From Verrucomicrobiota bacterium (GTDB taxonomy: Bacteria > Verrucomicrobiota > Verrucomicrobiia > Chthoniobacterales > UBA10450), in the NCBI GenBank assembly GCA_003218975.1, contig QHPD01000100.1, positions 1 through 64,000 of the forward strand: a DNA stretch of 64,000 nucleotides, given 5' to 3'. Made by a program: the position numbers and the translations under genes. Below, piece after piece: positions 1 through 64,000 of the stretch. The first letter of the stretch is position 1. Each line of letters starts with the position of its first letter. The notes beneath the pieces are model-generated. The model saw nothing but the letters and a program-made list of their open reading frames with translations. It did not search any database and was not told where the DNA came from.

Positions 1-1
1 C

Positions 2-346
2 AACTGGCGCTGGCCAACATTGTCGGCGGTTATGTCGGGCCGTCTCCCCAAACACAAGCTGAATATTTTGCAGGAGGGCGAGAACCCGATCGATTTGTCG
101 ATCTTCAATGCGGGTGAGGCGGATGAGCAACTCAACGCGAACGTGACCGCAACCTGGAATGGCGCAGGATTAACCGCGTCGGATGCGTTGGCTGGTTGGA
201 ATGTGAAATCGGAAAATGGTCGCGCAATTTTTAAGGTGACCGCATCGCACGGACTGCGATTGCCGCCGGGCGCGACGCGGAAAATAGGTTGGCTTCGTTT
301 CGATCAAACCACTACTCTCGAAACTGAACTCTCGACGAACAAATGA
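2..346 (+). CDS. C-terminal part of a DUF3142-like protein (5' end outside window)
   Basis: The frame is open from base 2, so this is the tail of a longer gene; the ATG at 20 is probably internal. The readable 114 residues form a beta-rich domain with a GEADE motif and a GWLRFD near the end, which I associate with the C-terminus of DUF3142 proteins. That family link is from memory and tentative. The stop overlaps the next start (ATGA at 343-346), so the two genes are translationally coupled and probably work together. Function unknown. Confidence 0.5.
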   Translation, partial: NWRWPTLSAVMSGRLPKHKLNILQEGENPIDLSIFNAGEADEQLNANVTATWNGAGLTASDALAGWNVKSENGRAIFKVTASHGLRLPPGATRKIGWLRFDQTTTLETELSTNK

Positions 347-2703
347 GTCGCTTCGTTAAATTGTTGGCGACCGTTGGGACGGCGCTCTGCCTCGTGGGCG
401 GGTTGCACGCCACTGGGTACTTTGGGCCATACATTTATTTAGACGACGGCGGCAAGAATGTACAGGGCTCACCGGAATTTTACTGGGGCCTCGAAGTGCG
501 CCGAATTTCTCGCGATTTTCATCCTCCCGAAAAATTGGTCGTCTCAAAAGAAGCGGCCCAAAAAAACGAGGAGGAAGAACCGGAGGAGCGGACTAAGAAA
601 ACCTCCGACAACACAACAGAAACCGATCTCAAAGATTTTGATTCGGCGGTGCAGGAGGCACGGATCAAGCCAGCCGACCCAGCAAAAGCGAAAGAACAGC
701 ACAAACAAGCTCGCGCTGCGCTCGATGCCACTGCGAGCGGGACGCCGACGCCGCTGCCCACCGAGTTTGATTCCGAATTTGCGGCCTACCACAAAGGCGC
801 AGCCGCGTATTTGAAGCAACAGTGGGCCGAAGCACGAGCAGCGTGGGAAAATTTGCTCAAGCAACCGGAGCAAGATCGACGTTATCGGACGGTTTGGGCG
901 GCGTTCATGTTGGGCAAAGTTTCGCTTAAGGAAAAAGATTTCCCAACGGCGACGCAATGGTTTCAGCGCACCCGCGAGCTCGCCAAAGCCGGATTTGCCG
1001 ATTCGTTAGGCCTGGCGGCGGAGAGTTACGGTTGGGAGGGACGAGCCGAGTGGAAACAAGATCATCCTGAGAGAGCGGCATCACTGTTTATGAATCAACT
1101 TGCGCTGGGTGACGCGAGTGCGGTCGTCTCGCTCAAGGCGGTCATCCCCGATCGCGAACCGGCCAGCGGTTTATTGAATTACGGCCCGGAGCCGGAAGAG
1201 AGAGAAAAGTGGACTGACGAGCAAAAGCGCAAGGAAGAGCAGAGGGAGACGGCGAAATTGAAAGTGGCCGCGCAGGACCCATTGCTTAGGCGACTGGTGA
1301 CGGTGCACATCTTGGCGACAGCGGTTTCGCCGGATTATTATTACACCGAAGGTTTGAAGAAGGCGGGGGTAAACCGTTCTGCACGCTGGTTCAACATCAT
1401 TCAGGAAGCGAATTTGAGCCGGATCGACGACGCGGAGTATCTCGGTTGGATTTCTTATAACGAGGGAGATTACAAAGGCGCGGCGCATTGGCTGGAGCTA
1501 AGCAAAGGTGACAGCGCAGCTGCGCTTTGGTTGAAGGCCAAGCTGCAACTCCGCGCCGGAAAATTCGCCGACGCCACGAACACGATGTCTCGAGCCGTTG
1601 AGATAATGAAAACATCACCGGCCTACAACTCTCGTGAAGGCGAGGAATGGGCGACCGAAGATTTGTCCGCCAAGGGCGAATATTGGGGCTTCGCGTCAAG
1701 CGCGAGCGGCGACCTCGGCGGACTTCGCCTTGCGCGCGGAGACTTTGTTCAAGCACTCGATGTTTTGTTCAAGGGCCAGCTTTGGGAAGATGCTGCTTTT
1801 GTTGCGGAGCGCGTCCTGACGACGAATGAATTGAAACAATACGTCGATGCATTGCCGAAAACCGAACCACCGAAGGAAGGCGAAGATTATAATAAGAAGC
1901 TGCGATATCTGCTCGGACGACGCCTCGTTCGAGACGATCGATACGCCGACGCCAAACAATATTTGTCGCCGCCGTACGACAAGGTCCTGGAAAAGTATGT
2001 GAAGGCATTGAAAGACGGAGCGAACGAAAAGCTTTCGAAGACGGAGCGCGCGCACGCATGGTTCACCGCGGCATGGCTTGCGCGCTACGATGGAATGCAA
2101 CTAATGGGGACCGAAGGCGCGCCGGACGCATATGCGGAAAGTGGCGAGTTCGAAATGCCGGACTTGGCGAAGGAGCGGCGTAGCGGCGCCTACCAGACTA
2201 TTGCCTACGACAAAGAAGGAAATGCGTCGTACGACGAGAACGGAAATCCAAAGATGAAAAGCGTGCCGGCAGTCCTGAAAGCTTCAGCCAAGGAGATTCA
2301 GCGATTGAACACGAACAAGATCACTCCCGATATTCGTTTTCACTATCGACTCATCGCCGGCGCGCTGGCGATGAAAGCGGCGGCATTGTTACCCGACAAC
2401 TCGGAGGAGGTCGCCGACGTCGTCAATCAAGCCGGCATGTGGGTGAAAGATCGAGACGAGAAAGTTGGCAACCGCTATTATCAAGTGATCGATCACCGCT
2501 GCGCGAAGACGAAGATCGGCCAGGCGGACATAGCGAAGCATTGGTTTGTCGATCAAGAAGGTCCATGGAGCAAAGCGGAGCAGCAGGCTTATCAGGCTTT
2601 TCACAAAGAGATCGGACTTGAACCCCCGCCAGAATCTGAATCCGTGCCCGAGCTGGAGTCTTCGCCCGAGCCGGAGTCTTCGCCCGAGCCTTCGCCCAGA
2701 TAA
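343..2703 (+). CDS. Exported TPR-like repeat protein, 786 aa
   Basis: The protein starts with a short basic tip and a hydrophobic stretch (about residues 6-25) that looks like a signal peptide or membrane anchor. A charged, Glu/Lys-rich low-complexity region follows (about 65-130). Most of the rest is alpha-helical and Ala/Leu/Trp-rich with repeated helix pairs such as AEARAAWENLL and DFPTATQWFQRTRELA, as expected for TPR/Sel1-type scaffolds. The C-terminus is a Pro/Glu/Ser tail with a repeated PEPESS unit, mirrored by a short DNA tandem repeat at 2648-2699. It is coupled to the upstream DUF3142-like gene by an ATGA overlap. It is probably an envelope scaffold; no enzyme motif is visible. Confidence 0.85.
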   Translation: MSRFVKLLATVGTALCLVGGLHATGYFGPYIYLDDGGKNVQGSPEFYWGLEVRRISRDFHPPEKLVVSKEAAQKNEEEEPEERTKKTSDNTTETDLKDFDSAVQEARIKPADPAKAKEQHKQARAALDATASGTPTPLPTEFDSEFAAYHKGAAAYLKQQWAEARAAWENLLKQPEQDRRYRTVWAAFMLGKVSLKEKDFPTATQWFQRTRELAKAGFADSLGLAAESYGWEGRAEWKQDHPERAASLFMNQLALGDASAVVSLKAVIPDREPASGLLNYGPEPEEREKWTDEQKRKEEQRETAKLKVAAQDPLLRRLVTVHILATAVSPDYYYTEGLKKAGVNRSARWFNIIQEANLSRIDDAEYLGWISYNEGDYKGAAHWLELSKGDSAAALWLKAKLQLRAGKFADATNTMSRAVEIMKTSPAYNSREGEEWATEDLSAKGEYWGFASSASGDLGGLRLARGDFVQALDVLFKGQLWEDAAFVAERVLTTNELKQYVDALPKTEPPKEGEDYNKKLRYLLGRRLVRDDRYADAKQYLSPPYDKVLEKYVKALKDGANEKLSKTERAHAWFTAAWLARYDGMQLMGTEGAPDAYAESGEFEMPDLAKERRSGAYQTIAYDKEGNASYDENGNPKMKSVPAVLKASAKEIQRLNTNKITPDIRFHYRLIAGALAMKAAALLPDNSEEVADVVNQAGMWVKDRDEKVGNRYYQVIDHRCAKTKIGQADIAKHWFVDQEGPWSKAEQQAYQAFHKEIGLEPPPESESVPELESSPEPESSPEPSPR

Positions 2704-2820
2704 GCTAGCATTCTCGCCGAGTTTATTGTTCGGACTTTGCGGAATCCGATTTTGCGGGAATGTTGAATCCGAGTTTGAGACCGGCTGCATCCTATGGAAG
2801 CAAGCGAGCGAACGATACAG

Positions 2821-2875
2821 CACGTGAGTGAAGCGATCCAATACCGCACCTTCGATCGCACGCTTTGGGTATAAA
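2821..2875. repeat. Direct repeat copy 1 in a gene-free stretch
   Basis: A 55-base sequence starting cacgtgagtgaagcg recurs at 3030-3084 with about 8 mismatches, mostly transitions. It lies in the 408-base stretch 2704-3111, where I see no convincing gene. Read on the minus strand both copies give a similar peptide (RAIEGAVLDRF and RAIEGAILNRF). This may be decayed coding sequence or an intergenic repeat family. Confidence 0.7.
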
Positions 2876-3029
2876 GATCGACCCGCTTCGCGCCCGAAGG
2901 GCAGCCGATTGCAAGCAATCAGCTGGGTCGCCCAGTTCCTTCTAATTTTTGTGTGAGTTGGTCGCTGCCTGTGATGTTCGGTTGAAGGAGCTGCCCGCTT
3001 CGTCCGGGTCCGGCGACATCTCACCCGAG

Positions 3030-3084
3030 CACGTTAGCGAAGCGATTCAATATCGCACCTTCGATCGCACGCTCTGGGTGTAGG
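3030..3084. repeat. Direct repeat copy 2
   Basis: Second copy of the 55-base repeat at 2821-2875. A shorter related segment (about 24 bases, three differences) lies at about 3297-3322 inside the neighbouring small membrane gene. That suggests local duplication and decay of that gene's sequence rather than a mobile repeat. Confidence 0.7.
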
Positions 3085-3111
3085 TTTTGGTTGCCCGGAC
3101 TGCGGCGCTCT

Positions 3112-3453
3112 TCATTTACGTCTGGACAAATCGATCGCGATTCGTGTGATGCTGTAGAACAATAATGCCGCGCCAACGGGCACCAGCCAAACGCCCAATC
3201 CTGGGTCACCATCATAGATGACAATTCCGCCTAGAAAAAATCCCCCCGGTAGCAGGATCGCGGCCCAAATTAATGCGAAAGAAACCGATGACCTAAGCGC
3301 GAAGCGGTCCAATATTCGCACCGTCAAGCCAACGACGATATTCACGAGCGCGAGCAGTGTTCCGTGTGCGTGAGCGAGCGTAAACATGAGTCGCCGCGTT
3401 TCGTTCCCAACATCGACATACCACCCCAGCGCACGTTTGGATGGACGCCTCAT
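3112..3453 (-). CDS. Small membrane protein, partner of the octahaem cytochrome
   Basis: This 113-aa protein has about three hydrophobic segments (residues about 24-45, 55-75, 85-105), and the first carries a TLAHAHGTLLALVNI motif. The start ATG overlaps the stop of the upstream multihaem cytochrome gene (ATGA at 3450-3453), so the two are one transcription unit. I do not recognise the family. A membrane anchor or quinone-side partner for the cytochrome is a reasonable inference from context, not something the sequence proves. Confidence 0.7.
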   Translation of the reverse strand: MRRPSKRALGWYVDVGNETRRLMFTLAHAHGTLLALVNIVVGLTVRILDRFALRSSVSFALIWAAILLPGGFFLGGIVIYDGDPGLGVWLVPVGAALLFYSITRIAIDLSRRK

Positions 3454-5333
3454 TCCGCAAGAAAAATCGGTTTTTCGTCGCGCTCGCTCCGCAATCGCTG
3501 GAAAACATCTTGCTGGAAACGGCCGTCCGAATCGATTGCGGTCTCTGATCGATAAACTGCATTCACTTTGCGCACTTCACGCAGCCATTTTTCATAAGCG
3601 CGCTTGGCCGATTCGCTGAGCGAAGACTCAGGGGCAGTAAAGTTGAAGCGGAAATCAGAAAAGCCGGGCAGCGTTTGAAGCGATTTCCATGCATCAAAAC
3701 GCACCGCGGCATAAGTATCGGTCATGGTGTAGATGAGGTAAGGATAAAGCCAGTCGCGCCCGGCGGTTTTTTGTGCGCTCTCCCAGCCCATGCCCCAGGC
3801 GATGAGCACGCGCTGTCCAGCATCACCTTTTAGGATCCACTGCACAGCGGCTGCGATGGTGCGATCGTCCTGAGAAAGTTCTGGCATGGGTTGGTTATAC
3901 CACGCGTGCAGATTCTGCGCAGCCCAGGCAAGGGTTTGATCAAGATGACAAAGGTTGCAGGCATTCGGCCGCCCATAGGCGAGGCTTTCCTGCACGGTTG
4001 GCGAGGAGACCTGATGGCTGCGCATCGCGTGAAGCAATCCGAACGTGGTGCGCGGCATATGGCAATTGTAACAACGGCTGCCGGACGAGTCCGCGCTATG
4101 ATGCGTATGCGCAACGAGTCTTGCGCTCAAATCTTTGTGACACTGCAAACAGGCAGCGTCCGAATCCATTTTCGGTTTTAGCTGCCCCGTGCGGGCCCAC
4201 GTCTTCACATCGGCCTGACCCGGAGAATCAAGATGCATTTCGTGGCAGGAAATGCAGGAGAATTCGCCTCCGCGAAAACAAGGCGACCCCTGCACCCCGT
4301 TAAATTCGCGCCCGGTCACGCGAATCATCCCATCGCCCCAGAATCGATTGTGAAAAAAATCCGGCTCGGTGCGGTGAATGAAATCTTTCTGTTCACGATG
4401 ATCCGGCGCGTTTGGTTGAACCACAAAACGCTGGGCAAGGTTGCGAGCGCCAGGACGGAAAGCGGCGCCATGGCGATTGAAATCGATCTTGTCCGTCATG
4501 TCGTTAAAAGCCCACACGCTGTGACATTGACCGCAGGCGAGCCCGGATTCCGGACCTTTCAAACTTGCAGGATTGGTCACGGTCGGATCCGACTTTGTTG
4601 TGAGATGAATTTTGAAACGGCGAATCGGATTACGATTGCGCTCAATGTGTTCGCGCCCTTCACTGTGGCAGGCTTCGCACGCGATCCCGAACTCGGCCAC
4701 CTGCGAATCCCACTTGTTGTCGGCGACAAACCGTGATTGCCCCTGCGTGACATGGCAATCCATGCACGCGCCATTCCACGCTCCCACATAATAATATTCC
4801 TTCACGTTTGGCGGAAGCAGGAAGGTCTGGCTCATTGGCGCCCACATTTTCTCAGCGACGATGTAACCGAATGGAAATTGCTGCAGAGTGCGGCCCTCGC
4901 CTGTCTCCAGCCATGGGACTTGTAACGTATGGGAACCTGTCACGAGGACGACCTGTTGCGGTTCGCCATAGTTGCCGCTGCCTTCCGCTCGCGTGCGGAC
5001 AAAAAACTTGTCGCCGCGCCGCTCCGCCTTGTATTCGCGGCCATTGAACGCAAGCTCCAATTTGTCCATCTCGGGCGGCAGACTCGCGGGCGTCGCCACC
5101 TGCGTCATCGTGCGATGAAACGACGCGTGCCAGCTCGCATAATTACCAGGATGACATGCGCCGCAGGCATTCGAACTCACATAACCAGCGATTCGTGACT
5201 GAATGGGACGATTCTCCGGGGATATGGCTTCGCGCCGGAAGCCGTAGAGCGAAATCAACGTGAGAACGCTTGCGGCTGCGACGGCCGCGATAACAAACAG
5301 ACCCTGCCACCAAGATCGAGACAGCTTCCGCAC
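3450..5333 (-). CDS. Octahaem c-type cytochrome, membrane anchored
   Basis: The frame holds eight CxxCH haem-binding motifs: CGACH, CMDCH, CEACH, CGQCH, CISCH, CLQCH, CYNCH and CNLCH. An N-terminal hydrophobic helix (WWQGLFVIAAVAAASVLTL) would anchor the protein with the haems outside the cytoplasmic membrane. The layout resembles multihaem cytochromes of the c554/NrfA-like superfamily, but no catalytic-site haem variant such as CxxCK is visible, so electron transfer is safer than a named reductase. I prefer the GTG at 5333 because GGAGA lies just upstream; the frame stays open to a GTG at 5438, but that extension is encoded by repeat-like DNA. It needs CcsA/ResB-type maturation, and that pair is encoded at 50-53 kb. 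Confidence 0.85.
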   Translation of the reverse strand: MRKLSRSWWQGLFVIAAVAAASVLTLISLYGFRREAISPENRPIQSRIAGYVSSNACGACHPGNYASWHASFHRTMTQVATPASLPPEMDKLELAFNGREYKAERRGDKFFVRTRAEGSGNYGEPQQVVLVTGSHTLQVPWLETGEGRTLQQFPFGYIVAEKMWAPMSQTFLLPPNVKEYYYVGAWNGACMDCHVTQGQSRFVADNKWDSQVAEFGIACEACHSEGREHIERNRNPIRRFKIHLTTKSDPTVTNPASLKGPESGLACGQCHSVWAFNDMTDKIDFNRHGAAFRPGARNLAQRFVVQPNAPDHREQKDFIHRTEPDFFHNRFWGDGMIRVTGREFNGVQGSPCFRGGEFSCISCHEMHLDSPGQADVKTWARTGQLKPKMDSDAACLQCHKDLSARLVAHTHHSADSSGSRCYNCHMPRTTFGLLHAMRSHQVSSPTVQESLAYGRPNACNLCHLDQTLAWAAQNLHAWYNQPMPELSQDDRTIAAAVQWILKGDAGQRVLIAWGMGWESAQKTAGRDWLYPYLIYTMTDTYAAVRFDAWKSLQTLPGFSDFRFNFTAPESSLSESAKRAYEKWLREVRKVNAVYRSETAIDSDGRFQQDVFQRLRSERDEKPIFLAE

Positions 5334-5489
5334 AATTTCTCCGACTGATATTATGAGAAGCGACACGCGTGGGCAAACCCCATGATGGTTTGTAACTCGC
5401 CCTCTCTTCTTGCCACGCAAGTTAGAAACCTGCGCCACATTTTTGAATCCAACGCCGAAGTGCAGCGCATCTCATGAGAAACAACAATC

Positions 5490-5804
5490 ATGAAACCAAC
5501 ATTCTCAATATTCATCAGTCCTGTGCGCCGCGATTCCTGCGAACACGCGATGAGGCGACGGACAGGCTGGCCGGCCACAGACTACAATTACCATCCCCTC
5601 ACATTCGAGGAGTCGAGTCGTCGTTATGTGCGCAACTGCGCGCGATCGTTTTGGAATATCACAGGCGAGTATTTCAAAAATGAAGCGCGCTACGAGTTCT
5701 GGGGTGAAGCAGCGCTTTGGGCAGTTCTTACGCTCACGGCATTTCTTCCCTTGATCACCAACGCACATGCAGTGATGGAGTTTGTGCGTGCGATCGGCAA
5801 TTAG
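5490..5804 (+). CDS. Small single-pass membrane protein
   Basis: This 104-aa protein carries one clear hydrophobic helix (residues about 78-93, ALWAVLTLTAFLPLI) after an aromatic, charged N-terminal part (YNYHPLTFEESSRRYVRNC). It is divergent from the octahaem cytochrome gene and overlaps the start of the downstream lipoprotein gene by 17 bases, so those two are likely co-expressed. I do not recognise the family. Confidence 0.6.
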   Translation: MKPTFSIFISPVRRDSCEHAMRRRTGWPATDYNYHPLTFEESSRRYVRNCARSFWNITGEYFKNEARYEFWGEAALWAVLTLTAFLPLITNAHAVMEFVRAIGN

Positions 5805-6588
5805 TTACCGGCAAGGCATTCGGCTCGCATTGGCTATATTATTGCTGGCGCTTGCCGGATGCGGATCCGCGACGGAGCGCACCCTGGAGGAAGCATTCGA
5901 GCAAGTCTATGCGATTGAACCGACGGCCAACATCACAGTCACCAATGAGGATGGCGCGGTCTTTGTTTACGGTTCAAACATCAACGAGATGCGGGTGGAA
6001 GCTATCAAGAAAGCATACACCCGCGAGCGGTTGAAACAGATCGCCGTTAATGTCTCTGTCCAGGAAGGCTCCGCCTCAATCGAGACGAGCATCCCGAAAA
6101 AACAACGATGGGACTTTTCTGATCGCTCCGGTACGGTGGATTACACCATCGTTGTTCCAACAACGGCCAATCTATCGCGATTGCAATTACGCGACGGGGA
6201 AGTTCTGGTGGACGGAATGAGCGGCGAAACGGTACGAGCCAGGTTACGAAATGGGACGGTGTTTGCTCACAACTGCTTTAGCAATGTCGAATTCACTTTA
6301 GATCGCGGCACGTTGACCCTGGCTCATGATTGGTGGGAGCCGAGAAAATTTTCGATTCAGGCAAATATCGCACTTGGGAATGCGTGGGCTGTGCTTCCGA
6401 GCGACGCTGCTTTTCATCTGATTGCTGAAACTGGCGACGGAAAAATTGAGAATGATTTCGAGAAATCAGCCGAGCGCGGAACCGAAGAGACCACGAGGAC
6501 CGACACGTCAATCCATGGCGGAGGCAAGGCCGCACTAAGGATTCACACCACGGCAGGGAACATCAAAATCGTGGAAACTAATCCGTGA
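5788..6588 (+). CDS. Lipoprotein with a DUF4097-like beta-repeat domain
   Basis: A signal sequence ends in the lipobox LALAGC, so the mature protein should be lipid-anchored. The rest is a run of beta strands with alternating patterns (ANITVTNEDGAVFVYGS, ANLSRLQLRDGEVLVDGMSG, AALRIHTTAGNIKIVE) typical of the DUF4097/putative adhesin beta-helix fold. Start: the frame is open from TTG 5782, but GTG 5788 has GGAG seven bases upstream and is preferred. Its function is probably in the envelope; binding partners are unknown. Confidence 0.75.
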   Translation: MRSAISYRQGIRLALAILLLALAGCGSATERTLEEAFEQVYAIEPTANITVTNEDGAVFVYGSNINEMRVEAIKKAYTRERLKQIAVNVSVQEGSASIETSIPKKQRWDFSDRSGTVDYTIVVPTTANLSRLQLRDGEVLVDGMSGETVRARLRNGTVFAHNCFSNVEFTLDRGTLTLAHDWWEPRKFSIQANIALGNAWAVLPSDAAFHLIAETGDGKIENDFEKSAERGTEETTRTDTSIHGGGKAALRIHTTAGNIKIVETNP

Positions 6589-6660
6589 GAAGGTTCCGAC
6601 CTGCTATCAGCATCTTGTTTGCAAATCCAAAATTAAACATCGAAAATCGAAAATTCTGCA

Positions 6661-7146
6661 ATGCCTTCGTTCGACATTGTTTCGGAAGTGGACAAACAAG
6701 AGCTCGACAACGCGATCAATCAGGCGCGCAAGGAGTTGGCTACGCGGTTCGATTTTAAAGGCGTAACGGCCGAAATTCTCCCTGAGAAAGACAAAATCAT
6801 CCTTACTGCTCAGGACGCGGCGCACCTCCGTGGATTACGCGAGATTCTCGTCGGAAAGCTTTCCAAGCGCGGAGTGGACCTGCGCAACATCGAACAGGAC
6901 GAGCCCGCCATCTCATCTGTCGGCCACGCCCGGCAGGAGTTGAAAATTCGCCAGGGCCTCGAGGGAAACAAAGCCAAAGAGATCATTCAGGCGATCAAGT
7001 CGCAGGGTTTCAAAGTCCAAAGCCAATTGCAAGATCGACAAATTCGCGTCACCGGAAAGAAGAAAGATGAACTGCAAGCCGTGATTCAGTTTGTACGGAG
7101 TCGCGATTTCGGCATCGCCACATATTTCAAAAATCTCCGCGACTAA
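6661..7146 (+). CDS. yajQ: YajQ family nucleotide-binding protein
   Basis: All 161 residues match the YajQ/DUF520 pattern: N-terminal MPSFDIVSEVDKQELDNA, the motif TRFDFKG, and a C-terminal half ending SRDFGIATYFKNLRD. Members of the family have two ferredoxin-like domains; some bind cyclic di-GMP and act with transcription factors, and others were described as RNA/nucleotide binders. Length is normal. The gene stands alone, with 72 bases of AT-rich spacer upstream. Confidence 0.95.
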   Translation: MPSFDIVSEVDKQELDNAINQARKELATRFDFKGVTAEILPEKDKIILTAQDAAHLRGLREILVGKLSKRGVDLRNIEQDEPAISSVGHARQELKIRQGLEGNKAKEIIQAIKSQGFKVQSQLQDRQIRVTGKKKDELQAVIQFVRSRDFGIATYFKNLRD

Positions 7147-7147
7147 C

Positions 7148-7184
7148 CGAAAACCACGAATGAACACGGATCGACACGAATGGA
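7148..7184. repeat. Dispersed 'ccacgaatgaacacg' intergenic repeat
   Basis: The sequence around aaccacgaatgaacacgg and gacacgaatgg is found again, inverted and slightly altered, at 46217-46256. Such word repeats are a common intergenic type in these genomes; no gene is visible here. Confidence 0.5.
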
Positions 7185-7248
7185 ATCCGAGGCGGCGAAG
7201 GCTTGATATTCTTTCTTTGGCGTCATTGGCGATATTTGGCGGATAGAT

Positions 7249-7494
7249 TTATCCGCCCTGCACAGGCGGCATGATGGAAATTTCCTCGCCTGACTTCAGC
7301 TTGTAGGCGCGATCGACAAATTCCACGCCGCTGCCGATTAAAATACTTTTGTCGTGCGCGCGCAAGGCAGGCCGTTGCGAATAAATTAGTTCCAACAAGT
7401 CGCGAATTGTCGCGCCTTCCGGAAGACTGACATCGAACTCCCGGATTCCGGTTAGATCGCACAGTTGCGCGTAAAACTGCACCCGAATTTTCAT
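7249..7494 (-). CDS. moaD: MoaD/ThiS family sulfur carrier protein
   Basis: Starting at the ATG at 7494 the protein is 81 aa, starts MKIRVQFYAQLCDLTG and ends in the diagnostic Gly-Gly (MPPVQGG), with the ubiquitin-like pattern GATIRDLLELI. In this family the C-terminal glycine is adenylated and thiolated to carry sulfur for molybdopterin or related syntheses. The start lies eight bases after the hpt stop, so the pair is one operon. No other molybdenum cofactor gene is in the window, so the exact pathway is open. Confidence 0.85.
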   Translation of the reverse strand: MKIRVQFYAQLCDLTGIREFDVSLPEGATIRDLLELIYSQRPALRAHDKSILIGSGVEFVDRAYKLKSGEEISIMPPVQGG

Positions 7495-7502
7495 CTGCTC
7501 GG

Positions 7503-8039
7503 TTAAGCGACCAGTTCTTTCCGCAGCACACCGATACATGGCAAGTTGCGATAGCGTTCCATGAAATCGAGCCCATACCCCACGATGAATTCGTCCTCAA
7601 TCTCGAACCCCACATAATCCGCATCAACATGGCGGGCGCGCGGTTTCTTTTTACTCAGCAAGACGCAGAGCGGGATGCTCCGCGGCTTAGCCGCTTCTAA
7701 TTTGTCGCGAATGGCTGCGAGCGTGTGGCCACTGTCCAGAATGTCATCCAGGATCAATATATCTCGACCGATCACATCCGGCAGCGCGACCTGTTTGAAA
7801 ATCACTTCGCCGCTCGTTTGCGCTTTTCCGTGATAATTGACCACGCTCACGCAATTCAATTTCAACGGGAGGGGAATTCGCCGCAGCAGGTCCGACATGA
7901 ACATCAGACTACCGTTTAAGACTGCGATCACGGTCACCTCGTGGTTCCGATAGTCGTTTGAAATCTGCGCAGCCAGTTCATCGAACCGCCGGTGGATCGC
8001 CGGCTCCTCAAACAGCACCCGCTCGAGATCGCATTGCAT
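7503..8039 (-). CDS. hpt: Hypoxanthine phosphoribosyltransferase
   Basis: The 178-aa protein shows the type I phosphoribosyltransferase PRPP loop DILILDDILDSGHTL (about residues 94-108). It also has the N-terminal VIAVLNGSLMFMSDLLRRI and a C-terminal FEIEDEFIVGYGLDFMERYRN typical of HPRT. It salvages hypoxanthine/guanine to IMP/GMP with PRPP in the cytoplasm. It is the first gene of a two-gene unit with moaD and divergent from yjbQ. Confidence 0.95.
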   Translation of the reverse strand: MQCDLERVLFEEPAIHRRFDELAAQISNDYRNHEVTVIAVLNGSLMFMSDLLRRIPLPLKLNCVSVVNYHGKAQTSGEVIFKQVALPDVIGRDILILDDILDSGHTLAAIRDKLEAAKPRSIPLCVLLSKKKPRARHVDADYVGFEIEDEFIVGYGLDFMERYRNLPCIGVLRKELVA

Positions 8040-8119
8040 TGAGGTTACTAGGCCACCGCCGGTGGAAAGATCAACGCGCGACTATTGTTTCGCGCGGTGT
8101 TATTTTCGCGCTGCAATCC

Positions 8120-8590
8120 ATGCACATTCATCACGAAAAACTCGAAATTCGCACGAACGGTAAGGGGTTGTACGAAATCACCGACGGTATCCAAGCCAAG
8201 ATCGATGAATGCGGCGTCCGCAATGGGACAGTGACGGTGTTCGTGCAGCATACTAGCTGCAGCGTGACCATCATGGAGAACGCCGATCCGACGGCGCGAC
8301 GCGATCTCGAGGAGTTCCTTGACCGCCTCGTTCCGGAAGATGCCGATTACTTCAGCCACGGCTCCGAAGGCAGCGACGACATGCCATCACACATCCGAAT
8401 GGTCTTAACCCGCACCAGCGAAACGGTGCCAATTGTCGATGGAAGAATGCAACTCGGAACGTGGCAGGGCATTTTCCTTTTCGAACATCGGCGCGCAGTG
8501 CACCTTCGAAAAATTTCAATCACGATAATCGGCGAATGGGTAGGGAAGGTTGGTAGTGCAGGCGATTGGGGTCAATCGCCCCTACCGTAA
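8120..8590 (+). CDS. YjbQ/UPF0047 family protein
   Basis: From the ATG at 8120 the protein matches the UPF0047 family: HTSCSVTIMENADPTARRDLEEFLDRLVP, then DDMPSHIRMVLTRTSETVPIVDGRMQLGTWQGIFLFEHR. The conserved His/Asn/Asp/His residues are all there. Some members have thiamin-phosphate synthase activity in vitro, but the physiological role is unclear. The last 16 residues (after GEWVGK) are encoded by a palindromic repeat, which also supplies the stop codon. Confidence 0.9.
   Translation: MHIHHEKLEIRTNGKGLYEITDGIQAKIDECGVRNGTVTVFVQHTSCSVTIMENADPTARRDLEEFLDRLVPEDADYFSHGSEGSDDMPSHIRMVLTRTSETVPIVDGRMQLGTWQGIFLFEHRRAVHLRKISITIIGEWVGKVGSAGDWGQSPLP
8541..8588. repeat. Palindromic repeat forming the ends of two convergent genes
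   Basis: The core ggcgattggggtcaatcgcc (8561-8580) has perfect 8-bp arms and is followed by ccctacc, matched upstream by ggtaggg. It carries the stop codons of yjbQ (+) and the serine hydrolase (-). It belongs to the same ggtagg family as 12404-12459 and 16991-17046. Confidence 0.75.
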
Positions 8591-9741
8591 ATGGTGTCCA
8601 CCAGCCGCAACGCTTTTTCGGTGGGCAGCAGCGATTGCTCCATTTGGTTCATCACGTAAGCAAACGCGATTTTGTTTTCCGGGTCGGTAAAGGCATGGCT
8701 CCCGCCTGCGCCAGGATGGCCGAAGGCCCTCGACGATGTGCCGAATATTCTTCGCGCTGCGCTTTGCGAATCTTTCATAAAGCCGGCTGAAAACGCTGTT
8801 GGCATTTGAAGGACGCGGTCCGTACCATCGGCCAGCTTGGTAGTCATCCATGCGATTGCTTTTTCCGAGAAAAAAGTCTGGCCATCGAATTTTCCGCCGT
8901 TCGCGAGCATGGAATAAAATTTTGCCAGCGCGACGGCGCTTCCAATTCCGCCGAAGGAAACGATTGGCTGCGCACGGATCGCAGGACTGTTCATCCTGCT
9001 GATGACGTGCAGGCCGTACGGTGACGTAAACGTCTTGCGCGCCAAAGTGCCGGGCGTAACAAGATCGAGATAAAAGTCCGAGCCGGACTGGCGGTTTTTC
9101 GACTCCGGAGGTTTGCCGGGCTTTGCAGCGTAGATCGTGGCCACGCGCGGATTTTCCTTTTCTGGCAGACCGACCCAGAAATCGAGATCGAGTGGTCGGG
9201 CAAAATTTTGCTGCCAATAATCCGATAACGTTTTCCCGGCGATTCGGCGCACAAGTTCTTCGAGAAGAAAACCGAATGTGCGCGCGTGGTAACCGTGCGC
9301 GGTCCCGGGCGGCCACAGTGGCTTTTGCGCCTCCAGCGCTCGAATCACAGCTTCGTAATCGAGCACATCCACCCGCCGATCCAGAGCGCAAAGGCCTGCC
9401 TGATGCGAAAGCAATTGCGCCAGCGTGATTTTCTCCTTGCCAGCTTGGGCAAACTCCGGCCAGAACTCCGCGACGCGTTGGCTGATCTCGATCTTGTGTT
9501 CCTGCAATGCATGAAGAAGACACGCGCTGCCGATCCCTTTCGTCGCCGACCAGACCAAGACGAGCGTGTCAGCTGCCCACGATTTTTCACGACGCCGATC
9601 TCGAAAGCCGCCGCAAAGATCAACAATCGGTTTTCCGTTTTGCCAGACCGATACCGCCGCGCCCAACTCGCCGAACTTCTCGAAATTTTCTCGAAACAGC
9701 GGTTTCAATCGCTGAAGAACTCGACTGGCTTCCAGTTGCAT
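8572..9741 (-). CDS. Serine hydrolase, beta-lactamase/esterase (class C) family
   Basis: The protein has the SxxK active-site motif in WSATKGIGS and a Tyr motif in HGYHARTFGFLLEELVRR, as in EstB-type esterases and class C beta-lactamase-like proteins. A Gly-rich FGHPGAGGSHAF near the C-terminus stands at the KTG-like position. It lacks a signal peptide, so it is probably a cytoplasmic esterase or peptidase-like hydrolase of unknown substrate. I start at ATG 9741 (MQLEASRVLQRLKP); the frame runs on to 9885, but that extension is REP sequence. The last few residues and the stop lie in a palindromic repeat. Confidence 0.88.
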   Translation of the reverse strand: MQLEASRVLQRLKPLFRENFEKFGELGAAVSVWQNGKPIVDLCGGFRDRRREKSWAADTLVLVWSATKGIGSACLLHALQEHKIEISQRVAEFWPEFAQAGKEKITLAQLLSHQAGLCALDRRVDVLDYEAVIRALEAQKPLWPPGTAHGYHARTFGFLLEELVRRIAGKTLSDYWQQNFARPLDLDFWVGLPEKENPRVATIYAAKPGKPPESKNRQSGSDFYLDLVTPGTLARKTFTSPYGLHVISRMNSPAIRAQPIVSFGGIGSAVALAKFYSMLANGGKFDGQTFFSEKAIAWMTTKLADGTDRVLQMPTAFSAGFMKDSQSAARRIFGTSSRAFGHPGAGGSHAFTDPENKIAFAYVMNQMEQSLLPTEKALRLVDTIYGRGD

Positions 9742-9759
9742 TGAAGAACAGTAAACACG

Positions 9760-9816
9760 AGGAGCGGCGGTCTCTAGTCCGCCGACAAAAGAGGAGCCCT
9801 GGAGACCGCCCTCCTT
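9760..9816. repeat. Left REP element flanking the RAYT gene
   Basis: Bases 9760-9785 are repeated inverted at 10545-10570 with one mismatch in 26. Inside the element aggag-ggcggtctc pairs with gagaccgcc-ctcct (9802-9815), giving an imperfect hairpin. It lies between the serine hydrolase start and the transposase gene. Confidence 0.85.
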
Positions 9817-9875
9817 GAGAGACAACTCGAAGTTTCTCGAGTCTCTTAAGCCGCGTCTGATACGCTTACCCTGCC

Positions 9876-10510
9876 GTGGCCGCACTGTGGTTTTTCAATC
9901 CGTACGGGGAGATTCGTTTCACTGCGAACCGCTTGCCACATTGGCAACAAAAAGGCGCGGTTTATTTCGTTACGTTTCGACTTGCCGACGCTCTGCCTCA
10001 CCACCTGCGCACGCAATGGGAGTCCGAGCGTGACGCATGGTTGCGCGTTCATCGTCAACCGTGGAGCGCCGACGTCGAGCGCGAATATCACGAACGGTTC
10101 TCAGGCGCGATGGAACACTGGCTCGACACTGGCCATGGCTCCTGCATTCTGAGGCGCCGTGATTGCGCAGAAATCGTGGCTCAAGCGCTTCGCTACTTCG
10201 ACGGGAAACGGGTAGTCATCATTTCGTCTATAGTGATGCCAAATCACGTGCATGCAGTTGTCGTGCAAAATGCCGACTGGGCTTTGGAAAAGCTGCTGCG
10301 CAGTTGGAAAAGCTTACTTCGCGGAAAATAAACTCGCTGCTGGACCGCGACGGGAGTCTGTGGCAACGGGATTATTTCGATCGGTTGGTTCGGGATGAAA
10401 AGCATCTTGCAAACTGTGTGCGCTACATCCGAAGGAATCCTGAAAGGGCACGCCTGCGTAGCGGAGAATATATTTTGTATGAGAGTGAACTTGCACGGCG
10501 CATCGAATAA
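9876..10510 (+). pseudogene. REP-associated tyrosine transposase (RAYT), frameshifted
   Basis: Frame one (GTG at 9876 to TAA at 10329) carries GAVYFVTFRLADALP and the HUH nuclease motif VMPNHVHAVV. After AGC at 10311-10313 the homology continues one base back, in a second frame to 10510, with LWQRDYFDRLVRDEKHL and the Tyr-bearing CVRYIRRNPERARLR. Together they make about 210 residues, the normal length of IS200-like Y1 transposases of the RAYT class, which process REP hairpins. The break fits a one-base deletion near 10314. Inverted REP copies flank the gene on both sides. Confidence 0.85.
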
Positions 10511-10517
10511 ACATGAT

Positions 10518-10570
10518 AGGCGGTTTTCTAATCCGCCCCTTGGTTCGGCGGACTGGAGACCGCCGCTCCT
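10518..10570. repeat. Right REP element flanking the RAYT gene
   Basis: Bases 10545-10570 match the left REP in inverse orientation (25 of 26). A second short hairpin (ggcgg ttttctaat ccgcc) precedes it. Together with the left copy it brackets the RAYT gene as a REP-RAYT-iREP unit. The sufU stop lies 12 bases beyond. Confidence 0.85.
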
Positions 10571-10581
10571 TGCGGCGCGAT

Positions 10582-11046
10582 TTACGCCGGTTCGGTGGAA
10601 ACAATGGCCTCGCCTACCCCCTGCTCCAGGGCCTGCTCCACTGCACGCCAGGCAAGCATGGCGCACTTGACTCGCAGCGGAAAATTGCGCACGCCTCTCA
10701 TCACACGGAGATCGCCGAGTTTTTTCGGCGCTTCGTTCGTCTCATTCGTCACCAAGTCGTGGAATGCATGGAGCATTTCCAGCACTTCCTCGCGACTCTT
10801 GCCCTTCAATTTCATCGTCATCAACGACGCGGACGCCTGGCTGATCGCGCAACCGCGCCCGGTGAATTTGATGTCTTGCAAGCCTCCGCTGGTGTCGAAT
10901 TTTACGGCGAGATTAATTTCATCGCCGCAGGCTGGATTATCCCCATGCACCAGAACGGCAGCGTCTGGCAGCTCGCCGAAATTCCGCGGCCGGCGCGAAT
11001 GATCGAGGATCACTTCCTGATAAAGCTCTTCGATTTCCGGGATCAT
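10582..11046 (-). CDS. sufU: SufU-type Fe-S cluster assembly protein
   Basis: The 154-aa protein shows the NifU-N/SufU layout: N-terminal LYQEVILDHSRRPRNFG, then the three conserved cysteines in NPACGDE, GRGCAISQAS and RVKCAMLAW. In Gram-positive-like SUF systems SufU accepts sulfur from SufS with help of a zinc ion. The start overlaps the sufS stop (ATGA at 11043-11046), so the desulfurase and acceptor are made together. SufBCD are not in the window. Confidence 0.93.
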   Translation of the reverse strand: MIPEIEELYQEVILDHSRRPRNFGELPDAAVLVHGDNPACGDEINLAVKFDTSGGLQDIKFTGRGCAISQASASLMTMKLKGKSREEVLEMLHAFHDLVTNETNEAPKKLGDLRVMRGVRNFPLRVKCAMLAWRAVEQALEQGVGEAIVSTEPA

Positions 11047-12281
11047 GAAAAGAAACGCACCGCCGCCTGAAGAATTTCAATCATTCGATCGATTTCCTCC
11101 ATCGTGTTATAAAAGTAAAAGCTCGCGCGAGTTGTCCCCGACACACCGAACCGGCGCATCAGCGGTTGGTTGCAATGATGCCCGCCCCGCATGGCCAGGC
11201 CATACTGATCGGCGAATGTGGTGAGATCGTGCGGATGCGCCGCGTCCATGACAAATCCAACAAGCGCGCCGCGCTCATCAGTTGGCCCGAAAACGCGCGT
11301 GCCGGGCAATTCAGTGAGACGCTCGGCCGCATAGCGCGCAAGTTGCGAGTCGTGCTCGAAAATTGCCGGGCGTCCAATCTGCTCGAGGTAATCAATCGCT
11401 GCCGCGAGGCCGATCGCGCCGGCGACATTCGGCGTGCCGGCCTCAAACCGATGGGGCGCTTTCTTAAACGTGGTTTTTTCCAGGGTCACGCTCACGATCA
11501 TTTCGCCGCCGCCATGGTATGGCGGCATGGAATCAAGAATCTCCGCGCGCGCGTAGAGGGCTCCGATGCCGGTCGGTCCACACATTTTGTGCCCGGAAAA
11601 TGCGAGGAAATCGCAGCCAAGCTCGCGCACGTTGATGGGCAAATGTCCCACGCTCTGCGCCGCGTCCACGAGCGCGAGCACTCCCACGGCGTGCGCCTTC
11701 GCGCAGAGATTCGCGACTGGATTAATTGTGCCGAGAGAGTTTGAAATGTGCGTGAAGGCAAACAGCTTTACCTCCGGCGTGAGCAGCGAAGAAAGCTGAT
11801 CAAGATCGAGAGTCCCATCATCGAGAACGGGGACGAAACGCAGCCGGGCCCCGGTTCGTTCCGCCAGTAACTGCCATGGCACCAGGTTGCTGTGATGCTC
11901 CATCACCGTCAGCAGGATCACATCACCTTGACGAATAAATTTTCCGCCCCACGCTTGCGCGACGAGATTGATGCTCTCGGTCGTTCCGCGCGTGAACACG
12001 ATCTCGTCTGCACTCGCTGCTCCGATGTATTCCGCGACACGCCTTCGCGCTTTTTCGTAAGCTTCCGTCGCGCGTGTGCTCAGCGTGTGCAGCCCGCGAT
12101 GCACGTTGGCGTTCTCATGCTCATAAAAATTCCGGAGCGCCTCGATCACTGCCCGCGGTTTTTGCGAGGTTGCGGCGCTATCGAGATAGATCAGGGGATG
12201 CCCGTGCGCCCGCTCGCGGAGAATCGGGAAATCTCCGCGGACCGCATCCCAATCGATAGTGCTGGCAGCAATCTTGTGCAC
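11043..12281 (-). CDS. sufS: Cysteine desulfurase SufS
   Basis: This class V aminotransferase fold protein starts DWDAVRGDFPILRERAHGHPLIYLDSAATSQKP. The PLP lysine lies in FSGHKMCGPTGIGAL and the catalytic cysteine in RGGHHCNQPLMRRFG near residue 370. It removes sulfur from cysteine as a persulfide and hands it to SufU. Length (412 aa) is normal for SufS/CsdA. It is first in a sufS-sufU operon. Confidence 0.95.
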   Translation of the reverse strand: MHKIAASTIDWDAVRGDFPILRERAHGHPLIYLDSAATSQKPRAVIEALRNFYEHENANVHRGLHTLSTRATEAYEKARRRVAEYIGAASADEIVFTRGTTESINLVAQAWGGKFIRQGDVILLTVMEHHSNLVPWQLLAERTGARLRFVPVLDDGTLDLDQLSSLLTPEVKLFAFTHISNSLGTINPVANLCAKAHAVGVLALVDAAQSVGHLPINVRELGCDFLAFSGHKMCGPTGIGALYARAEILDSMPPYHGGGEMIVSVTLEKTTFKKAPHRFEAGTPNVAGAIGLAAAIDYLEQIGRPAIFEHDSQLARYAAERLTELPGTRVFGPTDERGALVGFVMDAAHPHDLTTFADQYGLAMRGGHHCNQPLMRRFGVSGTTRASFYFYNTMEEIDRMIEILQAAVRFFS

Positions 12282-12403
12282 ACCATAATCTGCTACACCC
12301 GCCGCTGCGCGCCACTTTATTCAGACGTAATCACCGGATGCGGATGCAGCGATCGAGTGCAGCTTATCTGATATTTTCAGAGAGTGACTTGTCACCGGCC
12401 AGG

Positions 12404-12459
12404 TGGTAGGGGCTGTTCACCGAACCGCCCAGGGCGATTAAAGGTCAATCGTCCTACCA
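12404..12459. repeat. Palindromic repeat, ggtagg family
   Basis: Outer arms tggtagg and cctacca enclose two inner hairpins, one around ggctgttcaccgaaccgcc and one around gcgattaaaggtcaatcg. The same building blocks occur at 8541-8588 and 16991-17046. It sits between the divergent sufS and DUF1264 genes. Confidence 0.75.
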
Positions 12460-12559
12460 ATGGATTCCACCGCATGTGATGATTTGGCTTGTCTGGAGCG
12501 GGCGGAATTCCTTAAGCTTGCCGCTCAGGTCAACTCAAACAAAAGGAGCAAATCTTAAT

Positions 12560-13246
12560 ATGAAAATTCTACAGGTGTTAACCTCATCTCTGTTCATCGC
12601 GGCAGCGGCCTTCGCGCAGTCGCCGGAGAAAACCAAAAGCGCCGAAAGCGCGAGTTTTCCGCCGATACGCGATATCCACGCTCATGTGTGCGGCATCCAC
12701 TTTTACAGTGGCGACATGAGCCGGCAGATCATTGCCGAACATTATTGTTCGCCGCAACCGCAAGATGTCTTGCAATGCGTCATCTACGATTCGAACAAGC
12801 CGGGCGCGCGTCTGATCGGGATCGAATACATCGTCAGCGCGAAAATTTTCGAAACGCTGTCCCCGGAAGAGAAGAAGCTCTGGCACAGCCATAACTACGA
12901 AGTGAAGTCGGGCGTGCTCACCGCTCCCGACATGCCCGATGCCGCGGAGAAAGACTTGGTAAAGGCGCTAATCGGCACGTACGGGAAAACCTGGCACACC
13001 TGGCAAGTTGATCGCGGCGATAAATTGCCGCTGGGAATTCCGCAGCTGATGATGGCTTTCACCGCCGATGGACAGGCGAAAGCGAATATCATCGCTGAAC
13101 GCGATAAGCTTTATACGCCCTCGGCGACCAAAAAGGCCGCGCGGGCGGACATTCCGGACTTCAAGGTCGATACCGGAGCGGATTCTTGGCAAAAAGGACA
13201 AGCGCTCCAGCTGGATTTGAAAACCGTTTCAGTAGCAACGCGATAA
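12560..13246 (+). CDS. Exported DUF1264 protein
   Basis: From ATG 12560, preceded by AAAGGAG at 12542-12548, the protein has a signal peptide (MKILQVLTSSLFIAAAAFAQ). A domain with IHAHVCGIHFYSGDMSRQIIAEHYCS, QCVIYDSNKPGARLIGIEYIVS and KKLWHSHNYEVKSG follows, which is the DUF1264 pattern shared with plant oil-body-associated proteins. The His/Cys-rich motifs are well conserved; the biochemical role is unknown. It is monocistronic, between two palindromic repeats. Confidence 0.88.
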   Translation: MKILQVLTSSLFIAAAAFAQSPEKTKSAESASFPPIRDIHAHVCGIHFYSGDMSRQIIAEHYCSPQPQDVLQCVIYDSNKPGARLIGIEYIVSAKIFETLSPEEKKLWHSHNYEVKSGVLTAPDMPDAAEKDLVKALIGTYGKTWHTWQVDRGDKLPLGIPQLMMAFTADGQAKANIIAERDKLYTPSATKKAARADIPDFKVDTGADSWQKGQALQLDLKTVSVATR

Positions 13247-13305
13247 TGGCGGTCCGATTTGCTGCGAGACAGTTGCAATTTGAGCGGGCCGTGAATCGCG
13301 AATCT

Positions 13306-13358
13306 CTGTAGGAGACGCTGTTAGCGCCCCAACGGCAAGCCACCGGCTTCCCCTACAG
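13306..13358. repeat. Palindromic repeat, ctgtag family (copy A)
   Basis: Outer arms ctgtagg and cctacag bound a 53-base element with an inner gacgctgttagcgcc hairpin. On the minus strand its end ctgtag gives the last codon and TAG stop of the DUF3303 gene. Confidence 0.75.
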
Positions 13359-13625
13359 TTTTTTATTCATCGTTTCGCGCACTTCCGCAGAAGTGCGGAC
13401 CGGGACGACTTCAAAGTCTATCAAGTCTCGCCAATTGGTCGTCCATTGATCGAACAGCGCAAAATCTTTTGTTTGCATGAGCTGCCAGCAGATCTTGAAA
13501 TCCATATCGATCCAGCTGGAAACGTATTCTAAGCCCGCAGGCATCATCCGCCCTTGTTCGCGGAGACGCCGATAAATTTCCGGCGCGGCGCCTTCTTTAA
13601 AACGCTCGATGATCATGTAAAGCAT
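13353..13625 (-). CDS. DUF3303 family protein
   Basis: From ATG 13625 the 90-aa protein reads MLYMIIERFKEGAAPEIYRRLREQGRMMP and continues with LEYVSSWIDMDFKICWQLMQT and FDQWTTNWRDLIDFEVVPV, the pattern of small alpha/beta DUF3303 proteins (dimeric ferredoxin-like fold suspected). The frame extends to 13682, but that part lies in a palindromic repeat. The gene ends KKL-stop, with CTG-TAG supplied by the next repeat. Function unknown. Confidence 0.85.
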   Translation of the reverse strand: MLYMIIERFKEGAAPEIYRRLREQGRMMPAGLEYVSSWIDMDFKICWQLMQTKDFALFDQWTTNWRDLIDFEVVPVRTSAEVRETMNKKL

Positions 13626-13633
13626 GACTTTTC

Positions 13634-13696
13634 CTGTAGTGGCAGGCGTGTCGCCCGCAGTGTTTAATTGCGCCGCGGACACCGCTGCCGCTACAG
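13634..13696. repeat. Palindromic repeat, ctgtag family (copy B)
   Basis: Arms ctgtagtggcaggcgtgtcgc and gcggacaccgctgccgctacag pair imperfectly across a 63-base element between kbl and the DUF3303 gene. The right tip, read on the minus strand as ctgtag, is the last Leu codon and stop of kbl. Confidence 0.8.
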
Positions 13697-14878
13697 CGCT
13701 TTCAGTTCTTCGTTTACTTCGGCAAAGGCGTTGACGGCAAACTCCAAATCTTCGCGCGAATGCGCGGCGGAGACTTGCGTGCGAACGCGCGCCGTGCCGT
13801 GCGGGACCACTGGGTAGAAAAAGCCAATGACGTAAACGCCTTTCTCCAGCATGCGCGCCGCGAATCTTTGCGATTTTGCGGCGTCGCCAATCATGATCGG
13901 CACGATCGGGTGCACGCCCGGCTTGATGGTTAAACCGCGCTCGCTCAGCGCCGCGCGAAAGTATTTTGTGTTCTCTTCGAGTATGTCGCGCAATTCCGTC
14001 GATGCGCTCAGCAGTTCAAGCGCTTTCAGACTCGCGGCGACAACCGGCGGCGCGATGGTGTTTGAAAACAAATATGGACGCGAGCGTTGCCGCAAAAGAT
14101 CGACAATTTCCTTACGACCGCTTGTGAAACCGCCGCTCGCGCCACCTAGCGCTTTGCCCAGGGTGCCGGTGATGATGTCGATCTTGCCCATGACACCGCG
14201 ATATTCGTGCGTGCCGCGCCCGGTCTTACCGAGAAATCCGGTCGCGTGCGCGTCGTCGATCATCGTGAGCGCGTTGTATTTTTCTGCCAGCTCGCAAATC
14301 GCCGCCAGATTCGCGATCGTTCCGTCCATCGAGAAGCAGCCATCGGTCGCAATCAACCGGAACCGCGCATCCTTCGCAGTGCGCAATTGCGCTTCGAGAT
14401 CGGCCATGTCGTTGTGCTTGTAACGAAACCGTTGCGCTTTGCAGAGGCGAATGCCGTCGATGATGCTGGCGTGATTTAGTTCGTCGCTGATCACTGCGTC
14501 CTTGTCGGTAAGCAGCGTCTCAAAAAGTCCGCCGTTGGCATCGAAGCAGGATGGATAAAGAATGGTCTCCTCCGTGCCGAGAAATTTCGTGAGCGCGGCT
14601 TCGAGTTCCTTGTGAATGTCCTGCGTGCCGCAAATGAAACGGACGCTCGCCATGCCAAAACCGTGCGTATCGAGCGCTTCTTTGGCGGCAGCGACCAGCG
14701 CGCGATGATCGGCGAGACCAAGATAATTGTTCGCGCACATGTTCAGCACGCATTTGCCGCCGGTGATCGCAATGTGAGCGTCCTGCGGGCTTGTGATCAC
14801 TCGCTCGGTTTTGAAAAGGCCTTGCGATTTAATTTCCTCAAGAGTTTGGGAAACCTGATTTTCGAATTCTGCGACCAT
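13691..14878 (-). CDS. kbl: Glycine C-acetyltransferase (2-amino-3-ketobutyrate CoA ligase)
   Basis: This alpha-oxoamine synthase family protein has [39 protein letters not shown], the Asp in [16 protein letters not shown] and the PLP lysine in [14 protein letters not shown] (about residue 240). The C-terminal [20 protein letters not shown] agrees with Kbl. It cleaves 2-amino-3-oxobutyrate with CoA to glycine and acetyl-CoA in threonine breakdown. Length 395 aa is normal. The threonine dehydrogenase partner is not adjacent. The stop codon lies in a repeat. Confidence 0.95.
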
Positions 14879-15006
14879 AGGTGAGTCGCAAGCTACGCGG
14901 ATATCGCGGATAGGAAAAGTAATCTCCCAGGGAAACCGGCCAAAAAAATCTTAAAATAGGCTTGCCAAGGCTTGTGAATAACTGTTAATAACTCCCGCGA
15001 TCCGCC

Positions 15007-15762
15007 TTGAGTCATACTAAGCTTCGCCTCCTTGCGTTCGCTGTTCTTGCAGCGTTCATCGCAATTGTTCTCCTTACTGCGTGCGGCACCACCCAGCGCG
15101 CTCTGCCGCCGTATGAGCCGCCGCTGGCGAAAACGGATTTTCAGCATGTACGCACCACTGCTTACACACACACCGAATCCGACCACCGCGAATACAGCAA
15201 TCGCAACGCGCTCGGAGGAGAATTGCATGCTGCCGGTCCGCCAATTCACCGTGCCGAAGCTGTACCCCGCGCTATTCCGGTGTATGAAGTTCCGCGGGCC
15301 ATCCCAGTGCACGAAAGCAGCGATGTGCAGGTGCGTCGCGCTTCTTATTCGCCGCAACTTCAGCCATTCTCGTTGTCCGAGAGAACAACAACGACGACAA
15401 TCAGAACGAGACGGGGAAGACCGACACCATCAGCTCCAACGCGGTTGGTCCCCGGAAGCGCAGCGGCAGACTGGTCGCGCTGGCCGGCGGGCACAGTTTT
15501 CCGTTTGCTTTCCACCGGGCAAGTGTATCGCGTGGAAGATTACGGATGGGCGCTCGCCGGACGCAACACTATCGACCTCTATATGGCGAACCAGCGCGAA
15601 ATGAATTCGTGGGGCGCTCGCCGGGAAACGATCCAGGTAATGCAATGGGGCGATTCGCAAGAGAGTTTGCAGTTCCTTCGATCACACCAGAACTACAAGC
15701 ACATCAAACGGATGGTGCTCGAACTTGAAGGCCGTCACGAGGAAGCCGCCGCGCTGCGTTAG
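15007..15762 (+). CDS. Lipoprotein with 3D (double-psi barrel) domain
   Basis: The signal sequence ends in a lipobox-like LLTAC. A Pro/Arg-rich middle contains a duplicated PRAIPVYE/PRAIPVHE unit. The C-terminal part (AGTVFRLLSTGQVYRVEDYG, then RNTIDLYM) has the Asp pattern of the 3D domain found in MltA-like and resuscitation-associated proteins acting on peptidoglycan. The N-terminal VRTTAYTHTESDH may be part of the same domain. Translation probably starts at TTG 15007; no clear ribosome-binding site. Role in cell-wall turnover is inferred. Confidence 0.75.
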   Translation: MSHTKLRLLAFAVLAAFIAIVLLTACGTTQRALPPYEPPLAKTDFQHVRTTAYTHTESDHREYSNRNALGGELHAAGPPIHRAEAVPRAIPVYEVPRAIPVHESSDVQVRRASYSPQLQPFSLSERTTTTTIRTRRGRPTPSAPTRLVPGSAAADWSRWPAGTVFRLLSTGQVYRVEDYGWALAGRNTIDLYMANQREMNSWGARRETIQVMQWGDSQESLQFLRSHQNYKHIKRMVLELEGRHEEAAALR

Positions 15763-15856
15763 CACAGCAGCAACTGCTTGCCGAACGTGTCGGCTTTGCG
15801 TTCCCTAGAAGCAGACGTTTGAAATTCGCGTATTAAGATCGACAGTGCGCGGTGAC

Positions 15857-17005
15857 ATGCGCGCTCTCCTAGTCCTGGAAGACGGTCGATTTTTCGAGGG
15901 CGAATCGTTTGGCGCAACCGGCACACGCGTCGGCGAGATTTGTTTCAACACCGCCATGACCGGTTATCAGGAGGTGCTGACCGATCCCTCCTATCGCGGG
16001 CAGATCGTGGCGATGACATATCCCTTAATCGGAAATTACGGCATTAATTCGCTCGACCAGGAAAGCCGTTCGCCGCACGTGCGTGGATTCATCATCGAAG
16101 AGTTAACCGAGGTGCCGAGCAATTGGCGGTCGGAAATGTCGCTCGATGAATATTTGCGAAGATGGAAGATTCCCGGCGCCCAGGGAATCGACACGCGCGC
16201 GCTGACCCGACATTTGCGCACGCGCGGCGCGATGAAAGCGTGTTTAACAACGGAAGAGATTTCGCTGGAGGAAGCTACGCAGCGGGCGATCGAAGGCCAA
16301 GGCGTAATCGGAATGGATTACGTGCGCGAAGTGTCCACGTCCGAAATCTACCAATGGGACCCGGAAGACAAGTTAAGCGCGCCGTGGTCGATTGCCGCGG
16401 CTAATGGCGGAAGCAAACGCGCGCTTCCGCCAATCAAGTTTCGGATTGTGGCGTACGATTATGGCATCAAGCAAAACATCCTGCGCCTGCTTCGCCAGAA
16501 AGGCTTCGGAGTGACTGTTGTCCCCGCATCGACAACCGCCAACGAGGCGCTGGCGGTGAATCCCGACGGAATTTTTCTTTCCAACGGTCCCGGCGATCCA
16601 GCCGCATTGCCATATGCGCACAAGGCAGTGCACGATTTGATGGGCAAGAAACCAATCTTCGGGATCTGTCTTGGCCATCAAATTCTCGGCTTCGCGTTCG
16701 GCGGATCGACATTCAAATTAAAGTTTGGCCATCGCGGCGCGAACCAGCCGGTAAAAGATTTGGGCAGCGGTAAAGTGGCGATCACTGCGCAAAATCATGG
16801 ATTCGCTGTCGATCCAGACTCGCTGCCGCCCAGTGTGGAAGTCACGCACATCAATTTAAACGACGGCACCGTGGAGGGAATGCGGCACAAGGAGTTGCCA
16901 ATCTTCAGCGTGCAATATCATCCAGAAGCGGCGCCCGGGCCACACGACGCCTCTTACTTCTTCGATCAATTCGCAGATCTCATCGAGAAAGGTAGGGTCG
17001 ATTGA
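15857..17005 (+). CDS. carA: Carbamoyl-phosphate synthase small subunit
   Basis: The N-terminal domain starts [19 protein letters not shown] and includes [20 protein letters not shown]; the class I glutamine amidotransferase domain has [10 protein letters not shown] (catalytic Cys about 271) and [10 protein letters not shown]. It supplies ammonia from glutamine to CarB for arginine and pyrimidine synthesis. ATG 15857 is preferred over GTG 15845. Two oddities: a 28-base perfect hairpin lies in the inter-domain linker ([10 protein letters not shown]), and the final codons and stop come from a palindromic repeat. carB is not adjacent. Confidence 0.95.
16405..16432. repeat. Perfect hairpin inside carA
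   Basis: tggcggaagc and gcttccgcca form 10-bp perfect arms around an 8-base loop. It encodes part of the linker between the two CarA domains. It may be a small palindromic element tolerated in frame, or chance plus mRNA structure. Confidence 0.6.
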
Positions 17006-17046
17006 CCTCAATCGACCGCGGGCGGTTCGGGTGAACCGCCCAACCT
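16991..17046. repeat. Palindromic repeat, ggtagg family, at the carA stop
   Basis: Two perfect hairpins follow each other: gtcgattga-cc-tcaatcgac and gggcggttc-ggg-tgaaccgccc, bounded by ggtagg and caacct. The carA stop codon TGA at 17003-17005 is inside the first hairpin. Confidence 0.8.
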
Positions 17047-17082
17047 GATTGACCGAACTGAAAATCGGCAGAGGTTTCTAGC

Positions 17083-17490
17083 ATGTTTAATTCAACAAGC
17101 AATAAGCCTACAGTCTTGAAAGTTGCAGTGACTGCGACCTTCATCGCAGCCCTGGCGTGCGCGCCGCTGGCGGTCGCGCAGGAACACGAGCACGGCAGCG
17201 ATGTGGCTGCTTCGAAAGAAGTGACTGGCGAAGTGGTGGACATGATGTGTTATGTCGATCATAACGCTGTCGGCGAGAAGCACGGGCAATCCTGCGGCGC
17301 CAAGTGCATCCGGAGCGGGGGTCCGGTAGGCATTGTTAGCGAAGGCAAAGCGTATCTGGTCGTGGGCGAACACAAGCCGATGAATGATCAGCTCGCCGAA
17401 CAATGCGGCAAGACCATAACCGTGAAAGGCAAGCTGGCCGAGCGTGGTGGCATCGCGATGATCGAGAACGCCGAGATCGTTAAGCAATAA
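17083..17490 (+). CDS. Exported small Cys/His protein
   Basis: A signal peptide (hydrophobic about 13-30, cleavage near AVAQ) precedes a 100-residue domain with EVVDMMCYVDHNAVGEKHGQ, CGAKCIRSGGPVGIV and EQCGKTITVKGKLAERGG. The four cysteines and several histidines suggest a metal-binding or disulfide-bonded periplasmic domain. I recognise it only as a conserved hypothetical type. It is monocistronic downstream of carA. Confidence 0.75.
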   Translation: MFNSTSNKPTVLKVAVTATFIAALACAPLAVAQEHEHGSDVAASKEVTGEVVDMMCYVDHNAVGEKHGQSCGAKCIRSGGPVGIVSEGKAYLVVGEHKPMNDQLAEQCGKTITVKGKLAERGGIAMIENAEIVKQ

Positions 17491-17520
17491 CCGCGCTTGT
17501 CATGCAAGCCGCGGAGACGG

Positions 17521-17595
17521 CGAGGGACCTCACGATCGAAGTTTGAATCACGCAAATTGACTGGCGTACTCAATCAGCTTGTGTGAGGTCCTTCG
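17521..17595. repeat. Inverted repeat between convergent genes
   Basis: cgagggacctcac (17521-17533) pairs with gtgaggtccttcg (17583-17595), 12 of 13. It sits in the 167-base gap between the exported Cys/His gene and lhr, where no gene is seen. It could act as a bidirectional terminator. Confidence 0.6.
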
Positions 17596-19108
17596 CTCCG
17601 CTCAGGAGACAGATTGCGTGCGAGATCAATATCGAATCGCGCGCCAGGTTTGCGAGCTTACTTGTAATACGGCCGTAACGACGGCCGCAGCTTTCCGATT
17701 TTAAGGGCCGTTTCGATTTGCGTATCCGAGACGGAGTCCTCAGAAAGTCCGCCAGTCGGACGGACTCGTCCCGTGGCGAGTTTGCGAGTCTCGCCTGCCT
17801 CGAGCGCAGCGATCGGCAATCCATCGCGAAACAAAATCCGGTTTGATGTGACCGCAGCAATGCGCGGCCCCGGCGTGAGAATGCCTTGCAAATTCAGTGG
17901 ATCCGCCGCGCTGAGTGTAATCAGTTCGTTCTTTGGCGACGCTTTACGAATGGACCGCAACAAGCCGATGGCCTCGGGCAACGCGAATTGTTCGCCGCTA
18001 ATTCCTCCTACGAAATAACCGCCGCGAATTTCACCGCGGGCTTCCCAGCGCCGGTAAATGCGGCCCAACTCATACCACGTCACGCCAAAAATCTCGCGCT
18101 CGAGCAAACGGCGAAAAACAACGCCATAGCGGCGCAGCAATACCCGCGCAAATTTTTCGATGGCCGGGTCGCGCGCGGAACTTTCCACGCCATTTCCCAA
18201 TGGTTGCGACGTGATCTGCGTTCCGAGCAAAGACCAGCGTCCGGCAAACTCGATGCTAGCGAGACTCGTTTTGCGCCGACGTCTTCCAATGTTCCGGCCA
18301 AACGTGGGCCGTTTGTTTGAGGGAACGAGAAGCGCTCGCAATCCGTCGAAACTGTCCGACGTGACAAAACCGCGCGCGGCGAGCTGAGACAATGCGTCTT
18401 CGACTTGCGACGGCAGCAGACCAGTTCGACGCACGAGTTCGCTGAAGAAAAGGGCGCCACCGGTTGCCAGCTCCTCGAACACCCTTCGCGGCACAACGGA
18501 AAGTTCCACGCTTGAATCTGCTTGAGTCAGATGCAGCCAGTCGTGGAGATTTTCCCGTTGATAAAGCGCGATTGGGCTCGTCCGCAATGGCGCGAATGCA
18601 CGCGCGTTTGGATTTTGTAGTGAGCTCAAACGTCCCCAACCAACACGACCCGAAAAACAAAGACGATCCAGCCATTCCGGATCGTAATCGTTAACACGCG
18701 CGGCGAGGACTGCTGATTCCCAAGCGGTTAGCGGCAGCTCGCATCCGTCAAGTTGCTCGAGAACCGACTGCAAGCCTTCCGGACCTTCCACGCGATGTTC
18801 CAAATCGGCACGCTGCCACGCAAAAAGAAATCGGTAGAAATCCTGCAGTGAAACCGGCTGAATCTCAGCACGCAGGCGGTCGATGGTGAGTCGATGAATT
18901 CGCGCCAACAATCGGCGGTCGCACCATTCCTGCTCGGTTGCGCTCGGGCGAAATTTGCCACGCAAAATAAAACCTTCCGCTTCGAGCGCCAGGAGTGCCG
19001 CGTCAATTTCCGAACGCGATAATCAGGCTCAACGATCGCGTTGGGGTAAATCGCTTGAATCATTGGAAGCCGTTCCGCAGCGATACAGAACGCCCTAGTC
19101 GCGCTAGT

Positions 19109-19198
19109 GTTTTGGAGTGCGCTCCCGACCCATCGGGAGCGCTTTTCGGATTTGCCATCACCGCTCGAAAGCGGCAGAGCGCTGCCGCACTTCAAAAC
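19109..19198. repeat. 90-bp palindromic element in frame inside lhr
   Basis: Outer arms gttttggagtgcg and cgcacttcaaaac match 12 of 13; inner hairpins are ctcccgacccatcgggag and a gcggcagagcgctgccgc. The length is exactly 30 codons, so the lhr frame is kept through it (about residues 960-989). The inserted peptide is not expected in Lhr proteins. Confidence 0.8.
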
Positions 19199-20253
19199 CT
19201 CTCGGTCCTTCGAGTGTTGCGCGGCAAAAACCACACGCGTCGCTCGATTTTCAGCTACGAGCGTTGAGACAAACTGTTCGACGTCTTTGCCATTCGATGT
19301 CCGCTGCACTTCCTCTGGGCTCATCACACCTACCAGCATCAGCGCGTCGTGCAATTCGTCCGCGTTCGCCGCCTCTGGCCAGGCTTCGCGCTGCACTTTC
19401 TCGATTGCCGCTGAATCGAGAATTCCCAAGCCGTCGCTCCCGCTGCGTTCCGAAGCGCGCCTAGTGTAAACCGCTTGCGTGCGGCGTTCCTCCAATGGCG
19501 CATTGTCGAGAAATGCGTAAGGGCGCGCGTTGAGAATTTCCGCAGCAAGCGGCGACGGCTCGGGCAAGTCGCGGGCGATGCACCGAATCTGGCCGTTCTC
19601 GATTTTCCGCAACACTTCTTCTAATCCATCAATGTCCATCGCTTCGGTCAGGCAATCGTGGATCGTTTGTTCCACCAGCGGATGATCCGGAATCTCGCGG
19701 TCACCGACGATGTGTTCGAGACACGCAAGCTGCTCAGGGAAAACCGCAGCCAGAAGATTTTCCGATTCCATGCGTTGGAGCGGCGCGGCGATTTTTGAGC
19801 CGCCACGAAAACGAGGGACTGCGAGTGAACGGGCCGCGTTCCAGCGCCAGCGAATCGTGAACATCGGCGCATCGAGCAAGGCTTGGACGAGCAGGTCGCG
19901 AACCGTTTTAGAATTCAGATAACGAAAAACTTCTTCGAGTGGAAAGGAGTGCTGCGTGCCGAGGGAAATCACGATGGCATCGTCGGTCGCCGCGGCTTGC
20001 AGCTCAAAATTGAAAGAGCGACAAAAACGTTTGCGCAGCGCCAAGCCCCAGGCGCGGTTGATTCGATTGCCGAAAGGCGAGTGAAGCACAAGCTGCATTC
20101 CACCTGATTCATCGAAGAAACGCTCCATCACTAGAGTTTGCTGCGAAGGAATTGTCCCGAGCGATCGATAAGTGTCTGCGAAATACTCACCGACCTGTTC
20201 AGCAGCGTCAGCCGACAACTGCATTTTCTTTGCGAGCCACTCCGCAACGGCAT

Positions 20254-20307
20254 TGGTAGGGACGGGGCGCTGCGCCGCCTGGACATCGCAGCGCGATGTC
20301 CCTACCA
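20254..20307. repeat. 54-bp palindromic element in frame inside lhr
   Basis: Perfect outer arms tggtagggac and gtccctacca enclose a perfect hairpin ggacatcgc-agc-gcgatgtcc and a shorter one around ggcgctgcgcc. It is 18 codons long (about residues 590-607) and adds a peptide reading [17 protein letters not shown] to a helical stretch of Lhr. The outer arms recall the ggtagg intergenic family. Confidence 0.8.
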
Positions 20308-22150
20308 GCTCTTCGATTTGAATGCGCAAATCGGACACAGCTCGCGATAACTCCGATGTGCGCGCAGGCGCTTCACCCAGCCAGAATGGAATTCCGGGCG
20401 GCTGGCCTTTGGCATCCTCCACGCGGACGACACCGGAATTGATGCGTAAGATTCGCCACGATGCGTTGCCGAGCTGAAAAATGTCGCCCGCCAAGCTTTC
20501 GACTGCGAAGTCCTCGTTCACTGTGCCGACGAAAGTTTCCGATGGCTCGAGGACCACCCGGTAATCGGCATTGTCGGGAATCGCGCCACCCGAAGTCAAC
20601 GCAACCAGCCGCGAGCCGCGTCGGCCGCGCAAACGATGATTTACCGCGTCGTGATGAATTAACGCCGCGCGTCGACCGCGCTTCGTGCTGAAACCTTCGG
20701 CGAGCATTTTCACTACGGCGTCGTAGTCTTCGCGTGCGAGATTTCGATACGGCCATGTTGAACGGACAAGCTCAAAGAACTCATTTTCGTCCCAATCCTC
20801 GGTGGACGCGGCTGCGACGATTTGTTGAGCCAACACATCCAGCGCGTTTTCTGGAATGATGAGGCGATCAAGCTCGCCGCGACGGACGCAATGCAATAAC
20901 GCTGCGCATTCGACGAGTTCGTCGCGGCTCAATGGAAAGATCCGGCCCTTCGGCAAGCCTCCACGTTTGTGTTCTGCGCGACCGACACGTTGCAGCAAAG
21001 TGGCGATGGAGCGCGTGGAACCGAGCTGGCAGACGAGCTCGACCGAACCAATATCGATGCCCAACTCCAGGGAAGCCGTGGCAACAAGCGCCTTCAATTC
21101 CCCGCGCTTCAATCGATCTTCCGCATCGAGACGCAGCTTTGCCGAAAGACTTCCATGGTGCGACGTCACTGCGTCCGCCCCAAGCAGTTCGCTGAGATGA
21201 TGTGTCACGCGCTCGGCCATGCGGCGCGTATTCACGAACACTAATGTGGTCCAGTGCGCCTGAATCAACTCTGCGAGACGATGATAGATTTCCTCCCAGA
21301 CTTCATTCGACATTACCGCTTCAAGCGGCGACTTGGGAATTTCGATCGTCAGATCCATTTCGCGACGGTGACCGATGTCGATGATCACGAAGTCTGGATT
21401 GCCAGTGTTGTCCACCGCGCAAGCGCCAACGAGAAAACGTGCAACCTCTTCGATCGGTCTTTGCGTTGCCGACAAACCGATCCGCTGAAGTGACTGCGTT
21501 GTCAGCGCAGCTAAGCGTTCGACGCTCAAGGCAAGGTGCGCCCCACGCCGGTCATCCACGACAGCGTGAATCTCATCCAGAATAAGCGTTCGCACCGTGC
21601 GCAGCATCCGCCGGCCGGATTCGGAAGTGAGCAGCAGATACAGAGACTCGGGCGTGGTAACGAGAATGTGCGGCGGCTTCTTAACGAGCGCCTGCCGTTG
21701 CGCTGCACTAGTATCGCCCGTGCGAACTTCAGCACGCACCTCAATCTCACGCCGTTCGGTCTCGCGCAACAACGCGCGAATCCCCGCCAGCGGCTCCTGC
21801 AGATTTTTGCGAATATCGTTGCTCAACGCCTTGAGCGGCGAGACGTAAACAACGTGCGTTTCATCCGGCAAATCACCCTGCGCCCCTTCGCGAAACAACA
21901 CATCGAGCGAAGCGAGGAACGCCGCTAGCGTCTTGCCTGAACCTGTTGGCGCAGAAATCAGCACGTGCCGGCCGGATTGAATTGCCGGCCAGCCGCGCAC
22001 TTGCGGCTCGGTCGGCGAGCCAAACGTGCGCTCGAACCAACGCGCGATCGCAGGATGAAATCGAAAGGACTGCATGAATGTGAAAGACGGAACGTTAAAT
22101 TTAAGCTGCGACGCGACAAAGAAAAGCAGAGGCGCAACTTGTGATCCCGA

Positions 22151-22169
22151 GCCCAGAAGGCTTTCGGGG
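22151..22169. repeat. Short palindrome, ccccgaaag family
   Basis: gcccagaaggctttcgggg is near-palindromic and recurs at 56261-56279 (inverted, one mismatch). A related form lies at 46061-46078. It is in the lhr-glycosyltransferase spacer. Confidence 0.5.
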
Positions 22170-22215
22170 CGAGCATCTCACAGCCGTAAATCACATCATA
22201 CGAATTTTCGTGTAA

Positions 22216-22971
22216 TTACTCGTGCCGACGAGAGATCCCTCGCATTCGCTCGGGATGAGGGCCCTCTGCACGTAGCGCGATAACTTCGCGCAACATTCGC
22301 AAGCCGTCGTGGAAAAAGCGTACCTTGCTGCCTTCGGTGTGGTTCCAGCGCACAGGAATTTCGCGGAGGCGTAATCCAGCGCGCCGGGCGAGATAGAGCA
22401 ACTCCACATCAAAGGCGAAGCCATTGAGGTGCGCGGCCTCGAGGATCGGGCGGCAAACATCGAGGCGGAACGCTTTAAAACCGCATTGGGTGTCCCAAAA
22501 CGGCAGGCCAGTCGCGACGCGCACGAGCAAGTTGAAAATGCGACCGGCATATTCGCGACGCCACGGTTGCCGGATGCCGATGAGGCTGCGGTTGAGAGCG
22601 CGCGAACCGAATGCAATATCGACGTCACCCTTTGCGACCGGCTCGATCACTTTCGGGATCTCCTCGAGCGGCGTAGAAAGATCAGCATCGAAAAACAGGC
22701 CGATTGGCTTTTGCGCGGCGAGCAATCCTTTGCACACGGCTGCGCCTTTGCCGCGATTTGGAAAATTCTCGAGTAACCGCGCTTTAATCTTCGGTTGACG
22801 GAGAACTCCGCGGGCGTTGGTCCCTGTTTCATCTGTCGATCCATCGTTTACGACGATCAATTCGCTCTCCAGTGCATTAGTAGCAAGATAATCGAGCGTG
22901 AGACGGAGCGTCTCACCGATGCGGGCCGCTTCGTTGAAGCACGGAATGACCACAGAGAAGGGCGGAAGCAT
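22216..22971 (-). CDS. Family 2 glycosyltransferase, dolichyl/polyprenyl-phosphate sugar type
   Basis: The GT-A fold is shown by FSVVIPCFNEAARIGETL, ELIVVNDGSTDETG, the DxD metal motif in GLFFDADLSTPLEEIPK (about residue 94), and DIAFGSRAL followed by WDTQCGFKAFR. That combination points to the DPG/polyprenyl-phosphate glycosyltransferase branch, which loads a sugar onto a lipid carrier at the membrane. It has no transmembrane tail. Its last 20 or so residues (EGPHPERMRGISRRHE) are encoded by a palindromic repeat at 22225-22262, an odd C-terminus that is unlikely to be functional. Confidence 0.88.
   Translation of the reverse strand: MLPPFSVVIPCFNEAARIGETLRLTLDYLATNALESELIVVNDGSTDETGTNARGVLRQPKIKARLLENFPNRGKGAAVCKGLLAAQKPIGLFFDADLSTPLEEIPKVIEPVAKGDVDIAFGSRALNRSLIGIRQPWRREYAGRIFNLLVRVATGLPFWDTQCGFKAFRLDVCRPILEAAHLNGFAFDVELLYLARRAGLRLREIPVRWNHTEGSKVRFFHDGLRMLREVIALRAEGPHPERMRGISRRHE
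22225..22262. repeat. Palindromic repeat encoding the GT2 C-terminus
   Basis: The core gatccctcgcattcgctcgggat with gag/ctc flanks is a recurrent intergenic palindrome type ('gatccctcgc...gctcgggat'). Here it is read through in frame by the glycosyltransferase gene just before its stop. Confidence 0.6.
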
Positions 22972-22977
22972 GAGTAA

Positions 22978-23068
22978 GGTTAAACCGTTGAACCGTTGAA
23001 CCGTTGAAAGGCTGAAGCGGAGCGGAAGCCGTAATGACCGGTTTAACGATTCAACGCTTCAACGATTT
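22978..23068. repeat. Large inverted repeat with ccgttgaa tandem units
   Basis: A run of ccgttgaa repeats (22985-23008) is mirrored by tttaacgattcaacgcttcaacg at 23042-23064, forming a long imperfect hairpin between two minus-strand genes. No coding content. Confidence 0.65.
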
Positions 23069-23074
23069 CACCAG

Positions 23075-24160
23075 CTATTTGTAGATCTCCACGACATATT
23101 CGCCGTTTGGATCGACATAGCCGCGATACATTCCAGCAGTGTTAAACGGCAACGCCATGTTGCCTTCACGATCGATCGCGATCAAACCGCCCGTGCCGCC
23201 GAGCTTTGCCACCTTGTCGAGGACAGCCTGCGCAGCTTCTTTGAGCGACATACCGCGATATTCCATTAGAGTCGAAACGTCGTGCCCGACGGTTGCGCGA
23301 ATGAAATATTCCCCGTCGCCCGTGGCGGACACGGCGCAGGTTGCATTGTTTGCGTACGTTCCGGCGCCAATAACTGGAGAATCCCCTACCCGGCCAGGCC
23401 GCTTGTTTGTCGTGCCGCCGGTTGAGGTCGCGGCCGCGAGATTCCCATTTTTATCCAGCGCAACTGCACCCACCGTTCCATGCCGATCCTGATCAGTTAT
23501 CGGAATCCTTTTGCCGGCCGCGCCGGTCCGATGTTTTTCCATGGCTTTGATTTTCTGCAGTGCGTCCCAGCGCTCTTGCGTGAAAAAATATTTCTGATCG
23601 ACCAGCTCAATGCCGTTTTCCCGGGCGAACGCTTCGGCGCCTTCGCCATCCATCATCACGTGTCCGGATTTTTCCATGACAAGCCGGGCGAGACTGATCG
23701 GATTTTTGACGTGCTTTAAAGCGGCGACAGCACCGGCGCTCAGCGTTTTGCCGTCCATAATGGCCCCGTCCATCTCGTTCGTGCCGGCGCTTGTAAACAC
23801 TGAGCCTTTGCCTGCATTAAAATGCGGATCATCCTCGAGCACGTGCACCGCCGCCTCTGTCGCATCGAGGCTGGCTCCGCCTTGTTTTAGAATCTCGTAG
23901 CCAGCGGCCAGGGCGCGCTCCAGACCGGCGCGGTATTCGCGCTCACGGTCCTGCGTCATTTTGCTGCGCTCGATTGTTCCAGCGCCGCCGTGAATCACGA
24001 GTCCAATTTTCTTTGTTTGCATCTTTAATTGATCTTCCGGCGCTTTCTCCCCTGAAACGGCAGGAGACTGCGCCGATTCCTGGGCAAGCGCGAGTGCCGC
24101 CGCACTAAAGAACACGAAAGCGAAGAAGCAATTGACTCCGAAAACTCTCGCGTGTTTCAC
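23075..24160 (-). CDS. iaaA: Isoaspartyl peptidase/L-asparaginase (Ntn hydrolase), exported
   Basis: A signal peptide (FFAFVFFSAAALALAQ) is followed by a plant-type asparaginase: LVIHGGAGTI, LDATEAAVHVLEDDPHFNAGKGSVF and AIMDG. The autoprocessing site is in DRHGTVGAVALD, where the Thr (about residue 227) becomes the N-terminal nucleophile of the beta chain. Later motifs are GRVGDSPVIGAGTYA and CAVSATGDGE. It cleaves isoaspartyl dipeptides and asparagine, here probably in the periplasm. Length is normal. Confidence 0.95.
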   Translation of the reverse strand: MKHARVFGVNCFFAFVFFSAAALALAQESAQSPAVSGEKAPEDQLKMQTKKIGLVIHGGAGTIERSKMTQDREREYRAGLERALAAGYEILKQGGASLDATEAAVHVLEDDPHFNAGKGSVFTSAGTNEMDGAIMDGKTLSAGAVAALKHVKNPISLARLVMEKSGHVMMDGEGAEAFARENGIELVDQKYFFTQERWDALQKIKAMEKHRTGAAGKRIPITDQDRHGTVGAVALDKNGNLAAATSTGGTTNKRPGRVGDSPVIGAGTYANNATCAVSATGDGEYFIRATVGHDVSTLMEYRGMSLKEAAQAVLDKVAKLGGTGGLIAIDREGNMALPFNTAGMYRGYVDPNGEYVVEIYK

Positions 24161-24200
24161 AGTCCCTTTAAATGTTCTCGCCCGGCGTTAATTGTCGATC

Positions 24201-25055
24201 TCAGCGGTGAGGAATCGGGGCCGGCTGCCCCGCCGGCGGATTGGTGTCGCCACCCAAAATAACCGGCAACCCTTCCTTGCCCGAGCCGATGATCACAACC
24301 TTTGAATTATGGCTGAGTGCAAGCTCTTTGGTCGCCTCGATCCCCTTCCATTTTAGAAGATTGTCGTTAATGCCTTCGGCCACAATTTTTTGAAAACTGG
24401 AGATGCCCTCCGCTTCAATTTTTTTACGTTCGGCCTCCTGTTTTTCTTTCAGCAGCACAAACTGCATCCGGGCCGCTTCCTGCTCCGCGCTCAATTTTTC
24501 CTGAATGGCCTGCTGCAGACGGAGCGGCAATGCGACATCGCGCAGCAGCATGCGCTCGATCACCATCCCCCGCGGCTCTACAGCAGCAATGATATGCTGA
24601 TTGATCTCCGAGCTCATCTTCTCGCGTTCCGGCGAATAAAGTGCTTTCGCCTGGTAAGAACTAGTCACTTCGCGAACGGCGCTTCGCACATTGGGCTTGA
24701 CCAACACCGTCTCGTAATCGCGTCCAATCGTGCGGTAAACATCGGTCGCCTTTGCAGGATCGAGATGGTAAAGGATGCTCACGTCCAAGTGCACGATCAA
24801 ACCTTCGCTGGAAGGTGTATCCATGGTCTCTTTCACCTCGTGGGTTTGCACCGACATGCGATGCACCCTCGCCAGCGGATTAACAAAATGGAGACCCGAA
24901 GGGAGCGCTTCAGGGCGCACCTTGCCGAAAAGATCGAGAACTCCGACGTGTCCGGCGGGAACAACGCGAGCAGAGCGAAGCAGCAATAGGACGAAAACAA
25001 CGAGGATAACGACGAAAAAAGCAGCACGCGGTTTCACGGAAGCGAATGTAAACAA
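24201..25055 (-). CDS. SPFH/prohibitin-family membrane protein
   Basis: One N-terminal transmembrane helix (AAFFVVILVVFVLLLL) precedes the SPFH domain: VPAGHVGVLDLFGKV, LPSGLHFVNPLARVHRMSVQTHEV, and DRDYETVLVKPNVRSAVREV-like positions. A coiled-coil helix (SAEQEAARMQFVLLKEKQEAERKKIEAEG) and a Pro-rich tail follow. Prohibitin-like proteins form large rings in the membrane and modulate proteases or membrane organisation. Start is TTG 25055 or GTG 25037. Divergent from the mla operon by about 100 bases. Confidence 0.9.
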   Translation of the reverse strand: MFTFASVKPRAAFFVVILVVFVLLLLRSARVVPAGHVGVLDLFGKVRPEALPSGLHFVNPLARVHRMSVQTHEVKETMDTPSSEGLIVHLDVSILYHLDPAKATDVYRTIGRDYETVLVKPNVRSAVREVTSSYQAKALYSPEREKMSSEINQHIIAAVEPRGMVIERMLLRDVALPLRLQQAIQEKLSAEQEAARMQFVLLKEKQEAERKKIEAEGISSFQKIVAEGINDNLLKWKGIEATKELALSHNSKVVIIGSGKEGLPVILGGDTNPPAGQPAPIPHR

Positions 25056-25159
25056 TTTGGTGCGGCAATGTCGAAAGCTTTCGCGAGGACATTCGCCGCC
25101 GATTCGTTAAATCGTTAAACTTTGAACTTTTCCGCATGGCGAAGTAAGGCAATTTCTCC

Positions 25160-25987
25160 GTGAACATGGCAAATGCTCGTCAACCGGTAGCGATTGCCCA
25201 GGGGGTCGGCCAGATCGGACGCAATTTTTTGCGCGAAGTAGGCAGCCTCTTCTGGTTCATTGCGCACACGTTTGAGGAAACGCTTGAACGGATTCAGCAG
25301 GGGCGCGTGCCTTTCCGGGCCGCAAGCTTTTTCCGGCACACCGAACGCGCCGGCGTCGATTCGGTGCCGCTGGTCGGACTGGTTTCATTTTTTCTTGGGC
25401 TCACCATGGCGCTCTTGACGGGCTATCAATTGCAGCGTTTCGGCACGGAACGATTGATCCCCGGGCTGGTCGCGATCGGTTTCACGCGCGAGCTCGGCCC
25501 GCTCCTTACCGGCATCATGATGGCGGCGCGCATCGGCGCAGCGTTCACCGCCGAACTCGGCACGATGCAGGTCTCCGAAGAAGTCGAGGCCATCGAGGCA
25601 ATGGGGATCGGACCGCTGCGTTTCCTAGTCGCTCCGCGAATGCTGGCACTTTTTTTTCTGATGCCCTGTTTGTCCACAGTTTCAAATGTCGCCGCCATAT
25701 TTGCGAGCAGCCTGATTTGCAAAGCGTATTTCAGCATCGCCTTCCCCTATTTTCTCGACCTGGTGAAAGACGCTTTGCTCATTCGCGACATCATCACAGG
25801 AATTTTGAAGAGTTTTCTGTTTGGTCTGCTGATCGGCGGGATCGCCTGCTATCGGGGGCTTACCGTTAAAGGCGGCGCCGCCGGCGTCGGTACCGCGACA
25901 ACTTCCAGTGTCGTGACTGCGATCACCGCGGTGATCGGGTTCGATACGCTCTACAACATTGTTTACACCACCTTTTATCCCACGTGA
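25160..25987 (+). CDS. mlaE: MlaE-family ABC transporter permease
   Basis: The 275-aa membrane protein shows the MlaE/YrbE signature: VPLVGLVSFFLGLTMALLTGYQLQ, TRELGPLLTGIMMAARIGAAFTAELGTMQVSEEVEAIEAMG and LFFLMPCLSTVSN, with about five to six membrane spans. It is the permease of a lipid (phospholipid) ABC transporter between inner and outer membrane. It overlaps mlaF by four bases (25984-25987) and heads an mlaE-mlaF-mlaD operon. Confidence 0.93.
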   Translation: MNMANARQPVAIAQGVGQIGRNFLREVGSLFWFIAHTFEETLERIQQGRVPFRAASFFRHTERAGVDSVPLVGLVSFFLGLTMALLTGYQLQRFGTERLIPGLVAIGFTRELGPLLTGIMMAARIGAAFTAELGTMQVSEEVEAIEAMGIGPLRFLVAPRMLALFFLMPCLSTVSNVAAIFASSLICKAYFSIAFPYFLDLVKDALLIRDIITGILKSFLFGLLIGGIACYRGLTVKGGAAGVGTATTSSVVTAITAVIGFDTLYNIVYTTFYPT

Positions 25988-26772
25988 GCCCGCGGACGCA
26001 TATGGTCGAACTGCGTGATGTCTGCATACAGTTCGAGGAAAAGAAAGTGCTCGATGGGTTCACGCTCAACGTCGAACCGGAAGAGCGTCTCGTGATCATG
26101 GGGCAGACAGGCAGCGGCAAGAGTACGATTCTGCGCCTGATCCTGGGAACGCAGCAGCCCACTTCAGGTTCGATTTTCTTCAAACAATTTGAAATCACGC
26201 GGCTTCGCAGGCGAAAATTGCAGCAGGTCCGCCGACACATCGGGATGGTCTATCAATACTCGGCACTACTGAGTTCGCGCAACGTCCGTGACAACGTCGC
26301 GCTGCCACTGGAAGAACTTACTGACAAATCGAGTGCGGAGATCGATAAGATTGTCGATGAAAAACTCGATCTGGTCGGCATGAAAGACGCCAAAGACCTG
26401 CTGCCGGAGGAGCTAAGTGGCGGTATGCGAAAACGCGTGAGCATCGCCCGGTCGCTTGTCCTCGAGCCGGAACTGGTCCTTTTCGATGAGCCTTCGGCCG
26501 GACTCGACCCGGTCATTGCTTCCGTAATCGACGAATTGATTATCAGTCTGAGCGAAAGATCGAATGTGACATCGATTACCGTTACGCACGAAATGGATAG
26601 CGCCTTTCGCGTCGGCACGCGAATGGCTATGTTGTATCAGGGCAAAATCATTGAAGAAGCTAAACCTGAAAAATTCAAACAATCCAAAAATCCCGTGGTC
26701 GCACAGTTCTTGAGCGGGAGCACTGAAGGCCCGATCCTGGAAGACAGCCAAGATGCAATTGCAAAGAAATGA
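25984..26772 (+). CDS. mlaF: MlaF-type ABC transporter ATP-binding protein
   Basis: The Walker A GQTGSGKST, signature LSGGMRKRVSIARSL, Walker B LVLFDEPSAGLDP and H-loop THEMDSA are all present. The first codon is GTG at 25984 (or ATG 26002). It powers the MlaE permease. The C-terminus (SGSTEGPIL) resembles the interface tail of MlaF. Overlaps mlaD by 20 bases. Confidence 0.93.
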   Translation: MSPRTHMVELRDVCIQFEEKKVLDGFTLNVEPEERLVIMGQTGSGKSTILRLILGTQQPTSGSIFFKQFEITRLRRRKLQQVRRHIGMVYQYSALLSSRNVRDNVALPLEELTDKSSAEIDKIVDEKLDLVGMKDAKDLLPEELSGGMRKRVSIARSLVLEPELVLFDEPSAGLDPVIASVIDELIISLSERSNVTSITVTHEMDSAFRVGTRMAMLYQGKIIEEAKPEKFKQSKNPVVAQFLSGSTEGPILEDSQDAIAKK

Positions 26773-27766
26773 AATTTTGACCGGGCTGCTCGTGATCGGG
26801 ACGATCGCGGTGGTCGCGTTCCTTCTGGTTTTGCTCGGCGCGCCGGGACTTTTCCGTCCGCTTGTGACCTACAAGATTTACTTCGATAATGCGGCGGGAA
26901 TTAAGCAAGGCGCACCGGTGATGCTTGCGGGTCGCAAGATTGGTCAGGTCCAGAAACTGTATTCACCCGTCTCGCCCGAAGAAGAAAAGCGCGCGCAGGA
27001 CGCAGACGCGGCGATTCATCCACCGCCACCGAACGCCAGCGCCAGCCCGACTCCGACGCCGGGCAAAGCGAGATTCGAAGTGCGCGTCGATGTTCAGGTG
27101 GACAAAAAGGCCAGGGTCTATCGCGATGCCAAGGCGCGGTTGATGCAGCTTGGATTGTTGGGAGATATGGCCATCGACATCACACAGGGGACCGAAGCCT
27201 CTGGCCGCGCAAAAGATGGCGAGATGTTCACCGGTGAACGCACTCCTGATTTGGGCGAAGCTGCAGCGCAGATGCTGGAAGTGATCAAACCGGTCGCCAC
27301 TGAGGCCACCAACACCATGAAAGACCTTCAGCAGACCGCCTCAAATCTGAATCGTCTAACCGACGAAAACTCCGAGCTGACCCTCGCGCTCGGGCAATTT
27401 AAGATATTTGGCGAACATATTGTCGATCTAACCGCGCCGGACAGCGCGCTTTCGCATTCGCTTACCAATATCGAAAAGATCAGCACCAGTCTCACGGAAA
27501 ACGACAATATCGAGGTCACGTTGCGAAACCTGCGGACATCGTCGGAGAAATTAAAAATCGCGGTCACCGATCTCGGCCCTGCCGGCGAGAACATCAAACA
27601 ATTCAGCGAAACAATTAAAACTCAGCCGTGGCGTTTGATATGGCCGACCACAAAGAAGTATGCTGAAGCGTCACCAACTCCCTCCCCTAGCCAGAGAACA
27701 ATCACTGTGCGCAAAAGCGCGAGAGCAAGGCCGAGTCCCACACCGCGGCGAACCACTTCCCGTTAA
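26753..27766 (+). CDS. mlaD: MlaD/MCE-domain protein
   Basis: One N-terminal transmembrane helix (TGLLVIGTIAVVAFLLVLLG) anchors an MCE domain beginning YKIYFDNAAGIKQGAPVMLAGRKIGQV. A Pro/Ser linker (about residues 85-105) interrupts the domain before FEVRVDVQVDKKARVYRDAKARLMQLGLLGDMAIDI. A long helical C-terminal region and a basic Ser/Pro/Arg tail follow. MCE rings carry lipids across the periplasm; the single MCE domain with long helices resembles the tube-forming type. Third gene of the mla operon. Confidence 0.92.
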   Translation: MQLQRNEILTGLLVIGTIAVVAFLLVLLGAPGLFRPLVTYKIYFDNAAGIKQGAPVMLAGRKIGQVQKLYSPVSPEEEKRAQDADAAIHPPPPNASASPTPTPGKARFEVRVDVQVDKKARVYRDAKARLMQLGLLGDMAIDITQGTEASGRAKDGEMFTGERTPDLGEAAAQMLEVIKPVATEATNTMKDLQQTASNLNRLTDENSELTLALGQFKIFGEHIVDLTAPDSALSHSLTNIEKISTSLTENDNIEVTLRNLRTSSEKLKIAVTDLGPAGENIKQFSETIKTQPWRLIWPTTKKYAEASPTPSPSQRTITVRKSARARPSPTPRRTTSR

Positions 27767-27781
27767 CAGGCGGAAGTTTCG

Positions 27782-28945
27782 TCAGCCGGATTTTTCCGAC
27801 GAGTAGTTTTGCAAAAATTTCAGAACCGCTTTTTGCGCCGAGGCGAGATCGGTTCCTTGTTTTTCGAACTCTTCCCGCCTGTTCGGTTTAAAGCCGTTGA
27901 TGGAATTTCCGTTCAGATATGCTTCGAGAACGGCGGGGTGAATGTAACACTGCCGGCAAATCGCCGGGGTATTGCCAAGAACTTCTGCTACCGCGCCGAT
28001 TGCGTGTTTGATGTTGGTCTTGGCCTGCCGCTTTGTTTCAGACGCGCCCAGCTTGCCTAGCGCGACCGCGGCCAGCACGGTTCCCGCCCAAGTGCGAAAA
28101 TCTTTTGCGGTAAAATCTGCGCCGGTGATCTCGCGCAGATACTCGTTTACATCCTGTGAAGTGATGTCGCGTGCATTTCCCTCATCATCGAGATACTGAA
28201 ACAGGCTCTGGCCGGCCAGGTCCTGCAGCTTCATTACAATCCGCGCGATTCGCCGGTCAGTTACATCCACTTCATGTTGGCGGCCGCTCTTGCCGCGGAA
28301 ACGAAACCGCAGCTTCGAGCCTTTCACGTCCACATGTCGATCTTGCATGGTCGTAAGACCAAACGATTTGTTTTCGCGCGCATATTCTTCATTGCCGACG
28401 CGGATGAGGCTTCGTTCGAGAAGCTGCACGATTGTCGCGAGCACTTTCTCCCGAGGCAGACTGCTCAGAGCCAAATCCTTCTTGAGCCGTCTGCGAATTT
28501 TCGGGAGCGCTTTTCCGAAGTTGACGAGTCGATCGTATTTGTTCTCATCGCGTATTTCCCGCCAGCGCTCGTGATATCGATATTGTTTTCGCCTGCGGGC
28601 ATCCCGACCGGTGGCTTGGATGTGTCCATTAGGCGATGGACAAATCCAGACATCGCTCCATGCCGGTGGAATAGCGAGTCGTTTGATGCGCAACAAGCGT
28701 TGTTCGTCTCGAATCGGCTTTCCCTTTTGATCGAGATATTCGAACTCCTCGCCATTACGCTGGCGCGAAGACCCGGGTTGATCATCGCTCACGTAACGCA
28801 AGCCCGCGTCCTCTGCCGCCTCGAGCGAATCAGCGGCGATCTTCGTATCGCTAATTTGTCTCTTCCCGTGGCGCTTTTTTGCAAACGCGTTCACGTGATC
28901 TGATTCGGATAAGAGCGCGCAAACGGACCGCTGGTCTCCGTTCAT
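27782..28945 (-). CDS. DNA topoisomerase IB (poxvirus-like)
   Basis: The 387-aa protein matches bacterial TopIB: LAIPPAWSDVWICPSPNGHIQATGRDARRRKQYRYHERWREI, the active-site arginine region LIRVGNEEYARENKSFGLTTM, and KFRFRGKSG-like basic patch residues. The catalytic tyrosine stands in CRQCYIHPAVLEAYLNG. It relaxes supercoils by a 3'-phosphotyrosine intermediate. It overlaps the stop of the upstream small membrane gene (ATGA), and it is convergent with mlaD (15-base gap). Confidence 0.95.
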   Translation of the reverse strand: MNGDQRSVCALLSESDHVNAFAKKRHGKRQISDTKIAADSLEAAEDAGLRYVSDDQPGSSRQRNGEEFEYLDQKGKPIRDEQRLLRIKRLAIPPAWSDVWICPSPNGHIQATGRDARRRKQYRYHERWREIRDENKYDRLVNFGKALPKIRRRLKKDLALSSLPREKVLATIVQLLERSLIRVGNEEYARENKSFGLTTMQDRHVDVKGSKLRFRFRGKSGRQHEVDVTDRRIARIVMKLQDLAGQSLFQYLDDEGNARDITSQDVNEYLREITGADFTAKDFRTWAGTVLAAVALGKLGASETKRQAKTNIKHAIGAVAEVLGNTPAICRQCYIHPAVLEAYLNGNSINGFKPNRREEFEKQGTDLASAQKAVLKFLQNYSSEKSG

Positions 28946-29268
28946 CTAACGAGACGGGCCTGTATGCCATGATAACGCTGCCATCGACGAAAAAAAATAT
29001 ATGTGGCCGTGCCATACACCAAAAACGCCAGAGGAAAACTCACGAAGAAGGCCACGATGTTCAGAGCGGTGCCTTCATAAAGTGGATGCGTGGTAGTGCC
29101 GATGTTGTGAAGCGGAACTAGGCTCTGCATGAGAGTGTTTGGCCAAAACAACATTTCACTGACCAGCTCTGCTCCAGCCCGTGAGGCAAAATAGGAAAGT
29201 GCGGCGGTCAGCGCCGTGAACAGAACGCCGATCCCGAACGCCGACAAAATCAAAAGCGGTCGCTTCAC
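28942..29268 (-). CDS. Small membrane protein upstream of topoisomerase IB
   Basis: About 108 aa from GTG 29268, which has a GGTAG just upstream; the frame is open to 29406. Two hydrophobic regions are clear (LLILSAFGIGVLFTALTAALSYFA and LNIVAFFVSFPLAFLVYGTATYIFF), so it spans the membrane twice. The stop overlaps the topoisomerase start. I do not recognise the family. Confidence 0.65.
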   Translation of the reverse strand: MKRPLLILSAFGIGVLFTALTAALSYFASRAGAELVSEMLFWPNTLMQSLVPLHNIGTTTHPLYEGTALNIVAFFVSFPLAFLVYGTATYIFFRRWQRYHGIQARLVR

Positions 29269-29424
29269 AGATCTACCAAGGTTTATGCAGAATTCCCGCC
29301 CAATTCCATTATAGACCTGAAGAATCGCGGCACTATGCGGGGTGAGAATGATTTTGCAAAAAGCTGAGTCGAAATCCAATCTCGAAAAGCAGATGGCCGG
29401 GGTCATCGACCCTGGCTACAGCGG

Positions 29425-29865
29425 CTACGGGCCGTAGCTCTTGGTGAATTTCTTTCTCGACTCCGTCTCGGATTCGGTGGAACTGATCGGGGCTGATGGT
29501 TCGGGCTTCGCTTGCGACGGTTGTTCCGCCGGCTTTGGTGACGGCGCGGCGGCTGGCGCCTCGGGCTGCGCAGCGCCTTCCGGTTTTTCCCCGGCAGCTT
29601 CCACATATGCCATTTGCAAATTGGAAAGGGTGTTGCGCAGGACGGTTGTCTCTTCGTTCGTCAGGTTTCCGCGAGTTTTCTCCTGAATCATGGCCAGTTG
29701 ATCGATGAACATCTTGGCCAAGTCCAGATTCACTTCGGCTTCGCCGGTTTTTGGATTTGGAATTTGCCCAAGGAAGAGCGCGGCGTTTTGCGCGTGCATC
29801 ATGACGAACTCGATGAAGCGCTGGGAAAGCTCGCCGCTAAGTGTGGTCTTTTGGACTTCAGGCAT
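29425..29865 (-). CDS. DUF1844 domain protein
   Basis: The first 90 residues fit DUF1844: SQRFIEFVMMHAQNAALFLGQIPNP and LDLAKMFIDQLAMIQEKTRGNLTNEETTVLRNTLSNLQMAYVE. A low-complexity Pro/Ala/Glu/Ser tail makes up the last third. The family is small, helical and of unknown function. It lies three bases downstream of the M16 peptidase gene and is probably co-transcribed with it. Confidence 0.88.
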   Translation of the reverse strand: MPEVQKTTLSGELSQRFIEFVMMHAQNAALFLGQIPNPKTGEAEVNLDLAKMFIDQLAMIQEKTRGNLTNEETTVLRNTLSNLQMAYVEAAGEKPEGAAQPEAPAAAPSPKPAEQPSQAKPEPSAPISSTESETESRKKFTKSYGP

Positions 29866-29868
29866 GGC

Positions 29869-32511
29869 TCATTTCTGTTTCGTGGCTGCGGAACCTTCCG
29901 GCGGTCGCACGGTCGCCAAAACATACGGTTGATCGCGAAAATATTTCGCGGCCACTTGCTTAATGTCATCGAGCGTCACTGCATCCACGTCGTGCTCGAG
30001 TCGTTTGTAATAATCGAAGCCCAATCCGTAAAGCTCGTCGAGCGAGCAATGATAACCGAAAGCGTCGTTGCTTTGATTGGCGATTTCCTGTTGGCCAATC
30101 AACTTCTTTTTTGCTCTCGCTAATTCTTGAGGCGTGAGACCTTCATTGGCGAGCTTGTAGATTTCATCGAGCAACGCGGTTTTCACCGGCTCGATCTTCT
30201 GCGGATCGGTGCCGAGATAAAATGCGAAAAGTCCCGGGACCAGGCCTTGCATTTGGCTAGCGCCCACGTAATAGGCCAGACCCATTTGCTCGCGAATGCG
30301 AATGAAAAAGCGCGAGCCAAGATCGCTGCTCGCTTCGTCAATTAATTCAAGCGGGTAGCGATCGGGGCTCGACAGACTCGCGCCGCGAAACCCGACCATG
30401 ATCACCCCTTGAGCCTTGTCTTTGCGGCTCTCGACCATTTCCGGTTTGCCCAGCGGCGCAGAAGGCCTTGCATCCGTCAGGGCAAGCGCACCCGGCTTCA
30501 TCTTGCCGAGTGCTTGCTCGAAAAGCTGCTTAACCTCGGCGGCATTCACATCGCCAAAGACGAAGACCACCCCGTTCTTTGCCACCACGTAACGGTCGCG
30601 AAATTCGAGCAAATCTTTCTGTGTCAACCGCTGAACGGATTCGACGGAACCGTTTGAACGCAGAGCGTAAGGATGCTGGGGGAAAAGCGCCTGCCGCATG
30701 ATATTGCGCGCAACGGTCGTCAACTGTTCTTCCTCTTGCTGGATCGCAGCGATCTGGATTTCCTTTTCGCGCGCGATCGCCTTCTCCGGCATGGTGGCGT
30801 TGAGCAATAGATCCGCGAGTAACTCGACGCCCAGTTTCACATCGGGCTTGGTAACACCGACCGACACGTTGAAGCTGTTGTTGCCCGCATCGCTAGCGAT
30901 GGAGCCGCCAACTGCTTCGATCTCGTTTGCGATTTGTTCCGCCGTGCGCGTTTTGGTTCCCTTGAGCATTACCTTCGTCATTAAACGCGTGATGCCATTT
31001 GTCTGGGGCGTCTCCGCGAGAAGACCGCCCCGGAAAACCGCACCCACTGCCACCAGCGGCAATCGCCGATCTTCGCGTACCAGAAGACGCAGTCCATTTG
31101 ATAACTCGAACTTCTGAACCTCGGCCGCAGCGGAGACCCTCGGGCCTTCGGCTTTGCCAGCCAGCGATCCCTTTGGATTCAATGAGGTGACGGTCAGATT
31201 GTTCTCAGTCAGGTACGTTGCGGCAACGCGCTTGATATCGTCGAGCGTCACCTTCTGGACGACATCGAGATAATCCCGGCTGAAATTGAGATTGCGCGTA
31301 AGGAACCAGTTCGAGCCGATGTCCGACGCCTGGCCTTGCATCGTGGTGAGAGCGCCGAGATGATGACTGAGCGCGATTTTTTTTGCCTTCGCCAACTCCT
31401 CCGCAGTGACTCCGGTGTGTTTCACCTCGTCAACGATGCGCAAAGCCAATTGCTCGGCTGCTTCGCGTTTTCTCGGATCGAGGGTGGCATCAATGCCGAA
31501 TAGCCCTGGATCGCCGGGCGTGTAAGAGAATGCCGATATGCGGAACGCCAAACCGGCCTCTTCGCGAACGCGCCGGTAGAGGCGCGAGCTGCGCCCGTCG
31601 CCGAGAATAGTCGCCAGAAGATCGAGTGCGGGCACATCGGGATTTGTGACCTCTGGAATATGCCAGGCAAGCGAGAGATGCGTCAGTTCAGTAGCAAACT
31701 CCTGATGCACCTCGCGTCGTCCAAGTTGTGGCGATTCCGCAGGAATGAAGACCGGCTTAAGCGATTTCTCCGGATATGGCTTGAACAAATCCGCGAGCTG
31801 TTGTCGCACTTTTTGTGCATCGACATCTCCCACCACAACGAACGTGAGATTGTTCGGGACGTAGCGCGTCTTGTAATACTGCATCACCTGCTCCTGGGTA
31901 AGTTGGTTGTAGATTTCGAGCTCGCCGATTACCGGGAAGCGATATGGATGCCGCTGATAGGCGGTCGCAAAAAGAAGCAGACCGGCCATGCGATCGGGAT
32001 CATCCATTCCCATGGCAAACTCGCGCCGGATCACTTCCTGCTCTTTTTGATATTCTTGTGGCGGCAAAGTCGAATTCATCGTCGCATCAGCCAAAACGTC
32101 GAGCGCGGTCGCGACGCCATCTTTCGGCACATCGATCCAAAAAACCGTGCGATCAAATGAGGTGTACGCGTTGATGTAACCGCCTACGTCCTGGACCTTC
32201 TGCGCGATTTCATTGGTCGATCGCGTCTTCGTTCCCTTGAAGAGCATGTGCTCGAGAATATGGGACAACCCCGCGCCAAGGTGCTGGTCCTCGTTGATGC
32301 TTCCCGTGGCGCACCAGGCCTGCACACTTGCCACGGGCGCGCTGTGATCCTCCTGGACGATGATCGTCAGGCCATTTGGCAAAATCCATTTTTGCGCCGT
32401 GCTCGGCGGAAAAGTGATGACGGCCGACTTCTCAGTTGCAGTGGTATTCCGATTGGCAGTGCTAAACATAATCGCGACCACGAGCGCCACGCACGGCGCG
32501 AATCGCATCAT
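29869..32511 (-). CDS. Exported M16 (insulinase-family) zinc peptidase, two-domain
   Basis: A signal peptide (FAPCVALVVAIMFSTA) is followed by an M16 domain with the inverted zinc motif HILEHMLFKGT (HxxEH). A second M16-like half begins near residue 470 (GITRLMTKVMLKGT), lacks HxxEH, and should be the inactive partner half. At 880 aa the full clam-shell is in one chain, as in pitrilysin-like PqqL/YmxG types. It degrades peptides, probably in the periplasm. The start overlaps the stop of the Minf_1886-family gene (ATGA at 32508-32511). Confidence 0.92.
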   Translation of the reverse strand: MMRFAPCVALVVAIMFSTANRNTTATEKSAVITFPPSTAQKWILPNGLTIIVQEDHSAPVASVQAWCATGSINEDQHLGAGLSHILEHMLFKGTKTRSTNEIAQKVQDVGGYINAYTSFDRTVFWIDVPKDGVATALDVLADATMNSTLPPQEYQKEQEVIRREFAMGMDDPDRMAGLLLFATAYQRHPYRFPVIGELEIYNQLTQEQVMQYYKTRYVPNNLTFVVVGDVDAQKVRQQLADLFKPYPEKSLKPVFIPAESPQLGRREVHQEFATELTHLSLAWHIPEVTNPDVPALDLLATILGDGRSSRLYRRVREEAGLAFRISAFSYTPGDPGLFGIDATLDPRKREAAEQLALRIVDEVKHTGVTAEELAKAKKIALSHHLGALTTMQGQASDIGSNWFLTRNLNFSRDYLDVVQKVTLDDIKRVAATYLTENNLTVTSLNPKGSLAGKAEGPRVSAAAEVQKFELSNGLRLLVREDRRLPLVAVGAVFRGGLLAETPQTNGITRLMTKVMLKGTKTRTAEQIANEIEAVGGSIASDAGNNSFNVSVGVTKPDVKLGVELLADLLLNATMPEKAIAREKEIQIAAIQQEEEQLTTVARNIMRQALFPQHPYALRSNGSVESVQRLTQKDLLEFRDRYVVAKNGVVFVFGDVNAAEVKQLFEQALGKMKPGALALTDARPSAPLGKPEMVESRKDKAQGVIMVGFRGASLSSPDRYPLELIDEASSDLGSRFFIRIREQMGLAYYVGASQMQGLVPGLFAFYLGTDPQKIEPVKTALLDEIYKLANEGLTPQELARAKKKLIGQQEIANQSNDAFGYHCSLDELYGLGFDYYKRLEHDVDAVTLDDIKQVAAKYFRDQPYVLATVRPPEGSAATKQK

Positions 32512-32942
32512 ACCGATTTTTGCGCCGATACCTCCGTGGACGACTTCACGGTCGCTGGTTTCGCCGGCGCAAACGGTTTCACAAAAGCCTCTTCAAAATC
32601 ATAAACGTTCTTAAAATCCTCAATCGAATCTTCCTCAGTTTTCCCGAATATGCCGGCGTCGATCAGGTTAAAAACCATGTTCCCAATGTCCTCGCAGGAA
32701 TGAACGCCCCAATTATCGAACACCGTCATGACCATCGGCCCGAATTCATTAAGCGCGTACTGCCGTACGCCGTCGAGCAGCTCCGGCCCAGTCACATGGC
32801 GCACGGTAGCGCCCTTGACCTTCTTCTGCTGTTTGGTGGTAAAATCGAGCGCGTCGCGCAGGAAAACGTATGTATCCCGCTGGTAACGCGGATCGCTGGC
32901 CACGATGGAATCAAGAGCTTCAGCAAATCCAATTTTTTGCAT
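32508..32942 (-). CDS. Minf_1886 family protein
   Basis: Starting at ATG 32942 (MQKIGFAEALDSIVASDPRYQ) the 144-aa protein has VFLRDALDFTT, GATVRHVTGPELLDGVRQYALNEFGPMVMTVFDNWGV and GNMVFNLIDAGIFGKTEEDSIEDF. This is the Minf_1886/planctomycete-verrucomicrobial conserved family; function unknown. It ends in a Lys/Ala/Ser-rich tail. The open frame extends far upstream to 33347, but that part overlaps the next gene and looks noncoding. Coupled to the M16 gene by ATGA. Confidence 0.9.
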   Translation of the reverse strand: MQKIGFAEALDSIVASDPRYQRDTYVFLRDALDFTTKQQKKVKGATVRHVTGPELLDGVRQYALNEFGPMVMTVFDNWGVHSCEDIGNMVFNLIDAGIFGKTEEDSIEDFKNVYDFEEAFVKPFAPAKPATVKSSTEVSAQKSV

Positions 32943-33034
32943 GGTAGTAAACGGGTTATCTGCGCGTGCTACGATAAGCAGCAAGCTCCGCGTGAGCAAC
33001 TCCGCTGAATTTCGGGCGAGACTCGCGCTGCCTG

Positions 33035-34309
33035 CTAATCCTCGAACTGGTCGGCCAACGAATCGAGATAGACTGAGAGCGGGTCGCGTCGCTTTGGAGC
33101 GGAGCGCAGCGATTGGTCGGCTGCCTTGAGGTAGTTGGTGAAATTGCCGCTGCCGCTCTCCATTTGCGTCGCTTCGAACCAGTTCATGTAATCGTCGATG
33201 TCGCTCATGCGCGCGGCCAGCTTTTGGCGAGTAACTTGCAAACGCGCGAGACGCGTCGCGACCCTTCCTCGTTTCCCACGCGCAAGCAGCGTCGCGATTT
33301 GCTGGTATTCGCGCGCGACTGGACGCAACACCGGATTCACCTTCCAAACAAACAAGAGTAAAGCCTGACTCAATTGCTTTAGCGCCGCTTTTTCCGCTGC
33401 CGAGGGCTTTTGCCGCACGAAGCCGCTAAGATCCGCTGATTTGCTCATGCCTGGAACTTTAATGCGCAGCAGTTCGTCAAGGCGTCGTTCGCTTTCCGCA
33501 AACGTGAGTAACTGGTAATCCTCCCCGCTGCTTAACCGCGCTACAGCCGAGCGCCAGACTTTTTCCGGGGAACTGGCCAATACTGGAAACTGCGCTTTCA
33601 AATCGGCCAGCGGATCGTTGGACGCATTTGACAGGTTGTCGATGTAGCGCGACATCCGCGCGTGCCCGTCGGGCCCCTCGATCAACAATTGCACGAGCGC
33701 AAAGGAATAAGCGCGATAAAGGAGGCGACCAGCGGAATCGAGCAGCTCTGGACGCTTGCCGAGAAATTCCTCCAGCGGCAGCGTCTTGTCCGCCGTCGAA
33801 AGCGCTTCAACGAGCGACCCGCGGTCGCGCCCGGGGGTGAGCGCAAGCACGCCGTCGAGCAACCAATCCGGCGGCTGCACAAGGACTGTTCCGGGAGCAA
33901 TGTTCGGTTGCTTTCGGTAAATCATCTCCAACAGAATCGCGCGCAGCAGCTCACGCTCCATCAATGAAGCGTCGAGATCTTGGGAGACGGTCAAATCAAG
34001 TTGCAGTTTTGGACCGAAACCGGTCTGGCTAAAATGCAACTCGGCCGAAGGAATTTCTGGCAGGTGTGCCTGTTGCGGCTGCAAATTAATCACTACAGGT
34101 ATCTTCCATCCGTCACGCTGTCGCAGTAGCGCGAGCAAATTCGTCTTGGTTTGCTCTGCTAGATCCGAGACGACGCCGCGCAAGACTACATCAGCACCGT
34201 AAATGATGAATTGGTGCGAAGGACTCACGCTGCGCTCGGGCAATGTGGCGTGCAAAGACTGGCAAGCGAAGATCGACCAGAGAAAAATCACACCGCGCTT
34301 CATCTTCAT
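33035..34309 (-). CDS. Exported hypothetical protein, about 424 aa
   Basis: From ATG 34309 (MKMKRGVIFLWSIFACQSLHA) there is a signal peptide. The body is mixed alpha/beta with VVINLQPQ, ERELLRAILLEMIYRKQPNIAPG and VQPPDWLLDGVLAL, and a helical, Arg-rich C-terminal third. The segment MIYRKQP...PDWLLDGV looks like the HExxH-less peptidase-like region of gluzincin relatives, but the His are missing, so I make no catalytic claim. It probably precedes the Minf_1886/M16 unit in one transcript (92-base gap). Confidence 0.75.
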   Translation of the reverse strand: MKMKRGVIFLWSIFACQSLHATLPERSVSPSHQFIIYGADVVLRGVVSDLAEQTKTNLLALLRQRDGWKIPVVINLQPQQAHLPEIPSAELHFSQTGFGPKLQLDLTVSQDLDASLMERELLRAILLEMIYRKQPNIAPGTVLVQPPDWLLDGVLALTPGRDRGSLVEALSTADKTLPLEEFLGKRPELLDSAGRLLYRAYSFALVQLLIEGPDGHARMSRYIDNLSNASNDPLADLKAQFPVLASSPEKVWRSAVARLSSGEDYQLLTFAESERRLDELLRIKVPGMSKSADLSGFVRQKPSAAEKAALKQLSQALLLFVWKVNPVLRPVAREYQQIATLLARGKRGRVATRLARLQVTRQKLAARMSDIDDYMNWFEATQMESGSGNFTNYLKAADQSLRSAPKRRDPLSVYLDSLADQFED

Positions 34310-34402
34310 AAAAGAGCAAATGATAAGCACGAGGACAGCATCATCACCAGCATGGAATCGGCGCGAAACTCTCCGGGGCTTTCAGGGTTTTAATATAAAG
34401 AA

Positions 34403-34484
34403 CGTCTCATACACCTTTAGCGTAGCCACGGCGCTGCGCGCCGTTCAGGGTTTTGCAGGGTCTGGCTACCGCATTTGTGAGACG
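34403..34484. repeat. Palindromic repeat upstream of the first PG-binding gene
   Basis: Arms around cgtctca...gcgtagcc (34403-34426) mirror ggctaccgc...tgagacg (34463-34484), with an inner cggcgctgcgcgccg hairpin. It fills most of the 178-base space between divergent genes. Confidence 0.65.
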
Positions 34485-34508
34485 GATTCTAGAGAAAGGA
34501 GTAAAAAT

Positions 34509-35036
34509 ATGAAAACCAAATGTTTAGTTTTCATAAGCTGCTTTGCAGCAGCGGCCTTGATTGCGTCGCCTGCGCTGGGCGAGCAGCCCCACAAGAAGAC
34601 GATGGTTCGCTCCTCGTCCACGCCGCAACGGATGACGTCGTCGCGAAGCACCAAAATGACACCGACATATCGTTACGGCGGTACACGCTACTACGGCGGC
34701 ACCCGCTACAATTATGGTGGCGGATTTAGTTATCCGTACTACGGCTATTATTCGTATTGGCCGTATTCCTATTATGGGTACTCCCCGTATTCGTACTATG
34801 GGGATTATTATCCAAACAGTTACTCGTACTACAGTGAGCCGGCGTACGGATATGACGCGTCACTGGTTGCACAAGTGCAACGTCGCCTGGGCGAAATGGG
34901 CTATTACCACGGCGTGATCGATGGAATCATGGGGCCGCAAACCCGGGCCGCGATCAGCGCTTATGAAGCGACGCATAATCTGGCCGTGGACGGCACGATT
35001 AGTGGGCCGCTTCTCGACAGAATGGGCCTCAGTTAA
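34509..35036 (+). CDS. Exported Tyr/Gly-rich protein with peptidoglycan-binding domain (paralog 1)
   Basis: From ATG 34509, with GAAAGGAG at 34494-34501, the protein has a signal peptide (FISCFAAAALIASPALG). A Tyr/Gly/Ser/Pro-rich low-complexity middle (about residues 55-115, many YYG, YSY and YPY units) follows, then a PG_binding_1 domain (VAQVQRRLGEMGYYHGVIDGIMGPQTRAAISAYEATHNLAVDG). It likely attaches to peptidoglycan with the YG region as a surface spacer. A paralog follows at 35193. Confidence 0.88.
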   Translation: MKTKCLVFISCFAAAALIASPALGEQPHKKTMVRSSSTPQRMTSSRSTKMTPTYRYGGTRYYGGTRYNYGGGFSYPYYGYYSYWPYSYYGYSPYSYYGDYYPNSYSYYSEPAYGYDASLVAQVQRRLGEMGYYHGVIDGIMGPQTRAAISAYEATHNLAVDGTISGPLLDRMGLS

Positions 35037-35070
35037 TCTGAGACTCAACGATTTGATAGTCGGTTACTTT

Positions 35071-35112
35071 GACCGGCGGGACTCGCAGGGTGCAAAGGGC
35101 GAGCCGCCGGTC
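35071..35112. terminator. Hairpin repeat, likely terminator after PG-binding gene 1
   Basis: Perfect 9-bp arms gaccggcgg and ccgccggtc are followed by tctcatttta. The loop contains cgcagggtgcaaagggcg. A near-identical copy lies after the second PG-binding gene (35799-35841), so the unit is both a repeat and a plausible intrinsic terminator. Confidence 0.7.
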
Positions 35113-35192
35113 TCATTTTATCCCTGAGCACGTAAAAAATCGAAACTTCCGATGGCTCGTGGTGTATAATAAGTGAAAACCCCGAGTAATCT

Positions 35193-35729
35193 ATGAATGC
35201 AAAATCTATTCTTTTCTTGAGTTTGTTTGCGGCGGTCACGTTGGCCGTATCAGGAGTCAGCGCTGCTTCACGCGGCGGCGGCAATTTCACTTCGATGGGA
35301 GGAGGACATCCCGTCATGCGCGGCGGAGCCGGCACGTTCAGCGGCAATTTCCGGCATTTCGACCGTTTCCACCGTTTCGACCGTTTCGACCGTTTCCACC
35401 ACCACAACTTTAATGAGTTCATCTTTATTGGTGACTTCGGCTTTCCTTGGTGGTGGGGTTGGGGCTGGGGATATCCATACGGATATTACGGCTATGGCTA
35501 TGGTTACCCGTATGGCTACGGCGGTGGGTACGGATATGATTACGGCCAGCCTGGCTATGGATATGGACAGCCCGGCTATGGAGGCTATGGCAGCCGGTCC
35601 CGAGTGGCCGAGTTACAGCGCCGCCTCGCTCGCGCGGGCTATTATCATGGCGCCGTTGACGGAATCATGGGACCTGCGACTCGACGAGCAATTCGCGCCT
35701 ATGAGCGCGACCATGGATACGTAGGCTGA
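35193..35729 (+). CDS. Exported Tyr/Gly-rich protein with peptidoglycan-binding domain (paralog 2)
   Basis: A signal peptide (ILFLSLFAAVTLAVSGVSA) is followed by a Gly/Ser region, a short tandem FDRFHRFDRFDRFHHHNF repeat, a Trp/Gly/Tyr-rich stretch (FPWWWGWGWGYPYGYYGYG onward), and a C-terminal PG_binding_1 half (VAELQRRLARAGYYHGAVDGIMGPATRRAIRAYERDHG). Compared with paralog 1 the domain stops earlier. The FDRF repeat has a matching DNA tandem repeat at about 35359-35400, prone to slippage. Confidence 0.87.
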   Translation: MNAKSILFLSLFAAVTLAVSGVSAASRGGGNFTSMGGGHPVMRGGAGTFSGNFRHFDRFHRFDRFDRFHHHNFNEFIFIGDFGFPWWWGWGWGYPYGYYGYGYGYPYGYGGGYGYDYGQPGYGYGQPGYGGYGSRSRVAELQRRLARAGYYHGAVDGIMGPATRRAIRAYERDHGYVG

Positions 35730-35798
35730 TTGGCTCACGGCTTCTCACTAATCGGCAAGGAGTTGACGGGCAGTCGATTCTCGATCTTTCGGTTGGTT

Positions 35799-35841
35799 GA
35801 CCGGCGGAAATTCGCAGGGTGCAAAGGGCGAACCGCCGGTC
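35799..35841. terminator. Hairpin repeat, likely terminator after PG-binding gene 2
   Basis: Second copy of the gaccggcgg/ccgccggtc hairpin with the same loop words and a downstream tttcttatttt. The T-rich tail supports intrinsic termination. Confidence 0.7.
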
Positions 35842-35971
35842 TTTCTTATTTTCGCCAGAATTTTCGCACGCTTGACACGATTTTCAGCGACGCGTTCAGC
35901 CTCCTGCGCGCAAAGCGCTACGGCGGCGGCGCGAGATCGCGTTCCACCTTTGATCCGGCGAATTACTCTTT

Positions 35972-36310
35972 TCAAGATTTTTTCTCCGGCGTTTTGGTCG
36001 GCGCAGTCGAAGAGGGTTTCGCGCCGGCTTCTCTTGATACGGCCGGTTTTTCTTTAGTTGCGGATGTAGCAGGCGATTCCTTTTTCGCAGCTTCTTTATA
36101 TGAATCGCTCCTATAATCAGTGATGTAGAACCCGGAGCCTTTGAAAATGATGCCTGCGCCAGTGCCAAGCAGGCGTTTGACCTTTCCATGTCCCCATTTC
36201 GGCAACCGGCAAAGATCTTTTGGGCACTCCCGAAACGATTCGGCACGCATCGACTGGAACGCTTCAAAATTCTGGCCGCACTTCTGGCAATGATACTCGT
36301 AGGTTGGCAT
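35972..36310 (-). CDS. FmdB-family zinc-ribbon protein
   Basis: The N-terminus MPTYEYHCQKCGQNFEAFQSM with a second Cys pair (CPKDLC) is the FmdB/CxxC_CxxC_SSSS zinc ribbon, followed by GTGAGIIFKGSGFYITDYRSDSY as in that family. A Lys/Pro/Ala/Glu/Ser-rich tail ends it. Small zinc-ribbon proteins of this type are linked to regulation, but the role here is unknown. Divergent from the L,D-transpeptidase gene. Confidence 0.92.
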   Translation of the reverse strand: MPTYEYHCQKCGQNFEAFQSMRAESFRECPKDLCRLPKWGHGKVKRLLGTGAGIIFKGSGFYITDYRSDSYKEAAKKESPATSATKEKPAVSREAGAKPSSTAPTKTPEKKS

Positions 36311-36483
36311 GAAAATGTCGATTCAGCTCCAAGCGGAAATGCGCGGAAGTCTGCATGAAGCAAAGCACAAATTCAAGCCGCGGCCGGAGTGATGCTCCCC
36401 AGTTATTCTGGATTCGTCTGCCTGGCCGCTTCTCCTTGACTTTTTGCTGTGCTTGCGCATTAAAAGTCCGACTCAAAACAATT

Positions 36484-37092
36484 ATGTTCCACTCATTGTT
36501 CAGCAATTTTCTGGGCGCAGTTGCTATTGGTTTTCTCTTTTTCACCGCCGGGTGCGGCGAAGACCCGCGCTTCTCGGCCAAGACGCAATATTTGGGAGGC
36601 GTTTACGGCGGTGCGCCTGCCGGTCCTCCGCGTGACACTGTCTCGTATTGGGACGGCGATTCAGTTCAAGGGAAGCCCTCCATCACCATCCGTCTTGGGG
36701 AACAACGCGCCTATTTTTACAAGAGCGGTGTGCTCGTGGGCGTTTCACAACTTTCAACTGGTCGCGAAGGACTCAACACGCCGTATGGCCATTTCTCCGT
36801 CACTCAGAAGGACGTTAATCACGTCTCCAGCTTATTCGGCGACTATGTCGATTCAGCGGGAAACGTGGTCGTGCCCAATGTCGATATTACCAAAGATCCG
36901 AAACCGCCGGGCACGCACTTCCGGGGCACACCGATGCCTTACTTTATGCGCATTGTTTCAGGGACGGGACTGCACGCGGGCTATTTGCCCGGGTATCCCG
37001 CGTCGCACGGATGCATCCGCATGCCCGAATTCATGGCGGAAAACTTTTTCAAATCCGTCTCAGTCGGCACCCCAGTCACAATCACGAACTAG
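36484..37092 (+). CDS. L,D-transpeptidase (YkuD) lipoprotein
   Basis: From ATG 36484 the signal sequence ends in the lipobox FFTAGC. The YkuD domain spans about residues 65-200, with [34 protein letters not shown] and the catalytic HxxxSHGCIRM motif in [16 protein letters not shown]. It makes 3-3 cross-links in peptidoglycan or attaches proteins to it, on the periplasmic side. It fits the nearby PG-binding genes. Confidence 0.93.
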
Positions 37093-37171
37093 ATTCCTCG
37101 GGGAAGCATCAGCATCTGGGCTTGCAGAAAATTCGCGGGGGCGGCATTCTGATTATTCCGCCCGTGGAAAT

Positions 37172-38185
37172 ATGATCATCATCACGCAGCCCAACACGAC
37201 TGAGGAGCAGATCAATCGGATCGTCACCCGTGTGCGCGATTTCGGGCTGGACGCGCACATCAGTCGCGGCGCCTCGCGAGTCATCATCGGTGTGATTGGG
37301 CCCGAATCGCTGCTTCGCGAAAAACCTCTTGCCGCCATGGCGGGCGTAGAAGCCATCGTGCCCGTGTTGAAACCCTACAAACTTGCCGCGCGCGATTCCC
37401 GTGGCGCGTCCTCCGTAGCCATCGGTGGCGTACCAGTGGGCGAACACGAAAAGGTCGTTCTGATTTGCGGTCCATGCTCGGTGGAAAGCAGAGAGCAAAT
37501 TTTCTCCATCGCGCGGATTGTGAAAAAATCCGGCGCGAAAATCTTGCGTGGCGGCGCATTCAAACCGCGCACTTCGCCATACAGTTTTCAGGGGCTGCGC
37601 GAAGAAGGGCTTCGGTTCCTCGCCGAGGCGCGCGCGGAGACAGGACTGCCCGTAATCACGGAAATCATGGATCCGCGTGATTTGTCCGTGATCGAAAAAT
37701 ATGTGGACTGCCTTCAGGTGGGCACAAGGAACATGCACAACTTCTCTCTCCTGAAAGAAGTGGGTCGCAGCAAGTTGCCCGTTCTGCTAAAGCGAGGATT
37801 CAGCGCCACAATCAACGATCTGCTCATGAGCGCGGAATACATTCTGAGCGAGGGCAACATGAGCGTGGTTCTCTGCGAGCGGGGCATTCGCACGTTTGAG
37901 ACTGCAGCGCGCTACACGCTCGATCTGAGCGCCGTGCCGCTCTTAAAATCAAAAACGCATTTGCCGGTCATTGTCGATCCAACGCACGCGCTTGGTCTGC
38001 GCGAATTTGTTCCACAGATGTCTCTCGCCGCGGTCGCCGCCGGTGCGGATGCGCTCATGGTTGAAGTGCACGATTTCCCCGAGCTGGCCAAAAGCGACGG
38101 CGACCAAGCGCTCACGCCGAAAATTTTCGCCGAGCTCGTTCCGCGCCTCCGCGCCGTCGCCGCGGCGATCGGTCGGGCACTGTAG
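37172..38185 (+). CDS. aroF: 3-deoxy-7-phosphoheptulonate synthase, type I-beta
   Basis: From ATG 37172 ([21 protein letters not shown]) the protein has a ferredoxin-like regulatory domain of about 70 residues and then the catalytic barrel: [80 protein letters not shown] and [19 protein letters not shown]. It condenses PEP with erythrose 4-phosphate as the first step to aromatic amino acids. The final CTG-TAG belongs to a palindromic repeat. The open frame upstream to 36521 is a shadow of the transpeptidase gene. Confidence 0.95.
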
Positions 38186-38292
38186 CCGCTTCGCTGCTTG
38201 TCACGCCGAAGGTTTGGCGAACGCCGATGCGAAGCGCGGCGCTGAGGCGTTTGCGACGTGTGAGAGACGCGTCTCACTGAGACGCCGCTACA
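38181..38292. repeat. Palindromic repeat, ctgtag family (copy C)
   Basis: It starts ctgtagccgc directly at the aroF end and finishes gccgctaca, with inner hairpins around gagacgcgtctc and gacgcc. The first six bases provide the Leu codon and stop of aroF. It fills the space to mfd. Confidence 0.7.
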
Positions 38293-38322
38293 ACTCTGGA
38301 AGAATTTGGCGTACAGTCTGCG

Positions 38323-41300
38323 GTGGAAAAATTGAGATCCACGGAGCTTCTGGAAATTGTCGCCAAAAGCGAACCAATTGCGCGTAAGCTTCGGGCACTT
38401 GAGCAAGCGAAGTGGCCGGTATCGTTTTCGCATGTCATCCAGCCGGCGCAGGCATTTCTCGTCGCTACAATCGCGCGAAAGATCGACAAGACGATTTGGG
38501 TCTTCTGTCCCAGCGTTCATTCCCAGGAACTGCTCTACGAAAGCTTGCTGAATTGGCATCCGAATGCGCTTTTCCTCCCAGAAGCTGAGTTCGCCGCGGG
38601 CGAAAATGTTCTGCCCGATCCAGAAATCGCCGCGGAGCGACTGGCGTTGCTAATGCAAGTCGAGCGTGGGCCCGGCCCGCTTCTGATTATCGCAACGCGC
38701 GCAAGCCTCGATCAAGCTGCGCCGAAGCGAGGCGCGCTGCAGTCCGCTCTTGTTCAACTTCGCCGCGGGGCCACCAGAAAGATGGAACATCTTCTCGAAC
38801 AACTCGCGACCGCGGGTTACGAACGTGTTACCCAGGTCATGACGCGCGGACAATTCGCCGTGCGCGGTGGCATTGTCGATCTTTATTCGTGGCAGGCGCC
38901 GTTGCCGGTGCGCCTGGAATTTTCGGGCGATCAAATCGAATCGCTGCGCGAGTTCGACATCGACACGCAGACTTCGGTGCGCGACTTGAGATCCGCCGAT
39001 CTTCTGCTCGGAACAGCCGATGATCAATACGGTGTTGTCCGTGACTACCTCCCCTCCAATCATCTCAAGATCGACATCGAACCGGATGAAAATTCCGATG
39101 CACAGATCCGAATTAGCGAAAACTGGATCGAGGTTGGCCCGGAAGATTTCAACGGCGCGTTCCAGGATTGCGAGATCGGTGAGTTCGCGATCGGCGATCT
39201 CCTGCTGATCGAAGCAAAACGCGCGCAGTTTGTCGCGCGTCTGCAGGAATGGCGAACGAACGAGGCGAGGATCGTCATTTATTTTCAGACCGAGGGCGAG
39301 ATCGAACGCTTCCGCGAAATCATGGGCGAGAAGGAGGCGCTGGACGATGTCGATCTTGTCGAAGGCGCGCTCGCTCGCGGTTTTTGTTTTCCAACAGCAA
39401 ATCTCGTCGTGCTTTCGGCGGCAGAATTATTTGGCAGGCTGGCCGCGCATGGCCGCAGGCGATTGCGGCGAGCGGAACGTCAGCGGGCCCAGATCGATTT
39501 TAGCGAGTTGGCCGAGGGCGATCTGGTGGTGCATCTCGAACACGGCATCGGAAGATTCCTCGGGCTCCGGAAATTGCCACGTGGCACAGGCTTTCAGACT
39601 GTGTGGCCGACGGGCGTCTCGCCTGTCGAATCAGCAAACAAGATGCTCGCGGTCCCCACAGATAAGATATCTGTGCCACAGCAAGAAGTTCTCGCACTCG
39701 AGTTTGCCGACCAAGCCAAGCTCTACGTCCCGCTGGAGCAAGCGTATCTGGTCTCTCGTTACGTCGGCGTCGGAAAAAAAACGCCGCCGCTCAGCTCGCT
39801 CGGGGACACGAAGTGGATGCGAGCGAAGAAGAATGCCGTGGCTTCCGTCTTCGATTACGCCGGCAAAATGCTTTCCATCCAAGCAGAGCGCCAGACGCAT
39901 CCCGGCCACGCGTTTACTCCCGATACGAGATGGCAGGCGGAATTCGAACATTCCTTTCCGTTTCGGGAAACGCCAGACCAAATGAAGGCGATCATCGACA
40001 CAAAGATCGACATGGAACGTCCGCAACCGATGGATCGCTTGATTTGCGGCGACGTCGGGTTTGGCAAAACGGAAGTGGCGATTCGCGCGGCGTTCAAGGC
40101 CGTTATGGACGGAAAACAAGTCGCTGTGCTCTCGCCGACGACTGTACTGGCCCAGCAGCATTTCGAAGTCTTCCGGCAGCGGATGCTCGATTATCCGGTT
40201 CGAATTGAAATGCTCAGCCGTTTCCGTTCGCAGTTGGAACAGAAAAAAATCCTGCAGTTATTGCGCGAAGGCGGCGTCGATATTGTGATTGGCACGCACC
40301 GGCTGATCTCTGGCGATGTCGTTTTCAAAGATCTCGGCCTGGTTGTCATCGACGAAGAGCAGCGCTTCGGTGTTTTGCATAAGGAAAAATTCAAGGAGCT
40401 GTTCAAACTGGTCAATGTCCTCACGCTGTCGGCGACGCCGATTCCGCGCACGCTTTATCTCTCGCTCGTAGGCGTAAAAGACATGTCCGCGATCGAGACG
40501 CCCCCTCTGAATCGTTTGCCAGTGGAAACGGTGGTCTCCGCTTATGACGAGCGAATCATTCGGGACGCGATCGATCGGGAACTGAAGCGCCAGGGGCAGG
40601 TTTTCTTTTTGCACAACCGGGTGCAGACGATCGAGCACGCGCGAGATCGGATCACCCATCTTTGCCCGCAAGCGCGGGTAGAAGTCGGTCACGGCCAGAT
40701 GGATTCGGATGAACTCGAGGCGGTGATGGCGCGGTTCATCGCTGGCAAGAACGACGTGCTGGTCTGCACCACGATTATCGAAAACGGTCTCGACATCCCA
40801 AATGCCAATACGATCATCATCGATCGCGCGGACCGGTTTGGTCTGGCCGATCTCTACCAGCTGCGCGGACGCGTAGGCCGGGCTGAGCACAAGGCTTACG
40901 CTTATCTCCTGCTCCCGCGCGAAATGATGACAATCGGCGCCGCGCGTAGACGAATCAGCGCCATCAAACAATACAGCGCGCTAGGCGCGGGATTTCGGAT
41001 CGCCATGCGCGATTTGGAGATTCGCGGCGCGGGCAGCATTCTGGGCACAGCGCAAAGCGGCCACATCATGGCGGTCGGTTTCGATTTGTATTGCCAGTTG
41101 CTCAAGCAGGCAGTCGCGCAGCTCAAAGGCGAGAAATTGCAGCTCCGGGTCGAGGTGGATCTACGTCTTGATTTCGTTGCCACAAACGAAGCGGAATTCG
41201 TGCACCCTGGTCCGGAGGTGCGCGTACCGGCCTTTGTCCCAACCAATTTCATCAGCGACCCTGCACTGCGGATCCGAGGGTATCGCGACATCGCGGAAAT

Positions 41301-41571
41301 CACCACACTTGATCAGTTGGACCGGTTGCGCCGTGATTGGCGAGATCGTTTCGGGCCGTTTCCGCCCGCGATTGACAATTTGTTTCTTCTTACGGAAATC
41401 AAGCTGGCCGCGACAAGCGCAGGCGTCAGCCGCGTCGAAGTGCGCGAACGTAAATTGATGTTGACGCGGTGCGGCGATTTTATACTTGTCGCGGGCAAAT
41501 TCCCCCGTTTAGTTGGGGCGAAAATCGAACAGCACCTCAGGGAAATTCTGGAGCTGATCAAGAAGCTATGA
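38323..41571 (+). CDS. mfd: Transcription-repair coupling factor Mfd
   Basis: The 1082-aa protein carries the UvrB-like N-terminal region ([33 protein letters not shown]) and the RNA polymerase-interacting domain ([21 protein letters not shown], about 400). The helicase core has [14 protein letters not shown] (about 575), [10 protein letters not shown] and [18 protein letters not shown], and a TRCF C-terminal domain completes it. It removes stalled polymerase and recruits UvrA. A 99-base palindromic element sits in frame just after the RID motif. GTG 38323 is the start; it overlaps the surA stop-start (ATGA). Confidence 0.95.
39581..39679. repeat. 99-bp palindromic element in frame inside mfd
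   Basis: Perfect arms gtggcacag and ctgtgccac bound 99 bases, exactly 33 codons (about residues 420-452), with inner words typical of intergenic repeats (cgggcgtctcgcctgtcg). Mfd proteins normally go straight from the RID KLP to [18 protein letters not shown], so the peptide [19 protein letters not shown] and what follows is extra. Confidence 0.82.
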
Positions 41572-42557
41572 AACGCATAAGCCTTCCGTTTGTCATCGCC
41601 TTGTTGATGTTTTTCGGGCTCGCTCCGTTGCCACTCTGTTGCGCCGGGTTCGCCGCCGAGCCTCAGATGGTTGACGGCGTCGCTGCCGTGGTGAATGGGG
41701 ATATCATTACTCTCTCGCAGGTTCGCGGTCTGTCTGCGCCACGGGAAAAGTTGCTGCGTTCCCAATACACCGGCGAAGAATTGGAAAAACAATTGAAGGC
41801 AACGCGAGAATTGGCGCTAAAAGACCTGATCGACCGGCGTCTAGTGATTCAGGCATTCAAGAAAGAGAAGTACGAAATTCCAGATCATTTTGTGGAAGAG
41901 CGGATGCACGAAATCATCCGGGAGAATTTTGGCGGGGACCGCGCCACGTTTATCAAAACGCTCGAGGCGCAGGAATTCACCCTGGGCGAGTTTAAACAAA
42001 AGGAGATGGAAAGCATCATCGTGCAGGCAATGCGCGGCAAGAACGTCAAGAAGGACATGGTCGTTTCGCCGCCGAAAATTGAAGAGTACTACAAGCAACA
42101 CCGCGACGAATTCACTTCCAAGGAAAGGATCAAGCTGCGCCTGATTATGGTTCCCAGCCGGGCTGACACTGCCAATGCTGCAGCGCAAAAGGCGCTCGCC
42201 GAAGAGGTGCTCGGCCAACTGGCGGGCGGCGCGGACTTTGCGCACGTGGCCCAAGTTTATTCCACAGACAGTAGCCGCGATCTCGGGGGCGATTGGGGCT
42301 GGATCGAGCGCAAGACCCTCGCCGCGCCGCTTGAGAAGATCGCCTTCAACATGCCGGTAGGGAGAATCAGTAATATCGTCGAGTACGGCGGCAATTATTA
42401 CATCCTCAAAGTCGAAGCAAAGGAGGGCGGTGTCACCCGCTCGCTGGCTGAAGTTAGGTCCGATATCGAGAAGAAGCTGATCCAGGAACAAGCACACAAT
42501 CTGCAGGAACGCTGGCTCGCTGGTTTGCGCGCAAAAGCTTACATCCGGACGTTCTGA
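41568..42557 (+). CDS. surA: SurA-like periplasmic peptidyl-prolyl isomerase
   Basis: ATG 41568 overlaps the mfd stop. A signal peptide (FVIALLMFFGLAPLPLCCAGFAA) is followed by VDGVAAVVNGDIITLSQV, the SurA N-terminal chaperone start, and a parvulin domain (KERIKLRLIMVPSRA, ADFAHVAQVYSTDSSRDLGGDWGWIERKTL, YYILKVEAKEGG). It helps outer-membrane proteins fold. One parvulin domain, 329 aa, fits SurA/PrsA-like members. Confidence 0.92.
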   Translation: MKRISLPFVIALLMFFGLAPLPLCCAGFAAEPQMVDGVAAVVNGDIITLSQVRGLSAPREKLLRSQYTGEELEKQLKATRELALKDLIDRRLVIQAFKKEKYEIPDHFVEERMHEIIRENFGGDRATFIKTLEAQEFTLGEFKQKEMESIIVQAMRGKNVKKDMVVSPPKIEEYYKQHRDEFTSKERIKLRLIMVPSRADTANAAAQKALAEEVLGQLAGGADFAHVAQVYSTDSSRDLGGDWGWIERKTLAAPLEKIAFNMPVGRISNIVEYGGNYYILKVEAKEGGVTRSLAEVRSDIEKKLIQEQAHNLQERWLAGLRAKAYIRTF

Positions 42558-42666
42558 AGGTTGATGTGTGAAGTTTGATTTTTAATGTGTACGCCGGTCT
42601 TCGGCGTCATCGATTTTGGCACCTCCTTCACGCGTCACCGGCAGCACGTCGAGGGCACTGGCGCGG

Positions 42667-43200
42667 TTAGCTTTTCTTCAGTTCCGCCAAATCCTTCAAT
42701 ACTTGCTCGCTGTGCTCGGCCGGTTTGACCCCGTTGTACACCTTGGCGATCTCGCCCCTCGGACTAATGAGGAATGTGTTCCGTGCGGCGAGTTTGCTCC
42801 CTTTGTAATCCATCACCGATCCATACTCGGTCGAGACCTTCGCGTCGGGATCGGCCAGCAATTTGAAGTTCAGTCCTTCCTTGGCGCAAAAATCTTTGTG
42901 GGACTGCGCAGTGTCCAAGCTCACGCCAAGAATGACCGCACCTGCCTCCTCGTACTTAGCAAGGTCGCGCTGGAAATTGCGCGCTTCCATTGTGCAGCCG
43001 CTGGTAAAATCTTTGGGATAAAAATAAAGCACTACCCATTTGCCGCGATAATCTTTCAAGCTTACCCGCGAGCCATCGCCGGTCGTAAGACTGAAATCTG
43101 GCGCCGGTTTTCCGACGTCCGGTTGTTTCTGCGTCTCCGCTCCTTGCACAAATACCAGTGTAGCGAGCCCAACAAACGTCGATAAGAATATTTTGTTCAT
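42667..43200 (-). CDS. Thiol peroxidase of the Bcp/PrxQ type, exported
   Basis: A signal peptide (FLSTFVGLATLVFVQGAE) precedes a peroxiredoxin: GKPAPDFSLTTGDGSRVSLKDYRGKWVVLYFYPKDFTSGCTMEA, with the peroxidatic Cys at about residue 69. The Cys five residues later that marks typical PrxQ is absent; another Cys is near residue 105 (HKDFCAKEG). It reduces peroxides, here probably in the periplasm. Divergent from the DUF488 gene. Confidence 0.92.
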   Translation of the reverse strand: MNKIFLSTFVGLATLVFVQGAETQKQPDVGKPAPDFSLTTGDGSRVSLKDYRGKWVVLYFYPKDFTSGCTMEARNFQRDLAKYEEAGAVILGVSLDTAQSHKDFCAKEGLNFKLLADPDAKVSTEYGSVMDYKGSKLAARNTFLISPRGEIAKVYNGVKPAEHSEQVLKDLAELKKS

Positions 43201-43253
43201 TTTCGCCTCCCAAATCTTTGGACGAACCTATCAGTGATCGACCAGCAATCAAA

Positions 43254-43781
43254 ATGAAGATGATTTCGCGAATCTGGACGATTGGCCACTCGACGCGCAA
43301 GATCGACATCTTCATTTCGTTGCTGGAAGAGAACGGAATCAAGTTGCTCGCCGATGTGCGATCGTGGCCGGGGTCGAAGCGTTATCCGCAGTTCAACAAG
43401 GAAGCACTGGCGGAGTCCCTGAATGCACACGGAATTCGCTACGGACATTTTCCTGAGCTGGGCGGAAGACGAAAGCCGAATCCCGACTCGCGCAACACCG
43501 CCTGGCGCAATGTATCATTTCGCGGTTACGCCGACTACATGGAGACGAAGGAATTCCACAAAGGCGTCGAGCGCCTTCTAGATCTTGCTCGCGAAACCGG
43601 GCCCGTTGCGATCATGTGCGCGGAAGCGCTGTGGTGGCGTTGTCATCGTTCGCTGATTGCGGACTACCTGAAAGTGCGCGGGATCGAAGTGGTGCACATT
43701 GTCGACGCAAACAAGATCGAGCTGCATCCTTTTACGTCCGCAGCGCATCTTATCGACGGCGCGCTAAGTTACGCGGGCTAG
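43254..43781 (+). CDS. DUF488 family protein
   Basis: The protein shows TIGHSTRKIDIFISLLEENGIKLLADVRSWPGSKRYPQFNKEAL, then the paired cysteines in VAIMCAEALWWRCHRSLIADYL, the DUF488 signature. The family is of unknown function. ATG 43254 or the second Met at 43260 can start it; it lies 53 bases from the divergent peroxiredoxin gene. Confidence 0.92.
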   Translation: MKMISRIWTIGHSTRKIDIFISLLEENGIKLLADVRSWPGSKRYPQFNKEALAESLNAHGIRYGHFPELGGRRKPNPDSRNTAWRNVSFRGYADYMETKEFHKGVERLLDLARETGPVAIMCAEALWWRCHRSLIADYLKVRGIEVVHIVDANKIELHPFTSAAHLIDGALSYAG

Positions 43782-43795
43782 AGAGATCGTTTAAT

Positions 43796-44350
43796 TTAGC
43801 GCGAATCGGGCGCAGTTGATCCATCCCCGGCTAAATGCCGGCGTGGTTCACGCCATGTGCGATGCGCAATGTAAGCCGGCACCGGCGGTGAAAGTTTCTC
43901 GCGCTCTATCATTCTTTCAGCCAACCAGTGAAACCACTCGTTGCCTGTCTCTCGCTTTAGCGTGCGACGCCATTCCTCCGAATAAACCTTAAGTTTCTGC
44001 CAGGAAAGAAGGATGGGACCGCTAAAAAAATCATCGACCAGATCAAGCGTGACTTCGCGACGAAACACCAACACACCAAGGCTTTCCCAAGTGAGCGAAA
44101 CCAGGTAAACCGCGTCTTCGCCGTCAGGTCCGAGCACTTCGCGTATTTTCCGTGTGTCGGCCCCATCTGGCAACGACAGCACGCGCCGAAGTGCACTGGT
44201 AAAGGCCGGGCTTTGGAACGATCTCACCAACTCAAGCATTGCTTCCCTTTGTCTCCGTTGACGGTAATAATTAATTTGCGCGGCCGCGAAAATGACACCG
44301 GCCGTTACGGCAAAAGCATTGATTAGATTTGCCAGAGTCGAGAGGTCCAC
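43796..44350 (-). CDS. DUF4760-like membrane-anchored protein downstream of the serpin
   Basis: GTG 44350 directly follows the serpin stop (one-base gap), so the two are co-translated. One N-terminal membrane helix (ANLINAFAVTAGVIFAAAQI) is followed by a basic RRQRE segment and a helical domain (AMLELVRSFQSPAFTSALRRVLSLP, VSLTWESLGVLVFRREVTLDLVDDFF). The pattern resembles DUF4760 proteins; the match is from memory. Confidence 0.7.
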   Translation of the reverse strand: MDLSTLANLINAFAVTAGVIFAAAQINYYRQRRQREAMLELVRSFQSPAFTSALRRVLSLPDGADTRKIREVLGPDGEDAVYLVSLTWESLGVLVFRREVTLDLVDDFFSGPILLSWQKLKVYSEEWRRTLKRETGNEWFHWLAERMIEREKLSPPVPAYIAHRTWREPRRHLAGDGSTAPDSR

Positions 44351-44351
44351 T

Positions 44352-45614
44352 TCAACGGGGATCGGTTACGCGGCCGAGAAAAAGACAGACGCCGCTGGGC
44401 ACATGCTGGATGGCATAGATGAATGGGTGATCGACTTTCACTTCGATCGGTTGTGGTTTTGGCCCCGCAATCGCAGTCGCCTTCATCATCACCACCGCGG
44501 TGGCCGCGGCGGCTTCGGTTCCCTTTTCATCCACAGCGATGAAGGTCTTGTGAAAGATTTGGGAGATGTACAGGTAATCATTCGGCTTTCGTGGCGCCAT
44601 CCGATCGAAATCGGCGCTGCCTCTTGGCTGATCGAACGCGCTTTTCATCCCAAGCGTCTGGAATCTTTTCGCAAGCGCTATTGTTGGCGGCTCGAGTTTA
44701 AACTTTGGCAGATGCAGATCGACATCACGCGCTTCGAGCTTTGCGCACTCTGCCAAAACGTTTGCGGTGAGCTTCGATTCGAGCGCGTCCAGGCCATTTA
44801 CGTCGTCGGGAAGAAGAACGAGAAATTGGAGATCATCGCCAACATAGGGAAGGCTCACAGCTGTGAAGCCGTCACGCTTGACGTAACCGAATTCCGCGGT
44901 CTTCCGCATCATTGGAACATCGACAGGCGCGCCGCCGTGGACATGGAACGGTTCAGGGTGCGTCGTCTTGTCGGAAAATGGATCCGCCCAGGGTGCCTTT
45001 ATGTAAAGTGCGTTCGCGAGGACGAGTCGCGTCATATTATTCAGTGCACCGGCAGGAATGAGATCACGAATCCGATCACGCGTCTCGTCGGCAACCCATT
45101 TATTAACGTGCTGCGTAGCTGCTGCGAGATCGGTCACAAAATCGAGCGGCTCAAATGCTGCGCCGTAATTTTGTTTTACCAGCGACAGAAACGCCTCGCG
45201 AAAATTGTAGCCCTTTTGCGCAAAGAGCCGGTTGGCGATGCTCAGCGTGATCGGTTCGCTCGGGCCGCCGAATCTCTTGGATTCTTTTACGAGGTCGGCT
45301 GTCTTCGCGCTCATTTCTTCCAGCGAACGCTGGAGCGCGGAAAACGACGTGGGCACGGCGCCATCGTTGGGAAGGTGCAAAACACGCGCCATCTCCGTGC
45401 GGGTTTCTCCCTCTGCTCCGGCGAACGTCATCGCGAGCGCGCTTTCGATTGAATAGGGTGACACGCAAAGATTCTCGTCGCCTGTGGCGAGTTGGCGGTG
45501 AAGATCGACAGCGAGCTGATTGGTCGCGGTGGCAGCCAGATCGAAATCGCCTGCGTTGCAAACAAAGGGAACCACTAGCATGCCGAAAAAATAACAAGGC
45601 ATCGACAATCTCAT
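44352..45614 (-). CDS. Serpin-family protease inhibitor, exported
   Basis: A signal peptide (YFFGMLVVPFVCNA) leads a complete serpin fold: ENLCVSPYSIESALAMTFAGAEGETRTEMARVLHL, LVLANALYIKAPWADPF, LPKFKLEP and the signature VDHPFIYAIQH. The hinge EKGTEAAAAT fits the inhibitory consensus P17-P8 exactly, so it should trap a serine or cysteine protease. Counting on, the P1 would be near the K-A-T of MMKATAIAG. The protein probably acts outside the cytoplasm and may guard against foreign or own proteases. Start is ATG 45614 or 45626. Confidence 0.93.
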   Translation of the reverse strand: MRLSMPCYFFGMLVVPFVCNAGDFDLAATATNQLAVDLHRQLATGDENLCVSPYSIESALAMTFAGAEGETRTEMARVLHLPNDGAVPTSFSALQRSLEEMSAKTADLVKESKRFGGPSEPITLSIANRLFAQKGYNFREAFLSLVKQNYGAAFEPLDFVTDLAAATQHVNKWVADETRDRIRDLIPAGALNNMTRLVLANALYIKAPWADPFSDKTTHPEPFHVHGGAPVDVPMMRKTAEFGYVKRDGFTAVSLPYVGDDLQFLVLLPDDVNGLDALESKLTANVLAECAKLEARDVDLHLPKFKLEPPTIALAKRFQTLGMKSAFDQPRGSADFDRMAPRKPNDYLYISQIFHKTFIAVDEKGTEAAAATAVVMMKATAIAGPKPQPIEVKVDHPFIYAIQHVPSGVCLFLGRVTDPR

Positions 45615-45711
45615 ATCGATAAACAATCGGACGTAACGGAGCGTGCGAAAATATTTTATTGGAGGAAAAGCTGACAGCTTCGCATTACGGCTCGGCTTAC
45701 AGCCGTGCAGC

Positions 45712-45879
45712 TCATCGCGCCGAGGCTTCCGCCGTCGTTGGATCGATCATGGTGCGCACCTGGGAAATGCGATTCGCAGGAAAGCCGCCTTGCTCCGCGT
45801 TTCCGAATCATTCCTTCGATGGCGCGAGGTAAACGCAATAAATCTTGTCGTCGGTCACGTACCAACGGTAAAGTCCCAT
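45712..45879 (-). pseudogene. Relic of a DUF4242 (nickel-binding-like) gene, C-terminal half
   Basis: Read on the minus strand, WYVTDDKIYCVYLAPSKE (45879-45811) passes by a small indel to MIRK (45811) and by another to AEQGGFPANRISQVRTMID and PTTAE (45798-45712). Joined, these match the conserved C-terminal half of DUF4242 proteins. The N-terminal half is not visible, and at least two frameshifts break the frame. It lies between the serpin gene and tRNA-Lys. Confidence 0.65.
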
Positions 45880-45933
45880 TACCTGGGCCTGGCGACGAAT
45901 ACCACGTAAAATGAGCCACACGTGATGGAAGAC

Positions 45934-46006
45934 TGGGTCGGCCGGGACTCGAACCCGGAACCAACGCCTTAAAAGGGCGCTGCTCTACCGATTGAGCTAC
46001 CGACCC
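45934..46006 (-). tRNA. tRNA-Lys (anticodon UUU)
   Basis: Reading the minus strand gives a 73-nt cloverleaf: acceptor GGGTCGG pairing with CCGACCC, D-arm GCTCAATCGGTAGAGC, anticodon arm GCGCC-CTTTTAA-GGCGT with UUU, and T-arm CCGGGTTCGAGTCCCGG. CCA is not encoded (bases GTC follow). A truncated copy of its 5' half is 46 bases upstream. Confidence 0.97.
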
Positions 46007-46051
46007 GCCGTGGAACTTCAGTTTGTAACGAAGCTTCAAGATTTTTCAATA

Positions 46052-46105
46052 CCGAACCAACCTCGAAAGCTTTCGGGGCTACTCTACCAATTGAGCTACC
46101 GACCC
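46052..46105 (-). pseudogene. tRNA-Lys remnant with a palindrome in place of the anticodon arm
   Basis: The minus strand repeats the tRNA-Lys 5' half (GGGTCGGTAGCTCAAT and GGTAGAGTAG, two or three changes), then has the palindrome CCCCGAAAGCTTTCGAGG where the anticodon arm should be, and GTTGGTTCGG that resembles the variable/T-arm start. No 3' acceptor strand follows, so it cannot make a tRNA. Confidence 0.75.
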
Positions 46106-46234
46106 GCGGGAGAGAAATGTCTGTAATCCAGTTCGCGCGCTGCTGCAAGGTGGTATCCCCGTCTCCACGAGGCGCACGTATGGCTACAGGAGCTTAGGAA
46201 GCGACGAAGTGCGCCGCTCAAAATAGATTCGTGT

Positions 46235-46936
46235 TCATTGGTGTCCATTCGTGGTTAAAATCGTAAGCAAATCGCGCAGCGAATTCTTTTGCCGATCCAG
46301 ACGAAAGATCGACAAGCCGGCTTCGCTGGCCGCTTTCCAATCGCGCTCGGAATCGTCTCCAACGTGAAGGACTTGATTTGGTTTCAAATCGATAAACTTG
46401 AGCGCACGCCGGAAAATTTCCAGGTCGGGTTTATCCGCGCCGATCTCGCTGGAAATGAAAACGTGAGTGAAAAATTTCGTGATTCCAAGGTGCTCGAGTA
46501 TGAACCGTAAGCGACCATCGAAATTTGAAATCACCGCCAGTTGAAAGCGCGGCCGTAATTTTTCCAGAACACCGGTAACCTCCGGATACAACTCCCAAAC
46601 ACCGGGTTCGGCAAAATGTTCGTATGCGATCTCGAAGAAATTGTCGCGATCGAGCTCGCTCAATGCAGGGGTGACCTGATCGAGCACAAGATCGACAAGT
46701 TCACGCCACCAGCCTTTGTCATCGTTCTCGCGCGGCTCGTCGATCGCACGGCGCTGCGGCATTTGTTTCCAAGCCATATGAAACGCACGATCGAGTTGCT
46801 GCGCGTCCAGTTTCAATCCGATTTCTTCGCCGACCAACGCGTAATGATCGCCGACCGTCTTTGAGAGATAAAAGAGCGTGCCAACCGCGTCGAAAAAGAT
46901 GGCCTTCAACGCTTTCTCTTTATTTCTTGTAATCAT
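46235..46936 (-). CDS. HAD-superfamily hydrolase, HDHD3/REG-2-like
   Basis: Motif I is FFDAVGTLF, with Asp nucleophile but Val where most HAD phosphatases have the acid/base Asp. Motif II is SNFDG, motif III K in GADKPDLEIF and motif IV GDDSERDWKAASEAG. That is the DxxGT layout of the HDHD3-like branch. ATG 46936 (MITRNKEKALKAI) is preferred to 46975. Substrate unknown. Confidence 0.88.
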   Translation of the reverse strand: MITRNKEKALKAIFFDAVGTLFYLSKTVGDHYALVGEEIGLKLDAQQLDRAFHMAWKQMPQRRAIDEPRENDDKGWWRELVDLVLDQVTPALSELDRDNFFEIAYEHFAEPGVWELYPEVTGVLEKLRPRFQLAVISNFDGRLRFILEHLGITKFFTHVFISSEIGADKPDLEIFRRALKFIDLKPNQVLHVGDDSERDWKAASEAGLSIFRLDRQKNSLRDLLTILTTNGHQ

Positions 46937-46951
46937 GAACACGCTAGTTCG

Positions 46952-47311
46952 ATGAAAAATTGTTTTGGCGCTCATTGCAACTTTTGTCGCGGCGCAGTGA
47001 CCTGCGGATTACTCACGAGCCGCGCGGTAAAGAATGCCATTCATAGGTCTGAACAACCATGGAGATCCTGCATTCCTACGGTCGATCGATTGCAGCGCGA
47101 TTTGCGTCTCAAGCCCGAGCAGACCGAGAAGGTCAGACTAATCTTGCGACAAATGGCCGACGAGTTCGCTAATCTGCGTTGGCTCGACGTTCGAGAGACA
47201 GAGGGGATCCTGGCGCGTGAGCAAGATCGAATGAATCCAATCTTGGAACCAGATCAGCGTACCCGTATGCAACAGATCATTGAGGAACGCGGGCAGCGAA
47301 TCCGGGAATAG
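46952..47311 (+). CDS. Small periplasmic-type helical protein, possibly frameshifted near its start
   Basis: The C-terminal 70 residues (VDRLQRDLRLKPEQTEKVRLILRQMADEFANLR, REQDRMNPILEPDQRTRMQQIIEERGQ) resemble Spy/CpxP-like helical hairpins or other heavy-metal sensor proteins. The annotated N-terminus is unconvincing. A neighbouring frame from the same ATG gives a signal-like MKIVLALIATFVAA if one A of the AAAAA run at 46955 is removed, so a homopolymer indel has probably displaced the signal peptide. Divergent from the HAD gene. Confidence 0.55.
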   Translation: MKNCFGAHCNFCRGAVTCGLLTSRAVKNAIHRSEQPWRSCIPTVDRLQRDLRLKPEQTEKVRLILRQMADEFANLRWLDVRETEGILAREQDRMNPILEPDQRTRMQQIIEERGQRIRE

Positions 47312-47356
47312 CTCAACGTTTCCGAGCCATCGGCTTCTCAGAGCCAAGCGCCGAGC

Positions 47357-47575
47357 TCACCTTATCCAAAAGCGTTTCATTAGCTCCTGGCGGATTTCCA
47401 TTGCAGTCTTCGGATCGAGGCGACTGAGCACTTTCTCGCGACGGTCTGGGTCCATCGCCGCCATTTCGCGAACGAGCTTATTGCGTGTTCTCCATTTGGC
47501 ATACTTGCTCCAGCCGATGCCGGCTGCCAGCAATGCCGAAATCACCCACACGGTGATGTCAGTTCCCGTGATCAC
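47357..47575 (-). CDS. Small membrane protein, 72 aa
   Basis: One N-terminal helix (ITVWVISALLAAGIGWSKYA) is followed by a charged domain (NKLVREMAAMDPDRREKVLSRLDPKTAMEIRQELMKRF). It looks like a real coding frame by composition and a compact amphipathic tail. No family recognised. Confidence 0.6.
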   Translation of the reverse strand: MITGTDITVWVISALLAAGIGWSKYAKWRTRNKLVREMAAMDPDRREKVLSRLDPKTAMEIRQELMKRFWIR

Positions 47576-47751
47576 AGCTCAAACAAAATGAAAAAGCACA
47601 AATGCGAAAGCACAAAACCGGCCTCGCCGGTTCTCGCGAGATCAGGATACCCTCTGGACAACGCCGTTGAAACGGCTTATTTCCCGCTCCACGCGAAATG
47701 CACCCGGGTTAAAGACGTGGCGTAGATGAGAGTTCGCGGAGTCGTTGTCTC

Positions 47752-47855
47752 TTTCTGTCATGTCGAGCGAAGTCTCCTGCTTTTGCGGGATTGCTGATAT
47801 CTGAAATGTTCAGAGATTTCTCGACTTCGCCTGCGGCTTCGCTCGAAATGATAGA
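47752..47855. repeat. Long inverted repeat ('gtcgagcgaag' type)
   Basis: tctgtcatgtcgagcgaagtc near 47754 is mirrored by gcttcgctcgaaatgataga near 47846. It is a widespread intergenic palindrome type and occupies most of the gene-free 47576-47864 stretch together with AT-rich words. Confidence 0.6.
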
Positions 47856-47864
47856 GAAACGTTT

Positions 47865-48830
47865 ATGAAAAAAATTGGAATCCTTTTTGGCCAGGAACAC
47901 AGTTTCCCACCAGCGTTTGTCGAGCGGGTGAATCAGAAGACCGGCGGCAAAGACATGAGCGCTGAATTTGTAAGGATCGATAAGGTGCTCCAGGGCGAGC
48001 CGTGCGGATACGACGTGGTGATTGATCGCATCTCGCAGGACGTGCCGTTCTATCGCGCCTGGCTCAAGAACGCCGCGCTCACCGGAACGGCCGTGATGAA
48101 CAATCCATTTTGGTGGAGCGCCGATGACAAATTTTTCAATAACGCGCTGGCGACCAAGATTGGCGTCGCTGTTCCGCGGACCGTCCTCCTTCCATCGAAC
48201 CAGCCGCCGCCGGACACGAATGACAAATCATTTCGCAATCTTGGTTATCCGCTTGATTGGGAAGCGATTTTTAGCTATGTGGGCTGGCCTGCGTTCTTCA
48301 AACCGTTCATCGGCGGCGGCTGGAAGAACGTGTATCGACTGCATAATCGCGAAGAATTCTTCCGCGCTTACGCCGACACCGGCCAATTGGTGATGATGTT
48401 ACAGGAGGAAGTGAAGTTCGATATGTACTTCCGCTGCTACTCAATCGATCAACGGCACGTTCGCCTCATGCCGTACGAGCCGCGCCATCCGTTTCATTTG
48501 CGATACCAAACCGAATGGCACGCGCCGAAAGAGATTTTGCAAAAGGTTGAGGAAGGCGTGTTGCGGTTGAATCAATTTCTCGGCTACGACCTCAACACAG
48601 TCGAGTTCGCACTGCGCGACGGGGTGCCGGTGGCCATCGACTTTTGCAATCCTGCGCCCGATTGCGAAGCGGCGTGGGTCGGCCAGGCAAATTTCGAATG
48701 GGTGGTGGAAGCAATTTCGGAAATGGCCATCCGAAAAGCGCAGGTGCATCAAGCCGGGTGCGACAACTTGAGCTGGGGCAAATTCCTGCAGGCCGCAGTG
48801 ACACGACGTTCACTTAGCGACGTCGAGTAA
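47865..48830 (+). CDS. ATP-grasp family ligase-like protein
   Basis: The protein starts MKKIGILFGQEHSFPPAFVERV and has DVVIDRISQDVPFYRAWLKNAAL, a central FFKPFIGGGWKNVYRLHNREEFF (an ATP-grasp Lys/Gly-loop), MLQEEVKFDMYFRCYSID, and a C-terminal metal motif FALRDGVPVAIDFCNPAPDC. This is an ATP-grasp ligase fold of unknown substrate. It stands directly upstream of a YbdK-type ligase, with which it often co-occurs in memory of related genomes, so the two may make a small peptide or amide. 321 aa. Confidence 0.85.
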   Translation: MKKIGILFGQEHSFPPAFVERVNQKTGGKDMSAEFVRIDKVLQGEPCGYDVVIDRISQDVPFYRAWLKNAALTGTAVMNNPFWWSADDKFFNNALATKIGVAVPRTVLLPSNQPPPDTNDKSFRNLGYPLDWEAIFSYVGWPAFFKPFIGGGWKNVYRLHNREEFFRAYADTGQLVMMLQEEVKFDMYFRCYSIDQRHVRLMPYEPRHPFHLRYQTEWHAPKEILQKVEEGVLRLNQFLGYDLNTVEFALRDGVPVAIDFCNPAPDCEAAWVGQANFEWVVEAISEMAIRKAQVHQAGCDNLSWGKFLQAAVTRRSLSDVE

Positions 48831-48848
48831 GATGGACAATCAAAAATC

Positions 48849-48950
48849 GTCCACAGATTGTGCAGATTTTCGCAGATTAAAGGCAGAGGCAGTTTCGGGG
48901 TTTCGGAAATAATCTGTGTAAATCTGCGAAATCTGCGGATGTTTTTCTTC
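48849..48950. repeat. Inverted repeat ('aatctgcg' type)
   Basis: cacagattgtgcagattttcgcagatt near 48857 pairs with aatctgtgtaaatctgcgaaatctg near 48910. It fills the space between the two ligase genes, and the YbdK start follows it by nine bases, with no ribosome-binding site. Confidence 0.6.
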
Positions 48951-48958
48951 CGCTGTTG

Positions 48959-50074
48959 ATGAAAGATCACACGTTTACTCTCGGTATTGAAGAGGAATTC
49001 GCGATCGTCGATCCCGCGACGCGCGAGCTGCGGTCGCATATTCACGAGATCCTCGAAGGCGGAAAAATCATGCTCAAGGAGCAGATCAAGCCGGAGATGC
49101 ACCAATCGGTCGTCGAGTTGGGCACGGAAATCTGCGACTCGATCGGCTGTGCGCGGGCGCATGTCATCGAATTGCGCAGCAGACTCGCGGAACTGGCAGG
49201 GCGGAGCGGATTAAAAATCGCATCGATGGGTACCCACCCGTTTTCGCATTGGCACGATCAACTTATCACCGAGGGCGATCGCTACCAGGAAATCGTAAAA
49301 GACATGCAGTTGCTCGCGCGCGCGAATTTGATTTTTGGATTGCATGTCCACGTTGGCATTCCCAATCGCGAAATGGCCATCCACGTCATGAATCAGGCAC
49401 GCTATTTCCTGCCGCACATTTACGCGCTCTCGGTCAACTCGCCCTTTTGGGTGGGACAAAACACTGGGCTAAAAGGTTATCGGCTAAAAGTGTTCGAGCG
49501 CTTCCCTCGGACCGGCATTCCCGATTCATTCGAGTCGCTTTCCGAGTACGAGGATTACTGCAAACTGCTCGTAAAAACCGGCTGCATCGACAACGCCAAG
49601 AAAATCTGGTGGGACATCCGGCTGCACCCGTTCTTCGACACGCTCGAGGTGCGCGTGTGCGACGCACAATCACGCGTGGACGACACGCTCGCGATCGCCG
49701 CTTTGATTCAGGCGGTCATCGCGAAATTGCACAAGCTCCTCCGCCAAAATATTACCTTTCGGATTTATCGGCGCCGCCTGTTGGATGAAAACCGCTGGCG
49801 CGCGGCGCGCTACGGCATCGATGGAAAATTGATCGACTTCGGCAAGGAAACGGAGGTGGAAGAACGCAGCTTGCTGAATGAACTGCTGGAATTTGTTGCC
49901 AGCGAAGTAAACGAGTTCGGCACGCAGCGCGAGATGGCGCACATCGAGCAAATCATTCGCGAAGGCACCGGCGCGGATCGACAACTGGCCGTCTGGGAAC
50001 GCACGCAGGATATGAAAGCGGTGGTCGACCATATCGTTGCTGAAACGTACGAAGAATTAACGGTGCCGCAGTAA
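48959..50074 (+). CDS. ybdK: YbdK-type carboxylate-amine ligase (GCS2 family)
   Basis: The 371-aa protein starts MKDHTFTLGIEEEFAIVDPATREL and has the GCS2 motifs EMHQSVVELGTEICDS, GLHVHVGI, the substrate-loop VNSPFWVGQNTGLKGYRLKVFERFPRTGIPD and WWDIRLHPFFDTLEVRVCDAQ. Such enzymes link an amine to a carboxylate with ATP; several have weak gamma-glutamyl-cysteine ligase activity. Start ATG 48959 or the TTG just before. Pairs with the upstream ATP-grasp gene. Confidence 0.93.
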   Translation: MKDHTFTLGIEEEFAIVDPATRELRSHIHEILEGGKIMLKEQIKPEMHQSVVELGTEICDSIGCARAHVIELRSRLAELAGRSGLKIASMGTHPFSHWHDQLITEGDRYQEIVKDMQLLARANLIFGLHVHVGIPNREMAIHVMNQARYFLPHIYALSVNSPFWVGQNTGLKGYRLKVFERFPRTGIPDSFESLSEYEDYCKLLVKTGCIDNAKKIWWDIRLHPFFDTLEVRVCDAQSRVDDTLAIAALIQAVIAKLHKLLRQNITFRIYRRRLLDENRWRAARYGIDGKLIDFGKETEVEERSLLNELLEFVASEVNEFGTQREMAHIEQIIREGTGADRQLAVWERTQDMKAVVDHIVAETYEELTVPQ

Positions 50075-50143
50075 ATCCGCGGGGGACTTTATTCTGCGTC
50101 GCCCGGATGTGGAAGTTTGAGCCGGAAGATGTGACGATACGTT

Positions 50144-50320
50144 GTGGCGCGCGTGAAGCGATTTGCATATCAACCGGGTGAAGCGACCGCCTACGAGAGC
50201 ATTCGTTTTTTGACGATCAAAGTACCGTTCCGCTGGCTGATTCGGTCGGTGCACAGCTGGAGCGCGCATCTGATGATCATTTCGAGTTTTTTCGGCGCCG
50301 TCTATGTCAGGCCCTTTCTT
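50144..50320 (+). pseudogene. Cytochrome b fragment (helix B region)
   Basis: The peptide PGEATAYESIRFLTIKVPFR followed by WLIRSVHSWSAHLMIISSFF matches the stretch of cytochrome b/b6 between helices A and B, with the haem-ligand His in RSVHSWSAHLMI. The first helix is missing, and after about 60 residues the homology stops; nothing like the remaining helices follows before the ccsA stop. So it is a truncated remnant, not a gene. It lies directly downstream of ybdK, convergent with ccsA. Confidence 0.75.
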
Positions 50321-50440
50321 CAGAAACGACGGTGCCACCGTCGGGTTGGCGTTGATATTCGCACCAGCGAAGACAGCGCCTACCCAAGCGTTGGCAAACG
50401 CTGTGCATTTCTTGCAGCAGCCCTGTGCCGTGGGGTCGCT

Positions 50441-52342
50441 TTACTGCACCGGCGTTTGGCCAGCGGATAAAGCGGACGAAATTTGCGGCTGCTCGCCGCG
50501 AGATGAAACCTGCGCAGCGCAGAAGCTTCTCCAGCGCTCGAGCGGCATTGCTGCGATCAGCATTAGCGCGAGCTGGCTGACCATGAATCCGACGAGCCAA
50601 GGGAAAGCCTTTTGCATGAAGCCGTAGGAATGCAGGCCGACGCCGAGCATGTTCACGCCGAACCACGAGAAACTGGTGACCACATTGCCGAAGATCGCCA
50701 TGATCATCAGGCCGCGTTGTCGGATGAATCCGCCCCAACGCGCATGCAAAATGATTGCGCACCAAAGGACAATCAGCACCGCGCCATTTTCCTTAGGGTC
50801 CCAGCCCCAAAAGCGACCCCACGATTGATCGGCCCAAATTCCGCCGAGCACCGTGCCGACAAAGCTGAACAGAGTCGCAAAGCAAACCACGCCATAAGTC
50901 ATGCGCGCAAGCGAATCCGCTGTTTGCTTTTTCAGGGAGCCCGTAAATACGCCACGCACGACGTAGATGATGGCGAGCATGCCGGCGAGAAACATGGCGG
51001 AGTAGCCAGTCGTAATCGCAACGACGTGTGTCGCAAGCCAAATGTTGGTGTCCAGCACGGCTTGCAGCATCTCGAGCGTGTCGCCGCTGCCTGCGAGATG
51101 ATGCGCGATGATCAACGTGATAAAGCCAATCGCGCCCGCGCACGCCGCGCCGATTCCGTCTCTGAAAATTCGTTCGAGTATCAGCGAGACAATGACCGCG
51201 CCCCAGCCGATGAAAATCGCGGATGAATAAAGGTTGGTGACCGGGGGACGCTCCTGCAAATACATCCGCGAAACGAGACCAAACGTGTGAATGGCAAGCG
51301 CGAGCAACAGCAGATAAAATGCCGAACGGTTGAGCACCCGACTCCATCCGAGCCACGAAAAACAAGCCAAAAGAAAGCCGAGAACATAAAGCGCCATGCT
51401 TTGGCTGAACGGCTGAACACGATTGAACAAGAACTCGAACGATGCCCGCTGCGTCGCCTTCGGCTGCTCTTTGGCGAACCAATTAGCCATAAGGTTCACG
51501 TGTTGATTGAAGAGCGACGGATCGTTTGCGCGGTAGGCGTCGCCGATTATCGCGTATTCGCTAACGATCGGATGAATTTCTCCAGTGCCGACCGAGCGCA
51601 GCAAGTTGTCGCCAACCGCCCGCCAATCGCCATTTTTTTCTACCGGTGGAACGGCGAGCACGTAGGCCATTTCCGAAAGCCGCTCGTATTTCTGAATCAC
51701 TTCGGCGACATCATTCAGTTTCGCTTTATCGAAATTTTCGCCCATCTCGCGTTCGCGTGCTGCCTTTGCTGCACCGGGGACACTCTTTACGAACGCCTGC
51801 AGTTCCGCCGCAAAGTTCTGTGCGCCCTCAGGTTGGATGCTGTTTTTTAACCGCTGATAGAGCGCCAGCCCGTTGCGCAGATTCAGAATCCCGCTCTGAT
51901 AAGCGGAGCGTTGGACCGCTTCGAGTTTGTCCGATTGGCCGCCTTGTTCATCAATCTGTCGCAGAAACGGCATGAACTCAGCGAAGCTAAAATATTTCCG
52001 GTCGCTTTGTTCCCAGCCAAACAAGCCGAGCACCTCTGAGTTTTGCACGACGAAAACCGGATATTGGTCCGCAACGGGAGCATTGAACAAAACGTCCGTG
52101 AGCCATTGCATGGCACTCAAACGTCTCCCGCCTTCCAAGCGCAATTCCTGTTTGCCGTGAATGATCAACAGCGAGTTGCGCGCGACGGTGTCCAGCGGTT
52201 TAACACGCCCACCAACGAGGACCGGAATTTTTCCGAACTTCGTGAGATCGATATCGTTCTTTGCAGTTTTAGGCGGCAGCCAATTGACTGCGATCGACCC
52301 GGCAGCAATCGCGAAAATAATCCAGGGCAAAAAACGTTTCAT
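50441..52342 (-). CDS. ccsA: Cytochrome c biogenesis protein CcsA (system II)
   Basis: From ATG 52342 the protein has a long N-terminal extracytoplasmic region and about eight membrane spans in the C-terminal half. The haem-handling WWD motif is GIWADQSWGRFWGWDPKE, with conserved His in LATHVVAITTGYSAMFLAG and AHHLAGSGDTLEML. It presents haem to apocytochromes with ResB on the outer face of the inner membrane. The large N-terminal region (about 300 aa) is typical of Bacteroidetes/planctomycete-like variants. It overlaps resB by four bases (ATGA). Confidence 0.93.
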   Translation of the reverse strand: MKRFLPWIIFAIAAGSIAVNWLPPKTAKNDIDLTKFGKIPVLVGGRVKPLDTVARNSLLIIHGKQELRLEGGRRLSAMQWLTDVLFNAPVADQYPVFVVQNSEVLGLFGWEQSDRKYFSFAEFMPFLRQIDEQGGQSDKLEAVQRSAYQSGILNLRNGLALYQRLKNSIQPEGAQNFAAELQAFVKSVPGAAKAAREREMGENFDKAKLNDVAEVIQKYERLSEMAYVLAVPPVEKNGDWRAVGDNLLRSVGTGEIHPIVSEYAIIGDAYRANDPSLFNQHVNLMANWFAKEQPKATQRASFEFLFNRVQPFSQSMALYVLGFLLACFSWLGWSRVLNRSAFYLLLLALAIHTFGLVSRMYLQERPPVTNLYSSAIFIGWGAVIVSLILERIFRDGIGAACAGAIGFITLIIAHHLAGSGDTLEMLQAVLDTNIWLATHVVAITTGYSAMFLAGMLAIIYVVRGVFTGSLKKQTADSLARMTYGVVCFATLFSFVGTVLGGIWADQSWGRFWGWDPKENGAVLIVLWCAIILHARWGGFIRQRGLMIMAIFGNVVTSFSWFGVNMLGVGLHSYGFMQKAFPWLVGFMVSQLALMLIAAMPLERWRSFCAAQVSSRGEQPQISSALSAGQTPVQ

Positions 52343-53496
52343 GTCATTGCGTTCCGTCGTTGTCGCGAAAATCCCACAAGATGAAAGCCGAATTGCACTA
52401 GCAGCCCCGCAGCAACGATCACGCACGCAACATACGGCGCGATGAAGCTGGGGTTGTGCACGACTTGCAAAATCGTCGCCTGATCGTCCTTCTGAAATCC
52501 AGCCTGATAAAATGTCTCACCCCGGTAACGCAGCGGATGATTCATGTAAATCAAGACATCACGGTTCACTGAACGCTCCGGGTCGATCAACGTGACGCGG
52601 CTAGAAAAATTCTTCGGGATTTCGGTGCCGGCGTACTTTTCGTGCGTGAACTTCTGCAACGTGACGCTGTAAGGTTTGTAATAACGCGACGGGCGAAGCG
52701 TGAGCATCCATGTCCGACCCCCGCAGGAAAATGTCTGGGGCGCGCCGAGCGCATCCGAAACCAGCCACGTGCCTAACGAACCACCGTCCTTCGGCATAAT
52801 TTCGACGGCTGCGCTCGGAACATCGCGTTCGTCAACACCGGTTGCGCGCGGAGCCGGCTCGACCGCGATCATCGCTCCGGGTCCTTGATTCGCAATTGGT
52901 CGGGCTTCATTTCCCACTTCGCTCAACATTTTCAGGCGCGAATTCTGATAGAAATTCCTGACAACAATCCGGAAGGGCAAACTCCAATGGTCAATCGTCC
53001 GGTTACGTCGCAGGACGGTGTCCGGAATCGCCGTCACCTGATCAAGATCGCTGTCGCTCGTGTCGATGACGGCCAGTTCCGTCCGGCGCATGTCCTCGGA
53101 ATAATTTTTTGTATCCCCGCCTGCGAGCCGCATGTGGCTCTCCACCGCGAAAAGATCGGTGAAGAGTCCGCCTGCGAGGATGATAATGAGACCGGCGTGG
53201 GTGAGATGAATGCCCAGCTTTCGCCAGGTCCAACGGAAACGTTTTGCGTGCGCAGCGATGAGATTAACGAGCAACACCGCGCCGATGAGATGGCCGCCGG
53301 GAAAAATCGGGATCTTGAAGCCGCGTCCCTCCGGCGGCCACCACACGAACATGCTTTGGAAATAACGCTGCTGCGCTTCGTGAATCCCGAGATGCACCTG
53401 CGCCAGCGTGCCGGCAAAAATCAGCGCCATCCCTACCGCAAGACAGACAATTGTCAGCTTCAGCGATGTAATTAGATCGATGACTTTGCGTAGCAT
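52339..53496 (-). CDS. resB: ResB-like cytochrome c biogenesis protein
   Basis: The protein has N-terminal TM segments (LTIVCLAVGMALIFAGTLAQVHLGI, HLIGAVLLVNLIAA, IHLTHAGLIIILAGGLF), a periplasmic domain with NHPLRYRGETFYQAGFQK, the ResB hallmark, and a final TM (APYVACVIVAAGLLVQF). ResB works with CcsA in haem attachment. The stop overlaps the ccsA start. 385 aa. Confidence 0.93.
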   Translation of the reverse strand: MLRKVIDLITSLKLTIVCLAVGMALIFAGTLAQVHLGIHEAQQRYFQSMFVWWPPEGRGFKIPIFPGGHLIGAVLLVNLIAAHAKRFRWTWRKLGIHLTHAGLIIILAGGLFTDLFAVESHMRLAGGDTKNYSEDMRRTELAVIDTSDSDLDQVTAIPDTVLRRNRTIDHWSLPFRIVVRNFYQNSRLKMLSEVGNEARPIANQGPGAMIAVEPAPRATGVDERDVPSAAVEIMPKDGGSLGTWLVSDALGAPQTFSCGGRTWMLTLRPSRYYKPYSVTLQKFTHEKYAGTEIPKNFSSRVTLIDPERSVNRDVLIYMNHPLRYRGETFYQAGFQKDDQATILQVVHNPSFIAPYVACVIVAAGLLVQFGFHLVGFSRQRRNAMT

Positions 53497-53500
53497 GTTT

Positions 53501-54574
53501 TCAAAATCGAACTGACTCGATGAACTTCACGAAGTTCGGCTTTTCCTTTTCAACTGCGGCGCTTGGCCCGGTCGCTTTGAAAAACCAGACACGCCCGTCG
53601 TGGCGTGTCCATGCCGCGATTGTCCGCGCCTTCGCGCCAACAATGTCCGTCGTTGAAAAAGTCGCGTCCGCCGTTCTCAGGGGAGCAATCTGTGAAGTTA
53701 CGGCGTTCCCATCAAGTGGCGGCAGACCAATTTGCCCGCGCCAGCGATTGACATTGTCGGGATCGCTTCCGCCTTCGCCCGGAAAAGTGACGACGGAAAT
53801 GTCGATCTTGTCACCGTTTTCGGCGGACGCGCTGAAGCTAGCGTAGCGCATGGAAGATGGCGAAACTTCTGTCCAGCTTTCCGGCGTTTTCCATTTGATC
53901 TGCGGCAGGCCTGACTCCCGCGGCGGAATGGCTGCCGTTTGCGCCAATCCGATTTCGGTCTGGGCATTGCAAACCGCTGCGACCCATTTAATGAAGTCGC
54001 CTTTCTGCGCTTCGGTCAGATCGGCGTTGCCACGCATTTTGAAAAAGAGTGTCGAGTTACCGGTGGTCGCCATTGCGGCAATGATTCTGCCATCTTGTGC
54101 TGGATCGGCGTCTTTCGGCAGCCCTGCAAGATCGACAATAATGACGTCGCCTAACGAAGTCCGCAGTCGCTGTGCAATGTCACCGAGCTTTTCTTCGGTG
54201 ATTGGCGGTTGACCGAGCTGATCAAGCCAGCGGTTGACATTATCAAGCGCATTTCCGGCAGCCGTGCCAAGATTCACAAATGAAATATCTGCCACCGCGC
54301 CTTTATCACCTTTGACGAGAAAACTTGCCTGACGCATTTGCGAGAGCGGTTGCGGTTCCCAATTCGGCGGAGTTGTTACCGCAGTTGCCGCTGTCGGCGC
54401 GACGGCGCCCGGCATCCGAGGCGCGGCCGTGTTGGTCGGCATCGCGTCTTGCTGCTGGGGAGTAGATTCCTCCAGCGGCGCCTTGGAAACGCGATAAACC
54501 TTGATTTCCGAGTTCTTCCCGCAATTCGCGAGCAGCATGGCCAGAGCAACAAAGTGAATTGAACGTATTTTCAC
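53501..54574 (-). CDS. Lipoprotein with a duplicated domain
   Basis: A signal sequence with LANC lipobox leads a Pro/Thr/Ala-rich linker and two related halves: MRQASFLVKGDKGAVADISFV with NVNRWLDQLGQPPITEEKL, and MRYASFSASAENGDKIDISVV with NVNRWRGQIGLPPLDG. The protein sits just upstream of resB-ccsA (four-base gap to resB) and is probably in the same transcript, so it may be tied to electron transport, but I do not recognise its function. Confidence 0.75.
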   Translation of the reverse strand: MKIRSIHFVALAMLLANCGKNSEIKVYRVSKAPLEESTPQQQDAMPTNTAAPRMPGAVAPTAATAVTTPPNWEPQPLSQMRQASFLVKGDKGAVADISFVNLGTAAGNALDNVNRWLDQLGQPPITEEKLGDIAQRLRTSLGDVIIVDLAGLPKDADPAQDGRIIAAMATTGNSTLFFKMRGNADLTEAQKGDFIKWVAAVCNAQTEIGLAQTAAIPPRESGLPQIKWKTPESWTEVSPSSMRYASFSASAENGDKIDISVVTFPGEGGSDPDNVNRWRGQIGLPPLDGNAVTSQIAPLRTADATFSTTDIVGAKARTIAAWTRHDGRVWFFKATGPSAAVEKEKPNFVKFIESVRF

Positions 54575-54583
54575 GAACGGAAA

Positions 54584-55234
54584 TTATTTCTGAGGTCCAC
54601 CGGTATGGCAATCAACGCAGGAAAACTCCGCATATGGGGCATCGATATGGATGAAATCGTGGCCCTTGGCGTTGATTTGTTCAAGTGCTTCACCGCTACC
54701 CTGCGCAAGAATGAGATGACATGACCGGCAGTCGCTGGCTTTGATCGACATCTTGCCGTCGGCTGCGACGTGTTTGCCGTCATGGCAGCGGAAGCATCCA
54801 TTCCAATTCTTGTGTCCAACAAAATCGGGATACGTCCGCCAATCGACTTTCACTTCAGGAAAAAAATGCTCGCGATAGATCGCCTGCGCTTCCTTGATGA
54901 TCGGATTCGCCTGCGCGGGGTCGGGGTAAGCTTCGCGCAGAGAATTAGCGATGCCTTTTTCGGCTTCGGCTTTGGTTGCGTAGGGCTTGACCAACGCCGC
55001 GACCACTTTCGATTTCACCCAGGGAGTTTTTGGATCGAGCCGACCAGTCAATAACGCCAGGTCAACCGCTTCGTTAGGCGTATGCAGCTTGTGCGCGGGA
55101 CGGCTGTGACAATCCAGCGTCGAAACAATCACAGCCGAGCCGCGGATTACCGGATGATTTGGCGGCAGCTCACCGTCGCATTGGGAACAGCGACGTATAA
55201 CTCGAAAGACCGCGCACATATTGCGCGCGTTCAA
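54584..55234 (-). CDS. Multihaem cytochrome c, likely N-terminally truncated
   Basis: Three CxxCH motifs are present (CFRCH, CRSCH, CVDCH), preceded by DCHSRPAHKLHTPNEAVDLALLTGR and VGHKNWNGCFRCHDGKHV. Related NapC-like cytochromes have a membrane anchor and further haems ahead of the CHxRPxH part; here the frame gives only about 30 unconvincing residues, and its start overlaps the end of the DHOD-like gene by 65 bases. It therefore looks like a truncated survivor of a larger cytochrome. It remains open to the C-terminus. It precedes the lipoprotein-resB-ccsA cluster. Confidence 0.7.
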   Translation of the reverse strand: MNARNMCAVFRVIRRCSQCDGELPPNHPVIRGSAVIVSTLDCHSRPAHKLHTPNEAVDLALLTGRLDPKTPWVKSKVVAALVKPYATKAEAEKGIANSLREAYPDPAQANPIIKEAQAIYREHFFPEVKVDWRTYPDFVGHKNWNGCFRCHDGKHVAADGKMSIKASDCRSCHLILAQGSGEALEQINAKGHDFIHIDAPYAEFSCVDCHTGGPQK

Positions 55235-56117
55235 AAGCGCTCGGATCCGGGCAATTCTTTTGACTCATTCTGCCTTTGATTTCGCTCAAAGAACTGCATC
55301 GATGGTCTTCCAGCCATGCGGCGGTCTCCATCTCAATTTTTTGGATATTCGCAATGCCATAACGCATCAGCGCACTGCAGAGCATCGTCACGTCTGCACC
55401 GGCCAAAATCATTTTGATTACCTCGTACGCCTGATAAATGCCGCTGGTTGCGGCTAGGTTGGCGCGAATTTTTCCGTAAAGAATCCCAATCCAATGCAAG
55501 GCCAAGCGCATATCGGCGGGTACACTAAGTGTGAGATTCGGCGTAACCTCCATTTTCTCGAGATCAATGTCAGGTTGGTAAAATCGGTTGAACAAGACCA
55601 ACCCGTCTGCGCCGAGCGCGTCGAAACGCTGAGCCACGTTTGCGAAATTGCTAAAGTACGGGCTGAGCTTCACCGCAAGCGGGATCTTGGTAGCCGCTCG
55701 TACGGTCCGAACAGTATCGATATATGTTTCTTCGATTGTACTGCCGGTAACATTCGGTTGGGTCGGTATCCTGTAGATGTTGAGCTCCAGTGCGTCGGCC
55801 CCCGCCTCGGTAATCTGACGCGTGTAGCTAATCCAGCCTCCAAGAGTGGTGCAGTTCAGGCTTCCGATAATCGGAATTTTCACGGCGCTCTTCGCCCGCC
55901 TGATGTGTTCCAGGTAAGCTTTTGGCCCGACCCGAAATTCCGCCTTGGCCGCCGCATCCGCTTCCGTTTGTTCCTCAAACAATGAATGCAGGACGACGGC
56001 AGATGCCCCGGCTTGCTCCATCTGTCTAATCTTGTCGAGGTCTTCGGAGAGCGGTGAAGCCGAGGGGACGAGCGGCGTGCGCAGCCCGATTCCTAGGTAG
56101 GTAGTGCCGAGGTCCAC
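55170..56117 (-). CDS. Dihydroorotate dehydrogenase-like flavoprotein
   Basis: The TIM-barrel pattern MDLGTTYLGIGLRTPLVPSASPLSEDLDKIRQMEQAGASAVVLHSLFEEQ, IGSLNCTTLGGWISYTRQITEAGADALELNIY, PLAVKLSPYFSN and MLCSALMRYG is that of the DHODH-like proteins found with amino-acid or pyruvate metabolism genes. Orotate-specific residues cannot be confirmed by eye, so the pyrimidine role is not assured. The tail after ERAQYVRGL is slightly odd and overlaps the cytochrome frame. Confidence 0.88.
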   Translation of the reverse strand: MDLGTTYLGIGLRTPLVPSASPLSEDLDKIRQMEQAGASAVVLHSLFEEQTEADAAAKAEFRVGPKAYLEHIRRAKSAVKIPIIGSLNCTTLGGWISYTRQITEAGADALELNIYRIPTQPNVTGSTIEETYIDTVRTVRAATKIPLAVKLSPYFSNFANVAQRFDALGADGLVLFNRFYQPDIDLEKMEVTPNLTLSVPADMRLALHWIGILYGKIRANLAATSGIYQAYEVIKMILAGADVTMLCSALMRYGIANIQKIEMETAAWLEDHRCSSLSEIKGRMSQKNCPDPSAFERAQYVRGLSSYTSLFPMRR

Positions 56118-56204
56118 ATTAGTACGGCGCCGCGTGACGCGGAAGCTCGCTTAATTGGCAAGATCGCGCCGCCATAAGGATTTGCAACGATCGCGGGCAG
56201 CGCA

Positions 56205-56903
56205 TCAGTAGTTTTTTCCTTTTGCGACGGAGCGCGTCTGCAAGGCGACTGGATGATTAACCCCGAAAGTCTTCTGGGCTGCTCTGGCGCGGACGAAGCG
56301 CCCGTACGCGGCATTCTCGACGTACGGATCGCGGTCGCCCACGACCGGGCCCCAGCGGAGATGTCCAAAATGCTCCCAGCACTCGAGAAGGATCCCACGA
56401 TTGAAGGGCTGTCCCTTGGCGGTGGCAACGACGCAATTGTTCTCGCGCCACGTGCCAGGGTAGGATTCGCCCCAGTGTAGTTCCAAGCTGGTCAATTTCA
56501 GTGAATCGAGCGCGATGAGCAGGTCTTCCGCCCATTGGTAACAGTACCCACGTTTCTTGAAGCCATGATAAACAAGGAAATTATTGAAGATCGACGTGCC
56601 GAACATGCGGTATTGTCCCCTCAACTGGCTGACTGTGGCGTAAGCGCATTCCGCCAGCAGCTTTGCTTCCTCGCATTTTACTTTCGGCGAAAGCGCTGCG
56701 AGTCGGTTGGCCAGCGCTTCCGCGTTGTCTAAATCGCCGCGCGGCACCTCAAATGATGTCGAAGGCGTTCGGCGTTGCTGATCAGCACTCGCAATGTCAA
56801 CCAAACACACAAGTATCGCAATAGCCGCGGCAACACGGGCAAGCAATTGGTGCTGCCTCGGCCGCATCGTGTGGGCATTTAGCGCATCTCCATTAGGTCG
56901 CAT
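56205..56903 (-). CDS. Exported hypothetical protein with Cys-His conserved pattern
   Basis: A signal peptide (VAAAIAILVCLVDIASA) precedes a domain with KVKCEEAKLLAECAYATVSQLR, IFNNFLVYHGFKKRGYCYQWAEDLLIAL, HWGESYPGTWRENNCVVATAKGQ and GILLECWEHFGHLRWGPV. The Cys in GYCYQW and His in WEHFGH could form a papain-like pair, but this is only suggestive. Near the end the gene reads through a short palindrome (56261-56279). Confidence 0.75.
   Translation of the reverse strand: MRPNGDALNAHTMRPRQHQLLARVAAAIAILVCLVDIASADQQRRTPSTSFEVPRGDLDNAEALANRLAALSPKVKCEEAKLLAECAYATVSQLRGQYRMFGTSIFNNFLVYHGFKKRGYCYQWAEDLLIALDSLKLTSLELHWGESYPGTWRENNCVVATAKGQPFNRGILLECWEHFGHLRWGPVVGDRDPYVENAAYGRFVRARAAQKTFGVNHPVALQTRSVAKGKNY
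56261..56279. repeat. Short palindrome, ccccgaaag family, inside a gene
   Basis: ccccgaaagtcttctgggc is the inverse of the 22151-22169 copy with one mismatch. Here it lies in frame in the C-terminal part of the exported hypothetical protein. Confidence 0.5.
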
Positions 56904-57020
56904 TTTGGTTTTACTTTACCTCTTCGCGCAAGCTTTGCCGTTTGTATGTATGCTACCGAATTGAATGACAAGACGGTTTGATTACAGCAAATTTGCGCGT
57001 CACACTGAACGCTTCCGCAA

Positions 57021-58040
57021 ATGCCTGACCGAGCTTATCTTCATCCGATTGATCCCCAGTTAGTCCCGGGTGCGCGTAACGCGATTGATGTCTGCCTTCG
57101 GCTGCAACCCGAGGAGCGCATTACAATTATCACCGACTCCGCCACCCGAGAAATCGTCGCCGCATTACAAAAAGAAGTGGAGCGCATTGGCTCCGAGTAC
57201 AGTTTGTTCGTGCTCGAGCATCATGCGCGCCGGCCGTTAAAGTATATGCCGGTAATCATCCTCGATGATCTGGAGTGCTCGCAGGTGTCAATCTTTGCCG
57301 CACAAACTCAGCCGGGCGAACTCGGCGCACGCACGGAGATGACGGCCGTGGTGAACCATCATCGCATCCGCCACGCGCATATGGTGAATATCAATCGCGA
57401 AATCATGCTGGAAGGTATGCGGGCTGACTTTGTTAAGGTGGATCAGCTAAGTCAGCGTTTGGTCGAACGCGCGCGCCAGGCCGAGCACATCGCCTGCCGG
57501 ACGCCGCATGGCACTGAATTTGAAGCGGAGTTCTCGCCGACGCTGAAGTGGGTCAAAACCAGCGGGATCATCACGCGCGATAAATGGGGTAACCTCCCCG
57601 GCGGCGAAATTTTCACAGCGCCCATGAACACCAATGGCACATTCGTCGTGGACGGCGTAGTGGGCGATTATTTGTGCGAACGCTTTGGCGATCTGCAATA
57701 CGCTCCGCTTACAATCGAAGTGGAAAATAATCGCATCCGCTCGTTGCGCTCTGATAACAAGGATTTGCGCGACGAGTTCCGCGCTTACACCAGCACGGAT
57801 GAGAACAGCGATCGCGTCGGTGAATTTGCCATTGGCACCAACACGGCATGCACCCGCGTGATCGGCCATATTTTGCAAGACGAAAAAATTCCCGGCGTCC
57901 ACATCGCTTTCGGTCATCCCTACGCCGAACACACGGGCGCAAACTGGGTTTCAAAGACGCACATCGACTGCGTCGGCCGCGACTTCGACATCTGGTTCGA
58001 CGGCGAACAGGTGATGGAACAGGGAAAGTTCCTAGTGTAA
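57021..58040 (+). CDS. M29-like metallo-aminopeptidase
   Basis: The protein shows VNINREIMLEGMRADFVKVDQLSQRLVERARQAEHI, then LPGGEIFTAPMNTNGTFVVDG, VGEFAIGTN, and the metal-ligand-rich IAFGHPYAEHTGANWVSKTHIDCV. These are the motifs of M29 (thermophilic) aminopeptidases, which use two metal ions to remove N-terminal residues in the cytoplasm. 339 aa; first gene of a run with the next two. Confidence 0.88.
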   Translation: MPDRAYLHPIDPQLVPGARNAIDVCLRLQPEERITIITDSATREIVAALQKEVERIGSEYSLFVLEHHARRPLKYMPVIILDDLECSQVSIFAAQTQPGELGARTEMTAVVNHHRIRHAHMVNINREIMLEGMRADFVKVDQLSQRLVERARQAEHIACRTPHGTEFEAEFSPTLKWVKTSGIITRDKWGNLPGGEIFTAPMNTNGTFVVDGVVGDYLCERFGDLQYAPLTIEVENNRIRSLRSDNKDLRDEFRAYTSTDENSDRVGEFAIGTNTACTRVIGHILQDEKIPGVHIAFGHPYAEHTGANWVSKTHIDCVGRDFDIWFDGEQVMEQGKFLV

Positions 58041-58051
58041 TATTTCTGTCG

Positions 58052-58270
58052 ATGATTGCTGATGTCCGCAAGCACCTCGACCGCGTTCCGTTCGTGCCAC
58101 TTATAATCCGCACGTCAGACGGGCACGAGTACTCCGTACCGACGGTTGACCACACCAAGATCTCTCCACGAGGCCATCGTGTGGTAGTGTTTACCGAGGA
58201 GGACGCCACTGCCGTCCTCGGGCCGCTTCACAGCAACAGCATAATCGACCAACAGCTGGACGGCGAATAG
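58052..58270 (+). CDS. Small conserved protein, 72 aa
   Basis: The sequence MIADVRKHLDRVPFVPLIIR followed by TSDGHEYSVPTVDHTKISPR and VVVFTEEDATAVLG fits a small beta-rich family common in planctomycetes and verrucomicrobia ('HL.R.PF.PF.I...DG....P'). It starts 11 bases after the aminopeptidase stop. Function unknown. Confidence 0.75.
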   Translation: MIADVRKHLDRVPFVPLIIRTSDGHEYSVPTVDHTKISPRGHRVVVFTEEDATAVLGPLHSNSIIDQQLDGE

Positions 58271-58290
58271 CAGGCTACCGGATCATCACG

Positions 58291-59517
58291 GTGGATCCAA
58301 AACTTCGCGCCGCTTTTAACATCGATTTTACTTCGGGAAAATACGACGCACTGCTGCGTTGTATAAACGAAACCGAAAAATGGCCGGCAGATTTTCGGAT
58401 TTCGGAAACCCCGATTTTTTTGACGCGCGAATTTACCAATGACGTAGTCCGCACAGCAGACGAGATTGTCGATCTTACCCGGACACCGCAATTTGCAAAG
58501 CACGCGGCATCGGCAGTTCCGAAAGCCCTTGAGGTGCCTAACGAATCGCGGCATCCCAATTTTTTCGTGGTCGATTTCGCAATTTGCGCCGAGGATGACC
58601 GGCTCGTCCCGCGATTGATTGAGTTGCAAGCGTTCCCGAGCTTGTTTGGGTTTCAATTGTTATTGCTTGGTTGCATCCGAAAGGCGTATCCCGCGATTCC
58701 ACGCAATTGGACCTCCTCATTTGGCGGAATCAAAGACGAGGCATATCTCGATCTTCTGCGCCGGACGATCCTTGCCGAATCTGATCCAGAAAACGTCGTG
58801 TTGCTCGAGGTCGAGCCGGAGAAACAGAAAACGCGGGTCGATTTCGCGGCCACGCAAACACTGCTGGGTGTCCGCCCGGTTTGCGTGACGAAAATCAAGA
58901 AGCGCGGCCGCCAATTATTTTACGATCGCGACGGGCACGAAGTCCGGATCGAGCGGATTTACAATCGCGTCATTTTCGACGAGCTGATTCGCCGGCCCGA
59001 TCTGAATCTGCCGTTTCGCTTCCAGGACGATCTCGATGTGAAATGGGTCGGTCATCCCAACTGGTATTTCCGGATCAGTAAACATTCGCTGCCTTTTCTG
59101 AAGACGGAACACACCTGTCCGGCATTTTTCGCCGACGACTTTCCTGCCTTCGCCGAGGCTACGGCGGGCAGGCCCGCCGCTGAGAAGATCGACAATTACG
59201 TTTTGAAGCCGCTGTACTCATTCGCAGGCCACGGCGTAGATATGGAACCGACCCACGAGAAAATCGCCGCCTTGCAAAATCCGCACGAATGGATTTTGCA
59301 GAGAAAAATCGATTATGCGCCGTTCGTGCCGACGGTCGATGGTCAGAAATCGAAGGCCGAGATTCGGATGATGTTTGTTTGGCCGGAGACAGATTCTGAT
59401 CCCACGCTCGTCAACAATCTTGTCCGGATGAGTCAGGGCAAAATGATGGGCGTCGATTTCAACATCGATAAAACATGGGTCGGCGCCAGTATCGCGCTCC
59501 ATGCAGGTGATTCTTAG
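58291..59517 (+). CDS. ATP-grasp-like conserved protein
   Basis: GTG 58291 starts a 408-aa protein with DIVDLTRTPQFAKHAASAVP-like and FFVVDFAICAEDDRLVPRLIELQAFPSLFGFQ segments, then YVLKPLYSFAGHGVDMEPT, WILQRKIDYAPFVPTVDG, KAEIRMMFVWP and VRMSQGKMMGVDFN. The YVLKPLYSFAGHGV part resembles the nucleotide-binding loop of ATP-grasp/glutathione-synthase-like folds. The insert PAFAEATAGR (residues about 285-294) is encoded by an in-frame palindrome. Substrate unknown. Confidence 0.72.
   Translation: MDPKLRAAFNIDFTSGKYDALLRCINETEKWPADFRISETPIFLTREFTNDVVRTADEIVDLTRTPQFAKHAASAVPKALEVPNESRHPNFFVVDFAICAEDDRLVPRLIELQAFPSLFGFQLLLLGCIRKAYPAIPRNWTSSFGGIKDEAYLDLLRRTILAESDPENVVLLEVEPEKQKTRVDFAATQTLLGVRPVCVTKIKKRGRQLFYDRDGHEVRIERIYNRVIFDELIRRPDLNLPFRFQDDLDVKWVGHPNWYFRISKHSLPFLKTEHTCPAFFADDFPAFAEATAGRPAAEKIDNYVLKPLYSFAGHGVDMEPTHEKIAALQNPHEWILQRKIDYAPFVPTVDGQKSKAEIRMMFVWPETDSDPTLVNNLVRMSQGKMMGVDFNIDKTWVGASIALHAGDS
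59143..59172. repeat. 30-bp palindromic element in frame inside the ATP-grasp-like gene
   Basis: cctgccttcgccg and cggcgggcagg are the arms around aggcta. It is exactly ten codons and reads PAFAEATAGR, a peptide I recall as a recurrent palindrome product in other bacterial phyla. Confidence 0.8.
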
Positions 59518-60062
59518 TATTTCGTAATTGCGAAGGACACAATCACGGCACCATAGACGAAGGCGATCGCGTGCAGGAAACGCCAGCGAAAAACGCCCCG
59601 CGTGCTCCAGTTGATCTGATCGCGAAGAACATAAGGGACCGCCACCCAAAATAATCCGGCGACGATCAGCAAATAAGCGAAAACCGTCACGAGCAACCGG
59701 CCGGCTTCATAGCGAAGGAAAGCTGCATCCAGCAGCGGCTCGGCTGCGAGCAAGCAAAGAATGCCAAGCGCGCGCACCGCCAGAAACTCCTCGACGAAAC
59801 GAAGCGTAAGCACGTAACCGATCGGCAACGCGATGAGAAGCGGCCGACGAAATGCCGAGAATTCGCCCATCTCAATTGTCGCCAGCAGCCAAAACGTCCA
59901 GACAAGAGCGATGCTGAGCAGAACCACTCCAGCAACATGAGAACGCGGAAACTTTTGCGCTACGCCCGCGAGACCCGGTTTCACGAGTCCAGGCAAACTG
60001 ATCAAAATGAGGAATGCTCCTGAGATAATTCCAGCAGTTTGTAAGGAGAGATGGTAAATCAC
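59514..60062 (-). CDS. Membrane protein, about five spans
   Basis: Hydrophobic stretches (LQTAGIISGAFLILISLPGLV, VAGVVLLSIALVWTFWLLATI, LLIALPIGYVLTLRFV, LLVTVFAYLLIVAGLFWVAVPYV, FLHAIAFVYGAVIVSFAI) give about five membrane helices in 182 aa. No soluble domain or known motif. Convergent with the ATP-grasp-like gene, overlapping by four bases. Confidence 0.7.
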   Translation of the reverse strand: MIYHLSLQTAGIISGAFLILISLPGLVKPGLAGVAQKFPRSHVAGVVLLSIALVWTFWLLATIEMGEFSAFRRPLLIALPIGYVLTLRFVEEFLAVRALGILCLLAAEPLLDAAFLRYEAGRLLVTVFAYLLIVAGLFWVAVPYVLRDQINWSTRGVFRWRFLHAIAFVYGAVIVSFAITKY

Positions 60063-60068
60063 TGGTGG

Positions 60069-60116
60069 CGCAAGTTTTCAACTTGCGATTGAGCCGACGC
60101 AACTTAAAAAGTTGCG
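60069..60116. repeat. Double palindrome at the miaB stop
   Basis: cgcaagtt-ttc-aacttgcg (60069-60087) and cgcaactt-aaa-aagttgcg (60098-60116) are perfect 8-bp hairpins. The second contains the miaB stop TAA in its loop. Confidence 0.75.
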
Positions 60117-61507
60117 CGACCTTTCAGAACCGGCGTGCCATACAAGCTGAATCCATTGGCCTGCTCGATTCGGACGTTGACTAGTTCTCCAATCACCTTC
60201 CCGTCGCCTTGAAATACGATAATTTTGTTGGTGCGCGTTCGCCCCATCAATCGCGCCGGATTCGTCTTGCTCAGGCCTTCGCAAAGAACTTCCACATCGC
60301 GCCCGATCAGCCTTTCGCCAGCGCGGCGCGCCGATTCATTCACGATCCGAAGCAAATCGTGATTGCGCTCTTCTTTGACTCGCTCGTCGATTTGCTCCGG
60401 CATCTCTGCCGCTGGCGTGCCGCGCCGCGGCGAATAACGGAAGACAAACGCGTTGTCGAACTGGATCTGCTCGACCAAGTTGCGCGTTTGCTTGTGATCG
60501 TCTTCGGTTTCGCCTGGGAACCCGACGATGATGTCCGTTGTGATCGCGGTCCCGTCGCGCGCCTGCCGAATTCGCTCGACAAGATCGACATATTTCTCCG
60601 CCGTGTATGCGCGATGCATCGCTTTGAGGATCTTGTTGGAGCCGGATTGCAGCGGGAGATGAACGTGCTCGGCAAGCTTTGGCAGACGCGAGATCGCGTC
60701 GATTAAATCGTCGCGAAAACCGATTGGGTGCGGCGATGTGAAGCGCAATCGTTCGAGACCATCGATCGCATGCACGGCTTCGAGCAGCTGCACAAACGGA
60801 GATTTCTTGTCGATTTTCGGAAGCTCGTGGCGGCCATAAAGATTCACGATTTGCCCGAGTAAAGTGACTTCTTTCACCCCGCGCGCGACGAGATCACGTA
60901 CCTCGCGCACGATTTCGTTAATGGAACGGCTGCGCTCCGCGCCACGCGTCTGCGGCACGATGCAAAATGTGCAGTGCATGTTGCATCCCTGCATGACGGA
61001 AACGAATGCCCTCGCCTGCCTGGGCAGGAGTTCTTGGTCACGGATCGTGGATTGCGAACCAACCTCTTCACCGACATCGACAATCGAAAAGCGTGGATCA
61101 TCGATTCTGCTGTAGCCCGGATCGCTGGTCCCGGCTGAGTGCGTCGCTTTTTTCGCTACTAACTCATCTACGTAATCCGCGACACGATGGAATTTCTGTG
61201 TGCCAACAACAAGATCGACGTGCGGCAAATTCTTTAGTAGCGATTCGCCGCCCGCCTGGGCCATGCAGCCTAGGAACCCGAACACCACATGCGGCCGCTC
61301 TTTGGCTAGGCGACCAAGCATTCCCATTTTACCCAGCGCCTTTTGATCAGCCATGTCGCGCACGCTGCACGTGTTCAACAGCACAACGTCGGCTTCGATC
61401 TCGTGTGCGGCCCGCTCGTAGCCTCGCGCCATGAGCGAATGCGCGACCTGTTCCGAGTCGCGCTCGTTCATCTGGCAACCATAGGTCTTGATAAAAAACT
61501 TCGGCAT
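60104..61507 (-). CDS. miaB: tRNA-2-methylthio-N6-dimethylallyladenosine synthase MiaB
   Basis: From ATG 61507 the protein has the MTTase N-terminal MPKFFIKTYGCQMNERDSEQ, VLLNTCSVRDMADQKALGKMG and FGFLGCMAQ cluster-binding cysteines. The radical SAM CxxxCxxC follows in VMQGCNMHCTFCIVPQTRG, then TSPHPIGFRDDLIDAI and a TRAM domain ending in VRIEQANGFSLYGTPVL. It adds the methylthio group to A37 of tRNAs. Length 467 aa is normal. The C-terminal residues and stop are in a palindrome. Confidence 0.95.
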   Translation of the reverse strand: MPKFFIKTYGCQMNERDSEQVAHSLMARGYERAAHEIEADVVLLNTCSVRDMADQKALGKMGMLGRLAKERPHVVFGFLGCMAQAGGESLLKNLPHVDLVVGTQKFHRVADYVDELVAKKATHSAGTSDPGYSRIDDPRFSIVDVGEEVGSQSTIRDQELLPRQARAFVSVMQGCNMHCTFCIVPQTRGAERSRSINEIVREVRDLVARGVKEVTLLGQIVNLYGRHELPKIDKKSPFVQLLEAVHAIDGLERLRFTSPHPIGFRDDLIDAISRLPKLAEHVHLPLQSGSNKILKAMHRAYTAEKYVDLVERIRQARDGTAITTDIIVGFPGETEDDHKQTRNLVEQIQFDNAFVFRYSPRRGTPAAEMPEQIDERVKEERNHDLLRIVNESARRAGERLIGRDVEVLCEGLSKTNPARLMGRTRTNKIIVFQGDGKVIGELVNVRIEQANGFSLYGTPVLKGRATF

Positions 61508-61551
61508 GAGCGAGCGAAAATAATACACGGACAGGTCGCCTTCGTCCAAGA

Positions 61552-61622
61552 CACGACACGAATTTCACGAACTCACAGATTGACGAACGCAAGACACTAA
61601 TTTCAGGAATTCGCACGAATTA
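61552..61622. repeat. Dispersed 'cacgaatttcacgaa' intergenic repeat
   Basis: The words cacgaatttcacgaac and ttcaggaattcgcacgaatt form a diffuse inverted repeat of the same general type as those at 7148 and 46217. No gene is visible between miaB and the antitoxin-like gene. Confidence 0.45.
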
Positions 61623-61690
61623 ACTCAGACAACAGTCAATCTCTATGAGATGGGATTGCGCGGGCCAGACTGGTGCGCTAGCCTTTAGCC

Positions 61691-61876
61691 ATGAGCACGG
61701 TTGCGGAAATCGAAGCTGCGATTTCCCGGCTCCCATTACAGCAAGCTGCGGAGGTAAGCGAGTGGCTGGAACAGTGGCTGGAGGATCAGCGGGAGTTGTC
61801 GCCCGAATTCGTCGCTTCCATCGAACGCGGCAAGGCCGACATCTCCGCGGGGCGTGCGCGTCTCGTTCGTCCGTGA
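61691..61876 (+). CDS. Small antitoxin-like protein (possibly orphan)
   Basis: The 61-aa protein MSTVAEIEAAISRLPLQQAA continues with EVSEWLEQWLEDQRELSPEF and IERGKADISAGRAR. Its pattern matches the small antitoxin-type proteins usually paired with RelE/ParE toxins. No toxin gene follows in the 61877-62166 stretch on either strand that I can support. Confidence 0.55.
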   Translation: MSTVAEIEAAISRLPLQQAAEVSEWLEQWLEDQRELSPEFVASIERGKADISAGRARLVRP

Positions 61877-62166
61877 GCCATGCCCGGCGCGCGTAGAGAA
61901 TCAGTAGTGCAACTCCGCTTTAAGATCGACAATCGCTTCGTGATCGCGAGGGCAGTTGAAAACTGCAATACATTGGGACGCCCATTTGCAGAACGGCTCA
62001 TGTTTAGATCTATGCGGGGTTATGGTTGAGCCGCGTTCGCTGAAGTACGGCGTGCCGGGTAGTTGATCCGCCTTCGCCCGGCTTCCATTTCCGCTAACGC
62101 TACGACGTGACAAGTCGGCGTGACAGGTTGTTGAGAGTGTGGGATGTCGCCTGAGCGGCACCAGTT
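61877..62166. other. Gene-free stretch, 290 bases
   Basis: Only weak open frames are present. The one on the minus strand (62170-61901) has no recognisable motif. It might be the eroded partner of the antitoxin-like gene, but nothing in it proves that. Confidence 0.4.
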
Positions 62167-62499
62167 TCATTCGCGCGGTTCGCGCCGAAACAATCGAAGC
62201 AGATGCCTTGCGCCGTGGGTAACGTAAAGAATCCGGATGCTGGCGGTTTCGACACGATAGAACACTAGGTAATTCGGAAAATCGCTTACCGGGAACATTC
62301 GCAACCCTTGCAGTTTGCGGTTTCGCGTGGGATACGGCGCGCCGGAATCAGGATGCCGGGCTAATTCCTGGAAAGTTCGTTCCATTGCATCGAGGACACG
62401 TTCCGCGGCAGCGGGGTCGCGGTCGGCGATGAAGGCATAAATGTCAGGGAGATCCTGCTCTATGACCGCGGAATGCCGATCAATCCGCGCTTCAGCCAC
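62167..62499 (-). CDS. ParE/RelE-type toxin
   Basis: GTG 62499 starts a 110-aa protein: QDLPDIYAFIADRDPAAAERVLDAMERTFQELARHPDSG, then RMFPVSDFPNYLVFYRV and RILYVTHGARHLLRLF. These are the ParE-like toxin motifs (gyrase inhibitor family; RelE-like mRNA interferase is the alternative). It overlaps the antitoxin gene by eight bases. Confidence 0.88.
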   Translation of the reverse strand: MAEARIDRHSAVIEQDLPDIYAFIADRDPAAAERVLDAMERTFQELARHPDSGAPYPTRNRKLQGLRMFPVSDFPNYLVFYRVETASIRILYVTHGARHLLRLFRREPRE

Positions 62500-62722
62500 G
62501 GTCTTGCGCCGCTTCGCGCACGCGTTGCTTCCAGTCCACCTCGAGCGGCTCGAATGGTCCCTCCAGGCGTGCTTCCAGCACCGGCTCCAACTCCGCCCGC
62601 TCGCAATCCGCCTGCACGAGCGCCAGCAGGTAGTCTTCCTTGGAACGAAAGCCCGCGGCATTCGCTCGCGTCTCCAATGACGCGTTGAGCGCGGCTGGCA
62701 GCGAAATGGTGACCTGGCTCAT
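62492..62722 (-). CDS. ParD/RHH-type antitoxin
   Basis: The 76-aa protein MSQVTISLPAALNASLETRA continues AAGFRSKEDYLLALVQADCE; the N-terminal beta strand followed by two helices is the ribbon-helix-helix pattern. The C-terminal half is acidic (EPVLEARLEGPFEPLEVDW) and should bind the toxin. It precedes and overlaps the toxin gene, the standard order, and the pair probably autoregulates. Confidence 0.88.
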   Translation of the reverse strand: MSQVTISLPAALNASLETRANAAGFRSKEDYLLALVQADCERAELEPVLEARLEGPFEPLEVDWKQRVREAAQDRG

Positions 62723-62795
62723 ATAACAAAGATTCGATCAGCGACGATGCTTGCGCAAGATGGAACTGCACCACATCGACAGCTGCGACGCTGGT

Positions 62796-62842
62796 GCAAG
62801 CTTCCAGCTTGTATCCCAGCCATTCGCGAGCTGGAAGCTTGC
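62796..62842. repeat. Perfect inverted repeat upstream of mtnP
   Basis: gcaagcttccagct and agctggaagcttgc are perfect 14-bp arms around a 19-base loop. It lies between the divergent antitoxin and mtnP genes. Confidence 0.8.
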
Positions 62843-62877
62843 GCTACTTTTTCTTTCAGTTTTAATCGCGAGCGAAG

Positions 62878-63753
62878 ATGAATTCAGACACACCAGCAAT
62901 TGGAATTATCGGCGGTAGTGGTCTCTACCAAATGGAGGAATTACGCGACGCGGCTGAACACAAGGTCGGGACGCCATTCGGAGCACCATCGGATAAACTT
63001 GTCGGCGGCAAGGTGAGCGGGCGTCAGGTTTATTTTTTGCCGCGACACGGCCGTGGCCATCGAATTCTGCCGCATGAAATAAATCACCGTGCCAATATTT
63101 ACGCGCTTCGCTCGCTTAATGTCCGCTGGATCATCTCAGTGGCGGCAGTGGGCAGCTTGCAGGAAAAATATGCGCCGCGAGACGTGGTATTGCCCTCGCA
63201 GTTCTATGATCGTACCAGCCAGCGCGCGGCCCATACATTTTTTGGCGAGGGCATTGCCGCGCATATCGCCTTCGCTGAGCCGATCAGCACGAAACTGCGT
63301 AATCTTCTCGCGGAATCAGCGAGATCTCTGGGCATTACGGTACACAATGGCGGCACCTACGTGAACATGGACGGTCCTGCGTTTTCCACGCGCGCCGAAT
63401 CGGAACTGAATCGTCGGAACGGCTTCGACGTGATCGCGATGACCAATCTTCCGGAGGCGAAACTGGCGCGCGAGGCGGAGATTGCGTTCGCGACGATGGC
63501 GATGATCACTGATTACGATTGTTGGAAGGTGGAGGAGGAACCTGTCTCGGCACAGATCGTCCTCAGTCATTTAATGGCAAATGCGGAGACGGCGAAGAAA
63601 GTGATTGTGGACGTGATCCCGCGAATACCGACGGAGCCGAACTGGCCGGAACACTTCGCGTTGGACACAGCTCTGGTCACTGACCGGAAGTTTTGGCCGG
63701 AAGCTACGGTAGAAAAGCTGAAACCGATCTTGGGACGGTTTCTGGCTGAATGA
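62878..63753 (+). CDS. mtnP: S-methyl-5'-thioadenosine phosphorylase
   Basis: The protein starts AIGIIGGSGLYQMEELRD and shows the phosphorylase family motifs FLPRHGRGHRILPHEINHRANIYALRSLNVRWIISVAAVGSLQ, HNGGTYVNMDGPAFSTRAESEL, and DVIAMTNLPEAKLAREAEIAFATMAMITDYDCW. It splits methylthioadenosine with phosphate to adenine and methylthioribose 1-phosphate in methionine salvage. 291 aa is normal. Confidence 0.95.
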   Translation: MNSDTPAIGIIGGSGLYQMEELRDAAEHKVGTPFGAPSDKLVGGKVSGRQVYFLPRHGRGHRILPHEINHRANIYALRSLNVRWIISVAAVGSLQEKYAPRDVVLPSQFYDRTSQRAAHTFFGEGIAAHIAFAEPISTKLRNLLAESARSLGITVHNGGTYVNMDGPAFSTRAESELNRRNGFDVIAMTNLPEAKLAREAEIAFATMAMITDYDCWKVEEEPVSAQIVLSHLMANAETAKKVIVDVIPRIPTEPNWPEHFALDTALVTDRKFWPEATVEKLKPILGRFLAE

Positions 63754-63837
63754 CAAATGACGAAGGAACCATGAAATCCGAATGACAAAAAGATGCGCGG
63801 GGAGACCTTCGTCATTCAGGCATTCGGATTTGTTTCG
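63754..63837. repeat. Dispersed 'aatgacgaa/atccgaatgac' repeat
   Basis: The words atgacaaatgacgaagg, aaatccgaatgacaaa, cattcggatttg and cgtcattc form an inverted pattern between mtnP and bioF. It is the usual intergenic word-repeat type; no gene. Confidence 0.5.
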
Positions 63838-64000
63838 TCATTCGTGCTTCGTCATTTTCCTAATCGCATCGCAGAGCGCTCGGATTCGATCTTCATCGTG
63901 CGACGCAGTTACCGTAATGCGCAATCGCGCGGAGCCTTTCGCAACCGTTGGATAACGAATTGCTGGAACGAGGAATCCTTCACTTTGGAGCGCAGACGCC
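63838..64000 (-). CDS. bioF: C-terminal end of 8-amino-7-oxononanoate synthase (truncated by window)
   Basis: Read on the minus strand the last 54 codons give SEGFLVPAIRYPTVAKGSAR then LRITVTASHDEDRIRALCDA and a stop, the characteristic C-terminus of BioF/KAPA synthase. The RYPTVAKGSARLRIT motif binds the PLP/acyl substrate side. The rest of the gene lies beyond the window. Confidence 0.87.
   Translation of the reverse strand, partial: ASALQSEGFLVPAIRYPTVAKGSARLRITVTASHDEDRIRALCDAIRKMTKHE

Follow-up and report, generated by a model that had tools for sequence, protein, structure and literature searches.

The element at positions 9760–10570 of the window (here the whole 64,000-nucleotide stretch of DNA that was analysed) is a REPtron, in which a Y1-type HUH transposase of the RAYT family lies between inverted REPs. 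Taken as a whole, the evidence makes it very probable that this REPtron is broken and that transposases of its family can also live another way, embedded in frame in host enzymes. The window element alone is a broken member of the known REPtron kind, and inverted REPs on either side of a RAYT are well documented (PMC2817692); the new part is its embedded relatives, which occupy three host genes in the same genome. The window is a contig (C104) of a 3.06-Mb, 97%-complete, Candidatus Udaeobacter-like metagenome-assembled genome (MAG) of the Verrucomicrobiota, with relatives in records named as Verrucomicrobia 'AV' soil MAGs, Chthoniobacterales and Candidatus Udaeobacter.

The 26-bp outer arms of the element (9760–9785 against the reverse complement of 10545–10570) were identical at 25 of 26 positions, which bore out the earlier note on this DNA, whereas the best inverted 26-mer match in 12 shuffles of the flanks reached only 15–17; extended to 35 nt, the arms were 86% complementary. 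These arms are the outer halves of REP doublets with hairpins of the form GGCGG-n8-CCGCC. The left doublet (9760–9816) consists of the REP at 9760–9785, which is the inverted copy of 10545–10570, and a facing REP at about 9799–9816, with hairpins at 9766–9784 facing 9799–9810, while the right doublet (10519–10570) joins a hairpin at 10519–10537, facing that at 10546–10565, to the REP at 10545–10570. Compared with shuffled sequences, the left doublet folded far better (z −3.9) and the right one less so (z −1.6). The foot of these REPs reads CAAG or CGAG followed by GAG and not GTAG, a point on which the earlier wording of a GTAG/GGAG-type motif needs care. Since the GTAG/GTGG foot, which is typical of REPtrons but not universal (class 3 has CnGA), was absent, we lowered the claim that this is a typical GTAG REPtron, and its membership is based on the transposase family together with the inverted, multicopy REPs.

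The RAYT gene lies on the plus strand. Its N-terminal part (9876–10313) begins at the first GTG at 9876 in a frame that closes at 10331, and carries the HUH motif MPNHVH at 10236–10253; its C-terminal part (10314–10510) continues in a shifted frame to the stop at 10508–10510 and carries the catalytic-type tyrosine at 10424–10426, in RYIRRNP, in the column aligned to Y132 of ISDra2. Both the HUH motif and the Y---NP tyrosine of class 2 TnpA-Y1 proteins are thus present, and about 100 aa, including a WLDxGxGxC motif, lie N-terminal to the HUH core. Read through the break, the protein scored 80 bits on the NCBIfam model REP_Tyr_transpos (cut-off 80) and 38 bits on Pfam Y1_Tnp (cut-off 23), in agreement with the Y1-type HUH transposase and REPtron arrangement first noticed. 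An IS200/IS605 identity was rejected based on a score of 25 bits on the IS200 model (cut-off 55), the flanking REPs and the single copy of this type in the genome. The same genome also holds two very similar IS200-like transposase genes encoding about 150 aa (L001 and L002), and further imperfect inverted repeats of 19 and 45 nt were seen in the window at 47754–47855 and 63749–63856.

Comparison with two uninterrupted copies from sister genomes (L018 and L019; 80–81% nucleotide identity) revealed one base missing at position 10314 on the plus strand, and this was the only gap in the alignment, confirming the single break that had been placed near 10314. This one-base deletion would disable the gene, and the earlier suggestion that the transposase may now be inactive is supported as probable. 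Against L018, dN/dS was about 0.10 for the half before the break and about 0.07 for the half after it. Neither half therefore shows relaxed selection, indicating that the break is either recent or an assembly error.

The close relatives of the window RAYT (67–81% identity) form one clade with support of 99/98. In six of them (G052, G082, G067, G024, G027 and G022) the RAYT adjoins apparently the same beta-lactamase-family gene (PF00144; 8572–9741, minus strand, in the window), a neighbour that was recognised in the last three by reading the flanking sequence rather than by search, and in most of the six CAAGGAG-(C/G)GGCGG REPs stand on both sides of the RAYT. We surveyed the gap between the M3-peptidase and beta-lactamase-family genes in 25 genus members and found a RAYT on one strand in G052 and G082 and on the other in G067 and the window genome, and none in the remaining 21, among which G071 has a REP pair alone. 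The far side of the gap is rearranged in the window genome, where a SufU/NifU-like gene (10582–11046, minus strand) takes the place of the M3-peptidase gene found there in three sister genomes with the RAYT. The same gene neighbour thus recurs across genera, but presence is patchy and both orientations occur. This pattern, read from sequences that are mostly MAGs, indicates that the RAYT element was gained at (or lost from) a REP-prone gap, and that it either turned round between its inverted REPs or inserted on more than one occasion. The same gap (L179–L201) carries different REP families in different genomes and is a REP hotspot. Intact paralogues, which the earlier note had proposed to look for, were found: uninterrupted orthologues occur in sister genomes, and the window genome has uninterrupted paralogues in its own CarB, RecG and MetH.

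A census of REPs showed that the REPtron's own type (CAAGGAGCGGCGG type) has 3 matches in the genome, all at the REPtron locus as far as the window search shows, in which the two exact outer REPs were recovered. Six genomes with an uninterrupted or gap-interrupted close RAYT contained 35, 53, 26, 126, 70 and 135 copies of the same type, compared with a family median of 5 elsewhere (Mann-Whitney p = 8e−5; within the genus, p = 0.003). Two genomes were rich in these REPs without a detected close full-length RAYT, G020 (69 copies) and G021 (140 copies), and the latter retains a RAYT remnant matching residues 4–55. The census, as a comparison of sequences, speaks for lost activity of the window transposase. 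The abundant REP of the window genome is instead a GTAG-tagged type with 41 copies, one of which lies at 13636–13658 in a pair (13636–13694) that is unrelated to the REPtron and not derived from it; the in-frame palindrome at 20254–20307, a REP pair inside a 1115-aa Lhr-like helicase ORF (18728–22075, minus strand), is also of the GTAG type.

These data bear on three other readings of the locus. The suggestion of the earlier note that the REPtron may have been the source of local REPs failed, and we regard it as very improbable, also when it is taken to cover the in-frame palindromes of the window: only proximity favours it, while both the local and the genome-wide REPs are GTAG-tagged with other stems and the three matches to the REPtron type are all its own, so that the REPtron was not the source of the local REPs. 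REPs unrelated to the REPtron pair were also the result named beforehand as speaking against the original interpretation, and the 41-copy type is of this kind. A programmed frameshift at 10314, as in some insertion sequences, would fit a lone break in an otherwise conserved gene, but five relatives (L018, L019, L021, L023 and L024) read through the same stretch without a shift and no canonical in-frame slippery heptamer was seen when the sequence was read by eye; with a probability close to nil, this candidate was rejected. More weight belongs to a sequencing or assembly error in an actually intact gene, which we consider unlikely. The lesion is single, the record is a MAG contig and both halves are as constrained as those of uninterrupted relatives; on the other hand, no long homopolymer lies at 10314, and the REP type is down to 3 matches, as expected without an active transposase. 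The two clocks do not fully agree, with RAYT halves that are still constrained and yet REPs of its type that are nearly absent, and a real deletion in the window RAYT is the reading that we retain as probable.

The paralogue closest to the window RAYT in its own genome is uninterrupted and embedded in frame in CarB (C161, ORF of 1362 aa); the two share 46% identity over the whole protein. Another RAYT lies in frame inside RecG (C63, ORF of 907 aa), and MetH (C150:1-5500, L226) carries two RAYTs of a second clade, both in frame within a single open frame; with domain boundaries set by reading, the first precedes the pterin-binding part and the other the activation domain. Phylum-wide, such RAYTs were found in frame in about a dozen host proteins. 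In nine of these, Pfam identified host domains around the insert: CarB, RecG, the exonuclease VII large subunit, a DinG-like helicase, an Eco57I-type methylase, MqnA, a CCA-adding-type nucleotidyltransferase, PriA and a B12/radical-SAM protein. The insert itself was named Y1_Tnp by Pfam (at E 1e−5) in 6 of the 9 host ORFs and was recognised by the A1 profile in the others. Further hosts were assigned by sequence motif only, namely DUF1156 and C-terminal fusions to Dtd- and FolP-like proteins. In a draw of 289 genomes across the phylum, 51 of the 150 matches listed lay in open frames of at least 400 aa, and relatives of these RAYTs also occur in Chloroflexota, Bacteroidota and Pseudomonadota. 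Searches of an open-access library turned up no account of a whole RAYT within an essential enzyme; subscription journals lay outside this search, which is not proof of absence.

In CarB, every insert falls within the oligomerisation domain, with '...KIDRWFLRN--QIV' before it and 'RAKKLGFSD' after it, and the stretch between these motifs exists as empty alleles of 13–16 aa, short or REP-only alleles of 22–46 aa and REP-RAYT-REP alleles of about 250–310 aa. In G016 and G062 the same site is occupied by a RAYT of a different clade, and G070 has lost almost all of the RAYT in frame, retaining flanks common to G076. A tree of 64 CarB hosts required at least 12 changes of state, and for the main class the starred branches alone force at least 8. 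Between two CarB genes with the insert (L045 and L103), four-fold sites differed at 17 of 94 positions in the element but at 203 of 413 in the CarB flanks (p = 2e−8), where the 94 sites cover the left REP linker and the RAYT and leave out the right linker, which was not low; this low divergence indicates that the two copies of the element separated later than their host genes. RAYTs cluster by host gene in their own tree, but the MqnA copies branch from within the CarB clade, as though the transposase had moved between CarB and MqnA. The same linker holds unrelated inserts of 38–46 aa in other genomes (L164, L165, L071 and L073), and the site is generally permissive. In one genome (L168, G061:C250), a CarB with RAYT is split within the insert into two overlapping frames of 642 and about 714–729 aa, which may show a CarB on its way to being split or may be an error of assembly.

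The HUH and tyrosine residues were kept in all 56 embedded RAYTs examined, including 3 that the tyrosine search pattern had missed and in which YL--NP was seen in the printed sequences. A tyrosine or phenylalanine near WQ-x-x-Y, which as the catalytic residue would have made the embedded copies dead, was rejected because the ISDra2 alignment places the tyrosine in YI--NP, conserved in all copies. For pairs of CarB-embedded RAYTs with dS below 1.2, dS being saturated for many others, dN/dS was 0.09–0.32, values that indicate purifying selection on these RAYTs; CarB itself gave 0.03–0.04. A predicted model of a CarB fragment with its insert contained a confident RAYT domain (pLDDT mostly 82–96) between disordered, REP-encoded linkers; the best solved match of the insert was E. 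coli TnpA-REP (4er8), and the flanks matched E. coli carbamoyl phosphate synthetase. An in-frame ATG that could serve as an internal start was present in 30 of the 56 copies, with a Shine-Dalgarno-like site in only 1. Judging from these residues and substitution patterns, the embedded RAYTs are apparently functional.

Two alternatives to functional, in-frame transposase domains were weighed. Over-long TnpA-Y1 proteins have previously been set aside as fusions or annotation errors (Quentin et al. 2018, PMC6006769), and most embedded cases come from MAGs, so the inserts could be assembly chimaeras or annotation artefacts. However, the same junctions recur in dozens of independent genomes from several collections, including records not labelled as MAGs (Pontiellaceae B12227, L145; Chloroflexales ZM16-3, L117), the frames are uninterrupted and the empty, REP-only and deletion alleles are nested, all of which make an artefact extremely improbable. 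We also consider it unlikely, though deserving more attention than an artefact, that the embedded RAYTs are passive passengers without activity, whose frame alone is maintained by the host enzyme. Their dN/dS exceeds that of CarB and one copy was removed in frame in G070, as passengers might be, but the ratios are well below 1, the HUH motif and tyrosine are invariant, spread between CarB genes was limited to the RAYT and the MqnA copies derive from the CarB clade. An embedded and apparently functional transposase thus remains the preferred reading.

Studied RAYTs bind single-stranded REP hairpins and cut near their foot with the conserved tyrosine (PMC8266576), and RAYTs have been described as single-copy, vertically inherited, domesticated transposases (PMC8049555). 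We propose that the REPtron inserted into the REP-prone gap beside the beta-lactamase-family gene in an ancestor of the genus, where its RAYT, by analogy with TnpA-REP enzymes, would have cleaved REP hairpins in single-stranded DNA and spread copies of REPs through the genome. It may have stayed active until a recent one-base deletion disabled the window copy; its REP type is numerous in sisters with an uninterrupted copy and gone from the window genome except at the element. In the second way of life, the REP-flanked RAYT sits in frame in a linker or loop of CarB, RecG, MetH, XseA and other enzymes and would be translated as a domain of them, in which form the embedded copies may cut REP hairpins and move. 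Because a frameshift or stop in an embedded RAYT would kill the host enzyme, we favour the idea that embedding would shield the transposase from lesions of the window type. For the persistence of RAYTs despite their usual single copy, the broken free-standing copy with its REPs gone, set against the uninterrupted embedded copies, suggests that embedding protects the transposase. If this is true, many Verrucomicrobiota of soil and fresh water would have a DNA-cutting domain in enzymes such as CarB, RecG and MetH.

Compared with described REPtrons and RAYTs (TnpA-REP; PMC2817692, PMC6006769), the window element is alike in its single small gene, its Y1 HUH domain with Y---NP, its inverted REPs and their arrangement in doublets, but differs in its CAAG/CGAG foot, its broken gene, its N-terminal stretch with WLDxGxGxC and its close relatives inside enzymes. 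TIRtrons and their TIRYTs (PMC3733652) likewise have a RAYT-like gene between inverted repeats; those repeats are unrelated long TIRs, whereas in the window element they are REP hairpins, of a type present in many copies in sister genomes. REPs translated inside ORFs are already known, from the verrucomicrobium Opitutus terrae and from repair genes among others (PMC3733652), and the embedded RAYTs resemble such in-frame REPs and the Rickettsia palindromic elements in that palindromic repeats are translated inside working proteins, often DNA-repair enzymes; those repeats encode about 20–80 aa, whereas the REP-encoded linkers here enclose an entire catalytic transposase of about 200 aa. With homing-endonuclease inteins they share a DNA-cutting selfish domain placed in frame in essential proteins at recurrent sites. 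Unlike inteins, the RAYT insert occupies a variable linker rather than a conserved active site, and no intein or Hint domain was among the Pfam matches in the nine host ORFs; no protein splicing would be expected. We tentatively suggest, as a possibility that falls short of an even chance, an intein-like life without splicing, in which a REP-RAYT-REP unit would enter linkers of essential enzymes in frame, repeatedly the same CarB linker, persist as a catalytically competent domain that is frameshift-proof unless the host enzyme is killed, and spread to matching sites in other genomes.
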